A stretch of DNA of 64,000 bases from NCBI GenBank assembly GCA_003024175.1, contig MDYQ01000092.1, positions 31,401 through 95,400 of the forward strand, in the 5' to 3' direction. The translations under genes were made by a program, and so were the position numbers. The stretch is from Planoprotostelium fungivorum (Eukaryota; Evosea; Variosea; Cavosteliida; Cavosteliaceae). The notes below the pieces were generated by a model, which was not told the origin of the DNA, made no database searches, and worked only from the letters and a program-made list of their open reading frames with translations. Shown here in pieces: positions 1-64,000 of this stretch (position 1 is its first letter; each line of letters opens with the position of its first letter).

Positions 1-2480
1 ACCATCGATCATCACGATCATCATGTGATGATGTTCATCACAACATGGTGATCGTGATGAACCGATGACATCGACTCACAAGTCTTGCACTCCCAAAGGA
101 AGAATGAACTCGTGCATCTCCGTCATCATGTTCTCGATCGGCCCGCCGGGTGCCATCAATGTCGTCATGAGGTCGATGTAACCCAGATAGTCCTTGACGT
201 ACTTGACTTGACGAGGAATGACATCACAGGTGCGAGAGTAAGTGAACCAGTCTACGATTCCACGCTTGGCCATGGGCCAGAGAAAACCGTAAGAACCATC
301 CATATCTTGTCGGAAGGCGATCACCTGATGCGATGATCAGCAAAAGTCATCCGCTCGAATGGAGAAGGAAGGGATGAGAGGAGAGAGAGTTCACCTTGTT
401 GGAAGATGTGTCGTTGTAGAGGAGGTAGTTGTTGTTGACGATCCACCCGTCGAAATTTCCGGTCATGGAGTCGATGGCAACTGATTTGATGTACGATTGC
501 ACATCCATCGTCTCCTCTGCAAATTCGTCAGTCAAATCGTCGATGCGATACTTGATGCGATACTTGATGTGATGCTTGATGCGGACACATCACATCGAAT
601 CGATGATGGCGACATATGAGATGACCCCACCCACAGCCGTGATGTTTCCATACATTCCACTCTTACAGAATTTCAAGAGATCACTCATACCCGCAGAAAA
701 GGGCTGTCTCATTGTTGGCTCGTTGTAGATTGCGAATATTCTCACCTCGCACTCTTTGATCTTGCACAGAGTTCCGTCCTTATTACCGAATCTCGATTTG
801 AGCATCTGCTTCTTCATGTCTTCCAGTATGACGTAGACTCCGTGGAAGATGTCGTTGATGTAGAGAGCAGCATAGCCCATACGATAGATGGGAACGTTCA
901 TACTGCCAGAATGTAAGAATGGGCTCGTATTATCTTCACATAGAGACGATATGGATGGTCATCATGTGTAGGATAAACTGCACGAAGAGAATATCAAACG
1001 ATGTATCAAATGGAAGTTGAGAGTGTATGTAGAAACCATGAAGGGATTATAAGATATGAGATAGAGGATAGAGACATCTCTTCTTCACCTCCTGGCAACG
1101 ACAACAGCCAGAGCTTCACGCTGGAAGGAAGTATCAAACTGGGCGCCCTTCAATTTGATCGACTGTATACATTCAGCAACTACAACCAGCCATTCTCTTC
1201 ACCTTCTGTCCCTTCGTTTCATCTTCAAAGTGAATTCTGAACGACTTCTTTGCAAAGCCAGCAGAAATGTGTCCACTCCTTGAAATAGCTGAAGATATCA
1301 TCAGCCATTCATTTTATCAGGTTTCCTCTTATCAAACTTGATTTACATTCTTTAGAAGGAGAAGATGAGGAAGAGGTATCTCACTGGCGTTGGTTTGGAT
1401 GCTCTCCATCTTGTGATTGTAGATGAGAAGAGAAGTCATCATTTCTTCCGTTCCTTTGGGGCCTGTGATGATCTTCTCGAGGGAATCGGAGGACATGTTG
1501 ATGCGGATCTGAGTGATGGTGGACATGTCTAAGAGGGGGTGATCGTCCTCGTACCTGTCATCGGAGTCAGATGATGAAGATGCTGGGAAGACGATGCAGT
1601 GATGACTTGAGATGCGTGTGGTCTGATGATGTGATGATATGATCATCAGATGATACGATGATCAGATGATATGATGATCAGATGATATGATGATCAGATG
1701 ATATGATGATCAGATGATAAGATGATATGATGATCATGCAACTCACTTGTCTTTGACGTACTGCTTTCCTGGGATCACTTGAGGGATGGGAGTGATGGGA
1801 CCTGCACTTCAAGTCATCCTCTTTAGAGAACGAACCCCACTCACGGATCTTGGCCGAACAGTCCATCAGATGAAATCCATCGGCACACTCGCACACGTCG
1901 AAGCCACCCTTATTGACACAGCTGCCTCCGTTCTGGCAAGGATTGAAATCTTCTTCACAAGACACTGAGAAGATGAGATCTTCCATCGTGGATGGACGAT
2001 GGAGCTCACCGACGGAACAATCGGTTCCCTTCCATCCCCTCTCACAAGCACATCCGCTTCCGGCTGTAGAGTTCAGGCATGAACCGTGACCGAAATCAGA
2101 GAAGCAGTTGTTGGGACATCCTGATCGAACGTCAATGTCTAAATGAGAAAGATCTGAGAGACGAACCGCACGCGCCGGGCAAGATGGAATGGTATTTGGA
2201 GAGACATCTGGCTGTAGACTCCATCCATAAACCATTGTAGTTGTCTCCATCGTACATGTTCTGGTGAGTTACACCTCCTCTGTGAAAATGTGAGGACGAT
2301 GTCAACCTACCTCAACTCACGTGCAGAAGAACGTCACATTGGTGAGAGGGTGTGTTCCGTAACAGCTCTAAAACGTCCATCTTTAGAATATAGAGAGATA
2401 TGCAGTCGATATCTTCTCACCTGAGCTTGAGTGCATCCGAACACGAAGAGGAGAAACAGACAACAGACGGACGCTCTCAT
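1..2480 (-). CDS. CotH-family secreted protein with two EGF-like domains (3' end beyond window)
   Basis: This is a secreted protein with a CotH domain, an atypical kinase fold first known from bacterial spore coats and also found in fungal and slime-mould surface proteins. Exon 1 (2421-2480) is a signal peptide beginning MRASVCCLFLLF. An exon around 1850-2260 carries two EGF-like domains with the patterns CxNNC...CACERGW and CQNGGSC...CECADGF. The CotH domain follows, with IRINMSSDSLEKII, GFAKKSFRIHF, VPIYRMGYAALYIN, NNNYLLYND and DMDGSYGF in the family order. Introns are short; the one at about 1640-1745 holds a 16-bp tandem array. The frame meets TGA at 76-78, but that triplet lies inside a perfect donor (CTT then GTGAGT), so the gene very likely continues left of position 1. 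Kinase activity is inferred from the family only. A broken copy lies at 57225-58270. Confidence 0.85.
1638..1735. repeat. 16-bp tandem array (ATGATCAGATGATATG-like)
   Basis: About five to six copies of a 16-bp unit close to ATGATCAGATGATATG, with single-base variants, sit inside an intron of the CotH gene. The unit is self-complementary in part (TGATCA) and belongs to the GATGAT/ATCATC-rich sequence filling many introns here. The duplicated gene copy at 57.2-58.3 kb lacks this array at the matching place, so it expanded after, or was lost from, one copy. Confidence 0.85.
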
Positions 2481-3993
2481 CTTCTTATTGGATGGTCCGT
2501 TGGATTTGTGTTGTTCTTGTGCGAATCCCTTCGCGACACATCGAGATCCCCTGACACGGAGCTGACGTGAGAATAAAATTAAATTAAAATACTGACAAAC
2601 ATTCCACAGCAACAGCTATACCGTTCATTGCATGATCATGATCTGCATCCCTTCACCAATCAATTCTGTACAAAAGAAATGCAAGCCAGATGGCAGACGG
2701 TTGCGATGATAAAGTTTGCTCCTTGTAATTTATGGTCGTGCATTTCAGATCAAACTCAAGAGCAGTCAGCGAAGATGACTCAGAAAAAGTGAACCTGCGT
2801 CCGATAGCTATCAAACTGTCTCTTCATCTAAACCCTAAACACAGTCTTACCTGTCTTGTACAGTGCCGGTCTGTTATCTCATTCGTTGTTGTGAGCGGGT
2901 CTGATGTTATACCTGATGGATAGACCTCTTCTCTATGATGTGTGAGGCTAAGACATGATGGTTCTCGTCGCTCTCTTGTGATATCCGTGTTGGAGCGATA
3001 TCTCACGGACTGCTACGACATGCCAATTAGAGACTGATACGACTCGTTGTGTTGGGTCGCCTCAATCCAATTTCCAAACTCCACTCCTTGTGGCTCCTAG
3101 ACACAAGCTTGTGCTTCTCCTCGCACAGCTATTCATCGAATGAAGACTGTAGTATCCATAGACACCCGAGCGCTCGGCTCGTGTAGCTTGGAGAGGCTCG
3201 GGGGTGTAGCATGAAAGGTTGGCGGAATCAGTTCCTAGAGCTCACCGTATATCTCCCACACTGTCAGGGCGCCAGGGAGGGGACTTTCATCTGAAGGCCA
3301 CAGCCTGTGTCGTTGGATGACTTCATCGGTGGTGTCAGATGTGGCACGATAAATCATAGAGAACTCGTCAACTTGATAGGGCAGCTCATTTTGGGCATAG
3401 ACATCTGACAACTTCTGGTTTTAGGAGGTGATCGTTCCTGTAAAAGGTTCTACCGGGAGTCATACGGTGGAGCTGTTATGCGAATGATCACACACCTGTT
3501 ACCCAGACGCGCGGAGTTTCGTCAAGAACTGTTGGTTTCGAGGAGCATCCACACATAAAAGAAAGAGTAGCGAGAGAGACAGAGGGGGTCGTTTCTAGAT
3601 TCGGCCGAGTGTTGCCTCTGAAGCATCAACCATCGTGGTGGCACGGAGGCAACATCGATCACGCAGGGGCGAAAGAGTGCGAACCGATCCGTCAACAGCG
3701 TGCACCTCTAAACACGGCGAGGAGACGTTGAAGAAGATGAGACGGACAGCCGCTGCGACATCTAGGATGTAACATCAGAGCAGACAAACCAAATCGTGCG
3801 TCGATCGCTGGAATAAATTTTGTATTAAGACACTTTCTCATCTTCTCCTCTCTCATCTGAAGACGACAGAACGTGTGCAATTGAGACGAAGCTCGTCCAT
3901 GATGTCGAAAACTTTTTCTTAGAATAGATGGACGCCAAATTTCCCGCCAAACGCACCGCGTTTGATTACAAAGATTAATCAAACCGCATCAGA
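2481..3993. other. Intergenic, no gene recognised
   Basis: This is the divergent 1.5-kb gap between the CotH gene and POLD1. No ORF here has a recognisable family, signal peptide or convincing splice structure, and I see no tRNA A/B boxes. A GC-richer patch at about 3160-3215 (repeated GCTCGG) is the only compositional oddity. It probably holds both promoters. Confidence 0.5.
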
Positions 3994-6900
3994 ATGAAGA
4001 GGAAGGAGACACAGCAGCGTGATGCTAACCCGAAACCCTTCAAGAAAAAGATAGAAGATGAACCTGATTGGGATGAAGAGGAAGATCCTTCAGTGTACGA
4101 CGCCTCTGATCACATGGAACCCGACCTACCCGTTGGAGGAGAATCTACATGGGCGAGACCAGCAGCCCCTACTCTAGACCCTTCGAAAGATGGTCTATGT
4201 GAGTTCGATTGCATTATGATGCACACGTGACGTCTCTGCAGGCTTTCAGCAGATGGACATCGACTACATACTCGGCGAGCCTTTGGAAGGTATGCCCGGT
4301 AATCAGAAGGGAACGGTGCCAATTCTTCGCACATGGGGTTTGACCGAGAATGGAAACAGTGTCCAATGCAACATCCACGGCTATACGCCATATTTCTATA
4401 TCCCTGCACCTTCTGGATTCTCTGAGAATGACTGCGAGCCATTTCGAAAGATGTTAAATGTGAGATTCACATTACGAATCGTGAGTTGACGGACGACACG
4501 ATAGAATCGAGTGGCCAGCTCTACGAGAGATAGCGTCAAGGTGTCTGATTACGTCTTGGAAGTCTCCATCGAGAACAACTTCAGGTGACATCCATCTTCT
4601 CAAGAATTTGTAATCGATATCGTACTCTTCCAAAGAGGGACATATCTCTGATGGAACATCAGATCCATCATGCATTACACACAGAACCGAACTGTCTTCT
4701 TGAAGATCTGCGTTGCCATCCCCAAACTCGTTCCAACCGCGAGAAGTGCGTCATCTCATCCATTCATCCTCTATCATCATCATCCACCCGTCCTCATGAT
4801 CTCACCACCAACAGGTGTGTGCGAGAGTGACTTCACCTGGAACGGCAGAAGTCTCAGCTGCACGACGTACGAGTCCAACATTCTCTTCCCCCTTCGCTTC
4901 ATGATCGACAAGGGCATCGTGGGGGCCAGCTGGATCAATCTCAAGGCGGGAACGTATCGAATGACTCCGCAAGACAAGAGGACGACAAATTGTCAGATCG
5001 AAGTGGATGCATCGTTTGATATGGTGGAGGCCCACGCACCCGAAGGAGAGTGGTCGAAACTTGCACCCTTCCGTATCCTCAGTTTCGGTGAGTCCTTTTT
5101 TCATACTCTTCTCAACCTTTTTATTTCATGATCAGAAATACATTTCGTTTGAGAAAAATTTCTCTATTCACTCTCACGCTATTCTTCAGTACATCTTCTG
5201 AATGAACGACAGATATCGAGTGTGCCGGGCGTAAGGGCGTCTTCCCTGAAGCCGAGCACGATCCAGTCATTCAGATCGCCAACGTCGTCACCATACAAGG
5301 GGAGGCGACACCCAGCATCAAGAACGTCTTCAACTTGAGATCTTGCTCGGATATCGTCGGTGCTCAAGTCTTGGCGTTCGAAGACGAGCGCGAGCTATTG
5401 AGAAAGTGGAGGAGATTTGTGGTGGAAGTGGATCCTGACATCATCATCGGTTACAACATTGCCAATTTCGATTTTCCTTACCTCATGAATCGAGCGAAGC
5501 ACCTCAAGGTGAAGTATTTATTTCTTTTTCATCTTTTCATAGCTTGAGAAAATATGGATGATTTTTTCTTTTCATAGCTTGAGAGAATATTTATTTCTTT
5601 TTCGTCTTTTCATAGCTCGAAGAAATATGGACGAATTTTTTCATCCATTGTGTTAAAAATTAAATCGAACGAGGTCGACGAGTTTCCTAAATTGGGACGC
5701 GTCAAGAGCGCCAAAGCCAGGGTGAGAGACACGACCTTCTCTTCGAAAGCCTACGGAACGAGAGAATCAAAGGAGACCTCTCTAGATGGAAGGGTCCAAT
5801 TAGACATCCTCCAGGCCATCCAGCGTGACCACAAGCTATCGTGAGATGTCATTCGATCTCATCCATCTACAATCCTTACGCCTCGCAGGTCCTACTCTCT
5901 CAATTCCGTCTCAGCCAAATTCCTCGGGGAACAAAAAGAGGACGTCCATTATTCCATCATTTCGGACCTCTACAACGGGTCAGACGACGACCGTCGGCGA
6001 CTGGCTGTCTACTGTCTCAAAGACGCAGTCCTACCCCTCCGACTTTTGGACACGCTCATGATCACCTACAATTACATCGAGATGGCCCGTGTGACCGGTG
6101 TTCCCATCAGTTACCTCCTCGCTCGTGGTCAGCAGATCAAGGTACGAAATTTCATCGAAATTTCATCGATTTTTCTGATTCCCGCCAGGTCGTGTCGCAG
6201 TTGTACAGGAAGGCGAAACAGATGAACTTGGTCATTCCTGTCATTAAGAGTGCCCACCACGCTGAAGACTCGTTCGCTGGTGCCACCGTGTTAGAGCCAC
6301 AGAGAGGATTCCACCAGGAGCCCATCTCCTCTCTCGATTTCTCTTCCCTCTATCCTTCCATCATGATGGCACACAACTTGTGTTATTCGACCCTCCTCAA
6401 CAAACAAGACCTATCGTCCTTACCCCCCGGCAGTTACGTCACGACCCCAACGGGGGGTGAGTTCCCGCCAAAATGTTGTACGTCGACTCACCCCCGCAGA
6501 TCACTTTGTCAAGTCGGAAATCAGGAAGGGAGTCCTACCCATCATCTTGGAGGAGCTGTTGTCCGCTCGAAAGAGAGCGAAGGACGATCTGAAGAACGAA
6601 AACGACCCATTCAAACGTGCCGTGTTAGACGGTCGCCAGCTCGCCCTGAAGGTATCTGCCAATTCCGTGTACGGTTTCACTGGAGCTACCGTGGGAAAAC
6701 TACCGTGTCTCGCCGTGTCCGCTTCCGTTACCGGCTACGGTAGAGACATGCTCCTCCTCACGAGAAAGGTCAGGCTAGTGTGATGACGTGTGATGACGTC
6801 ATCACAGTACGTCGAAGAGAGATTTACAAAGTTGAACGGCTACTCGCACGACGCCAACATCGTGTATGGAGATACAGATTCAGTCATGGTTAAATTTGGA

Positions 6901-8471
6901 ACGAACGATATCGAGGAAGCCATCAAGTTGGGCAAAGAAGCTGCCAATTACATTTCAGAAAAGTTTCAGAAGCCCATCAAATTGGAATTTGAAAAGGTGA
7001 AATTGTTTTTTCTTTATTTTCAAATGGAACGAGAGGGAGTGACGTGTGGGTTCAGGTGTACTACCCATATCTGTTGATCAACAAGAAGAGGTGACTCGTT
7101 GTAGATGAAGTAGTAGGCTGAAGAATTGTAGATACGCCGGACTGCTGTGGACGCGGGCCGAAAAGTACGACAAGATCGACGTGAAGGGTATCGAGGTGAC
7201 ACATTTTATTTCATTTTATTCTTTCTGACCCAACCAGACCGTGAGAAGAGACAACTGCCCCGTCGTCAAGAACGTCATCAACACCTGCCTGCAGAAGATT
7301 CTAATCGACCGCGATGTAGACGGTGAGTTCTCCGCGAAATTTCGACTGAATCTCGCAGGGGCCATCAAGTATACAAAGGGTGTCATCAGTGATTTACTTC
7401 AGAACAAGTTGGACTTGTCGTTGTTGGTCATCTCGAAAGCTCTATCCAAGGAAGGAAAAGAATATGCGAACAAGCAGGCCCACGCGGAATTGGCAGAGAG
7501 AATGAGGAAGAGAGATCCGCACACTGCACCTGCCATTGGAGATCGAGTGCCTTACGTCATCATACAAGTACGTACACGTTCTCATCACTCATCGATCATC
7601 ATCTAATGTTCCGCATCATCTGATCATCACCTCCATCACATCATCAGCTTCATCATCTGATCATCGTCTGATCATCACCCAATCATCATTTGATCATCTG
7701 ATCATGATCTGATGGCATGACAGGCAGCGAAAGACGCCAAAGCGTACGAGAAGGCAGAAGATCCATTGTGGGTGCTGGACAACAACATCCCCCTGGACTA
7801 CCAATATTACCTAGACAACCAACTACGAAAGCCCATCGAAAGACTCTTCGCTCCCATCATGGGCAACCCCGGCCAGCTCTTGTGTGAGTTTACAACGAGC
7901 CACGAATTTCTGACGGAGAACAGCTGGAGACCACACGAGGACAGTGTTCAAGCCCACGCCCAAGCAAGGAGGAATCATCGCCTTTGCCGTGAAGCAGTTG
8001 AGCTGTTTGGGATGTAAGGCACCACTGAAGAATGGAGGTGAGTTCATCTTCTCATCAGGATGAGCGTCTCACCATCTTATTGATCATCATGATGATGAGA
8101 ATTTGTCGTCTTCATGATCGCGATGAGAGTTTCTCATCACCTTCATGACGGTGTCACTCACGTGATACAGAGACGACTGTGTGCAGAAACTGCACGGACC
8201 GCGAGGCTGAGCTGTATCAGAACGTTCTGAACAACGTCAGCAACTTAGAGAAGCAGTTTGCCAAGGTGTGGACTCAATGTCAAGTGTGCCAGGGCAGTCT
8301 GCATCAGCCGGTCCTCTGTACCAGGTGAAAAGACAGACACGAGATGATGTTGATGGAGGTGTCTGATGATGATGCAGTCGAGACTGTCCCATCTTCTACA
8401 TGAGAAAGAAGGTGCAGAAGGAGTTGGGTGATGTCCAACAGTCACTCGAGAGGTTCACCATCGCCTGGTAG
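3994..8471 (+). CDS. POLD1: DNA polymerase delta catalytic subunit
   Basis: This is the catalytic subunit of replicative DNA polymerase delta, a B-family polymerase for lagging-strand synthesis and repair. About 19 exons can be joined in frame from ATG 3994 to TAG 8469. Visible in order: a basic/acidic N-terminus; [13 protein letters not shown]; exonuclease motif [12 protein letters not shown] (split by the intron at about 5088-5209), motif II around [10 protein letters not shown], motif [12 protein letters not shown]; polymerase motif [11 protein letters not shown], motif [13 protein letters not shown] and motif C YGDTDSV; then two C-terminal cysteine clusters, CLGC...CRNC and CQVC...CTSRDC, the second matching the family's iron-sulphur CysB site. 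All catalytic acidic residues I can check are present. Most introns are 40-60 nt; three longer ones (about 5510-5685, 7568-7721, 8040-8170) hold AT-rich or ATCATC repeats. It converges on the SDR gene, with 150 bp between the stops. Confidence 0.97.
5516..5645 (+). repeat. Direct repeat inside a POLD1 intron
   Basis: A T-rich block is repeated in tandem. Phrases such as TTTATTTCTTTTTC, TTTTCATAGCT and GAAATATGGA recur at roughly 50-65 base spacing across the intron. Two internal CATAG triplets look like 3' splice sites but do not restore the frame. Confidence 0.7.
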
Positions 8472-8621
8472 AAAGAATAAAATCTCTGTATCTTTCGTTT
8501 GATGAAATATCGTTTGAACGAGAAGGCATGCATCATCATCATCACCATCAGCTCTCTTTTCATCTCTTCTCGTCTGATGGTGCGATAATATGAAATAAAA
8601 TATATCGTGAACATTTTATTC

Positions 8622-9741
8622 TTAACCGTTGAGGACAGTTCCTCCGTTGACGTGGATGGTTTGTCCACTGATGAAACTTCCATCAGCGGATGCCAAAAGG
8701 ACGTAAGCAGGTCCCAGCTCAGAGGGCTGTCCCACGCGACCGATGGGTGCCTTAGAGCTCTCGTGCCATTTGTCCAACTTCTCTCTCGTCATGGCAGCTG
8801 TCGAATGAGATGAGACATTGGAAGATGTGATGTTGATGATGGAAGCTCACCTGGCTGAAGGGGTGTCCAGACGGGGCCGGGAGCGACAGAGTTGACTCTG
8901 ATTCCCTTGGAGATGAGTTGGTTGGATAGAGATCGAGTGAGACCCAGCATGGCAGACTTGGTCATGGTGTAATCCAAGAGAGTCGGAGGGCCTTGGTATG
9001 CCACCTGAGATGTAGTCTGGATGATGGAAGCTCCCTTCTTAAGGTGGGGGACGGTGTATTTGGTCATCCAGAAGGTTCCGTAGATGTTGGTCTTGATGGT
9101 GCGATCGAACTGCTCGGTTGTGATGTCGGTGATGGACTCCTGGTCGTACATAACGGATGCATTGTTGACCAAGATGTCGATCTTTCCAAAGGTTGCCAGC
9201 GTCTCGTCGACGGACTTCTTGCAGTTCTCTTCGATTCTAATGTCGTATGGCTAATGATATCATCAGCTCCATATGATTTCAGATGTAGACCCTCACCAAG
9301 AGGAGGCAGCGTCTTCCGTATTTGGTTACGTGTTGCTTTGTGACTTCGGCGTCGACTTGTTCCTCGGGGAGATAGCCGATGGCCACGTCAGCGCCCTCCA
9401 TGGCGTACATGACAGCGACGGCTCTACCGATTCCAGAGTCTCCACCTGTCGATCATCATTAGAACATGTGTGTCCGTGTCGTTGTTCGAGTGAAAGATCT
9501 CACCGGTGATGATGGCGACCTTTCCTTCCAGCTTGCCGGCGGGCTTGTATAACTCGTAGTTGTCTTCCATGTGGATGAACTCGGGCAGAGGGTTCATCTT
9601 ATCCTCAATACCGACTACCTTTCCCCACTGGGACTGCGATGCAAAGTCTTTGGGTTTGGCGAAACCGTCTGACGTCATAGAGGATCTCTCTCCCTTGACT
9701 GCGTCGACGACGTTGTTGACTACGTTGGTGACTGCTTCCAT
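8622..9741 (-). CDS. Short-chain dehydrogenase/reductase (bacterial stress-protein type)
   Basis: This is an NAD(P)-dependent oxidoreductase of the SDR superfamily. A 45-60 residue N-terminal extension precedes the Rossmann fold, with [17 protein letters not shown] and then [12 protein letters not shown] and [11 protein letters not shown] across an intron. NNASVMYD follows, then the catalytic Ser region TTSQVA, the YxxxK pair in [11 protein letters not shown], and the C-terminal [10 protein letters not shown] before TAA at 8622. The leader and the E[11 protein letters not shown] region resemble the bacterial YghA / general stress protein group more than typical eukaryotic SDRs, so an old bacterial origin is possible but unproven; four short introns show it is fully domesticated. 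ATG 9741 is preferred because a CA-rich leader precedes it; an in-frame ATG at 9810 is possible. Substrate unknown. Confidence 0.9.
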
Positions 9742-10245
9742 GTTCGTGTTGCTGTTGCTGTGTTGCGTTGGTTGTGATGATGCTTCTAGGGAGAGGTCAC
9801 GGCGTGACACTGGGAGAGAAATTTCAGAAGGATGTCTGATGCATGGCGGCTGTTGGCTTACGTGAGCGACGAAAAGTCATAGAGGAGTGAAAGAAATGAA
9901 GGAGCCGTTTACGCAGCTACGGCTGATGGTGACGTAATGGACGTGGAATGTGATGGTACCAAGGCGATCGGCGGTGTGTGAAATGAGTGAGACTTGAAGA
10001 CGGAGAGAAGAGGAGCTCAGTCAGGGTGTACGATGGATGGAATGCGTGGAAGGAATCACTCATATTGGATAGGGAGGACAGCATTCTTTATGTTCTGTCG
10101 TGATGTGCTGGCTGAGAGGAGCAGATAAGATCTCCCACACATTACTTTGTTCTCCTTGTGACGCATGCAGCATGTGTCACGTGGAAAACGGCTCAATCTA
10201 ATGGTCCGCTGAATCGCGAGCCAAACCATCAAACGACGACAAATT
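9742..10245. other. Divergent intergenic region
   Basis: This lies between the divergent SDR and Nudix genes. The SDR side carries a CA-rich leader (repeated CAACA/CAGCAACA). I see no additional coding or RNA gene. Confidence 0.5.
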
Positions 10246-11077
10246 ATGAAGCCACATCACCTCAAGAAAGAACAAGTCGCTGCAGGAAAATGGTAAATCA
10301 CCTCTTTCTATCTATGATACTCACATTCTCCAGGTTATCTTTACAGAAGGTCACGTGGCAAGATGACAAAGGTAGAGAAAGAGTGTATGATTCTTGCGAT
10401 CGGACTACCACAAAGCCAGAGATGAGTGAGCATTTAGAGGTTGTATCATACATCTCACCCACAAAGAGGCGGATTGCGTGGAGATCTTCACGTTCATCCG
10501 TTCGAAATCTTCGAAGGAACAGAGTGCCATCCTTGTTCGGCAATATAGACCTCCCGTCGACTCTTACATGATCGAGTTTCCCGCAGGTATGATGCCACTG
10601 TCTCATCAAAGTCTAAACAATGCAGGGCTATTAGACGAAGGAGAGTCTCCTGAAGAGGCAGCTGTAAGAGAACTCAAGGAAGAAACGTGGGTCGATACGT
10701 CATCCATCACACTCGATGATACAAAAACAGTGGACACACAGGTCGTGTTCTCTTCGTTTCGAATCCAACCGGTCCCAACGGTGGTATCTCAAGTGAACGA
10801 GCCATCGTGGTCCATGTGGAGGTGAAGACAGTCACGTGATCCGCCTCAATCATCCATGGACGGTCATCTGATTCGAAATCAGATCACAGTCGATGATGAA
10901 GAACAAGTGAGGAAGCCCATGCAACAACATCTGGATGATGGAGAGTCCATCCAAGTGATGGTGATACCGATGTCCGAGCTGTTCGAGAGGTTACAGAAGT
11001 ATGCAGGAGAGGGTGATTTGGTCGATGCCAAGTTGTGGACATTTGCTTACGGCTGGCACCTCTCTCAAAAACAATAA
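10246..11077 (+). CDS. ADP-sugar pyrophosphatase, Nudix family (NUDT5-like)
   Basis: This hydrolase probably cleaves ADP-ribose and related nucleotide sugars in the cytosol. The spliced start is [16 protein letters not shown], joined to [20 protein letters not shown]. The domain core [17 protein letters not shown] is followed by the Nudix box, which becomes complete only after removing a 44-nt intron: [18 protein letters not shown] has the G-x5-E-x7-REUxEExGU spacing. A second short intron (10822-10879) joins VVHVE to ITVDDEEQ. The C-terminus, [17 protein letters not shown], resembles that of human NUDT5. Length after splicing is about 210 residues, normal for the family. Substrate choice between ADP-ribose and other ADP-sugars cannot be told from this sequence. 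Confidence 0.93.
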
Positions 11078-11621
11078 ATTGACGATCACATCTGTTCCAT
11101 CACGTGACGACCATCACCGAGAACGAATGTCACGTCTATATACTCGACAGATCGTTCCACACCTTGATGCTCGAGTCATCATGGAGCGGTCAGGTGACCC
11201 TCGTGATATCATTCACCTCCGTATGTTCTTTGGAGTACTCTCGTGCACCATTTTCTGCAGACCTTCTCACATTCAACGGAAATACAGCATTAATACGATC
11301 ACTGCTGATCTCGTGTGAGAAATAAGGTTAGCAGGATCACAGCGACCCTCCCTTTGTCAGATGGAAATAGAGAATGAACTGAGAAGATGATGTTAAGGGC
11401 CTCCCCTTGGTGAGTAGATGTCGTGTGAACCGTTCTACGTGCCGCCCGAACACACGATTCTTTTCATTTCTGTACTATTATTACATCATACGCTCTATAA
11501 TGAAAGCATGACTTGTCAGCGGAGTAGCTTATATCGCACACCTCGTGTATCCGCGATGTCGCCCAGGTAACACGACGGGGTAGAGTTCTCCTCACAATTC
11601 AAGCGGACACGTACCAGCAAC
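11078..11621. other. Intergenic, no gene recognised
   Basis: This stretch lies between the Nudix stop and the next tandem gene. Two overlapping ORFs of 73-105 codons (11001-11325) are extensions or shadows of the Nudix terminal exon and show no family signal. The end of the region is the likely promoter of the PQ-loop gene. Confidence 0.5.
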
Positions 11622-13451
11622 ATGCCCAGCAGACCAACCTCGTATGACCTCTCAGAAGACGGTGCGTCGCGCACAAACTACCACATCGACAAGAGGAGGA
11701 TCTTCTTCTACACAGTAGACGCCAACGGCTGCATCACGGTGGACAACTCGAGGACCTACACGATCAGCTCGAACCGCTACGCGGAAGACGTATCCAACAG
11801 GCGTTCAGTGCGCACGTGACGGTGGCTATTTTTCGGGAGATAAATTTGAATCGCAGACCTTGTCTATCGATCTCATCATGGTCGTCGATGATGTGATCGG
11901 ATTCCCAGTTTTTTTGATCGTTCCTGTCTTTTCGGTGACTGCTAGTTGGTTGACGACATCCCCTGGACTGGGCGTCAGAACACACTGCGTACGATAGATC
12001 TTGTTTCTATTAATACGCTTCCGTGTTCGTGACCTGACCATCCAATTCCTACTCTCACGAGCTCTGGGGAGAAACTTCCTCCTCTATCTCAAGTACACAG
12101 AGATACACAAGCAATCGACCGTGAAATCGTCTCCCTTCATCGCCTGAGGCTTCTGGTCACCTGATCGGCATCAATGAATACACCATCCGTTTCAATGATC
12201 GCAACGTGGCTGTCAAGGTGAAATCGCGGTGTAAGGAGAATTTCAAAGTGCTCCGAAGCCCGAGCTCCAATGAGACGGCAGCAGCCAATCACAGTGAGAT
12301 GGAATATCCAAGTTGTGTCTATACGCAGAAGCCGAACAATTTTTACGCCGATGAAGTTCTGTTCAGTGTTCTATCGCTGATAATGTTCCTCCCTCAGATA
12401 TTTCTTGTATTGAAGAGAAAGTGAGAATGCTTTCTCAGCTGAGGATGATTGACGCCCTTCCAGATCTTCAGAGGGACTGTCCTTCTTGTCGATCATCTTG
12501 TCTGCAATCACAACAGTTTGTTGGACATTGGCAGTCACGATAGAGATCTGGCCCTCTCTTCAGTGTTGTAGCTCTTTGAGCAAAAGTCACTGTCTCTCTG
12601 AACTTCTTCCCTTCCTCCCACTGGTCTTCTCTACGTGAGATGATTTGATTCACTATCTGTGAGAATGCATCGTCTGATTGCCTGAAACAGAGCCGGCCTA
12701 TGGACCTTCTACATCGTCTCAGTCATCTATGTCAAACCAGATCTGATATCGATCGACGGCGAACTGGTCAAAGAACCTCTGAGCGGTACGATTCACAAAC
12801 ATCTCTACAAACATCTAATGAGAGGACAGATGATGATATAAGAAATGCAAGTGCTCAGGAGGTGAAGGTCTGCTTTGGACTCTTCCTTCTCCTTCTGGTA
12901 TGTCTTCCGTGTGCCACTGTCCTCTTGTTACAACACATTCCAGGAAATGTGGTATGACATTCTTTTGATCACATACGAATGTTCATCATATTGTCTCATG
13001 TTTCACGTTCATCGTCTTCAGCGTCTAACACGAAGCAGTTGGCTCTGATGTCCGTGTCTTTCCTTGCCATCGCCTCCGCTTGTGATGCATTTTCTGCCAT
13101 ACCTCAGATGTTCAAGACGTGCAGGTGGGCAGAGGATGATGTCATCATGCACTGACTTTAGACAGTGTGAAGAGAACGTTATCGTTGAGCATACCCAGTC
13201 TTCTCCTGAGATCCACTTGTGAGCCTTCCATGTTCGACACATGATGCATCGTTATGACACTCCACACATGATGCTGACCTCTGCAGTTGCCTTTTGGTTG
13301 GGCTCTAATCTGATCTTTTCGAGAGACTATCTGAATTATACATTCATTCCTTTGTTTCTGCAGGGTGCTGAGTTAGTGGTGCTGCTCATCCTATCCATCT
13401 ATTATTACTGGACAAAGTGAGAAGGATGATGATGTGATGTTCCGTAGCTGA
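11622..13451 (+). CDS. PQ-loop membrane protein with long N-terminal domain
   Basis: This is a multi-pass membrane protein of the PQ-loop (cystinosin/SWEET-like) superfamily, which moves small solutes or acts at lysosomal or plasma membranes. The first PQ-loop is clear: LSLIMFLPQIFLVLKRK joined over a short intron to SSEGLSFLSIILSAITTVCW. The second is ALMSVSFLAIASACDAFSAIPQ followed by MFKTCR. The last segment is GAELVVLLILSIYYYWT. About 200 residues precede the membrane part (MPSRPTSYDLSEDG..., then GHLIGINEYTIRFNDRNVAV with possible N-glycosylation sites), where a typical PQ-loop protein has only a short tail. Several N-terminal exon joins (11811-12150) are uncertain, and the stop depends on whether the final GTGAGA donor is used. 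Transported substrate unknown. Confidence 0.75.
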
Positions 13452-13680
13452 TCGAGACGCAGCGAACATGGTTATGCATCTCTCCCGTAATGCATTACGA
13501 ATTCTTCCACATTGATCGAGTAGAATGTACATATGATACACAGATGGAATGGTGTTTGATAAAAACAATTTTCAATTGTTCCGTCATCTCACTATAGACG
13601 AAAAACATCGTCTTGTGATGGAATTGAGAGAGAATGGATCGTGTATCTTTTCGATTATCGTTCGATGTTACGTTTTATGT

Positions 13681-13890
13681 TTACAAATCAGCTCCCTTTC
13701 TGGTGTCTCTGTCGGAGTGGTGGGTGTGGAATCCCTGAGAGATGGCTGGCTGCTGTCCACCGGGGAACATGGGCTGGATGAAGGCTCTGACATTATGCAT
13801 CAGCCCGGATCCGTTCTGTCTCGTCTGATCCTTGTCGACCTCTCCGTTCAAAAAGGTGGCGTTGCTGCTGTTCTCCTGGTCTGCGTTCAT
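13681..13890 (-). CDS. Small hypothetical protein, 69 aa
   Basis: This is a single-exon ORF starting MNADQENSSNATFLN and ending DRDTRKGADL; it is hydrophilic and Asn/Gln-rich, with no domain I recognise. Support comes from its context: the ATG at 13890 follows a CA-rich leader (ACCAACAACAACAAACACC) like those before the SDR, 45268 and 41027 starts, and it fills an otherwise empty gap. It could still be spurious. Confidence 0.4.
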   Translation of the reverse strand: MNADQENSSNATFLNGEVDKDQTRQNGSGLMHNVRAFIQPMFPGGQQPAISQGFHTHHSDRDTRKGADL

Positions 13891-14307
13891 GGTGTTTGTT
13901 GTTGTTGGTGTCTTGTAATTGTGTTTATGTGTTGAGCTCGGGGCGGAAAGAGCGGCACGTGAGAGCTGGAAATTCTGTTCGAAATACGGGGAAATGTGAG
14001 GGATGGCACACCTTCTATCACCTGGTGACAGATGCATGTAGATATCCTGAATGAAGCCTATGAACATTCAAAGTCACGAGTGAGAAGATCAAGTCATCTG
14101 GTGAAGAAGAGTAGGGGTGCTGTGTCGATCAACAGGTGAAATGTTCGAGCGAAGTGAACGAGATTTCGCCTGCACGTCGTCTTACTTTTTAATTAAGAGA
14201 TGGAGGAAAACTCATTAAGACACTACAACGTGCCTGAGGATCTTCACGCCGTGATGAAGATCACGGCGTGAGGTTGGCGATGTTACGCGGACACATAAAT
14301 AATCCAC
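13891..14307. other. Divergent intergenic region
   Basis: The region contains the CA-rich leader of the small minus-strand ORF and, near 14247-14272, a perfect-looking inverted repeat (CACGCCGTGATGAAG / CTTCATCACGGCGTG overlapping forms around ATCTTCACGCCGTGATGAAG). I found no coding gene. Confidence 0.5.
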
Positions 14308-15633
14308 ATGGAGACACAGGAAGAACTATCGGATGCCATCCAACAATGGAAATCAACGGATAGCGAATCAGATCTAGAAGAATTGTGCAACGTATTCGTC
14401 CAAACCTGCTTGTGCTGCGACATTTTAGGTAATTTACCGTTTCTCACGTCTGTCCACGTGAAAAGACCTTGGTGGGCTCCGTATTAGATTCAGATTCATC
14501 TCATATCCACAGGTGGATGATAAGAGGAGAGGTTTTACGTGGCCAAAAAAGCGAATGGGAGGTGAAATCAGGTGGTGTTACCACACCAGGTTACTCGGCC
14601 ACGGGGACGTTATATGCCCGTGCGACCGACGATGATGGAGTGAAATTCAAAGTTCGGATCATCAAATACAAAGACTACCGGCTCTACATTGTCATGGGTG
14701 ACCTGGAGGTGCCTGATACTCTCAGCATGAACAAGAGGAGAGCAGTAAGCGAGGCTAGTGTGGACAAGTGCAAGATTGAAGAACAAATGGACGCTCTCAG
14801 CATCCAGGTAGATAACCTTGCTCGCTCAGTGAGTTGTTGCCGACCATTGATCTCACTTACATGATTAGCATTCTCACCACTCTCGACAACTGGCTGATCA
14901 TTCAAAAATCCACAAGAATTCCAACTTGAATCGAATCACCGAGATCTTGGACAAGTTTAGAGGTCATGACACCTTAACTGAGCACATGGTGACGTGTGAT
15001 GCACACGCCAAATTCTCACCTCCACAGATCGCACAAAGCATGGGAATTCCAAAGGAGGAGCTACGTGCCTCCCTCTACACCCTCAAATCACAAGAAAAAT
15101 TAGACGTCCACGATGATCGTTGGACCATCACACCATCGGGCAGAGACAAACTATCCCGCTCAATTTCCAGAGACAACCCAGAAAATCCATCTCTCTACTC
15201 TTCCCACCCCTCTCCATCATGGACATCATCACCCCAACACGAGTTCATGGACATTCGACTCCCTCCCTCTCCTTCTCATTCTAGTTCCTCCGTGTCTCCA
15301 CCTGAATCCAGCCCCAACGAACAAGCAGCCATACCCGATGACAATGCATTGGCCAATGCAGTCATCACATTCATGAGAAGAGAGGGACGACCTCTCAAAG
15401 CTCACGAGGTGCAATTTCTTCCATTTTATTTCGTTTTATTCGTATTGAAGGAGAGAGCAGATCGTGAAAGGTATCAGCAGACAGTTTCCATCCGTAGAGA
15501 AACCGAGCGTCAATCGTGTCTTGTATCATGATTTGGCGGGACAGGTGAGATGTGTCCATGATGTGAGGGTGATGACGCCGAGGAGGTTGTGAAGTTGCCT
15601 GGAGCCACTTGGAAGGCCATCGATGTGAGATGA
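14308..15633 (+). CDS. Protein with two Z-alpha-like winged-helix domains
   Basis: This multi-exon gene starts METQEELSDAIQQWKST. A middle region follows (YSATGTLYARATDDDG, YKDYRLYIVMGDLEV and a charged helix VDKCKIEEQMDALS), and then two winged helices. The first reads ITEILDKFRG, IAQSMGIPKEELRASLYTLK, DDRWTITP. The second reads NAVITFMRREGRPLKAHE, PSVNRVLYHDLAGQ, LPGATWKA. The second keeps the Asn, Tyr and wing Trp of the N-R-V-L-Y...W pattern that contacts left-handed nucleic acid in ADAR1-type Z-alpha domains; the first keeps Tyr and Trp but has Arg where Asn is expected. A Ser/Pro-rich linker separates them. Z-DNA/Z-RNA binding is an inference. Alternatives are a generic winged helix or an RPA32-like C-terminus. 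The end may instead lie near 15715 if the GTGAGA at 15625 is a donor. Part of the gene is duplicated at 16795-17066. Confidence 0.7.
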
Positions 15634-15715
15634 TGACATCAGATGATGGATTGAGAAGATCTATAAACACTGTTCTGTGTCTATCGTCCTCTTGGACCTT
15701 CGAAAGTCCGGTTGA

Positions 15716-16220
15716 TGCAAGTATGAGTGTGAATGTGTCTAGATGAGGTGGATGTGACGGTGACGATATGTAGAAGTGATGTGAAAAGACCTTGGCTCCA
15801 TGATATTGTCCGAGAATAAACAAACGAAAACACAGTATCTTGTCACATATATTCACCTTGTTACCGCGTATGTGATGTGTACGATACTTAAGAAGAGTAT
15901 TACGCTCTAAACTGCAGTCCCAGCTGCTCGATCAATCGACACAGCCGAAATGACCTCTCCATCTCCACCAACTCGAACACCCTCTATCTGATTGACCCTA
16001 TTTTATTTACAATATGGTTTAGCTACGTCTTCTGCGAGCTTTCTCGACCGCTTGATCGTAGATCCTCCTGTTCTCTTCTGTTGGACACAGAATCAAACTG
16101 GCTTCTCTGTGTATGAAATACCAGTTCAGTTTATAATCATGTTGTAACGATATGTGATAATTGTGAAGCTTTCTCTGAAGGACGCCGACCTCTGTGGCTT
16201 CCCTGAGGACGTTAATGGTT
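15716..16220. other. Convergent intergenic region
   Basis: This region lies between the Z-alpha-like gene and the minus-strand ORF at 16221. ORFs here (including a 153-codon one at 15395-15856 on the minus strand) overlap the upstream gene's exons and show no family signal. An AATAAA lies near 15826. Confidence 0.45.
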
Positions 16221-16682
16221 TCAACTCATGTCTTGAACGTACGCATCAAGATCGAGGGACTCATCGCGGTAAGATTGGACAGTGAGGCCGCTCACTTGCA
16301 TCCACGTTCCATGCTTCTCTTTTAGATTATCATACAACTTCAAGAGTAAGAATTTGTTGTAGAGATTGACGTGAAGGTACATTACCTGCACTAAACGGCG
16401 TGCTGTGTCTCTGATATCATCACGAATGTGTTCCAATCCCTCCCAAGAGAAAATCCAAGGATTAGACGAAGGCTGAGTCTTTTTCTGAACTCCTTTAAGA
16501 CGAAGAGTCACCGTCTCCTGCTGTTTCGTGTTTGTAGTTGTCTGATGGCCTGCGGTCGCGAGCTGTCTGTGGATTCCACGATTATCACCTTGGTTCTCCT
16601 TTGGAACGGTGAGATCGTTAGCGACTCCATAGAGCTCTCCTCCTGCTGCAGTTCTTGGATGAGATTGAATATTGGCGGCCAT
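16221..16682 (-). CDS. Hypothetical protein, 153 aa, single exon
   Basis: This is an uninterrupted ORF from MAANIQSHPRTAAGGELYG to DLDAYVQDMS. The N-terminal half is polar with a Gln/Thr run (TTTNTKQQETVTLRLKG). The C-terminal half looks like folded protein: NPWIFSWEGLEHIRDDIRD, ARRLVQVMYLHVNLYNKFLL and LKLYDNLKEKHGTWMQV, strongly amphipathic helices. I do not recognise a family. Being intronless is unusual next to its intron-dense neighbours. Confidence 0.55.
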   Translation of the reverse strand: MAANIQSHPRTAAGGELYGVANDLTVPKENQGDNRGIHRQLATAGHQTTTNTKQQETVTLRLKGVQKKTQPSSNPWIFSWEGLEHIRDDIRDTARRLVQVMYLHVNLYNKFLLLKLYDNLKEKHGTWMQVSGLTVQSYRDESLDLDAYVQDMS

Positions 16683-16794
16683 GTCTGTGAACTCAGCCCG
16701 AGATGATGATCATTTCGAGGAAAAACTATTCGATCGCAGATCGCATTCGCGTTTCGGTGCTACCAAGACAACGCATTTTCTCTCATCATTGTAT

Positions 16795-17066
16795 GCCGAT
16801 GATGGAGTGAAATCCCATGTTCAATCACCAAATACAAAGACTACCGGCTCTACATTGTCATGGACGACCTGACGGCTCCTGATACTCTCAGCACGAAGAA
16901 GAGGAGAGCAGTAAGTGAGGCTAGTGTGGACAAGTGCAAGATTGAAGAACGACTGGACGCTCTCAGGGTCAAGGTAGATAACCTTGCCCTCTCGGTGAGT
17001 TGTTGCCGACCATTGATCTCACTTACATGATTAGCATTCTCACCACTCTCGACAACTGGCTGATCA
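16795..17066 (+). pseudogene. Duplicated fragment of the Z-alpha-like gene
   Basis: About 270 bases repeat 14630-14890 at roughly 85-90% identity by eye. The shared part covers the exon encoding YKDYRLYIVM...DKCKIEE, its GTGAGT donor, the whole intron and the first bases of the next exon (CATTCTCACCAC). The coding part has drifted (a two-base change shifts the frame upstream of YRLYIVM, and GDLEV became DDLTA), while the intron is almost unchanged. It has no start and no winged helices, so it is a relic rather than a gene. Confidence 0.8.
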
Positions 17067-17320
17067 GGAGTGTGAATACGATATGTAGGGAGAACTTCTC
17101 TCTGCCAATCGTACATATCGACATAGAAGATATAAGAGGGATCGGTAGAGTTCACAGGCTGACGCGACACCGAGCATGAGATGAGCAGAGTGTTATCTAC
17201 AACGAAGAGGTAGACCGAGGAGATTTCACAGCGGGAAAGGACAGCAGAATATTTCTTTCTCAAAGGCGTCACCGATCAGTGCACATACAGGTCTCATTGC
17301 GGATGATATAGAGGCCAATC

Positions 17321-20300
17321 ATGTCCACATCCAATCCGACATTGGCTCAGATTTTAGAGCTGTCCAAGACAGACTCGCTCGATATCTGGACCGTGATGAA
17401 AGCCATTCACACGGCGCAGGGTGGCGTCTTAGATTTTCTCTGTAATGAGCTATACAAATTTCCTGATGCAGAGATTGAGACTTTCATTCCTCAGCTATGG
17501 TGAGTCAGGTCGAAAACTATCGTACTGTCACCTATTTCATTTTTTCCTCTTGCTTCTATATACTTCCTTCCATATGTGATTTCATATCATATCGTTCACA
17601 ATGTCTTGACACACATTCACAGCAATCGCGTGCTGAAAGACATAAATACAACTTCTCTCGCACGGTAGGTTCCCCCTCCTGACATGAAATGCATTACGTC
17701 TGACTCCCTCAGATTTCTCATGGACAAATGCAGTTCCATGCATCTGGCGATCAAAATGTTCAGTTGGTTTCAGGCGGCCGTCGAAGATGGAGTCTTCTCT
17801 CGATCGCGAGCCACCGAGCTGTGGAATGAATGTGAGATGGCAGCCATCAACAGCAAGAGCCGGTCGGCCCTGCGTCTCAACCAAGGCACCAGTACTTTCA
17901 AGGTGATCCATCTATCCACTGTCACCTCTCTGGCCAGATGGACCACTCACCCTCAACAGAAGAACAATTCGGCCGATGACTTATCAAACATCGATGCATC
18001 CGAAAAAGTCATTCCAAAAGTCGGCAGCGGCGCGCAGACATTACGATCCCCCCGCAGCAACCGGTAAACCCTAAAACCCACCCCGACTCGGAAAACTCAC
18101 TTGAATCTCGACAGGTTCCAACACAAGGACGACATCAATTTCAGATCGTCCAGGACGAATTTGAAAGATTTTGGCGGCAATTCGACGGCGGCACCCGTCC
18201 CCAGCGTTGTAGTCATCACACCGGGAGTAGATCTGGAAGACCCATCGACTCTACCATCTCCTGGACCCGTGATAGAGGCAGTCATGGAACGTACCGGTAC
18301 GTATGATTCTCTCATGACGATGAGAGACGTTCATCGTCATGACCTGAGCTCTTCCCTCGACTTACCGAGAATTTCTCCAGGTCAAATTTCTCTCAGTGAT
18401 TCTGCGCCTGATGTGGGAGAGAGGTGACAAGTCATGTCTCATGCGATATCTCAACGACAAGCAGGCCACACGTGCCACTGTTGAGGACACTGGTTCCATC
18501 CAGGAGCGCATCCTATGGAAACCACAATGCCGCAGAAGAAGAATCCGAGGCCAAGTGAGCATCTACAACGTTGTAGACGGATTTAATCTGATTTTTCAGG
18601 TTCATCTCGAAGCGGTTGAGGCACGACGCCTTCCACGCTGAAATTCAGTTTGTATCGCAATTGACGTTGATCTCCACCATGCTGAAGAAACAATCGGCAG
18701 GAAGAGCTAAACCCGAGCTGAGTGAGTCCATCGTACATCCATCATCCACGTCTTCACTTGACCATCATGATGATGATGATCATGATGTGATGTCATCTCG
18801 TGGTGATCACTGAATGAAATCAGATCGTATGCTCTGGAAGGCCCTCGGACAACTCCAAAATGATTTCGTCGGTTCAAACATCACAGAAGAAGAATTGGAA
18901 TCCGGTCACCTCGGCGTACACATCCCCATACAAGGGTGACATCTACAACGAGCCACGTCTAAATCCTGACCTTCTCAGCTGCAACCAACCCCACCGCAGG
19001 ATCGTTCGGCTCTTACCAAAAGAATGTTTCTGCCTGAGCAGTCGCGACAGGGTATACCAACGAAATTTCATCGACATTTCGCTCAACGATGACAGGTACC
19101 GTTCATGCTGTTTGTAGAGACGATCGAGATGGATTTGGTTAATCCGGTTGGAATGACGAAATCGAGACAGACACCTGTGACGAAACATCACAAGGAGAAA
19201 TCGATTGTGACGGCGTTGGATAAGGTGGGAGGAGTGGCTCGTTGTAGACTGATGGGGTAGGTCATTTTGGAGACGGGCCACAAGATGCCACAGACGGTGG
19301 ATTCGGAGGGGTGGGTCATGGTTCCTGGGAAAGACCCGAATTCCACGGAATGCGCCAGCACCCGAAGTGATTCACTCTTTTTTTCCTTCAAAATCTTTCT
19401 TTTCTTCCTTTTTTTTCTTCATTCTTTCTTCATTTCTTTTTTTCTCCTTTTTTTACAGAAATCTTTTTCTTTTTCCTCTTCTTCTTTTCAAGAACCTTCA
19501 GCCTCACCCCCTCCAGCGCTCGCTTATCCCGAACTCTGGACCGAAAAGACAGAACGACTGAGGAAACTATCACCTTACGGCCACCACCCAAAGTGGAAGA
19601 TTCAATCGGTCATCGTCAAGAGCGGCGACGATCTAAGACAAGACCAACTCGCATCCCAACTCATCACCGTCATCCATGACATCTTCAAAGAGGCAGACGT
19701 ACCTCTCTGGTGGGTGTTTAGATATCGAAGAGTGCGAGTGTGTGACGTGAATAGGTTGTACCCTTACAGTGTCACGGCTATGTCATCCAACACGGGATTC
19801 ATCGAAACCATTCCAGATGCCATTTCAGTCGATTCACTGAAGAAGAGAATTCCAAATATGAAATCGTTGGAAGATTTTTTCCTTTCGGTGAGATTTTCTT
19901 TGAATTTTTCTTCATTTGGAAAAAAGAAAAGAAAAAAATTTGACGGAGAAAAGGTTTACGGTGAAAAGACGTCGATGCGATTCATGGAGGCCCAAAGAAG
20001 TGATTTCCCGCCATTTCCGTCCCAATTCTCACCCTCCCAGATTTCGTCGAGAGTCTCGCCGCCTACTCCCTCGTCACCTACCTCCTCCAGATCAAAGACA
20101 GACACAACGGCAACATCCTCTTAGACAAAGATGGACACGTTATCCACATCGATTACGGCTTCATGCTCACCTCTTCCCCTGGTTCTCTCAACTTTGAAAC
20201 GGCTCCGTTCAAGTTGACGAAAGAACACATCGACTTGATGGGAGGGGAGCACAGGGACATGTTCCACTACTTCAAGCTCCTCTTCATCAGGGGATTCTTA

Positions 20301-20652
20301 GAATTGAGGAACCACTGTGATCGGTTCGTGCTGCTGATCGAAGGGTTACTACCAGGTGAGATTAAAATGAAATAAAAGGATTACACGATAGATGATCTAC
20401 GATAAGAAATAGAACAGAATAAAATACAATAAAACACAATAAAAGGACTGAAGACATACAGGCCACAAGATGGGATGCTTCGCCAGGAGAGAAGCCACAG
20501 TGCGAGAGCTCATCGAACGACTCCACTTAGAGTTAGACGAGAACCATGCCATCGAATACGTAGTCAACCACATCATCAAGGAGAGCATGTCCAATTGGAG
20601 GACGGAGAGCTACGACAACTACCAGTACTACGTCAACGGTATCTTGGCTTAG
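17321..20652 (+). CDS. PI4KB: Phosphatidylinositol 4-kinase, type III beta
   Basis: This kinase makes PI4P on Golgi and endosomal membranes. Exon 1 from ATG 17321 reads [20 protein letters not shown] and continues into the lipid-kinase-unique helical region ([21 protein letters not shown]). A Ser/Pro-rich insert follows, with predicted phospho-sites around [16 protein letters not shown]. The kinase domain shows [17 protein letters not shown], the P-loop-like [16 protein letters not shown], the catalytic [10 protein letters not shown], the metal-binding IDYGFML (most relatives have DFG), [17 protein letters not shown] and the C-terminal [12 protein letters not shown]. Introns are short except for a very T-rich one at about 19370-19496 and a second near 19888-19965. 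Length after splicing is close to fungal Pik1/animal PI4KB, perhaps slightly shorter at the N-terminus. Upstream lies the duplicated relic. Confidence 0.95.
18562..18577. repeat. Perfect 16-bp palindrome TCTACAACGTTGTAGA
   Basis: The palindrome lies in a PI4KB intron just after its donor. It is both orientations of the recurrent intron motif (CTCGTTGTAGA / TCTACAACGAG) joined head to head. An identical half-site recurs in introns of several unrelated genes in the window. Confidence 0.8.
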
Positions 20653-20705
20653 ACATAAACGATCTCTCTCTTTATCTTCTACTTCTTGTTTATCTTCTCT
20701 CTTCT

Positions 20706-22273
20706 CTACTTCTTCTTGGCAGGTCCCTTGTAGGTCGTCTTCTTTGCTTTCGTCTTCGGGGCGTCGCTCATGATTCCCTTTCTCATCTTGATGCCCGTCT
20801 TGTGCTTTCCTTCTACCTGTGAAATGGTCAGTAAAGAGAACATCATGTTCATGTGTTCATGTGTTGATGTGTTGATGTGATGTGTGTTGTTGATGTGATG
20901 ATGTGTTGATGTGATGGTGGATGGTGGAGATGATGATCACCTTCTGTCTCTTGGCTCTCTGAATGGTGTTGTTGACAGCCTTCTCTTCCTTCTGTCCACT
21001 CATCTTGTCTTCCACCTTGCTGAACACTCTCTTCAGTGTCTTCAATTGTTCTGAAGCTTCGTTCTGTTGAATGAGAGGTGAAAACTGTTCCTCCATCAGC
21101 ATCGTCCATCATCACATCGCGTCCCATCATCCCATGATGGATGACACGATGGACGTTCATCATCTCACAGTCTTCTTCTCTCTGACGCTCTTCTCTCCCT
21201 TGTTCAACTTGTCGAACTTTCCCATGCTGATGGTGGATCGCTGAGCGATGCTGATCGCCTTGTCGATGTCCTTCTTTGGTCTGTAGCCTCCGGCATTCAG
21301 AGAAAGAGTGCCTTTCGTTCTCAGTTTCTTCTCCATTTTGAAACTCACTCGGTAGTCTCGGGCCCGTTTTCTTCTCGGCCAACACTTTGTTGGCGGCTTC
21401 TCTTTCTCTCTGCTTGAGGATTCCCTTCTTCTTCTTGTTCTCTGCCTCCTCGAAGGGATCTTCGTATGCGGGATCTATAGACATCAGCGACGAACGATCG
21501 TGTGATGATGGATGATGGATGATGCAGATGGAGGGTGATGGTGTGACGATGGTGGATGAGCTCACTGTCGGATGGCTTGACTTCGCGTAACCAGTCCTTC
21601 AGAGGATCTTTGCTGGCGCTCCCGAAACCATAGCGAGGTCGGTATGTGTCTGTGTTCTGAAAGAAATGAGAAGAAGAAAAGGACGAGATGAGGATGAGAT
21701 GGTGAAAAAAGATGATCAGGAACGGATGGAGATCTTCACCTCATCGAATACTTTCGAATCCTTCTTCGTCTTTTTGATTCCCTTCTTCTTGGCAAATTCT
21801 TCCCATTTTGTCTTTGGCTTAGGTTCCGGGATCTGTTCGTGTTCAGTATGCATCGAATGAACGTGATCTGTCTTCTCACGTGTTTCTCTCTCGGTACAGG
21901 TGTGCTGCATCTTGGCAGTTGAACGACGACGCCCATGGTACCATCTCTTTGAGGAATGACGGGGAGGTGGAAGACCTTATTGAACAACAGTTGAAGGTTG
22001 TCTCTGGCAGCATCTCTCAACGCTTCGGCTTCATCGTTTCCCCTAAATCGGTCAGTGATGAGATATGATGATGATGTACTCACTTGAGATCGACTGGCTT
22101 TGGATCGAAAACTGCCAAATTACCTAAATCATACCTCACGTTGTCCTCTCTCTTCACCTCCGTCGTGTACAGACTGAAAATCATGATCAACATCACATTA
22201 CTCGACATAGGCCGTCATCTCCTCACATCTTCTTCTTCTCTGCCTCTAAAAACTCCATTGCATCGCCCGACAT
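20706..22273 (-). CDS. RRS1: Ribosome biogenesis regulatory protein
   Basis: RRS1 is a nucleolar assembly factor that works with RPF2 to bring the 5S RNP into the large ribosomal subunit. ATG 22273 gives MSGDAMEFLEAEKKK. The diagnostic YDLGNLAVFDPKPVDL follows, then RDNLQLLFNKVFHLPV with TPVPREK, then TKWEEFAKKKGIKK and YGFGS-like residues, the acidic DPAYEDPFEEAENKKKKG, LNAGGYRPKKDIDKAISIAQ, and a lysine-rich C-terminus ending TTYKGPAKKK. Several introns interrupt it, one with a GATGTG simple repeat (20855-20935). Gene order and length match the family. It shares a roughly 110-bp divergent promoter with SF1. Confidence 0.93.
20855..20935. repeat. GTGTTGAT/GATGTG simple repeat in an RRS1 intron
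   Basis: Low-complexity tract with imperfect GTGTTGATGTGATGTGT-type repeats lying between two RRS1 exons. It is part of the window-wide GATG-rich intron filler. Confidence 0.7.
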
Positions 22274-22380
22274 CGTGATGCTTCGTTTGCCTTCCGAGAA
22301 AAAGTCAGAATCCTCAGGAAATGGACAGTTGTAGATCAAGTTCCTCTACAACCTCTCCCATTAACCAATCATCATCAGAC
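22274..22380. promoter_or_regulatory. Divergent promoter between RRS1 and SF1
   Basis: Only about 107 bases separate the two start codons. The strip must hold both 5' leaders and promoters. It includes TCCTCTACAACC and a GTTGTAGA half-site like the intron motif; no TATA box is evident. Confidence 0.55.
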
Positions 22381-23971
22381 ATGGGTAGAGAAGGAGAGGT
22401 TCATGCGGTGTATATCGCCACTGGAGGTGAGAGACCTTTCGTAGGAAGATGTTTACGTTTCTAATGTCTGATAAGAGCCCAAACGAGGAAGGAAGAGGAC
22501 GAGGAGTCGATGGGGTCACACCGTGACCGACTATCTGGCCCCAACTTCCTCTTTATCTCAAATTCCAAAATTCGTTCCATCTGAAATGACCATCGAACAA
22601 CAGGAAGCCATTTCGAGTGCGTATCTCTTCTCATCTCACACACATCAGCACCTTCAACCTCATAATATCTCACAGTTCGTATCCGTATCGATGAGATCAC
22701 GAGGAAATTAGCCACGAGCGACCTCGATGTCGATTACACTTCGGACCGCTCACCCTCACCCGAGCCAGTCTACGACAAAGACGGAAAGAGGTTCAACACG
22801 AGAGAACAGAGGGCGAGGGAGAAGATCAGTCTGGAGAGACACGAGTTGGTCGTCATTGCCAGCCGCATGTCGCCCACCTTTAGACCTCCACAGGACTACC
22901 AGCCCATCTTCGTGAAGAAGACGAGAAAGATCCCTGTCCCCGTGGAGAAGTACCCCACTTACAATTTCATCGGTCTCATCATTGGTGAGTGCCGATGTCG
23001 ATGATGTGAGCTGACGATGGAAGGTCCCAGAGGTAACACACAGAAGCGTATGGAGAAGGAAACCGGAGTCAAGATCTCCCTCAGGTGATCCATCATCATC
23101 CATTATCGATGATGATCATCATCTCACGTCTCTCTTTAGAGGAAAGGGGTCCGTCAAGGAAGGAAAGGGAAAGAAGTACAACCCCAGCGAAGAAGAACCC
23201 CTCCATGTCTTCCTCATCGGAGACAATGACATCCAACTCGAAAAGGCCGCCACTCTCATCAACGATCTCCTCGTGCCCGTCGATGACAGCAAGAACGAGC
23301 ACAAGACGAGACAGCTGCAAGAGTTAGCCAAGATCAACGGTACACTCAGAGGCGATCGAACTTGGGGCTTCGCCGGCGCCGACGAGGTCTCTTACGACCC
23401 CGCCAACGTCAAGTGTTCCATCTGTGGTGAAGCTTCCCATCCGGCAGCAGATTGTCCCCTCAGAGGAAGGGCCGCCGGTAACTTTGCTCCCAAGCCTCCG
23501 GTGAGCGTGACGTGTCTTCGAGTCATCTGACGTCATCAGGCTGCCATCGATGACGAGTACCAGAAGTTCTTGTCTGAGATCGGTGAGAAACCGGCTGGAG
23601 ACAAGATGAACGATCACTACAAAGAGTTCCTCGCCACGATCAAGAACGAAAAAGGCCCGGGCGGGCCGGAGGCACCGGTGGCACCGTGGGCTCAGGGATC
23701 TCAACGTCCGCCGGGTGAGTTTGAAATTTGAATGTGGCGGGAACTGACCGGAGAAGCACCGCAGGCACCCTGGCAGGCCGGAGGTGGCGCGGCAGATCCC
23801 GCCGCACCCGCCCCGTGGGCCCAGGGAGGTCATCACGGAGCTCCTCCACCGGCTCATGGAGCTCCAGCTCCATGGCAACAACACCAGCAGGGATACCCTC
23901 CGCAGTATCCACCCCAGCAGTACGGCTACCCCCAGCAGGGTTACCCCCCCGGCCAGTACGGCTACTACTGA
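22381..23971 (+). CDS. SF1: Splicing factor 1 / branchpoint-binding protein
   Basis: SF1 recognises the intron branchpoint in early spliceosome assembly. The spliced N-terminus (ATG 22381) joins to KRGRKRTRSRWG, which includes the U2AF65-binding RSRW ligand motif. The helix-hairpin region EMTIEQQEAIS, IDEITRKL and DRSPSPEPVYDKDGKRFNTRE follows. The KH-QUA2 domain is clear: [33 protein letters not shown], then LQELAKINGTLR. One CCHC zinc knuckle, CSICGEASHPAADC, comes next, followed by a Pro/Gln/Gly/Tyr-rich tail (YPPQYPPQQYGYPQQ) ending GQYGYY before TGA 23969. Domain order and length match the family. Its presence fits an organism with very many introns. Confidence 0.95.
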
Positions 23972-24002
23972 GACAATACATTCATCCTTGTTTCGTCTCT
24001 TC

Positions 24003-24100
24003 CTCTCTGTGATGACGTCATCATGACGAATGATGACGTATGATCCAGACGCAATATGATCGTGATCGATGACGTAATGATGACGAATCCGTTATAGAGT
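24003..24100. other. Cluster of TGACGTCA-like words between convergent genes
   Basis: Between the stops of SF1 and the sedolisin gene lie GATGACGTCATCATGACG, GATGACGTATGATC and GATGACGTAATGATGACG. A short direct repeat (GAGTCTATTTA...CCTC) follows at 24106-24135. No ORF spans it. This could be chance within the GATG-rich background. Confidence 0.35.
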
Positions 24101-24131
24101 CTATTTATAACCTCCGAGTCTATTTACAGCC

Positions 24132-26021
24132 TCAGAGAGAGGCGAGATAAGAAGAGAGGGCGGGAAACTTTGGGGAACCCAACCCCGTGAGAGGATCCCA
24201 ACCGACAGCGGCAGAGAAGAATTGATCGCAGCAGTTGAGGTTACCCTGACCAGACGCACAGCCGTCACTGCCGATGGTGATGTCGTTCCACGTCTGAGGG
24301 GGAGCGTTGTAGATGGCTGGATTGACGAAGCCGAGCGTGGGCTTGCCCTGGTTCAATCTCATGTCGTTGATGAGACTGAGCATGGCGGCGAAGACGGGGG
24401 CGGAGGCGCTGTACGAGGATTTAGGGTTTAGAAGGAGTGGGAAGGGTCACCTGGTGCCGGAAGCGCCGTTGGTCTGGCCGGCTGTCACGACGATGTAAGA
24501 GTTACCCATGGCAGAGACATCTAAAGAAGTCAGATCAGTTAACCTTGACGATGATGTTGATGATGACGTCATGACGTACTCACCAGGGTAAGCTCGATTG
24601 CCGCTGTTGTACAAACTGCTATCGGGAAGCTTCTGAGAGGTCTGCAGGTAGTTCTGCACGGCGGCCGTCTGGTAAGAAGGCATGGGAAATCCAGTGGAAA
24701 ATCCTCCACCGGTAGTGATGACACCCCCCAGATCAGACGTACAAGCGACTTCGGGTGCTCCACCTTCAGGGCCCATGGTAGCTCCGACGGTGAGTACGTA
24801 TGGAGAAGTGGCAGGAAAGCTGGGTGCGAAGCCACACTGTCCTTGTCTCAGCTGAGGTCCGTTGACTCCATCATCTGTTCCATCCGGTCAACACATCACG
24901 AACATCATCAAGATCTTCATCACCTCCAGAGGCGACGACGATGGTGACTCCTCTCAATCCGAGCTTGCAGGCTTCCAAGTTGAATCTCTGGTAGTCCGGG
25001 TCATCTGCCTCTGTTCCCTGAGAAAGAGTGGCTCCATACGAGATGGAATAGATGTTGGCGGGGGTGGGGTTCTGAGACAGCCCGACGATGAAGTCCAAGA
25101 ATGCGTCATTCGATCCCTTCGAGATGGAGTCAAAGTTGGTGTTGGCAGATTGGGAGATGGCCAGGAGATATTGGACGTCTAGATTGGCCTCACCGCAAGT
25201 ATCGGGGTTATTCTGGCACTGATCAAGTTGAGTACTTTGGCATGATGCGATGTGAAAATGACTCACGCTGTTGGGGTCATTGTTTCCAGTGACAGATTGG
25301 ACTGTGATTTGAGGGAGGTTGAACGTGTTCTGGAAGGTGATTAAGTCATCTGGAGAGAAGCTCTGACCCAAAGAGGCAAAGATGGCTTGTGTGGCCTGGG
25401 AGACGTTGTTACTGCGGATGCCGTAGTATTTGTTGAGCAGTTGTGGGGTGGTTGCGTTCACGAAGCCGCCATCATTGTCGAATAATGTTCGAATGAGAGG
25501 CAAAACTTTCGGCAATTGAGCGTGGATGACAAAATCTACATCGGCGGCGATCTGTTTCTGCGTCAGATCTGGATGATACGAAGACCCGTCACCTGTGATG
25601 GTACGGTATAAGCCTCCGTGTGGAAGAATGTCTTGGCCTTGATGTCTTTGTGAGTGTAAACACCAAATTTGGCAGACAGTAGGCGTTCCATTTGTCTGAT
25701 GCTGCCCGACACTCTGATGTAATCTCCTGTGGTGGAGAAGGCAATGCCCTCTGAAGATAACCAGCTCTCCACACGAGACACAGCGGCAGTGTCCAGAGTC
25801 ATCGCATTGACTTGTGCCAGAGTCATGTGCTTTCCATAACGGGGAGAAGATGGTACGGACAGTTGTGAGAGGGTGTTATCACAAGTGCTGGCAGCGAGTG
25901 GCTGGGTCTTCACGGCAAAGATGATGCTGTGATAGTGGTTGGGCTGAGCTCTACCCTGGTAGGTCCAAAATCCACACGCGGTTGCCACTAGACTGAAGAG
26001 GACTAAGAGGGAGGCCTTCAT
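24132..26021 (-). CDS. Sedolisin-family serine peptidase (tripeptidyl-peptidase type)
   Basis: This secreted acid peptidase of family S53 is probably active in the phagolysosome or outside the cell. ATG 26021 opens a signal peptide, MKASLLVLFSLVATACG. An activation prodomain follows (GKHMTLAQVNAMT, FGVYTHKD). The catalytic part shows the Glu/Asp pair in GEANLDVQYLLAI, a TIVVASGDDGVNG segment carrying the oxyanion Asp (completed only after splicing), and the Ser motif SGTSASAPVFAAML. The C-terminal calcium-site region reads VGWDPLTGLGSP before TGA. All catalytic residues are present. Five or so short introns. It converges on SF1 with 160 bp between stops; that gap contains several TGACGTCA-like words. 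Confidence 0.94.
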
Positions 26022-26636
26022 CTCTGTCGGTGTGTGCTTCAGAGGTGGCCGAGAGAATGAGAAGGTTTTCGGGCAGAGTCCAGCATCCCCGAAGCCTCCG
26101 AGACATGAAGCAGCACGGGTAAATCGAAGAGGGGGCAGAGGCCTCCGTGGTAAGGTGAAATGGTAACAGTCTTAACGTCAGGTGTCACGGACGGAAGTAA
26201 TCAGAAGCGGTACTCGTGACAGGAGACAACATCCTGACTCGGCTACGTAAAGAAAGTAGTGGAAGACTGTTGGACCTTTGACGATTACGGTGAGTAGGTA
26301 CTGTACAGTTACATATGATGCCAAGTCGGCAGTAAATTGCCACGCTGTGGTTATCAACATGATTGAAAGATATATCGCCATTTGAATCGAATTTTTACGC
26401 GGTCAAAACATTCAAGTCGCCTGCTCCTGTTCCGAGTCAGACCTAGAGACTCTTGGAAGATGTCACTAAACCAATGCCTAGGTATAATCTCCTCCTCACT
26501 GGTAATATCACACGACACATCACGATGACGTCTGAAGAATAAATGAAGGACACCGATCTCGTTACAATGTTTACGAACAAGTGATCTCCAAAAAAACTTG
26601 AGGTCAAGGCCGCCATCTTCGAATCGTCTCTTCTTT
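26022..26636. other. Intergenic, no gene recognised
   Basis: This stretch holds the sedolisin promoter and the 3' end of the kinase gene. The only ORF (67 codons, minus strand) has no family signal or leader. Confidence 0.5.
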
Positions 26637-28625
<1,989 letters not shown>

Positions 28626-29367
28626 GCCCACACAGCGACACCTCTTCGGACGGCCCTCAGAACGGGAGAATCTCTACGATATCCCCAGCCAACGACCTTC
28701 TAGAGGGTAAACGTCACTGTTATGCTCGGACTGATGTGATGTCGGAATAAATTGTGGCCCAGAGATTCCTCTTTTTGCAGCTGTTGCTGTGGGTACCCTT
28801 CTTATGTCCTCTATCGACTCCTCTCTTCCGTTCACTGATGTGCACAATCCTCGAATAAAATGATTTCTCTAATAAAAGATACTGGTCCAGACGCCTCCCT
28901 ATCAATCAAATCCTCTCGTTCTCCCTCTTCTCTTGTTGCGGTGTCCCCTGTTCTCTCTTCTTTCGCCACGACAGATCTCTCTCACAGGGCGCGAACGTGG
29001 CCCCCACTAGGTGTCACACAAAAATAGACAAGCATCGCAACTAATAAAGGAGAAGCTTTATCATTCTACTGCATGCATTCGTTCTCCATCTCTATGAGGC
29101 ATCTTTACACGGACACTGGCCATCCTCTATATCGGCACTATTTCGAACGAATCGAGGGGTAGTGAGTCGTTCCCTTCTAAAGGTGAGCTCACATAAGGAA
29201 CGGTAACTTCGATTCATCTGCGGTAGCACTTCCTCTGTGTCATCACCGCTCACTCAACTTTAGAGTGTCTGCCCACGCTCGAAATTAGAAAAGAGAGACT
29301 TCATAAATCGATAGATTATAATGAACCTCGCGGAATCCGATGGTTGCGATGATGATGAAAGTCTCTT
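28626..29367. other. Intergenic, no gene recognised
   Basis: This gap covers 740 bases between the DYRK start and the CASTOR-like stop. ORFs of 60-67 codons have no recognisable features. No tRNA or other RNA gene is visible. Confidence 0.5.
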
Positions 29368-30862
29368 TATGTGACAATGTTCAACCGAGATCGCAGTGCC
29401 GTGAGAGCGTCGTCGATGGACTCCTCGGGCACTAAGATGTAGTCACTGTTTGCCGTGCTCAGATAATAGATGGACACCCCCGCTCCCGCCAAAATTCTCG
29501 AAAAAACGTGCACGTTCGCTCCACCTGAATAGACGTGAGTCGACGTCTAAAGTCACAACGAGACACACTGAACGCCGTGCCGCTGTCTTGCACTTGTATG
29601 GCTTTCCAAGTCGCCCGATTTGTAGACAGTAAGCCAGACGGAAACGTGTGCAGCGAGTCCGCATTTACGAGGAGAGTGATCTCTCCTAGGCTGGACGTGA
29701 AAGAGAAGATTCTCTCTTGGCTGCCTCTGACGTCAGAAACGTAGACGGAGGTGATGTGATGAGACACCTTGGAGGAAAGAAGAACTGACGCAGTAGACTG
29801 TGGGTGATGGTCTCTACATTCTGTGGAGTTGCATCGAAGTAAGCGATGACGAGACGATGAGGCAATGTGTTGATGGTGACGGTTTTGTTCACGGATTTCG
29901 TGTCCATTGGGGGTGGTGGTAGTGATGATATGTCGTGGATGGTCATCTGCTCGTGTGTCGGTTGATGGTGAGATGAATGTCTTTGGGCATCGTCACCTTC
30001 TCTTCTCCCTTCTTGCAGATTCCCTCCAATAATTTAACGGCTACGTCTCTCTCTTCTTCAGGCACCTACGAGACGATGAGAGGTGGATGAATGGATGGGC
30101 ACACCATGATGAGATCTGTGAGGAATGTGGACAGATAGACAGAATCAAGGTTCTCTCGATAGAGAGGAGCCGACAGATGAGATACTAGACCAACAATGTC
30201 TGATCTTACGTTCAGTATGATGGACAGAATGATTCGAATTGATGTCGACTCACTGATGGCAGAAGCTCCTTCGTAGACTCGAAGAGCAGACCAGCATTTG
30301 GGAGCCACTTTTGCTTCGTCTGTAGAACATCAGAGGAAAATGATTGGATCGATCGTACCACGTAGCACTTGTTGCAGTCGTGCGAGAGAATCTTCGTCTA
30401 CGATGATAGAAACCTCTTCATCGGTCTCTGTGTAAGACAGAAAGTTTGTTCCTCTGTGACATATCAGCCTCATCTGTCTTAACACAAATACCTCTTTGTA
30501 TAAAGTGCTAACTGCATCAAGAGCTTCGTGATATATATCAGGTTATGTCTCTCTACCTCCACTGTCCATCATCAGATCGAAATCATCCATCACTCCACAC
30601 AAACCGAGATATAACCGAAAGGGTAGCGTTGTGATGAACGATGTGTCCGTCTCCTCCATCGTGATGAGTTTTGCTGTCGCGATCAGATGTGAGATCATCC
30701 GGAGCAGAGGATACTCATCTTCTGATTCTGATTTACAATCCGAAACCTCCTGTGAAAAGAATGACAAGTGTCTATACGATTGATGTCTCCTCACCCCAAT
30801 CCATTCTATTCTACCTGCATTCTGGTTCATCTCTTCACCACGCGAAGGAGTACACGCAACAT
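29368..30862 (-). CDS. CASTOR-like ACT-domain protein
   Basis: CASTOR proteins are cytosolic arginine sensors that regulate TORC1 in animals through paired ACT domains. The joined exons here show the repeated ACT signatures. One half has KLLMQLALY, TNFLSYTETDEEVSIIVDED, WSALRVYEG, IVGLVSHLSAPLYRENLDSV and YLSTFLTDLIMV. The second half has PHRLVIAYFD, FFSFTSSLGEITLLVN, WKAIQ, VFSRILAGAGVSIYYLST and NSDYILVPEESIDDAL, ending RLNIVT before TAA at 29368. The F-F-S-x-T-x-x-x-x-E-x-T-L-x-V and Y-Y-L-S-T-x-x-x-D-Y-I-L-V patterns are what I would expect of this family. The first exon is unresolved; 30862 is only the first ATG in the frame of MLRVLLR. Arginine binding and a TORC1 role are inferences. 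Confidence 0.75.
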
Positions 30863-31132
30863 CTCTAGAACGTCTACTCCTCGTAGCTTGAGGTCCGCAA
30901 AAGTGACAGCGAACCCTTTTGTTCGATCCGATTCGTGTTGTTCTTCGTGTAAAATAAGACCAACAGCAAACAGCCACCCCAGAGGCCAGAGGTGACGAAG
31001 ACAAGTGAAACGACTTTCTGAAAAAGTCAAGTGAAAGACAGACGGAAAAGCTCTGACAGACAGAGAACCGATTGGTCGAAGGGCCCATTCAGAGAGATAA
31101 TCGATCAGAGAGAGCCGCCCTCTCGTCCTTTC

Positions 31133-34100
31133 ATGGGGATCGAACGAGAAGGTTGGCTGCTCAAGGCCGGTCAGAAGAGGTTCTTTCGACTCAATGATAA
31201 TGTTCTATCGTGGTTCAAGACGCCCAGTTCGGTATGTCCATCTCATCGACCTCTGAATGATTCATGCGGGGGTTCTGATTAGAGGATGTAGGGATCTCCC
31301 AAGGGCAGCGTCGAGATGACCGACTACTATCTGGAGGTCGAGAAGACTGGAAACTACGATAAGAACCTAGTTCTAACACCCAAATCGAAAGAGAAGAAAA
31401 CATATACCCTGACTGGTCCGAATGACGAAGTCGATCAGTGGTTCAAAGTGATGGATCAGTCCATTCGATACAACAAGTTGCAACACAACGATGGGGTGAG
31501 TCACCAATCAGACAGACATCCATCACGTATCGACCCATCATGTTCATTCCCTCTCAGCAGAAGATCTTCAAGCAGGGTTGGTTGACCAAGAAGGGACAAC
31601 AACGTTGGTTCTTCATCAAGAACAACACACTCTACTGGTTCATCAAAGAGCAGGTGAATCATCCCATCTTTTTCCATCTCATCTCCCATCCAGTTTGTCA
31701 ATTCGGATTTCGAGAAGGAAGCGAAGGGATCTTTAGACCTCTCCCTCTGTTCCCTCGTCGACACCCCCAATGCAGCTCTCACCATCAACATCCGATCGAC
31801 ATCTCAAGGTCTCTACACTCTCAGCACGAAAATCAAGGAAGACTACGACGACTGGGTCACCATCTTGGGCCGAGTCATCCGCAAGAGCGCCACCATGACC
31901 GTCGAGCGTTTAGACATCCCCGTGGTGGGTGCAAATTCATGATAATCGAATAGATGTGTCTGTCTCCCTCTCAGCCCCCCTCTTAACCATTTGGACTCTT
32001 TCTTTTTCGGCGTTTGGCTGGCGGCGTTGCCACACGATGATCGAAAATTTTTTTTTCAAATTTTGACGAGAGGACAGGAGGGAGAGAAGAGAGGATATCT
32101 CGTCAAGAAGGGAAAGAAAAGATGGTTCATCGTTAGGAACGGTGCTCTATCGTGGCAGGACACGGAATGGTCCGAGAAGATCAACGGAAAACTGCTTCTG
32201 AACGGCTGCACGGTGACGATATCGACGGCGAGGGACAGACCCAACTCGTTCGTCGTGTCGTCTTCGGACGGTGAAATTCCATCGAAATTTCGAAAGTCAC
32301 GTGACCTCTGACGTCACCAGGTACCATCTACGAGATGTCCGCGAAATCTCCACAGGAAGTGCAAGAGTGGGTGTCTTCTGTCAATCGTGGCATCATCTCT
32401 GAAGTGGAGAGAAAAGCAACCATCAGCGAACCGAAGGTGATGTCATCACGATGTCTCACCTTCTCACACGAACCGCAGGGATTCGTATCGACCTACGAGC
32501 GAAAAGGTTGGCTCATGAAGAAGGGCAAGAAGAGATACTTTCTTCTCAGAAAGGGTGTCTTGATGTGGCAAGAGAAAGAGGTGAACGGAGGTATACGGAG
32601 GAGAACTGAAGGGAGAAAGTTTGGACAAGATGGAGTGAGAGGCTATCTCAACCTGAAAGAATGTTACGTGGAGAGAGACAAGGCGAGTGACTTCTCTTTC
32701 GTCGTGCACGAACCAACGAGTGATTATCTATTGACCGCCAGAAACAAAGACGAAGTGAGATGATCGATGCTCTCCTGTACTCACGTCTACAACGATGACT
32801 CACCATCTTCTGTAGATGGAAGATTGGGTCCATGCCATACAGAAATGCATTGACGACGAGACGAATAACCCGACGAACTCGTCACTGTCCAATTACGACA
32901 AGAATTCAAAGGTGGAAGCCGAGAGAGTCATCAAGAGGTGAGATGATAGACATAGAACGTGTGTGACCGTGGATTCACACGAAGAAGGGGCTGTATGACC
33001 AAGAAGGGCTTGGTCAGGTGGTTCGAACTGTCAGACGACACTCTGCGTTGGTTCGAAACCGCAAATTACGATCTATTGTGCAATTCTCTGTCTCTCTACA
33101 ACTGTCTCGTCACCGAGGCCTCCGAGGTGACACGACGGGGGGGAGGGGGAGACTGACTCGTTGTAGACGACGATCAGTATATCGACGCCGGATATGAACA
33201 AGATGTACTTGCTGCAGACGAGAGATGCAGTCGAGCAGAGAGAGTGGGTGAGAGCATTGGAAGAAGCGGTCATCACTGCCGGCCGCATCAATGACATCGG
33301 GTTCGAGCGGAGGGGTGAGTGGCTCGTTGTATACGGGGGCTGATGGTGTAGGGTGGATGCACAAGGGAGGAGTGAGGAGGTGGGTGGTTCTGAAGGGTGG
33401 TGTTCTCATGTGGTTTGCTACGTATCAGGTGATGAATGATGATATATGATGTATATATGATGTATGATACATATATGATGTATATATGATGTATGATACA
33501 TAGATGATGATGAATTGATATATTGATGGTATATTGATATAATACAATCTCTCTATTCATCAGATCGAGTGGGTGAACACGCACACTTGATGAGATCCAC
33601 ATGACCTACCCTCTCTATCATCTCTCCATTTCATCATCACCAAAATCACCACATCACCACCACACCATCTACAACCCTCCACTCACCCCAACAGCGCCTC
33701 GACGCCTGCACGAGAGACAACGCGAACCACTCCGTCGTCATTGAAGACTACATCTTCAGCATCTCCCAGACCAACCCATCTACAATCGACGCTTCGAACC
33801 CAAAGACAAACCAACGATTCAATTTGGAAGCGAGAAACCACAAGGAAGCCGCAGACTGGCTCGGCTCCCTTCGAAAGGGAAAGATACCGGAGATCAAGTC
33901 GGTGGACGGGGTGAGAGTGGCTCGTTGTAGACGGGGTCGACTCACGACCCGGACAGTTGTTCGGAAAGTCGTTAGAGGTGCTGTCTGTGGGGGAGAGGGG
34001 TGTGCCGGAGGCGATCGAGATCCTGACGACGTACTTGTGCAAGCACGGGACGATGGTTCCTGGAATATTCCGGATATCTTGCAATTATGATCTGAGGAAT

Positions 34101-35087
34101 CGACTCAAGGTAGCATTCGAACGCGATCCACGCTGTGCGGTGAGTGTGATATCGCACGTGATGTCACGACTTTCGTGTTTCTCGTGAGACGTCGTGACGC
34201 ATAGTATGATATCATGACGTCACGTTCCGATCGATTTCTCACGAGATATCATGATGTATATCATGATAGATAGGATGATATCATGACACATCCGATGACA
34301 TGATGAAGCTGATGTGATGTAGAATGATTGGCCGGGAGACACAGACACCGTTCACGTGGTGGCAGCTCTGATCAAATCTCTCTTGAGAGAATTACCCGAC
34401 CCTGTTGTTCCTGAGAAGCACTACAGAGAGTTCATCAGTGCCGGTGGTTGTGCTACCAACCTCAGAAACGTAAGAATAGGATAGATGGACGTCACTGATG
34501 ACACACAGACCATATCTCAGTTTCCGATCGTCCACAGAGCCGTCTTGAAGCACATCATCACGTTCATCAAGGTGATGTCTTTGTCATCATGCACACGATG
34601 ATGATGCACAAAAGTTGACTCGTTGTAGATCATCGCAGAAAAATCTTCCGTCAACAAAATGACCGAAGCCAACCTCTGCATCGTTTTCGGCCCGAACCTC
34701 GTCAGGAGCAGTGCCCTCACCGCTTTAGAAGGTGAGACGACAGAGCCGCCCCCCCTCATGATGACATCAGGTCTCGTGGACACAGCTAGGATATTGGACA
34801 GCGTGCAGCTGCTGTGTTCTCAGAGTCGTCTCCTCTTTGCTTCTGAGAGTTACAGGGACTTGCAGCCTTGCAGTCCTTTTACCCCGAGGAAGTGAGGAAG
34901 TTCCGAGGGAAATACGAGGAGGATCCAAAGGTCGAAGTGTACAGGCATCAGAGGTTATTTATAAAGTGTTGTTGTTTTAAAGTGTTTTATTGTTGTCTTT
35001 CAGCCCTGCGTGGAGAAGAGAGCGCTGGCGGCTGAGAAGGCATCGCGGGTGGACACGAATGAGATGACAGTGAAGAAGAGACTGTAG
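31133..35087 (+). CDS. RhoGAP with six tandem PH domains
   Basis: This is a GTPase-activating protein for Rho-type GTPases with an array of pleckstrin-homology modules. Each PH unit starts with a W/G-[LWYM]-x-K-x-G-x-x-R-[WY]-F core: EGWLLKAGQKRFFRL (31138), QGWLTKKGQQRWFFI (31572), RGYLVKKGKKRWFIV (32093), KGWLMKKGKKRYFLL (32505), RGCMTKKGLVRWFEL (32985) and GWMHKGGVRRWVVL (33353). Each ends in a W-containing helix (DQWFKVMDQSI, DDWVTILGRVI, QEWVSSVNRGI, EDWVHAIQKCI, REWVRALEEAV, ADWLGSLRKGK). The RhoGAP domain holds the arginine finger in PGIFRISCNYDL and the conserved KMTEANLCIVFGPNLV. Last exon stop is TAG 35085. One donor reads GTTATT. Likely partners include the Rho-type GTPase at the right edge, but nothing here proves it. 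Confidence 0.9.
33428..33500. repeat. AT-rich tandem repeat in the RhoGAP gene
   Basis: Two copies of a roughly 36-base unit built from GATGTATATATGATG and GATACATA words occur in the intron splitting the sixth PH domain. ATCACC-rich sequence follows, so the intron is unusually long (about 260 bases). Confidence 0.7.
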
Positions 35088-35145
35088 AAGTACAATTGTC
35101 GAAGGAACATCTGACTGAAAGAAGGCAGTGGTGTCTGTCTCATCA

Positions 35146-38100
35146 TCAGACACCATCACCCGCACCACCACGCCTCACCCATTTGACTCTCTCCTTGTCT
35201 TCGTCCTCTGAGTAACGTAACAGCTGTCTGTGATACTCGTACGATTGGAGGCGCCACCTCAGGAGGGCATAGACAACAACGTGAGAGAAAGCCTTGACCG
35301 TACCGATGACGAAATAAGTCTGCCACACGTTGGCTGCATGGTTGATGCCCAGCCTGCGAGAGTAGTCGCTGTCGATGGTGTAGAGGGTGTAGAATTGTGC
35401 GGGGATTGCAATGACGGCGACTATGTCTGCCACGATGTACTGTTGAGCTAAGACGACGGACTCTGTCAATTTGTCTCCCTCCTCCGGGTCGATACCAAAG
35501 ACACTCGTCTGCGTCTGTTTCAAGTCAGAGGGGTGGGGTGATGACGACTCACGGCCATGCCAACTTTGACTTTGAAGTTGTTCCAAGCCCATGCGATGGT
35601 CTTCCCCAGCATACCTGAATTCCTGTAGATGGTCCACAGGCCCTGAAAGATGATGGAAAGCCAGAAGAGTAGTCCGGTGACCTGAATCGTCGATGAGAAG
35701 AGCCGCATCGATGATGTCACTTCACCTCTTTCCTGAGGAAGAGAAGGAAAGCCAAGAATTCTTCGAAGAACTGGAAACGGAAGACAAAGTGGAAGTACTT
35801 GTACTTGTAAGACATGCTCTTGGCGGCGTTTTTCATGAAGAAGGTGACGAAGAACATGAGAATACTCTGTCCAACTTGGAGGGCGAATCCTAGACCAGCG
35901 CTGCCACCTGCCTGAACGTACAGCTGTGCGATGACTTCCACAGGTACGTAGACGTAGGCTCCGATGAGGAAGAGGTAGTAGTAAAAGTGTGGAAAAGATC
36001 TGATGATGTCACTCCACGTCACTTGCGAAACATCGATTCACCTTGAGTAGTGAATGTTCTTCTCTGTCACAAAGATTCCTATCATGGGAATCATGGCAAC
36101 GAGTAAGGCAGTGCTGTACGGTTGGTTGTAGTACGTCGTCTTCAGGCTCATTCCAGCCTCACACCTGGAATAGGTCAATTCCGATCAATCGACTACAGAC
36201 TCACAGTCGGAAGACAATAAAGAGGAGGATGACAATGTGTGTGGCATACCAAACCTTTGTCTCTCCATCGGTCACCTTATCTCTCCTGATCTCCTCTGTT
36301 GAACAATGTGAATCTCTTGTGCAATCGAAATCGTATCACCTGGCTGAGCTCTTTCTTCCTCTGTGAGATGAAACGCGTTCGAATTGGCGGATTCGGGGCG
36401 TTTACCATCGATGGCTGTCAATTGTAGATCTGCCGTCTCGAATGCTCCTTGGATTCTACGGATGATGAAATACAGAGAGATGGGTAACAGAACGTAGTCA
36501 TTCAGTAACAATCCTGCGGTCTTGACGAGGTTAGCAACCTGTGTCATCGTCAGACGCATCACACGATGGATGTAGATGCGCACCACGCCGGGGCCAGAGC
36601 TCGCGGTGCTGTTGTAGACGTAGAAAGAGTACGGGAGGGTCAACACGATGTGAATCAGTGAACCAACGACGGAAATGGACCAATTGAGGTATTTGGGCAC
36701 CCAACCTCTGAATAAGATGATGGCCGTGTAGATTTTCCACACAAAATCCATCACGTCCCACACCAGCTCCAGAGTGAATACGTAGGCAGAATGCAACAGA
36801 CCTGTGGGTGATGAGAGGAGAGTGAGTGGAGACTGAATCACCCTCAGATATACCGATGTCGAGTAATGGGATACTGATGGCGATGACGAGATAGACTGCG
36901 AATCGAACGTATTTCCTGTTGCCCTCTAAAGTTGCGTTACGAGTGAAGATGAGGATGGCCGTGATGATGATGACGAAGAGAGCCAGAGACACTAGGGTCT
37001 GCCAGATGTAAAATCTGTCTCCTCCATCTGTCGACCGTCAACTTTTCGTGGGAGCGAAGATCTGGCTCACAGATGGAACAATCAACACCACTGTAAGATG
37101 GTTTACACTGACAGACGAAAGAGTTTTCCGTGCAATATCCTCCCTTCGTGTCACAGTAATCGGCACATTGTACTGTCCACCGTCAGCTTATCCATGTCCT
37201 TACCCTGCCTCTCACCGGTCGCCACGGAGCAATCAAAGTCGTAGAAGCCCGTCTCACACTGGCAAGCACCCTTTGACGTACAGTTACCGTGTCCACTACA
37301 ATTGTTGGGACAGAAGGAGGCCGAAGGGGTGTAATTTAGAGCTTTCTGTACATTGATGGCTCCCCAGCCAATGCGCACGTCGGGGCTAGACGCCGAGCTC
37401 GCAGATCGCATGAGAGCCTCGCGAATCTACCGCATTGAGCCTACTTACGATCTCCTTCACTCACTTGGATGTTCGTCCATTCAGGGTGATACTGTTTGAG
37501 GCACGCAGCCACACCTGCCACGTAAGGGGCAGAGACAGACGTACCGTCTTCCATGACGTAGCTAGTCGGGGTACTCGTCGACGCCGAATAAACGTCGACT
37601 CCCACCGCTGACACGTCTGGCTTGATCCTACCGTCTGCCGTGGGTCCTGTTGCATTTCAACGAGATTTCCGCCGATCTCCTCACCGATGGAAGAGAAGGA
37701 AGCGACGGTTCCGGTAGCATCCACGGCACCGACACCGATGGTGAGAGCGGCATCTGAAGGAGGAGAGATACCATCGGCTCCACGATTCCCCACGGCCATC
37801 ACTACAACGACTCCCTTCTGAACGGCTGTCTCACGTTCATCTGATGATCCGATGCAACGTCATCATCTTCACCTCGATTGATGGCTTGAGTGGTCCTTGC
37901 CGTCTGTCCATCGAATTGCGTCCAGTTGTAGAAAGAGTAATAACCGATGGAGATCGAGAAGATGTCGGCGCCTCTCAGTTCACCCCACACAACGGCGGCA
38001 GAGAACCAATCTTCCTCTAACGGAAAATCGGAGCCGACTTTCTCTGTCTTGGCCAATAGATATTCGGCGGCAGGAGCTGGACCTCTCATCTTACCGGGGG

Positions 38101-38951
38101 TATAGCCTGCGATCACCGAGAGGACGGCCGTACCGTGATCGTCTTGGGTCGCATCATCGTCTGTAGGCTGTGAGTGGTGCGTGTGCTGTGTTACTCTCAC
38201 CTGGCTTGTTGCCAACTCGCGTGTCGTTGTGGATGAAGTCATACTCATTGTGGACGCTGATGTTGTTGAAACATTCGTGGGCCAGATAGAATCCCGAATC
38301 GATGACTAAGACCCTCACACCTATTATTGTTTAGAGGTGAAACCTCTCGATGCATCATCAATCATCGCACCTGATCCATCCAGCCCGAGATCAGTTAGAA
38401 CAGTTGCAGACGTGGTGTTCCATTCATTCAATGATTTTCCGTAGTCAGTTCTCTTCCTGCTGGGCTTATCATCGGGCCCAACCTTTCGATCAGAAGAAAT
38501 TCTCTCGACGATGTCCAGTGATGTTACGAAAGAAAGATTCGCTAGTGCTGCTATCGCCCCTCTATTGGCCGAAGCGCTAACTGCATTGTGAAAATCTGAG
38601 ATGGTGCGAAGGTGGCCTGTTGGTATCGTCACATCTACGCCATTCTATACGTTCACCTCCGTATTCTTCCACTGTGCTTCTAACCTGCTCTTTGTATTCC
38701 ACGTTGATTGGAAGGTCCTCGAGTGACCATCGAGGTTCGCCGTGCAGCTCTCGTCTCGAGAGAGTCTTCTCGTCGATGTGAGGAGCCTTAGTGACAGAAG
38801 GTTTGTCTTTGAAATGAACCCAGACGGGTTGAACATCATCATCACTCGCTCGTGTTACAAATGCTTCTAGACGCCTAGATATCTTATTTGGGAAGCCATA
38901 GAAGGTGTGGAAGAAGATACAAAGGATCAGCAGCTGCCCGATGAGGCGCAT
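35146..38951 (-). CDS. Subtilisin-EGF-polytopic membrane fusion protein
   Basis: One gene appears to encode a signal peptide, an S8 protease, two EGF-like modules and a multi-pass membrane region. ATG 38951 gives MRLIGQLLILCIFFHTFYG. The catalytic Asp is in VRVLVIDSGFYLAH, His in DDHGTAVLSVIAG, the oxyanion Asn in VVVVMAVGNRG and Ser in GTSVSAPYVAG, so the triad is intact. EGF modules are CPNNCSGHGNCTS...CQCETGF and CADYCDTKGG...CQCKPSYSGVDCSI. Splicing the next GTGAGC...GACAG intron runs SGVDCSI in frame into YGGDRFYIWQTLVSLALFVI, the first membrane segment. I count about 10-13 hydrophobic segments after that (for example VVGSLIHIVLTLPYSFYVY, YYYLFLIGAYVYVPVEVIAQ), ending WVRRGGAGDGV. Dictyostelium Tag proteins join an S8 protease to an ABC transporter, but no ATPase motifs are seen here. 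Two adjacent genes remain the alternative. Confidence 0.8.
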
Positions 38952-39199
38952 GTTTCGATCTGCGTGGGATCCTGGGACGGACACACCTCCAAATTTAGAT
39001 AGCATAATTGTCTGACGTGATGGATTTATTTGAATTTATTTCCATACTCAGCAACTACCATAGAAGACCGAGAGACATACACAAGTGACTGGACTGGTAG
39101 GCACACATAACGAGATGTCTTTACATTATTTATTTCAGTTTTGAACAAGAGGACATCAGATGAAACTGCCGCCAGTCAATATCAACCGCTCCATGAGCC

Positions 39200-40469
39200 T
39201 CACAAGTCCAAATGCCACAGAGCAGACACCGTATCGTTCTGTGCATCGAATAAGAGGGCCAAAGAAGGGTGAAGGTTGTTCTCTCCGTGGGGGACAAATT
39301 CTACATCCACCAGATCGTCATCGATTCCTTCTAGATCGGGGTGCAAGAAGGTATCCTCTAGAGGATCGATGAGATCGGGGGGAATGTCTTGGAAGATGTG
39401 ATGATGGAGGGCGAGGGAAGCGTGGAATTGCTGGTGATGGTGATGGTGATTGGCATCCTCCGTGGCTTGCTGTGCAGGTGGTTGGTTCTCGCTGCCAGAG
39501 AGGTCGAAGTTTGGACTCTTGGGCCAAGATGAGTTGTCGAGGGGAAACGTATTCGAGGGAAGGTGGTAAAATTTGACGGAGATGTCTTTCAGGTCCTCCA
39601 TCTCTCTCAGCGTTCGCATGAGAGGGCCGTCTTCCTTGTAGATGGTCTCATCGGTCTCTCTCGTGCACTTGTCTTCCCACTTTAGAGTTTCGACTGTGTT
39701 GGGTAGTGCATCCAACAGGAATCTGAATGAGATTAGTGATGGATCGTGATGGAAGAGACGCACGGGACATCATCTGGTTTGAATGATTCCAAAGAGATCT
39801 CCACACGGACGAGCGATCTTCCCATGAATGCAATCATCGCTCTGCTCAAATGAGGAAATTTGTCACAGTCGAGGTGTAGGATCAGTGATTCGACATTGAT
39901 AAAGAGTTTCAGGCATTTGACGACTTCTTCCCGCAAGATGATCTTGTCTTCGCTCTCTTCTCTCTTCTTGGCCTGTGATTCCTCGAGAATGCGTTGGCGC
40001 TCCGAGTAGAGTCTCTCCCTCTGGCTTCCCACTTGGAAGTAAAGCTTCTTCAGCTCCGGTTTCTGTTGTGATTCTACGCGAAGACAGACGGTGTATGTAG
40101 CCAGGTGGGGGTTCTCATAGAACCTTATCCATGGTTTGGGACGTCGAAGATTGAGTGATATCGTGTGGTACACTCCGTGTAGATACACTGGGCGGATCAC
40201 AGAGCAGATCCATCGGTTGGTGAGCATCTAAATCAGTTTGAGATGATTTCATAATGATATGGACGCACCAGGGGGATAAGAGGTCGGTAATGCAGTTGTT
40301 GATTTTCAAAAGGATCACTGACTCTGCTTGTACAGAGACATTCTCCTATCTTGACCAACAGCTCTGAAGGTAAATGATCCAGCCTTGGCTCCAAATGTTG
40401 TCTCATAAATAGTGTCTGCGTCTCTTGTAATAGCTCTTCTTCGTTTTCCGTCCGTTGCCTCTTAGACAT
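39200..40469 (-). CDS. F-box-like protein
   Basis: This is probably a substrate receptor of an SCF ubiquitin ligase. From ATG 40469 it reads MSKRQRTENEEELLQETQ, then an F-box-like helix LDHLPSELLVKIGECL followed after an intron by LTNRWICSVIRPVYLHGVYH, the usual L-P-x-E-[LI]-x-x-x-I...W...hydrophobic pattern. The rest has a charged coil (RILEESQAKKREESEDK), then VVKCLKLFINVESLILHLD and similar leucine-spaced segments that could be degenerate LRRs. A His-rich tract (NHHHHHQQ) lies near residue 320. An upstream in-frame stretch to 40562 has no ATG start. Substrate unknown. Confidence 0.65.
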
Positions 40470-40709
40470 GGGCTCTAAAAGAGGACAGGGTGGGCGACAA
40501 GGTCCTTGCCTTCTTCGCAACTTGATGAGCTTTTTCAATAATTCCCTGCTAATGTCAGTCAATGAACTTCACCTCTGCGCTCACATGATGCTGTTGGTGA
40601 AAAAATGGCCTGGTTTGGATACCAATTTATTTTGGTTTGGGACGATGTAAAATGGTTCGGCTTCTCTTCACAACGGTCGCTGACAACTGCTTCACTTGAC
40701 CACAGCGTT

Positions 40710-41027
40710 TCACGTGTCTGACAACGTCTCACGATTATAAGATGAAGAGGTTTCGATTCGAACAGATTTTAACAGAGGAGATTGGATATAGACATTCTGG
40801 TACAGCTGCGCTTCTCGACAAAGTGCTTGATCTCTACCGCAGGGTGAGGGTTGATCCTCTTCGCCCTCTTTTTCCCTTTTGTCACGAGGTAACTCAGACG
40901 GTGGAAGATCTGATCGCAATGTGAGCTGTCTGATCAATATCCACGTGATATTTTTTACCTCTGGATGAGCCTCCATCAGTGACTGCTGAGCTCTCCTCTT
41001 CAACTCGGTTTCCTCTTGTGATGGCAT
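40710..41027 (-). CDS. Small hypothetical protein
   Basis: ATG 41027 follows a CA-rich leader (CTCACAAACACAAAAGACG), the start context seen at other genes here. Exon 1 reads MPSQEETELKRRAQQSLMEA. An intron starting GTAAAAAATATC is likely. Depending on the acceptor, the second exon reads either LTLRSDLPPSELPRD or, more protein-like, IFHRLSYLVTKGKKRAKRIN followed by PHPAVEIKHFVEKRSC. No family recognised. A 60-codon ORF on the opposite strand is the competing reading. Confidence 0.45.
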   Translation of the reverse strand: MPSQEETELKRRAQQSLMEAHPEVKNITWILIRQLTLRSDLPPSELPRDKREKEGEEDQPSPCGRDQALCREAQLYQNVYIQSPLLKSVRIETSSSYNRETLSDT

Positions 41028-41299
41028 CGTCTTTTGTGTTTGTGAGTTTATGTGAGTAGCTCAACTGTAATCTTGGGTTGACTTTCCTCTAGTCACATGT
41101 ATGTCTCTTTTCAAACTCAGACGAACGCGTGACAGCCTGACGTCCGGACTGTCTGCTCTATGAGAGTCCCTATTGCGTGTGATAAGAACCTTCGCGTTCT
41201 TATGATTGTTCGGGTGTAAGTGCCAGAGAGGATGCCGCTTGTCGAGAACCAGAGAAAGTACGAGTAACTAAGACTCACTCGCGTACTCAGAAAGTATAG

Positions 41300-43101
41300 A
41301 TCATCTTCGCCCTCTTTACTCTCTTTGCTCTCTATGAGACAGCTAAAGTAGATTCTCTGCCTGGTTTTGTGCGTGACCCGCGATATCTATCCTCTAATCG
41401 ATCCATCACAGGGTGCAGTGAAGGGACACTACGCTGGTTATGTGAATGTAAACCCATCGACTGACAGCAACATCTTCTACTACTTCATCGAAAGCTCCTC
41501 AGACGCCTCTACGGTATAGATCGACGCTCTAATCGTGACTGATCCCTCTTTAGAATGTCCCTGTTACTCTGTGGTTGAATGGAGGTGATCGATGGAGTCG
41601 ATACGAGAACCATTAACCACCGATCAGGTCCAGGATGCTCGAGTCTCCTGGGTCTCTTCGGAGAGAACGGACCCATCAGCATGAGTGCCTCCGGAGAGCT
41701 CTCCGACAATCCCAGTGGATGGACAAAGCATTCTCACGTCATCTGGATCGACCAACCCGTGAGCCATATCGAATGACAATGTCTCATTCGCTCACACACT
41801 CCGCAGGTGGGCACTGGATTCTCTTACACGAACAGTTCTACTGGATTTCCCACCACCATAGAGGCAGTCGTGAGTCGATGATGAGAAATCACCACCATCG
41901 CTGATTACGATTGTGTCCAGGCAGAAGATCTGTACAATGCCCTCCTGGGATTCTTCCAAGAGTTTCCTCAGTATTCCAACTCAGACTTTTACATCACCGG
42001 TGAATCGTGAGCCATCATCGTTCATCGAACGAGAACCAAAGTGTAAGCTGACAGAATCAAGGTACGCGGGACATTACATCCCAGCTCTGGCCACTAAGAT
42101 CGATAAAGAGAACAGTGGAGGTAACGTCACCATCCAACTGAAGGGTGTCGCCATCGGCAACGGGTGAGCAGATGTGAAGTCGATCACTGGCTGATCGTTG
42201 TAGATGGGTCGACCCTATCACCCAGAATCAAGCTTACGTCGATTATCCGTACAATTTGGGACTCATCAACACCCGCCAAAAATTCGAAGCCGAGGCAATA
42301 CAGAAGAGGGTGAGTGGAGGGGAGAGGAGAACCTGAGAGAAGCAGTTGGTCAAGGCCATTCAAGCCTCCAGATGGGTGGATGCTAACAATTTGTCGAATC
42401 AACTGGAGCAATACGTCCTCACTGCCGCCGGACCTTTAGACATTGATGATGTGATGATGTCGCAGAGCGCGATCGACCCCATCATCAGTGCAGCGGGTGT
42501 CTATTTGAACTTACCCGGTGGGTCATCTCTATCATACACGATGGGATCTCAACATCATCACATCATCATATCACCATCATATCATCATGACATCTACACC
42601 TTGTCATCTTCTCATCGCGAGACAGAGGTGAGAGAGGCTCTCCACCTGGAAGACTCTCCAAAGAACTGGACCTTCGTGAACCAGACCGCAGGGGATGCTC
42701 TCGTCGAAGACGAACAGAAGTCCCTGGCTCATCTTCTCCCCAATCTCATCTCCAAGTATAGAGTCTTGATTTACACCGGGAACTACGTGAGACCCCTCTC
42801 CTCTACTTTCAAGAGACACTGAACTCTAATGCAGGACATGAACTGCAATTTGGTCGGTGTAGAATCTTACCTTGACGCTCTCGAATTCGCCGGCAGGGAG
42901 GCGTTCTACAACGCGCCAAGAGCTGGATGGTTTGTAAATGGAGCTCTGGCTGGCTACGCCAGATCGTGGGGCAAACTCAAGTCTGGACCTTCCATCACGA
43001 ACCTCATCGTCAGGAACGCCGGACACGAAGTGCCCTTCTATCAGCCGGTCAATGCCCTGGACATGTTCAGACGTTTCGTGGAGGGTGCCGATTGGTTCTG
43101 A
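41300..43101 (+). CDS. Serine carboxypeptidase (S10), 5' exon unresolved
   Basis: This is a secreted or lysosomal serine carboxypeptidase with an alpha/beta-hydrolase fold. Exons join to IIFALFTLFALYETAKVDSL (end of a signal peptide), GAVKGHYAGYVNVNP, WLNGGPGCSSLLGLFGENGP, then VGTGFSY, the nucleophile motif SDFYITGES-YAGHYIPAL, VAIGNGWVDP, the Asp in YTGNYDMNCNLVGVE and the His in VRNAGHEVPFYQP, ending VEGADWF. All three catalytic residues are intact. Two introns contain long ATCATC tracts (about 42520-42625). The first coding exon with the ATG was not found; the frame closes just before 41300 at what looks like a GTATAG acceptor, so exon 1 is probably within 41050-41260. Confidence 0.92.
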
Positions 43102-43313
43102 TCAGAATAAAGTCTTTTTTGAACAGATAGAGTAGAGTGTTGGACTGTACTGTGTGGAGAGAAGAGGACTGAACTTGTTGACACCTTCATGAGCTCATAC
43201 AATCGATGTTGGGGTGTACAGGCAGCCTGAGCTAAATCCAAATTTTCAAAACAATTTTTTCGGACAGAAATAATAATAATCACTCGACATCAGCATCAGC
43301 ATCACACATACCG

Positions 43314-44205
43314 ATGTTGCTCAGATCGCTACAGGGTTTCAGAACCGTATCTCTCCCTCCTCGAACCAACTGGCTCTCATGCAGGAGAGGACTCTTCGTT
43401 ACCACACAGAACACACCCAATCCTGATAGCATCAAATTCCTCCCCGGCGTCCCAGTTCTCTCTGGGAATCCATCAGGCCCTCAGACGGCTGATTTTCCAT
43501 CATTTCGCGCCGCTCAGTCATCGCCCCTGGCCAAGTCCCTCTTCAAGGTAGATGGTGTCAAAGGTGAGCTCTTCTCTAGTTCTTTTCGTAATTGATTACG
43601 TCTGCGACATTCTGTGATGATGAATGCAGGTGTCTTCCTCGGCTCCGACTTTGTGACGGTGACAAAGGACAGAAACGTAGAGTGGCCTATCTTGAGACTC
43701 CACATTTATGACACCATCAGCGCCTTTTTTGACTCTAAAGAGCCCCTACTGACCTCTGATGTCGGTCCATCAGACACAGCCATCCAACCAGAAGACAGCG
43801 AGATCGTTCAGGTGTCCTATTCAATTACATACGTCAACTGGTCTTCTGTTGTTCATGCCTTCTCCATCTGACGTAAACAGATGATCAAAGAAATCTTAGA
43901 GACAAAAGTGAGACCCTCCGTTCAAGAGGATGGAGGAGACATTGTCTTTAAGGGTTTCGAAGATGGTGTCGTCTTCCTCAAGATGCAGGGCTCATGCTCT
44001 GGCTGTCCCTCTTCTTCTGTCACCCTTAAGAACGGTATCGAGAGGATGTTGATGCATTGGATACCTGAAGGTGTGTCGTATCATCAAGTCTGAGAACTAA
44101 CGACGAGCAGTGAATGGAGTGGTGGCAGCTGGTGATGATGAATTGGATGCCATCAGCAAGGCTCAACTAGAGAAGACAGAAGAGAGCCTGAAGCAACAAC
44201 AATAA
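43314..44205 (+). CDS. NFU1: NFU1-type mitochondrial iron-sulphur scaffold
   Basis: This late-acting Fe-S carrier supplies clusters to lipoate synthase and respiratory enzymes. ATG 43314 starts [19 protein letters not shown], an Arg/Ser-rich presequence typical of mitochondrial import. The N-terminal Nfu domain shows [15 protein letters not shown] and [19 protein letters not shown] (joined over an intron) with GSDFVTVTK. The C-terminal NifU-like domain shows [17 protein letters not shown] and the cluster-binding [19 protein letters not shown]. The tail EESLKQQQ ends at TAA 44203. Five exons, normal length. Confidence 0.94.
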
Positions 44206-44455
44206 TCTGTTGCAAATGTCCCGTCTTCTGGCTTGTCGATCAACTCCATGTCTAAACTTTTCGTATGACGATGATCCGAAGAATGAATGAAACTATTTAT
44301 TCGTTCAAATGTATATCTTCTCTTCTCCATCTCATGTCCATGAAGGATGAGCTAATGTGAAAATATTGCGATAAAAATATCTTATAGAAAATGCGAAATG
44401 CCGTCCTACAACGATGACACGCAGACAGACAGGGACACAATTTGAATCGGGTACC

Positions 44456-44776
44456 ATGGCAGGTGTGCATCCTCTACAGATAGACTCTCTCTAAATCCGC
44501 TCAGACGATGAATGGGAGGAAGAAGGAGAGCTCAAGCCACCAAAAGTGATTGCAACGGCTATCGTCAAGAGGGATTACATCCCGACCACCCATGAGCATC
44601 TCACACTCATCTTGGACGACCTTGTCTTCGTCTTCAACAAGAATGTGGGTGTTTGACTCGATCATTCACATAATGACCCTCTTTAGGTTCCCGGCAAGCC
44701 AGGCTTCTGGGAGGGAGAGACGAAGGGTGTCATGGGAATCTTTCCCGCTGGCTACGTCAAAGAGGTTAACATCTAA
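44456..44776 (+). CDS. Small SH3-domain protein
   Basis: The spliced protein is about 80 residues: MADDEWEEEGELKPPKVIAT forms an acidic lead, then AIVKRDYIPTTHEHLTLILD, DLVFVFNKN, and after a short intron VPGKPGFWEGETKGVMGIFP with AGYVKEVNI. This is a complete SH3 fold signature (ALYDY-like AIVKRDY, a W-x-G-E RT/n-Src region, G-x-F-P-x-x-Y-V). The ATG at 44456 is supported by the phase of the intron that follows (ATG GCA G, then GTGTGC). It probably binds proline-rich ligands such as actin regulators. Partner unknown. Confidence 0.8.
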
Positions 44777-45267
44777 TCTGCAACTGCTGTCTGTAAAACA
44801 ATAAACGCATCCAAGATGAAAGACTTATCTCGTTTTACTCTCTTCTCACCCAAGTGGAAAGAGTCTAGAACCTTACCCACTGGATCTAGACGGGAACCAA
44901 TAGTACACAAATGCTCCATTGAAGAAGGACGTATCAAGAACTACTCTGCATGCTTCACGACTATCCCAATAGAAAGCGATTGTTGCAGGTAAAAAACTTC
45001 CGCTGTGAATTGTGTTCAGCCACGTACAACAGCTGAAATCCAAATCCATACCGATCACAGGATATAGAAGCTATTGTCCACGAGCTAGACGATCGCTAGC
45101 TAGGGATGATGCAGTATGCAGTACAGTACAGTAAACCTGTGGTGCAGTGAAAGAAACACGAGAAAACAAATTCAAAAAGTCTTAATTTGAATACTCAACG
45201 AAAACTCGGATCACAACACAGCTTTGATTTTGTCCTCACACAAACAACACGAAACATCATAAACACA
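44777..45267. other. Intergenic with one exon-like ORF on the minus strand
   Basis: On the minus strand, 44873-45058 reads MIGMDLDFSCCTWLNTIHSG and continues to ATIAFYWDSREACRVVLDT and SFFNGAFVYYWFPSRSSG. The composition (Trp, Tyr, Cys, Phe) looks like structured protein rather than chance, but no neighbouring exon was found and I do not recognise it. It may be a relic exon. The rest is AT-richer leader for 45268. Confidence 0.3.
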
Positions 45268-45949
45268 ATGTCTAACGTAACCGCCACCACTTCTACAGCA
45301 GCACCCGTCGTTCCTTCAGCCGCTCTCAATGCCGCCGGAAATGACACAATCAACGCCGCACCAGTGACGCAGTCAGTGAATCCCGTCGATAAAGCCACCG
45401 CCACCACCGGCAAGTCAGGTGATCTCCCAGCGTTCGAGGCCTTCCAGGCACCAGACGAAGATGAAGCCGCCGCCGTTGCATCGCCTCCTCCTCAGCCCAA
45501 GGCTTTGGACCCCAACATGATCAAGCAGACGACCTCCGTTCTGAGTGACGCCATCGTTCAGGGAGGCCCAGTGTGAGTTTCATGTATATGACGTCACGAC
45601 TCACTTCCATCAGAGATCAGACTCTGCGTTCTCCTGAATTACAGACGAACATCTTGGACCTCTTCCAACAATTTGATCTTCGTCAAGACGCAGAGAGATC
45701 TCTCGTCGAAGGTGATCATCATATCGATGGATGATTTTATTCACTCTCTCGTCAGATGTCGCCAGCAAGGGAGGAAAGATGGTTCGCATCATGCCAGACC
45801 AACTCCCAAACACATTCATGAGAGTGAAGGGACCCTGCACCTACTTCGAGTTGACCGAGCAGAGTGGACAGAAGAAGTACGTCGGTGTGTCTACCGCTGA
45901 ACCCTACACAATATTCCAGGCTGCTCCCGGTGCAGCACCCATTAAGTAG
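45268..45949 (+). CDS. Hypothetical protein, unknown family
   Basis: This three-exon gene starts MSNVTATTSTAAPVVPSAAL after a clear CA-rich leader (CATCATAAACACA). The N-terminal third is low-complexity Ala/Thr/Pro. The middle carries a predicted helix with NILDLFQQFDLRQDAERSL. The C-terminus is compact and beta-rich, MVRIMPDQLPNTFMRVKGPC then TYFELTEQSGQKKYVGVSTA and FQAAPGAAPIK. I know no family for it. Length about 190 residues after splicing. It sits between the SH3 gene and convergent Erlin. Confidence 0.7.
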
Positions 45950-46106
45950 AAGATAAACGATCTCTCCACGAATCGCATGACGATCTTGCAATCACCGTCC
46001 GTTCTTATTTCGAATGAATAGAAAGCACGAGTTCATCCATGATAACACGATGAACAAATACTCAACCAGCATCGATTCTTCGTTTTAAATCGAAAAGAGA
46101 CCGATT

Positions 46107-47712
46107 TTATTCGCTGGCGGGTGTGGGCTTTGAAGAGGATATCTTTCCTTTCAACGCCAGATCAAAGAACTCTGTATACATCGACTGGATAGAAGGTCCA
46201 AAATAAATCTTCGTGTTGTTCGTCACGGCCGATATAGCCTGCAACCTCAAATATTCCTCCGAGTAAAGCAGCTACACATTTCAATTCGACGCTCGATGAG
46301 AACATCACGAGCGACATCACCTTGTTCGATTCTGCAGCCTTCAGTGCAGCATAATATCTCGCGTCTGCGAGCGCCTTCTCATGGGCCAGGAACGCATCAT
46401 CTTCCAACTTTTTCACTCGGACTTGTCCCTCCTTCTCCATGACTTTCTGCTCGATGTTGATCTTTGAGACGGCGGCCTGCTTCTCTGCTTCTGTAGAGGT
46501 GTCGGTGATGAGCTGAATTTCAAACTCACCAATGGTGGCTCTCCTCTTCTCTGTCTCTGCCTCTGGTGGTCGGGTCAGTTGGTGGCTTCTGTGTCGTCTC
46601 ACCTTTCTCCACCACCTTCTGTGCTGCGAATGGTCAGGGATGATTTATAAAAGTGGACTCACTCTGAACGGCCACCAACAGTTTCGTCTTCTCTGCTTCC
46701 ATCTGTTCGTAATTCCTGAGGATGGAATCCCTTGATGAGTCAATCTTTGATGAGATGAGATGCACTCACGGAATACGTGGCTTTGTGATGCGGATGGCGA
46801 TGCTGGATGACATCAGCACTTTTCATCATCGAAGGATGAGTCATTCGACACATAGATTATTTGGTATGGAGACGATTAAAATGTAATAAAATGGTGGAGG
46901 ATGTATATCTTACATCTCGATACCGGGGGCCCATGCATCACAAGACTCTTGGAGGGCAGACTGCAGTCGGTCGTCTACGGTGTGGAATAGATCGATGTAT
47001 ACTTCCTGTAGAGTGTGTTTCGAGCAGAACTGATTGATCTCGTGGCTGATCGAGATGAGAGGGAGAATGCATGTCACATCTCTCACTGTATCTTATCGAA
47101 GATCCATATCTTATCGTAGTGAACGGTGTAGTTCTTGATGGTCATGTAAACGTGATCTTCTTTGAGTCGGTTGACCACCTCCACGGCCTCGATCTTCAAC
47201 ATCACTCCTCCGCTCGTTCCACACTGTTGTGTGATGAGAGATGGATTGAGGTGTTTTCCGTATTTGATGTCTAAGCTCACCGGGATGTTTACAACTTTAT
47301 CGGTCTGAAGAGTGGTCTGTACATTCTCGACTCTATCTAACAGGGGAATTTTAAGGTGCCAACCTGGATGTGTCTGATCAGATGGATGACGCGGGTGATC
47401 AGATGATGCAGGTTCATTAGATATACATGTGTTTAAAAGATTAGAGTACCTGGCTTATTGATCTTTGTTATAAGAGCACCGCCTCTGAAATACACTCCAA
47501 CGTGACTGCAACGACAATCAGATCAGATCTTCACATTTCAGCGCTCACCCTTCTTGAACTGAATGTATCGCGTCAAAGGATAGCAAAACTGATATTGCTA
47601 GAACCACACAAGCAACCTGATTTCAGATGAGCGAATCAGCTGCGACAGTGCCGTAGAAGTGGCGCTCAATGCAAATGATGGACATGCTGAATATCACCGT
47701 GAAAGAGGACAT
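46107..47712 (-). CDS. Erlin-like ER SPFH/prohibitin-domain protein
   Basis: Erlins form large rings in ER lipid-raft-like membrane and help degrade IP3 receptors. ATG 47712 gives [19 protein letters not shown]; the next exon has a hydrophobic segment [20 protein letters not shown] followed by [16 protein letters not shown]. The SPFH core reads [20 protein letters not shown] and [64 protein letters not shown] and [14 protein letters not shown]. The C-terminal [12 protein letters not shown] is the family's KIYFG signature. Order and length match Erlin1/2. The N-terminal exon is less certain than the rest. Confidence 0.92.
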
Positions 47713-47904
47713 GATGGTCGGTTGTGTTGGTGATTGATCGGTTGCAAAGAATTGTGCGAATGGATGTCGTGTGTTTCACAACCTTTTTGTGTCACGTAAA
47801 CAACAATGCCCTTCACTGAATCACCAGCCAGAACACGTGGCTCTAAATCGAGACCACCTCTACAGACCGTCTCGACATCATCATCTATTCATCTGTTTTA
47901 CAAA

Positions 47905-49433
47905 TTATCTAGCGGGAGGGACGAAAGGAGAGACTTTGAACGCTTGAGTGGAGGAGAAGAAGAGCTCCCACTCCTCTCGCATGGTCTGATGGGGGACGAT
48001 CTTTGGCTTTCCCTTGTCATCGACGCTGAGGTGGGTGCTGTGGTACGACAGGAGCCCATATTTTCCGGGCTTGATCTGGTAGATGCTCCACTCCTCCCAG
48101 ATATCAGGCTTCGGTGCCTGACGAGGTGTTCCATTGGCATCGCCACACAAGTAAGTACCCTTCCACGATCTGCCCGCACGATCAGCACCTCCATCATCAT
48201 CGTGCCACTCACTTGAGATAGTATAGACCGGGCTGTGACCCCCTGACCAATCTCCACTGCTCCCAGTGGTCCGCTTCATCGGCCAGCCTCAGCTTTCCCT
48301 TCTCATCGGCGCACAGGTACGTGTTTCTCCACGATCTCATGGAGAAGGGAAGGTGATAGAAGGACTCGATGTTGACGGGGGTAGGCTGCCACCACGCCGT
48401 CGGTGACTGCTCATGCGTCGGTGCCGGCGGCAGGACGGGCTCGGGCGGTGGTGGTGTGGGTTCTCTCGGTGGAGGTGTGGGTTCCACGGGAGTTTTCGGT
48501 ACGAACTGTTTGTATTGTGCAACGTAAGTCATAACGGACTGCTCGTCAACGTTGCTGTCTACGAAATCTTCCGGAGAGAGGACGGGGGGGATGGACATCT
48601 CGCGATGAGCGTAAGAAGAAGCCCATTGGGATCTCTGGAGGGGAGACCACTGTAGAGGATGAGAAGATGGAGGATGAAAAGATGGATGGACGAGCTCACC
48701 TGCTCGTAGCCGGAAGGTGTCGAGCCGGGGACGAGAGCGCCGATGAGTTTGATGCTGAAGAGGTGAGTCGAGATGGTGATGTGTGAAGTGCACTCACATG
48801 GCTTCACCAGATAACCAATCGGAGCCAAAGTTGTTGATGTTTGCGGAAGGGACGGTCTTCTGCAACCAGAGGAGGAGTTCTCTCCTGGCGCTCCTTGCAT
48901 TGTCACCGGCATCGGAAGGGGGAGCTGTGGTTCCAGCGGCGGTGGCTGGCGGGGCGGCGATCTGGTACTTCTGGATGAGAGACCACAGGAGACCCAGAAT
49001 GATCTTGTGGTTGTTGTCCACAATGTCTGTACGCGTGAGAAGAGGGAATGATGTCGAGAGCCACACCTTCCACACCGATGTTGACGAGCTTGAGTCCCTT
49101 TCCTTTGAGGAAGTTGAGGCAGATGTTCATGTTGTCCAGGTACTGCGAGCGCATCTTTGGAGTGGGTGCATACTTGGGCATCTTGTCTTTCGTCAGCTCC
49201 TCCGCGAGATTAATGAGAAGGACTCCAGTTCCACTGCACGAAACGATCAGGTCTCAGTCAAACTCTTCACGACTACTCACAGATCACGATGGAGGTCTTT
49301 AATCTCCAAGCTCCTCGGTTGCAATCGGCTGTTGGCCCAGTTTCGGAAGGTCTGAGAGAGTCAGTAGAAATCCTTCGGGCATGCGTCCACTCACGTTACT
49401 CTGGATTCGAACCCAGGCGGCGTCTTCACTCAT
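47905..49433 (-). CDS. Filamin-type actin-binding domain with fascin-like beta-trefoil repeats
   Basis: This is probably an actin cross-linker or bundler. From ATG 49433 the first calponin-homology domain reads MSEDAAWVRIQSN, TFRNWANSRLQ, LEIKDLHRDL, GVLLINLAEELT, MNICLNFLKGKGLKLVNIGV and VDNNHKIILGLLWSLIQKYQ. The second reads RELLLWLQKTVPSANINNFG then SDWLSG, KLIGALVPGSTPSGYE, SPEDFVDSNVDEQSVMTYVA. Both match filamin CH1/CH2. A proline-rich hinge follows (PVEPTPPPREPTPPPPEP). The C-terminus has two to three repeats of W-x-x-T-Y-L-C-x-D-x-x-G-x: SWRNTYLCADEKGKLRLAD and SWKGTYLCGDANG, with WEQWRL/WEEWSI/REEWELF, which I read as fascin-like beta-trefoil. There are no filamin immunoglobulin repeats. 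The trefoil assignment is weaker than the CH one. Confidence 0.85.
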
Positions 49434-49715
49434 GTTCTCTTGTTGGTTGTGAAGGCGATACCCAATCCCGGTAGCAAATTGTGGCTCGGAAATATTCTTC
49501 CCGATTCAAAGAAGACGTCACAGGGACAGGCAGCAGCTTCCCCGCTCCCTCTTTCTTTGAAAATACTCTGGATCGTGTCACTACTTCTGACCAGAGTCAC
49601 CCAACGACGACAAAGATTAGACACACGATACATGTGTCTTCTGTACCATCACAAGGAGTTGAGATCGAGACGATCTTTGAGATGTGATCTTTGAAGAAGA
49701 CAACGAGACTGGAAT

Positions 49716-52080
49716 TTATTTGATGTACTTCCGTCTGTATACTACGCTGGTCTGCGATGCAATGAGCTCGTTCAGTGGTCGCTCCACCACGATGACCTGC
49801 TCCCCCGCAAACTGCAGGAAAATCATGGGGCGGAAGTCTTCGTACATCTTGATGGTTTCCTGACATCATCAACTCTTTCCTCTTCCTCCATCTCACCTGC
49901 TGCTTCATGTTGACCACGATGAAGTGAGAGCTCGAATAGAGGATAAACTTGTTGGGAGATGGTCCCTCCGCGATGCCGATGATGGGCGATTTGGGTGTCG
50001 AAAAGAAGGGATGTTCAGACAGAACTCTCTCTTGGTAGTCGTTCGAAATCCAAGGTGTGAATCTCTTCTCCCCCAGAGAATACATCAGCAGCTGGTTGTT
50101 GAGTCTGACCATGACGAGAGTGTTGTCTATCCATCTCATGCTGGTGATGTGGTTCCTCATGCTCACCCTCTCGATCTGCTCTGCGTCAGAAACACCTCCA
50201 CATCCATGACCCACCTTGAATGTCTTCAGATTCACCAAGAGGAGGCTGTTGCGACGGTGCGTCACCACGGCCAGCGTCTGCTCGTTGGCGTGCAGCGCAA
50301 TCTCCGCCGCGATGCTCTTCTCTTCTCCCTCGTTGAAGGTGAAGCTCTTCTTCACTCGTATGTCGTTTGCATCCTCTACGTCCCACACTTGAATGTCACC
50401 GTTCAGTGTGGCTAATAGGAGAGTCTTTCCGTCCAAAGTGAAGACGAAGCGGCTGGCGGCGATTTCTGGTATCTTCTTGATTCTCTTCGGCGTCTCGATG
50501 CCCTCTCTGAAGTGGAGGAGACGGAACTGTTGAGCGTCCGAGTAGGCGATGTACCTCCCGTCGGGTGACATTCGAGTGTAGATGATACTGCCACTCTGGG
50601 GCACGATGCGTACGATCTGACGCGCGTTTTCCATCAACTCGACGGGCTCTCCTTGGTCGATCTTCTTTAAATCCACCTTTTGTCCACCTGTCTCTCTCAG
50701 TGTCTGCCTCGCGATGATGTCATCATCAGATGACTCACGTTTCCCCAATTTCCACACTTCGATCTCTCTCGCATGGTAGAAGCGAGCGACGAGTAGATTG
50801 TGCTCTCTGACGAATTGGAAGCAATTCCTCGCGTTAGCAAAGATGTCTTGTCGCGTGAATTTCTGGTTGGGCTCGGCAGAAGATGTGTAGAGGTGTCCGT
50901 CTGCACCACCGAAGAGGAGCCACTCTCTTGAAAGGCCGATGGCTTTGATGTCGTTCTGTGCAGGTCTGAAATTTCCGATCTGAACGAAACCCTGTTCTTT
51001 TCAGTCTCTCGTGAAAAATGATTTCTTTTAGACGTTCACTCGTATTGTCTCATTTTCGTTTGCATAAATGAAATGTCTCTCTTCTCTCTTCTCACCTCTT
51101 GTTGTTTCCCCAAAATAATCATCTTTGAATCGACTCCCGTGGCGTAAATCTTCGTGCCATCTTGTGATACAGAGAGGGCTAAAACATCTTGCACGTGCAG
51201 AGTGAACGACTGTAACACGGTGATCGTCTGTCTGTCCCACAGAGTGATAGTACCGCGATAGTCTCCCGTGATGATGGTTCCATCAGGTAGATAAGCAATG
51301 GCCCACACCGGCTTCAGTTTCGATCCACCCACGTTGAGCACCTGTGTTCGTGTGAGAAAGGGAGAATAAAAGTGGATTTTATTGATGTGATATCACCTCG
51401 ACTTGAAAGTATTCTTCGTTTTTCCACGTGCGAGTGTTCCAGACGTTCACGATGCCAGAGGCACTACCGCAGGCCAGTTCGGTTCCGTCCGGCCGCCATG
51501 CGACGCTGAGAATTCTTCCTGTCTAGAGTCAAAGGTGATCATTGGGATATGATGCACCTGCACTTCTTCTCGCTGTCTTGATGAGATGGATGGGTTTATC
51601 TTTGGACACGGCGAAAACTCTGACGCCTCCGTCCTCACATCCTGCAGCGATGTATGCATCTACTTGTTCATCGATGTCCATCGAGTCCTCTGCCTTCTGA
51701 GCGTTGCAGACAGATAGACACCAGACGGGTGGTAAACCGGTGTTACCAGTGACTAGTGTGTCGGCCTCTTCGTATGGAAAGTAACTAGGCTGAAGTGTAT
51801 GCAGGTCCCACTCTGTGATACTACCATTGAAACCAGCGGAGAATAGTCTGTCTTTGACCCAGACGACACTGGTCAGACCTGGAGATGAACCATGAATGGT
51901 CTGTGTGTGGGACCATTGTGTCACTTGATAGTTGATCCACAGTTGTATGTCACCGTTGCTGAGACCTACAGCGGCCGTTGTGGGATTGGAATCATCATTC
52001 TTGTCTTGTTTCTCCTTGATAGATATGGAGGAGATGATGGCGCCTTTAAATTCGATGAATCTGCAACGATGAGCTTCCAT
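49716..52080 (-). CDS. UTP4: UTP4/Cirhin, small-subunit processome WD40 protein
   Basis: This WD-repeat component of the t-UTP/UtpA complex couples pre-rRNA transcription to 18S processing in the nucleolus. ATG 52080 gives MEAHRCRFIEFKGAIISSIS, similar to the Cirhin start V-x-R-x-R-F. WD motifs include LFSAGFNGSITEWDLHTLQP, YIAAGCEDGGVRVF, TIITGDYRGTITLWD and LLLATLNGDIQVWDV. A middle AVGLSNGDIQLWIN is also present. The C-terminus matches the family's end: MYEDFRPMIFLQFAGEQVIV followed by VERPLNELI and KYIK before TAA at 49716. Introns are few and short. It diverges from the 52180 gene across 99 bp. Confidence 0.93.
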
Positions 52081-52179
52081 CAGAGAGGCGATGGTGGTGA
52101 TGTGATGATCTCAGAAAATTCGTGAGATTCAAACTACAACGCAAAAGCCTCTTCCATAAACCAACAGTAACACATCACC
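52081..52179. promoter_or_regulatory. Divergent promoter between UTP4 and a charged coil gene
   Basis: Only 99 bases separate the two ATGs. The plus-side leader is CA-rich (AACAGTAACACATCACC). No TATA box is obvious. Co-expression of the two genes is an inference. Confidence 0.5.
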
Positions 52180-52889
52180 ATGGGCAGACCTACACAATCT
52201 AAGAATAAAAAGAACTCTCCCGCCTCGAAGAGGAATGCCAAACCTTCAGTTAATGAACCGCATTCGAAAAGGGGAAGACGAGCAAAGAAACAGAAAGTGG
52301 AAGAGCCAACAGAGAAGGAAGTAATAGAAGAAGAAGAGGATTCAGAAGAAGCTGAGAAGGAAGAAATTGAAGAGGAAGAACAAGTAGAGGAAGAAGCGGA
52401 AGAGGAGGAAGGAGAGGAAGAAGGAGAACAGGCACCGATCAAACAACGGAGAGAGAAGAAGAAGAAGGTGTTCGTAGAAGGAGGGTCCAACATGTTGAGC
52501 ATCCTTGAGTCTGTCACCTCGGTCAAGGAAGGGAAGATCAATGAGAAATTAGCCAAAGAGGTAAGCGATCAGAATATCTAACGGATCATTGATACCTAAT
52601 GACATCATCACGATCGTGAGATCGCATTGCATCACATCACATTATCGATCATCACTGATGATTAACAGCGGAGTAAATTGAATCACTTTAAAGAACAAAA
52701 GAAGAAGAACATGAAGAAAAAGACGGACAAAAAGAAGAGATTGAATGAGTTGATTGAAAAGACGAAGCAAGAAGAGATCCAAAAACGAAAGGAAAAACTG
52801 GAGGTGAGAATGCAACATGATCCATCGGTTCTGAGATGTTACAGACTCTTCAGAGAAGTACAAAGGTTTCATTCAAAGTAGAAGAATGA
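52180..52889 (+). CDS. Lysine/glutamate-rich coiled protein, possibly nucleolar
   Basis: Three exons encode a highly charged protein. MGRPTQSKNKKNSPASKRNA begins a basic N-terminus with possible nuclear signals (KRGRRAKKQK), followed by a long Glu-rich tract, then KQRREKKKKVFVEGGSNMLS and ILESVTSVKEGKINEKLAKE. Exon 2 continues in a Lys-rich coil (KKKNMKKKTDKKKRLNELIE), and exon 3 ends RSTKVSFKVEE with TGA at 52887. The composition and the shared promoter with UTP4 suggest ribosome biogenesis, but I cannot name a family. The 140-codon Ser-rich ORF on the other strand is its shadow. Confidence 0.7.
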
Positions 52890-53132
52890 TAAAGTTTTGG
52901 TTTCTTGTAGTGATTGTCGATCGCGATCGATGGATGATTCGATGAATCGACACACAAAGAGAAGATCATCGAGGCCCCGACATACTCACAGACAGCGGAA
53001 GACCTCATAATTTGAGGTGATGCTCGAAGCGGAATCTGAACATTCCGATGTCTTGTGAGTTTCGTCAGGAACATCCATAGGGACTCTCTTTTCGTTATTT
53101 TCTGGATCACAAATATTCCGCCGCCCACAAGC

Positions 53133-54140
53133 ATGGCCACCACCTCTGACTTCTCTGCCTCTTCCCTGTATCGTCTCGATGGCCTTGTATCTGTTATCAC
53201 AGGAGGTAATGGACATCCCTAATCATTGTTGACGGAGTAGGTGCCACCGGTTTGGGCATGATGATGGCACGCACGTTTGCTGACAACGGGGCAACTGTAT
53301 ACATCCTAGGCCGAAGAGAGGACAGATTAAAGCAATCTGTTGAGAGCTACAAAGGAGATCGGGGGTCCATACGCCCCATTGTCTGCGACGTCACCGATCG
53401 CTCTTCCCTCTTGGCAGCGGCAGATGCCATCTCGAAGGAACAGAAGAGTGTTCACATCCTCGTCAATAATGCAGGAAGGGGTGTTCGACATCTCGCAGGC
53501 ATAGACGCCGCCATGCAAGCCGATGTCAACAAGATGAGAGACTTCTTGATGGCCGAGCCACAAAGCGACTGGGAGGATACGTTGAACGTCAACTTGACAG
53601 CCGGCTACTTCTGCACCGTCGCCTTCATGCCTCTGCTGGCCGCCGGAAGCGCAGAGAAGAGATACACCAGCCAAGTCATCTTCATCTCTTCCGTGATGGG
53701 CACATTGAAAGTCCCAATCGGCAGTTTGGCCTACCAAGTCTCGAAAGCTGGACTCAACCACCTCTCCAAATGCCTCGGAAACTTTCTCCTTCCTTTCAAC
53801 GTGCGCACCAACACGATGGCGCCAGGGTGAATGACGATCACGATGAGCTTACGATTCTGACGCCCTTTCAGATTCTTCCCTTCAGAGTTGTCCACACTGA
53901 AGCCGTCTGATGAGAACGGTAGGAATTCAGCAGAGGATATCGGTCCTCTAGCGGCAGCCATCACCCCCGCAAAGAGGATAGGACTGGAGGAAGAGATTGC
54001 ACAGACCGCCCTCTTCATGGCTACTAACCAATTCCTGGTGCGTTATTCGATTCTCATACGAGAAATTCATTTCGAAACAGAATGGAGCGATCATCAATGT
54101 CGATGGAGGCCTCCACCTAACTCTTCCCTCCACTTTCTAA
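53133..54140 (+). CDS. Short-chain dehydrogenase/reductase
   Basis: This is a classical SDR of unknown substrate. ATG 53133 reads MATTSDFSASSLYRLDGLVS then VITGG and, after a 35-nt intron, ATGLGMMMARTFADNGATVY (TGxxxGxG cofactor motif, here TGGATGLG). Further motifs: GRREDRLKQSVESY, DVTDRSSL, the NNAGRGV motif, NVNLTAGYF, the catalytic Ser in FISSVMG and the YxxxK pair in YQVSKAGLNH. After NTMAPG comes FFPSELSTL, RIGLEEEIAQTALFMAT, and the last exon GAIINVDGGLHLTLPSTF. ARG in GRRED suggests NADP preference. Not closely related to the SDR at 8622. Confidence 0.9.
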
Positions 54141-54304
54141 ACTCGTAGAATGGAAAACTCTTATTTTCCTTTATGACTGGATCGTCTTCGCTGTGAATTT
54201 AAGCTACTGGCCTTGATGCTGCGACCTGGTGTGCGGTGTAGAGCGCCAGACAAGTGTCGCTCGTGAGTCATTTCCGATCGAGCCGCACAAAAGAGGGAGT
54301 GTGA

Positions 54305-55378
54305 ATGAATCATGCCCCTCTGGAGCGTCCATTACAATCTCTCAGCGATAGACAATTGGACATAGTCTACCGATTTCATGATGTCATCCCTCTGGTAACA
54401 TGCACTTCGAAGCTCACTGCTGTAGTAATCTACCTCTTTGTATGCATCCGATCCAGCATGTTCACCAATCTTATCCTAATCACCGCGGTTGCTCATTTGA
54501 TCGACGTATTATTAGATTTCATACCGACGTATCGGTGAGTAGACGATCACCTCGAGATCCTAACAGTTCAATAGAGGGAGACTGAGATTACAGAACTTCA
54601 TCAACACACAACTTCGCGATAATTGGGTCCTCACCGAAGAAAGTCGAAAGATGATGAGTGAAAACAGACCATTTACGGCCACATTGCGATACACCATCGT
54701 AGCCCTCGCAGTCAATATTTTCATGTATAGTGAGTACCGATGCATCTTTTCCAATGTAACGTCCTCCAGCTCTCGTTCTCAAAGAGACTTCTCTCGTGTG
54801 GTGTTCACAAGATTTCGTCCTCCTCTCTTACTCTTGGCTCATCTTCCTCCTCTACGATCTCACGAGGCACATGGTATACGAATATCGCCACACGCGAAGG
54901 TGATCCCATCATCCTTCCCATCTGATCTCATCTCATCTCAGTCTCGATCCACTGAGAGACTGGTGCGCCTTCGGTGAGAGCTCCGTCTGCACTGGCGGAG
55001 TGATCACCCACTTTGCATCGTGGAACTCAGACTGCTCCTCTTCCTGGAAAGTCGAGTGTACCGAGACGAACGCTCGTCTCGTCCGCGGTAAATCCGCTCG
55101 CTTCATAGAAAAACAGAATCGAGACGGACAGCCGGTCATGTGCTTAGAGTTGAAGATATTCGATGTCTACAGAAACGCAGAGAGAGAGATAGTGGTGAGA
55201 GGAAGGGAAGACGAAGATTGAGTGAGAACAGATGCCTGTGCCGGAGGGAATGAAAGAGAAGGTGACGTACTGGGCCAACGAGTTTGCATCGGGAGGGTTC
55301 ATCACGGATGTCGTGTGGAAGAGACAAGAGAAGGAGATCAATTTCCCGTCTGATTCCATCATCATATCACCCCAGTAG
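54305..55378 (+). CDS. Membrane protein with about four N-terminal segments, unknown family
   Basis: The exons join cleanly. ATG 54305 reads MNHAPLERPLQSLSDRQLDI; hydrophobic segments are LTAVVIYLFVCIRSS, FTNLILITAVAHLIDVLLDF, LRYTIVALAVNIFMYTLVL and FVLLSYSWLIFLLYDLTRHM. A soluble C-terminal part follows: SLDPLRDWCAFGESSVCTGG, ASWNSDCSSSWKVECTETNA with several cysteines, ELKIFDVYRNAEREIV, and, across a phase-0 intron, MPVPEGMKEKVTYWANEFAS with a Lys-rich end and TAG at 55376. No family recognised. Cysteine spacing suggests a small disulphide or metal-binding domain. All splice sites are GT-AG and 30-60 nt. Confidence 0.7.
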
Positions 55379-55741
55379 GTGTACCGTAAGATTGTAGATA
55401 AAGTTTGAGTATATGCACGTAGTCCTTTACGTTTTCTGTACATATCAGTGACATTCCACCTTGAGTGTATGGAATTGTTGTGGTGTTGTGCAAACTCGAG
55501 ACAACAAGAGAGACTTATGCTATGATTGAAGAATTTGAAGGTGCTGCTGAAAGATGGGAGGTTGGATCTGCTCTCGCTATTCTTGACGACACAGCCCTCC
55601 ATCATGCATGCACTCTCTCACGCCTCACCTTATCTCTCCCAAGGAAGGTTTAAGGAGCCCTCTGGCTTCTTGGCTGTCAGTCTGTTGATGAGCTGCACGT
55701 ACTCAGCCCGCTCAGAATTAGAAGTGCGCCTTGCCATAGCT

Positions 55742-55963
55742 CTACTGGTCGTTCGACTGCGATTTTCCTCCTCCCGATATCCCTCTCCTCGTCAGTAATC
55801 TGAGGCAGGCCCGCCTCTGTTCCATCGCCACCCGGTTATACCAGTGCGAGAGTCGTCTGAAGGGGCATCCCCTCTCTGTGCAACTTTCAGTGCAACAACC
55901 GATTCATGTGAACTTGCCATCAGTCCATCCCCACGGCTTCAACCACTGAGAAAGAGTGGCCAT
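55742..55963 (-). CDS. Possible small basic protein
   Basis: From ATG 55963 the frame reads MATLSQWLKPWGWTDG. Removing one GTTCAC...GAAAG intron gives CTERGCPFRRLSHWYNRVAM then EQRRACLRLLTRRG and a stop at 55742. The Trp/Arg content and a CA-free leader are not decisive, and a second open frame just downstream (MARRTSNSERAEYVQLINRL, ending about 55632) may be part of the same gene. Low confidence. Confidence 0.28.
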
Positions 55964-55978
55964 ACTGTGATCGATGAA

Positions 55979-56124
55979 AGAGCAGCTGACGAATAAGATC
56001 TTCACACATGATCGAGAGAACGTTCATCTTTATCATATGGTCGCAGCTGCAAGTACAACCCAGAAGAGAACAAAGACTGCAGAGACCACTGCAGCAGCAG
56101 AAGTACTGAGAGGTGGGCTGGTGT
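55979..56124. other. Possible last exon of the adjacent small secreted protein
   Basis: In a shifted frame on the minus strand there is SAAAVVSAVFVLFWVVLAA followed by ATI and a stop, a good C-terminal membrane anchor. No donor in the correct phase links it to the 56125-56322 ORF, so either a non-standard junction, a frameshift or coincidence is involved. Confidence 0.3.
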
Positions 56125-56322
56125 CTAAAACTGGAATGGTGAAGTTGGAAGGGCGGCGAGTTGATGATCATCTTGGCAGGCAGAATAAAAGACGCATCGA
56201 TTCACGGTGCTGCGAGGAAGGATGGAGTACCCTTCCGTGACGCCTGTGTTGGCGTTCAATTCGCCCAAGATGAGGTAGCCAAAGGCAGAGGAGAGAAATG
56301 CCAGAAGTAGGGGTGCCTTCAT
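56125..56322 (-). CDS. Small secreted peptide
   Basis: ATG 56322 opens a clean signal peptide (MKAPLLLAFLSSAFGYLILG) followed by ELNANTGVTEGYSILPRSTV and CVFYSACQDDHQLAALPTS, ending FQF. The mature part would be about 45 residues with two cysteines. No homologue comes to mind. A C-terminal membrane anchor may follow in another frame (55979-56124). Confidence 0.45.
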   Translation of the reverse strand: MKAPLLLAFLSSAFGYLILGELNANTGVTEGYSILPRSTVNRCVFYSACQDDHQLAALPTSPFQF

Positions 56323-57224
56323 CTTTCGAAGCCCACAGAGAATAAAAGAGAGAGCCGCTCCGCAGAATTAGGACCATTCTTCAGAATGGAGCTGAATCAG
56401 CCTAAGCGTGGATTCTCTGTTTCTTCCTCCTTCCTTATCGCATCTGTTACGTGACCTTACTAAAGAGAAAGTTCTGAAGATACCTCTATTGCGTCGGTAG
56501 TGTATGTCGGAGGTGCTATCCTGCATTGACTGTCCATGAAGTCAAGTGGAGAAGGGAATGATGTTTGTCGAGGCATGATGTGCTAAGTATCTTTTCGCCG
56601 TCAGAGATCCACCCACGACCTCAGAAGAGGTGAAGAGAAGATAAATCCACAGATGTTGATCCTACAGCGTTGTAACGACCTCAGATGAAGCTTCGTGCTG
56701 AGAGCAACACTCATGAAGCAAATGATCAATCCGTCACAAGACATCGGCAGCAACCACATGAAGCTGATCATCATCTTCGTAGGAGGCTAATTGTCATCTT
56801 CATCATCTCTGTTGGTCTATCGTCTCGATGAGACAATCTCTCTAACACTCTGCACATATGTAAACTTTGAGGCTCATTTAACCCTTGTAACACTCGTCGT
56901 GGGGCGATGGATCCACAACTCTAAAGAGGATCAACTGCGTCACCCGCTAGATTCCGACCGAGATATTGTACGATGTATGTGATGCAGTCTCTGCCTGCGA
57001 TGAGCTTCTCTCCTCATATATACTCCTCCACATAAACTCCCTTCCGCTATCTTCAGATTCAGTTCTTTCCGTGTTAATCATGAATGACTGATTTTAGACG
57101 TACAGTATGAACTGTACGAAGAGGAGAATTTTAAACGATACTTCAAACGTAACCGAGGGAAAAGATGAGAAGAGATAGAATGTTGATGGAGAAGATAAAG
57201 TAGATGGAAGATATAGGATGACTC
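56323..57224. other. Intergenic, no gene recognised
   Basis: This is a 900-base stretch with only short unremarkable ORFs (the longest, 63 codons at 56791). It precedes the truncated CotH copy and looks like ordinary spacer. Confidence 0.45.
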
Positions 57225-58270
57225 CTCTCATTGACCTCCTGGCAACGACAACAGTCAAAGCCTCACGCTGGAAAGAAGTATCAAACTGGGCACCCTTCAA
57301 CTTGATTGACTGTACGACATTCAACAACTACAACCAGCCATTCTCTTCACCTTCTGTCCCTTCGTTTCATCTTCGAAGTGAATTCTGAACAACTTCTTTG
57401 CAAAGCCAGCAGAAATGTGTCCACTCCTTGAAATAGCTGCAGATATCGTCAGCCATTCATTTCGTCACGTTCCTTCTTATCAAACTTGATTTACATTCTT
57501 TAGAAGGAGAAGATAAGGAAGAGGTATCTCGCTGGCGTTGGTTTGGATGCTCTCCATCTTGTGATTGTAGGTGAGAAGAGAAGTCATCTCTTCTTCCGTT
57601 CCTTTGTGGCCCCTGATGATCTTCTCGAGAGAATCGGAGGACATGTTGATGCGGATCTGCGTGATGGTGGATATGTCTAAGAGGAAGTGATCGTCCTCGT
57701 ATCTGTCATCGATATCAGACGATGATGATGAAGATGTTGTAATGACGATGCCGCGATGACGCGTAGATCGTGTTTCGAAACCGATGAAGAATCGGTCGAC
57801 GTGTTGCGAAAACACACATTACAGGGTTATATAAGATGTGTATTTGATTTGATGGTGATATGCGTGATGACGATTATTAGATGAAATGGTGATCATGCAA
57901 CTCGCTTGTCTTTGACGTACTGCTTTCCTGGGATCACTTGAGGGATAGGAGTGATGGAACCTGCACTTCAAGTCATCCTCTTTAGTCAATGAACCTGCGG
58001 TTGTTTCCGTTATACATGTTCTGGCGAGTTTCGCCTTTTCTTTGCAAGATGTGAGACGATGTCAACAGACTCATTCTCACGTGCAGAAGAACGTCACATT
58101 GGTGAGTGGGCAGGCTTTGGAGCAGATCTGAAACGTACACTTCAGAGGTGGAGGAAGAGTGCATCCGATCACGAAGAGGAGGAGCAGACAACAGACGAAC
58201 GCTCCCATCTTCTTGTTAGACGGTTGGATTACTGCTGTTCTTGTGCGAATCCTGTCGCGGTACATTGTCA
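57225..58270 (-). pseudogene. Truncated duplicate of the CotH/EGF gene
   Basis: The segment parallels 1080-2545 base for base over long runs. It keeps the signal-peptide exon (MGAFVCCLLLLFVIGC, ATG about 58208), the N-terminal CotH exon (DDRYEDDHFLLDISTITQIR, then INMSSDSLEKII) and SIKLKGAQFDTSFQREALTV. It lacks the whole double-EGF exon (the counterpart of about 1830-2243 is gone), has lost the donor after the signal peptide, has a GCGAGT instead of GTGAGT at another donor, and stops matching at VARRSM, so the second half of the CotH domain is absent. A stop follows NNRRFID. It cannot make the parent protein. Confidence 0.88.
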
Positions 58271-58673
58271 CGACAGACATGGCTGATGATTCGTACAAAA
58301 TCACTCGGACGTTAAATAATACACACTCTTTGGAGGCCAAGTCACCTCAGGTTCTTGTTACAAGATACAAAGAAGGAGACTGACATCCAGATTACCCTGA
58401 ATAGCCACATGATTGGTAGCTGTGACACTTTGATGATCAGCTTGCAGCACTTCAAAACCTTCATCGTGACACAGGTGTTCATCTGAAGACGATCGGTCCA
58501 GTGAGCCAGTGTGATTCACTGGAGGTACCATCGATCCGTGATTAACTCAAATCTGAAGTTGAAGGCATCATGCAATTTGAAGCCGCGATATCCCTCTCTG
58601 AAGTCATAGTGCATAGCTGCATGTTGAGTCAGTAATCAGCTCCCAATTTATTTCAAAAAGAAATCAGATTCCC
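58271..58673. other. Intergenic; one weak exon-like ORF
   Basis: On the minus strand around 58514-58625 an open frame reads AMHYDFREGYRGFKLHDAFN then FRFELITDRWYLQ; it looks protein-like, but no adjoining exon or start was found. The last 30 bases are the AT-rich leader of the next gene. Confidence 0.3.
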
Positions 58674-59055
58674 ATGATGCGTCACATCACAATCCTCCTG
58701 TTAGTGGTTCTGTTATCAAATCTGATGGCAGGGTGAAAATCGAATGGGTTTTGGTTCCTTATAATGCAATAGACAAGAGGTACCTACGAATCAGTGGGCT
58801 GTCCAATTAAAGAAGGAGGCAGACCCAGAACGAACGGCAGAGTCGCACGGGTTCACATATAAATCCTCCATTGGATCATTGCCAGACCATTATCTGTTCG
58901 AAAAGAAGTCTGACACCATTATCGGTGAGACACATCCAAAGCTCGAGGACGACCCAAATGTTCTTTGGTCAGAACGACAGGTAACGACAGTGATATCCCA
59001 CGATGGTAATTCTGGATAGATTCTCAGACAAAGAGCGAAGAGGGATGAACTATGA
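58674..59055 (+). CDS. Free-standing proprotein-convertase propeptide ending in RDEL
   Basis: Three exons (58674-58732, 58773-58980, 59020-59055) join in frame across 40- and 39-nt GT-AG introns to a 100-residue protein. It has a signal peptide, MMRHITILLLVVLLSNLMAG. It then matches the S8 pro-domain of kexin/furin enzymes: PTNQWAVQLKKEAD, AESHGFTYKSSIGSLPDHY, LFEKK, LEDDPNVLWSERQ, and the convertase cleavage motif RQRAKR. Instead of entering the catalytic domain, the frame ends DEL-stop, giving a C-terminal KRDEL, an ER-retrieval-type tail. No catalytic D/H/S motifs follow within the next 250 bases. It may act as a retained inhibitor or chaperone of a convertase elsewhere, or be the 5' remnant of a decayed protease gene. 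The fold assignment is strong; the role is inference. Confidence 0.75.
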
Positions 59056-59291
59056 TAGTACTATCTCTCAGTTCCTCCAACATCCACAATCTTCGCACAT
59101 TCCACAGATGCTGTCTCCATAATGGAATAAAAGGAAAAGATGGTTCATCCATCGCGATCGATCGACACCATCTCATGCGTGACATCATCTATTCCGATCA
59201 TCAATCGAGCGGATTCTTCGCTCTAGATCCAGCAGTGATTGGTATTCTTCCTTCAGTTCTACTTTGATTCAGCACTCTCTCTTGACATCCA

Positions 59292-60105
59292 TCACTCACC
59301 CTGCACCGTGTTCTGAATGTGTTGAACGGTGGATCTCGAATGCTCCTCCTCTACACCACCGTACATGGTCCCCACTCTGTCCTCGATCTGCATCAATTTA
59401 TCTGAGAGGCTCAAGATCAGCTCTGCTCTCGATTGCTCTGCCTCGGTGTCAGAGTCGAAGGGAAGAGACGGCAGACTCACCTTCTACAAAGTAGAAGAAG
59501 ACAGAATTGGACCTCTGCTGGCTGAAGTCTTGAACCCACAGCTCGGCCGACGGGTAGTTGTTCGCCTGTGCGTGCGGTGTGAAGCACCACAGCTCGTTGT
59601 CCGAGATCAAGGCGGTCGCAGCCGGTCTGTGGTTCCAATACACGACCGACGTGTGAGTGAAGCCTGCAGAGGTGAGGAGATGACACAGGTGACGTCCATC
59701 ACCCTCTCCAAAGATCTTGATGCCGTTCTCTCGGGACATCGATCCCCTCTCTGGGAGGATCTTCTTGATGGAGAGACTTCTCATCCTCCTCTCCGAAGGC
59801 ATGGGTGGCACGTCTGGTCTGTCTCCACGGCCCTCGCTCATGCTGGGGAAGCTGTCATCGAGTGGGTGAGAGATCTTCATCCTCTTGTTGTCCGATTTGA
59901 TCGGGGGGAGGACGATGGGCTGTGTCTCTGCACCTGTGGTTCGTCAGCTGTGGGGTGTGGGGGTGGACTTACGATCGTTGGCCACGACAAAACTGATCTC
60001 CATGGGAGAGAATTGGGGTCCCAGAGAACGACTGATGGGAGCGCTGGAGAGGGAGGAGATCGTAGCGGCTACGCCCAGGGTCGATGGTGGTTGTGCATAA
60101 GCCAT
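59292..60105 (-). CDS. Hypothetical protein, unknown family
   Basis: Exons join from ATG 60105: MAYAQPPSTLGVAATISSLS, FSPMEISFVVANDR, then AETQPIVLPPIKSDNKRMKI, a Ser/Pro/Glu-rich stretch, LSIKKILPERGSMSRENGI, then a globular-looking core FGEGDGRHLCHLLTSAGFTH, SVVYWNHRPAATALISDN, ELWCFTPHAQANNY and WVQDFSQQRSNSVFFYFVE. The final exon is a helix, ELILSLSDKLMQIEDRVGTM, ending NTVQ; splicing at GTGAGT joins directly to TAG, and reading through also stops two codons later. Repeated W/F positions suggest a beta-rich fold. I cannot name it. The opposite-strand 278-codon ORF is its shadow. Confidence 0.65.
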
Positions 60106-60235
60106 CTGATAATGTCAGACGGTGATGCAAGCGAGACGATTTACTCTCATGTCCCCGCGGCCTAGATGTTGCCTGGGTGACTCGACGTCTCTAAATCGAA
60201 CGCATTCATGTGGATGTGTCTTTGCTGTATGGAGT

Positions 60236-60761
60236 TTAGAGATTTCTTCGTCGTTGAATGGGCTCACAATAGTAGTGAATGAGATATGTCTCGAAACCCT
60301 CCAAGCAGAAGAGCCACTTTCCAAATCGAAAGTTCTCTCCACGATTGTGGTTCTTTAAGACATATGTCCTCTTGTAGCCTGATACTATCTTGGATTCTCC
60401 ATCATAAAGCTTTGTTGGTCTTCCATTTTGATCAAATGTCCCTCTGAGAGTCTTATGGTCGGTCCCATCGCCTGTGAAGAAATATATCATTCCACCTGCA
60501 TTTTGTTATTCCATGCTAGAGCCACCCTCCCTGTAACTCACTGGTGACCTCCGCTGGATGGACTGCCAAAACTGGGATGACCAATCCTTCTATTTGAGGG
60601 GGTACAGAAGACTTATCTCGCAGGTCCATCAGGAGTTGAACATATTGAACATTTTTCTGCATAAAGGCACATCTCGGAATGGGGCGATGCCATGATGTTC
60701 CCTCTTGTATAATAAGCCCTGAGCCCAATTGAGTTGTATCCATCGGACGAACCTCCGTCAT
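60236..60761 (-). CDS. Hypothetical protein, two exons
   Basis: ATG 60761 reads MTEVRPMDTTQLGSGLIIQE, then PIPRCAFMQKNVQYVQLLMD and IEGLVIPVLAVHPAEV; an intron (GTGAGTTACAGG...ATGCAG) joins it to GMIYFFTGDGTDHKTLRGTF, DQNGRPTKLYDGESKIVSGY and KRTYVLKNHNRGENFRFGKW, ending EPIQRRRNL. The second exon has a beta-strand/turn pattern (G-D-G-T-D-H-K, D-Q-N-G-R-P) like a small beta-sandwich. No family recognised. Confidence 0.55.
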
Positions 60762-60910
60762 TGTCTAATCCGTTCTTGACCCCACACGGTAAACGGGGAG
60801 GAATACGCTTTTGCGTAACAGGCTCAATTCGGTTGTAGATATGGAATAAATGAACATGAATATTAAGTCCCATCAATTCTGTGATCTCTTCATGATCCCC
60901 TCCTCTTCTT

Positions 60911-62600
60911 TCATTTCTTCTGTAGGGTCTTCTCCATGTTTTCCACGATCTCATTCAACCTTTCCTTCTCTTCCCGGGCCAACTGCCTCGCCATGCTCCT
61001 CCGGTAGCTCTCCACCTCTCCCATCTCTTTCGGATAACGCTGTAGAATCCTCTTCAAGTGAGAGAGACAAGCACGTACGGCGGACCTCTCTCTCCTCTCC
61101 TCTTCAAAGGGCCTTCTGGGATCCATCCTCCCTTCAAAGTCCAATTCAGACATTCGATGCACTCGAGTGCAGGTGAGGATGTCACGGTGAGAAGAAGAAG
61201 AGACGTAGACAAAGTCACTGCCGCCGCGTCAGAAGGACACCGAACGAGACGCACCCGTCCAGTTGTAGAGCGGACAAGATGTCCGCGCGCTGATCGGACA
61301 GTGGAGTGTTTCTCTCGGTGGGAGCTATGGAGGGTATCATGACACCATCGTCCTCGGGCACTTCCAACAAGAATCCATAGTCCATCATCAGCTGTCCGTT
61401 CGTCATCTTTCTCCTCCCATACCTCAGGTAGATCTATCTGTCATCAGTCTTCTCCTCCGTGCATTGTTCTCTCACTTCTTCTCCCTCTCTGATATCCTTC
61501 TTCGCTCGCACGATCATTCCTCCCTCCCCCGTACCTTCTTCTCCCTCGTAGAGTGTCAGAGACACAGTGATGAAGGAAGGTCACCGTCACATCTTCCTCT
61601 CCCCTGTAGTTGAACATGTCTGAGATGGGAACGAGTGCACCACCCTTCTCTCCTCGATTGTCCGTCACGACGAAAGACCTCGACCAGATGACTGACGGTT
61701 GTCATTCACTTTGAATGGATGAGAGATATCACTTGAGAGGGAGTAGATGAAATCGTCCAGTGTGAATCGATGCAGACCTGATGAGGTGAGATGGAGGATG
61801 GATGGATGTCACCTGATGCGGGGACTCGGCCCTGCAGTCGTTCCATCACGTCTGAATAGAATCCTTGCAGCGATCTCTTCTTACGGAGAGTGAAATCTGC
61901 ATCGGTCAGGAGGTGATGAGAAGAGAGACGTACGGTACAAAGAGGAACCTTGCAGCTCTTGCAGTTCTTCGTCGGTCCAATGGATGGTGGTGTCCATTCT
62001 ATCGGGGAAGCTCACTGCGAGATTAGATGCGTTTGTTATTCTTCCTCACTCGTGTAAGGATGATATTCAGACAGACTGTCGTTTCTCTGCTGGAGTAAGA
62101 AGAGGGCCATCAAGTGTAAGTCGCTTATTCCTTCTCTCCAACTATCGTCACCCGCCTGCATTCCATCATGATTCGTTTCTCGAAAACGACTCACGGGAAA
62201 CGAACAAGTGTCTTCGATGTGTTTTTGAAGGAAGAGGAGACTGTTGATTGGCGCGATGACGAGACGATCGGGGACGTATAAGATCTCTTCACCCAACTAC
62301 ATCTCGACTGAGCCAGATCGTGACAGAGAGTTCGTGTCATTCACCTTGATGTTCTCTGTGGCATACACGCCACGACCTTTGTCTGAGCGGAAATCAATCA
62401 CTGTCTCGTTTTTCCGTCGTACCCTTCGAATTCCTCACAACTAATTTGGGAAAACGAGCTCCTCCACTCCTCGCCCACGACAACATATCGACGACTTCTT
62501 GTTCCGAGCCGATCGTCTCTCCAGCGATGGAGGAACATAACAAGTAAAGAAACAAGACACACCTCGAATGAGGGGTGACCAGCCCTACATTAGGAGACAT
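60911..62600 (-). CDS. SET-domain lysine methyltransferase (SETD3/SETD6/LSMT type)
   Basis: This non-histone lysine methyltransferase class has a split SET domain plus a C-terminal substrate-binding region. Exons give VVDMLSWARSGGARFPKLVV, KGRGVYATENIKLGEEILYV (the G-R-G-V-Y-A SAM motif), PDRLVIAPIN, LMALFLLQQRNDSLSEYHPY, WTDEELQELQGSSLYR, FTLDDFIYSLS, WSRSFVV, GALVPISDMFNYR, IREGEEIYLRYG and RRKMTNGQLMMDYGFLLEVP, then a basic helix and LNEIVENMEKTLQKK. The motif D-M-F-N-Y has Tyr where most relatives have His (N-H). The N-terminus before residue 20 is hydrophobic (CVLFLYLLCSS) and may be wrong; 62600 is the first ATG in frame. Substrate unknown. Confidence 0.88.
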
Positions 62601-62998
62601 CAGAAGTGATTCTGTGAAAAGGGAAGCTGAAATGCGGTGTGTCAAAAACGGAGACTGCGAAATGCGAGGAGGAATATACTGTCTACATTTCCAGTCGTCG
62701 GCTCATCCAAAACATCACATAACCGGTAAAACGAGACCGGCTAAGATCTAAAAGACAGACATGACTGTGAGCTAATCTATCATCTGACTCGATATTAGAG
62801 ATATCCATCGAGTTGGTCGGAGCTTTCTTTCTGATATATCATAGGATAAAGCCACCCTCCTGCAATTCGTCCAAGCAACGGATTGGAATTCTCGTATCCT
62901 CTGATATTCTTTTCTATTCTGAAAGCATCGTAATGACCTCTGCAAGAGACATTTAGCGGAGATCTTTCATCATGTTCCTTAACTCTCATAGATTTAAA
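62601..62998. other. Intergenic; likely first exon of the Rho gene
   Basis: I see no complete gene. A 64-codon minus-strand ORF at 62795-62989 has no family signal. The missing start of the Rho gene may be here. Confidence 0.4.
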
Positions 62999-63998
62999 TG
63001 ACCCTGTTGTGGTGAATCACGTAGCGGCCATCAAATCACATGTTGGAGGAGGTTCCGCACCAACTCTCGCAGCAGCCACAGGAGGAAGTACTTCTAGCAG
63101 TGGAAGCGAGAAGCGTGTGAAATGTGTCGTGGTGAGTTGACTCGATTTCCCTTCGACATCCGTTAAATTTTCTCTTCAGGTCGGCGATGGTGCCGTAGGA
63201 AAAACCTCTCTTCTTATTCGTTACTCTTCCGGCACGTTCCCCACTGATTATGTGAGATCTCCCATCATCCTCTCATCCTCTCTGATATCATGCAGCTCCC
63301 CACCGTCTTTGACAACCACACTGCACATATGAACCGTAACGGAGAGAAGATCACCCTGCATCTGTGAGTCACCTCTTTTCCTTCTCCATCTCATCCATCT
63401 CAGGTGGGATACTGCCGGCCAGGAAGACTACGATGTGAGTTCATCTGTGACATCTTTTATTGACCGAAGCAGCGTCTTCGACCTCTCAGCTATCCAGGAG
63501 CTGACGTCATCCTCCTCTGCTTCTCCACCGTCAACCAATCGTCTTATGATGCCATCCGCGAGAAGGTGAGAGGAACAAACGATCTCTTCTCACTCTCTCA
63601 GTGGGCACCTGAAGTCCAACACTACATTCCCAACATCCCCCACATTCTCATCGGCACCAAGATCGATCTGAGGTGATGATGATTCCATCACGGACGCATG
63701 CTGAAGACGAGACAGAGAAGAGAAGACACCCGACCCCAACTCTGGGTTGTTTGAGCCCCTGACGGCAGAGAACGGAGCGGCCATGGCAAAGGAGATCGGA
63801 GCGACAAAGTACATGGAGATCTGCTCAAAGAATGGACAGGGTATCGAAGAGGTCTTCAATGAGGCCGTAGACCAGGCATTGAGGGACAGAGCTGCCGCGG
63901 AAGGAAGTGCCGTCGCCAGCGGTGGAGCCGCCGCCGCCGCGTCTCCCGTCATCAGACCCGGAAAGAAGACGAAAAAGCAGGGCTGCATGCTCATGTGA
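62999..63998 (+). CDS. Rho/Rac-family small GTPase with N-terminal extension (start unresolved)
   Basis: This switch protein controls the actin cytoskeleton. Seven or so exons give a Ser/Gly/Ala-rich extension ([31 protein letters not shown]) and then the G-domain: [20 protein letters not shown] (P-loop), [20 protein letters not shown] (switch I with the effector Thr), [13 protein letters not shown] (switch II), [32 protein letters not shown] (T-K-x-D), a Rho-type stretch, and [20 protein letters not shown]. The C-terminus is Ala-rich, then [11 protein letters not shown]: a polybasic region and the prenylation box CMLM. No in-frame ATG lies upstream of the extension before a stop at about 62934, so the initiating exon is not identified; the first codons given here are approximate. 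Confidence 0.9.
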
Positions 63999-64000
63999 AA

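Follow-up and report, generated by a model that had tools for sequence, protein, structure and literature searches.

The locus PROFUN_09955 of Planoprotostelium fungivorum (Amoebozoa, Variosea) raises the question of whether a convertase propeptide can be a gene in its own right, equipped to act early in the secretory pathway, or whether it is what remains of a protease. It lies at the end of contig C26 of the 36.9-Mb genome, and the whole stretch of DNA analysed, 64,000 nucleotides in length, is referred to here as the window. Three predicted exons between positions 58674 and 59055 join in frame to encode 100 residues: a signal peptide, a propeptide of the kexin/furin type, the basic motif RQRAKR and, directly before the stop codon, DEL. 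This model, with its GT-AG introns of 40 and 39 nt, had been proposed by a sequence-only reading and was reproduced by in-frame joining of the DNA. We refer to the gene and its predicted product as the orphan.

All parts of the model are on the forward strand. Exon 1 (58674 to 58732) carries the start codon and the signal peptide MMRHITILLLVVLLSNLMAG, with a best 12-residue hydropathy of 2.78, and its last codon is split by intron 1 (58733 to 58772; AGG/GTGAAA...CAATAG/AC). This 40-nt intron has weak splice sites; among the GT dinucleotides of the window, 43% score as high as its donor. Exon 2 (58773 to 58980) holds the body of the propeptide, from QEVPTNQWAVQL to DDPNVLWSERQ, and is followed by the 39-nt intron 2 (58981 to 59019; CAG/GTAACG...GGATAG/AT), whose donor score is equalled by 9% of all GT. 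Exon 3 (59020 to 59055) encodes ILRQRAKRDEL and the stop codon, up to which it is free of GT, and a possible polyadenylation signal, AATAAA, is found at 59126 to 59131, 71 nt past the stop. The splice-site scoring model was derived from 23 introns in 69 candidate frame pairs, several of them seemingly false; by this small and impure sample, intron 2 does not fall below the ordinary level, and intron 1 is weak.

The deposited protein P0001 (PROFUN_09955, 102 aa) has exon 2 in common with this model and differs from it at both ends. Its first exon (MQFEAAISLSEVIVHSCMLSQ), placed at 58570 to approximately 58631 by matching P0001 to the DNA, has no strongly hydrophobic stretch (hydropathy 1.58) and a donor score of 1.0, compared with 2.5 for exon 1 of the joined model. 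At the other end, intron 2 is retained, its final TAG serves as the stop, and the protein ends in VTTVISHDGNSG. Intron 2 comprises 13 codons, the last of them an in-frame TAG, so that its retention closes the protein before RxKR and RDEL; both features depend on the splicing of this intron. The deposited protein therefore has the pro-domain but no signal peptide, RxKR or DEL. The sequence-only reading had described all three of these signals; the signal peptide is strong by hydropathy and the cleavage motif and C-terminal RDEL are present in the spliced model, and all are absent from the deposited one.

Both predicted ends were compared with chance expectation in the window. On both strands together, 11 of 8,426 AG acceptors were preceded by an in-phase ATG exon of at least the observed hydrophobicity, and all 11 draw on one and the same exon, namely exon 1; with a laxer threshold of 2.5, 25 acceptors qualified. 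A GT-AG join that places RxKR or RxRR at exactly residues 5 to 8 past the donor was available to 57 of 7,567 GT donors (0.75%), and one that places it within about the first 12 residues to 345 (4.6%), both counts including the orphan's own donors. Judged by such sequence comparisons, chance is an unlikely source of the predicted anatomy, which we regard as real.

With regard to the identity of the protein, the spliced model matched the Pfam S8_pro-domain (PF16470) over profile positions 1 to 79 of 79, with 56.4 bits (E 4.8e-15) against a curated cut-off of 25.5 and against 35.9 bits for the propeptide of the genome's own kexin. The domain extends from 58792 to 59043 (residues 27 to 97) and is interrupted by intron 2; the exon 2 frame alone, or the deposited model, reaches 48.1 bits over positions 1 to 73, and the joining of exon 3 supplies the remainder. 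The scan, carried out to E 10, yielded PF16470 and a sub-threshold DUF4606 only, with no match to Inhibitor_I9 (MEROPS I9) and no serpin domain. Among sequences of solved structures, three matched at E ≤ 10, all of them PC1/3 prodomains (best 2.3e-7). An AlphaFold model, calculated for the deposited protein P0001 with 31 relatives, had a mean pLDDT of 86.2 and a core of about 97 to 98. Its five best PDB matches were variants of the PC1/3 prodomain, in four cases on furin; the best was a PC1/3 prodomain (E 2.8e-4; TM 0.54 by query and 0.66 by target), and two were found at E ≤ 0.001. The assignment to the S8 pro-domains made from the letters alone was thus borne out, and the identity as a convertase propeptide is secure.

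No protease was found at the locus. In six-frame searches run exon by exon, neither a catalytic nor a P domain was detected in the vicinity of the gene on C26, or on a second contig, C418, and no S8 match was detected downstream of the orphan on C26. Read-through into a protease was rejected: exon 3 contains no GT before its stop, no S8 match follows, and a kexin query matched only contig C116. The sequence-only reading of a propeptide alone is supported in that no catalytic domain was found into which the frame could continue. A convergent frame on the minus strand ends near 59292, about 240 bases past the orphan's stop, and the contig itself ends at 64000, 4.9 kb beyond the orphan. Together with the GT-free exon 3, these boundaries make the orphan, by its predicted model, a gene of its own outside any protease precursor. 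The sole S8 matches on C26 belong to an unrelated gene at 37.5 to 38.2 kb. This is a subtilase gene of another kind (36272 to 39035, minus strand), about 20 kb from the orphan, in which S8 catalytic exons are followed by an EGF-like stretch below the Pfam cut-offs and by hydrophobic segments; its product is perhaps a membrane-bound subtilase, and not a kexin.

Contig C418 (10,849 bases) matches 58478 to 64000 at 99.66% and 53054 to 55507 at 99.35%, and the two contigs terminate at the same base; the first 2,637 bases of C418 have no counterpart in the window. The 420 bases from the orphan's start codon are identical on both contigs, and the list of differences is empty between 58606 and 64000. 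We take C418 to represent this locus once more, as an allele or an assembly duplicate, and not a second locus. As no difference occurs after 58605, C418 provides no independent confirmation of the orphan and is uninformative about selection. The 2.9 kb directly 5' of the orphan on C26 (55508 to 58378) are missing from C418. Within this missing part lies a segment (57209 to 58265) with an 85%/72% identical counterpart at about 1059 to 2541, at the other end of the window.

A search for full convertases, which the sequence-only reading had suggested as a check, identified one true kexin genome-wide, at 206006 to 208297 of contig C116 and thus on a contig other than the orphan's. The P domain was matched once in the whole genome, and a kexin catalytic/P query gave six matches, all on C116; these searches were run exon by exon with the best candidates scored, so that strongly split genes could be missed. 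A search with the kexin propeptide gave four matches: two to kexin itself, one to the orphan and one to the orphan's copy on C418. By our model, the kexin gene is interrupted by 10 introns and encodes 562 residues, the last of which, shortly past the P domain, read FGHQL and form no xDEL tail. Compared with this model, the deposited kexin P0002 lacks 15 propeptide residues, which are present in relatives, and 8 catalytic residues. The only kexin found in the genome is thus, on the evidence of its sequence, mis-annotated, and deposited models can err around short introns. The orphan aligns with this kexin without gaps, with 37 of 91 columns identical when the signal peptide is included and 32 of 77 in the propeptide, and the intron positions differ between the two genes.

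The same genome encodes an ERD2 retrieval receptor (contig C459). Among 48 ER-type loci, named from Pfam matches only, six xDEL ends were found on calreticulin, thioredoxin-domain and HSP70 loci, four of them KDEL and two HDEL, and none was RDEL; an EDEL string on the other strand of one locus (L059) was excluded. The orphan's tail is the single occurrence of [KRH]DEL-stop in the six frames of the 64-kb window. RDEL has been reported to bind the vertebrate KDEL receptor at 2.71 uM, compared with 1.94 for KDEL and 0.24 for HDEL, and RDEL proteins were retained in cells (PMC8248988).

The predicted cleavage or docking motif RQRAKR occupies 59026 to 59043 (residues 92 to 97, with RxKR at 94 to 97), and the putative ER retrieval signal RDEL, with its stop, occupies 59041 to 59055 (residues 97 to 100). 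Arg97 is therefore common to both, as P1 of the cleavage site and as residue -4 of RDEL, and a cut behind it would destroy the retrieval signal. ILRQRAKR stands opposite VRRLRAKR of the genome's own kexin without a gap and with 5 of 8 residues identical; among 74 convertase propeptides, the residue corresponding to R97 is present in 70 and that corresponding to K96 in 43. One full convertase, P0104, also has KR-D-E after its cleavage site, and the DE of the orphan may therefore be inherited. If DE is ancestral, only the final L and the stop may be new, and the tail may owe its origin to a stop codon just behind an inherited DE(L).

A further feature that may bear on function is the stretch corresponding to the loop of the secondary cleavage. 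Convertase prodomains are described as potent inhibitors that are normally destroyed by secondary cleavage within a basic loop, which histidine protonation on the way to the late Golgi promotes and which releases the enzyme; in PC1/3, removal of the multibasic sites of the loop, with or without the His72 sensor, resulted in stable, potent inhibitors (PMC12405487). The orphan has KK (FEKKS) where its own kexin has KR (FRKRF), and one loop histidine compared with five in kexin and three to five in 19 of the 23 other rows of its clade. One histidine is also found in the clade members P0099 and P0112, and none or one in 31 of 51 propeptides outside the clade; the low histidine count is thus, on this alignment, not special to the orphan. 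The loop features, the tail and the propeptide together suggest a stable inhibitor acting in trans and held in the early secretory pathway.

A related short gene with the tail conserved, which the sequence-only reading had proposed to look for, did not turn up. The orphan query gave two candidates and one match, and a query with 14 propeptides gave 149 candidates and two matches, these being the orphan itself and P0122, a predicted protein of 60 residues from a metagenome contig of 1,034 bases, which we take for a gene fragment extending into an intron and not for a stand-alone relative. These searches used a word filter and a length limit, which makes them weak evidence that stand-alone relatives are absent. 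The kexin query gave 1,126 matches; among the 120 listed, P0003 was 63% identical over 96% of kexin. Of 119 listed convertases, 73 were used and 46 dropped for a weak or short match; the resulting tree comprised 75 propeptides. The orphan fell into a clade of 24 rows with the P. fungivorum kexin (support 97/91; midpoint rooting), at an unresolved position; we call this clade amoeba-like, as it holds that kexin and transcriptome proteins. Within it, the kexin and P0003 form a pair (99/96) from which the orphan is excluded, suggesting that the orphan is an old duplicate. From the same unresolved fork, the branch of the orphan measures 0.66 and that of kexin 0.53 (0.27 + 0.26), which by these lengths speaks for no strong slowdown or speed-up on the orphan branch either way. 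The alignment contains 75 columns, too few to date the loss of the protease part.

Constraint on the orphan was assessed from conserved columns and from codons. The orphan keeps 16 of the 18 columns in which one residue is present in at least 50 of the 74 convertase propeptides, Gly35 and Gly51 being missing, and all 13 of those in which one residue is present in at least 60. Over 76 codons, its differences from kexin by codon position are 33/24/52 and thus most frequent at third positions, with a dN of 0.53; dS is saturated, so that no dN/dS ratio can be given. This comparison of sequences shows constraint at the protein level through much of the orphan's history, not necessarily since it became a stand-alone gene.

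Considered together, we regard an ER-recycled inhibitor acting in trans on the amoeba's own kexin as the most likely function, at a probability of roughly 0.4. The product would be a secretory-pathway protein consisting solely of a kexin propeptide, which would enter the ER through its signal peptide and adopt the convertase prodomain fold. RQRAKR would then enter the active-site cleft of kexin in trans, as kexin's own propeptide does in cis. As long as the C-terminus is intact, ERD2 in the Golgi would catch RDEL and return the protein to the ER; the orphan would thus circulate through the ER and early Golgi, where it would hold kexin back from acting too early. A cut by kexin after Arg97 would remove DEL and leave an ordinary propeptide, still inhibitory and no longer retrieved. 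Since such a cut removes the return signal, retrieval of the inhibitor would be set by the activity of the convertase itself. We consider this self-cancelling retention, in which the uncut inhibitor returns to the ER and the cut one becomes a normal propeptide, a rather doubtful element of the scheme. We infer that the gene is transcribed and both of its introns are spliced, that its product binds and inhibits kexin and is retrieved, and that cleavage is coupled to release. The sequence-only reading had already favoured an ER-retained inhibitor or folding helper; the propeptide, the signal-peptide exon, the candidate target kexin, and ERD2 with the KDEL and HDEL proteins speak for this idea, and the deposited annotation disagrees with the underlying gene model at both ends.

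In a competing explanation, the propeptide is functional and intron 2 is retained, as in the deposited model or in a mix of the two gene models, so that the protein ends in VTTVISHDGNSG, has neither RxKR nor RDEL and is secreted or untargeted. It matches the deposited prediction, and retention leaves the reading frame complete, the intron being 13 codons long and closed by an in-frame TAG. Homology and the chance controls nevertheless favour the joined model: with exon 3 the profile match becomes complete and rises from 48.1 to 56.4 bits, the joined end aligns gap-free with kexin's own cleavage site, an exactly placed RxKR or RxRR is reachable from just 57 of 7,567 donors, and a comparable signal-peptide exon is rare. 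Moreover, the deposited kexin model is itself incomplete, missing 15 residues of the propeptide and 8 of the catalytic domain. We therefore consider retention improbable.

The sequence-only reading had itself named a decayed protease as the alternative. In its present form, this explanation holds that the orphan is a second kexin gene, recently truncated or decaying, whose catalytic part was deleted and whose frame stops after DEL by chance. That a propeptide-only gene is known from one species would fit such a history, as would the DE that follows KR in the real convertase P0104; the evidence of conservation is not dated to after the loss of the catalytic part, and branches of 0.66 and 0.53 indicate no strong change of rate either way. 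The explanation is weakened by a reading frame without internal stop or frameshift, by the retention of all 13 of the most conserved positions, by a Pfam score above that of the true kexin's propeptide, and by a signal-peptide exon that is still in place; furthermore, no catalytic remnant was detected on C26 or C418 by Pfam S8 or by the kexin query, all six matches of which lie on C116. Truncation is, on balance, unlikely. Least probable among the alternatives is an ER-retained propeptide that assists the folding of kexin in trans instead of restraining the enzyme. Convertase prodomains are described as intramolecular chaperones (PMC12405487), and an ER-retrieved tail would fit such a role; however, the kexin on C116 already carries a complete propeptide in cis, and the orphan has kept RQRAKR, which is not obviously needed for chaperoning.

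Inhibition of kexin by the orphan would not be without parallel, as stand-alone subtilase propeptides with inhibitory activity are established, with SUB1-ProM and examples from Pleurotus, yeast, Arabidopsis and Toxoplasma given in PMC6993865. SUB1-ProM of Plasmodium is, like the orphan, a small protist protein that consists of a subtilase propeptide only and has its own gene. According to the same source, that gene lies beside the SUB genes; its product, located in the parasitophorous vacuole, was shown by assay to inhibit SUB1 and resembles the SUB1 propeptide in structure with little sequence similarity (PMC6993865). The orphan differs in being of the kexin type, in lying on a contig apart from its kexin and in carrying RxKR and RDEL, and its inhibitory activity is putative. 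Other protease-free proteins with a propeptide-like fold are peptidase A inhibitor 1 of Pleurotus, the yeast peptidase B inhibitor and subtilisin propeptide like inhibitor 1 of Arabidopsis, all three of MEROPS family I9, as well as TgMIC5 of Toxoplasma (PMC6993865). Unlike these, the orphan matches PF16470 and no I9 model, and matches the kexin propeptide of its own genome without a gap.

The combination of a convertase bait with an ER retrieval tail is known from the Drosophila serpin Spn4A, whose tail is HDEL (PMC4147316); the orphan has no serpin domain, and its bait and tail overlap at Arg97. Engineered, isolated convertase prodomains likewise have a loop without an arginine-type dibasic site, and the orphan would be a natural counterpart. 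The kexin on C116, whose propeptide is identical to the orphan's at 32 of 77 positions, differs in having catalytic and P domains and its FGHQL end. By analogy, the orphan most likely resembles SUB1-ProM in logic and Spn4A in targeting. The apparent novelty lies in a propeptide of the kexin type that has its own gene and ends in an ER tail overlapping the cleavage site.

If the proposed function is correct, this would be, to our knowledge, the first natural stand-alone, ER-targeted gene for a convertase-type propeptide. None of the matches listed in the literature search, which covered titles and the beginnings of abstracts, with subscription papers outside its scope, described such a protein, and the name PROFUN_09955 was not found in that literature. 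Evolution would then have made what engineers have built, namely a free prodomain whose loop lacks the usual arginine site, serving as a compartment-specific brake, and kexin would be restrained in the early secretory pathway by something besides its own propeptide. Through the overlap of cleavage site and tail, kexin would, in a simple circuit, stop its own inhibitor from being recycled.

One minor observation concerns the kexin propeptides of the amoeba-like clade (P0003 to P0019 and others), which have in common a histidine-rich loop close to xHGxTHPHH. In our view, this loop perhaps acts as the pH sensor in amoebae, in place of the histidine of furin and PC1.
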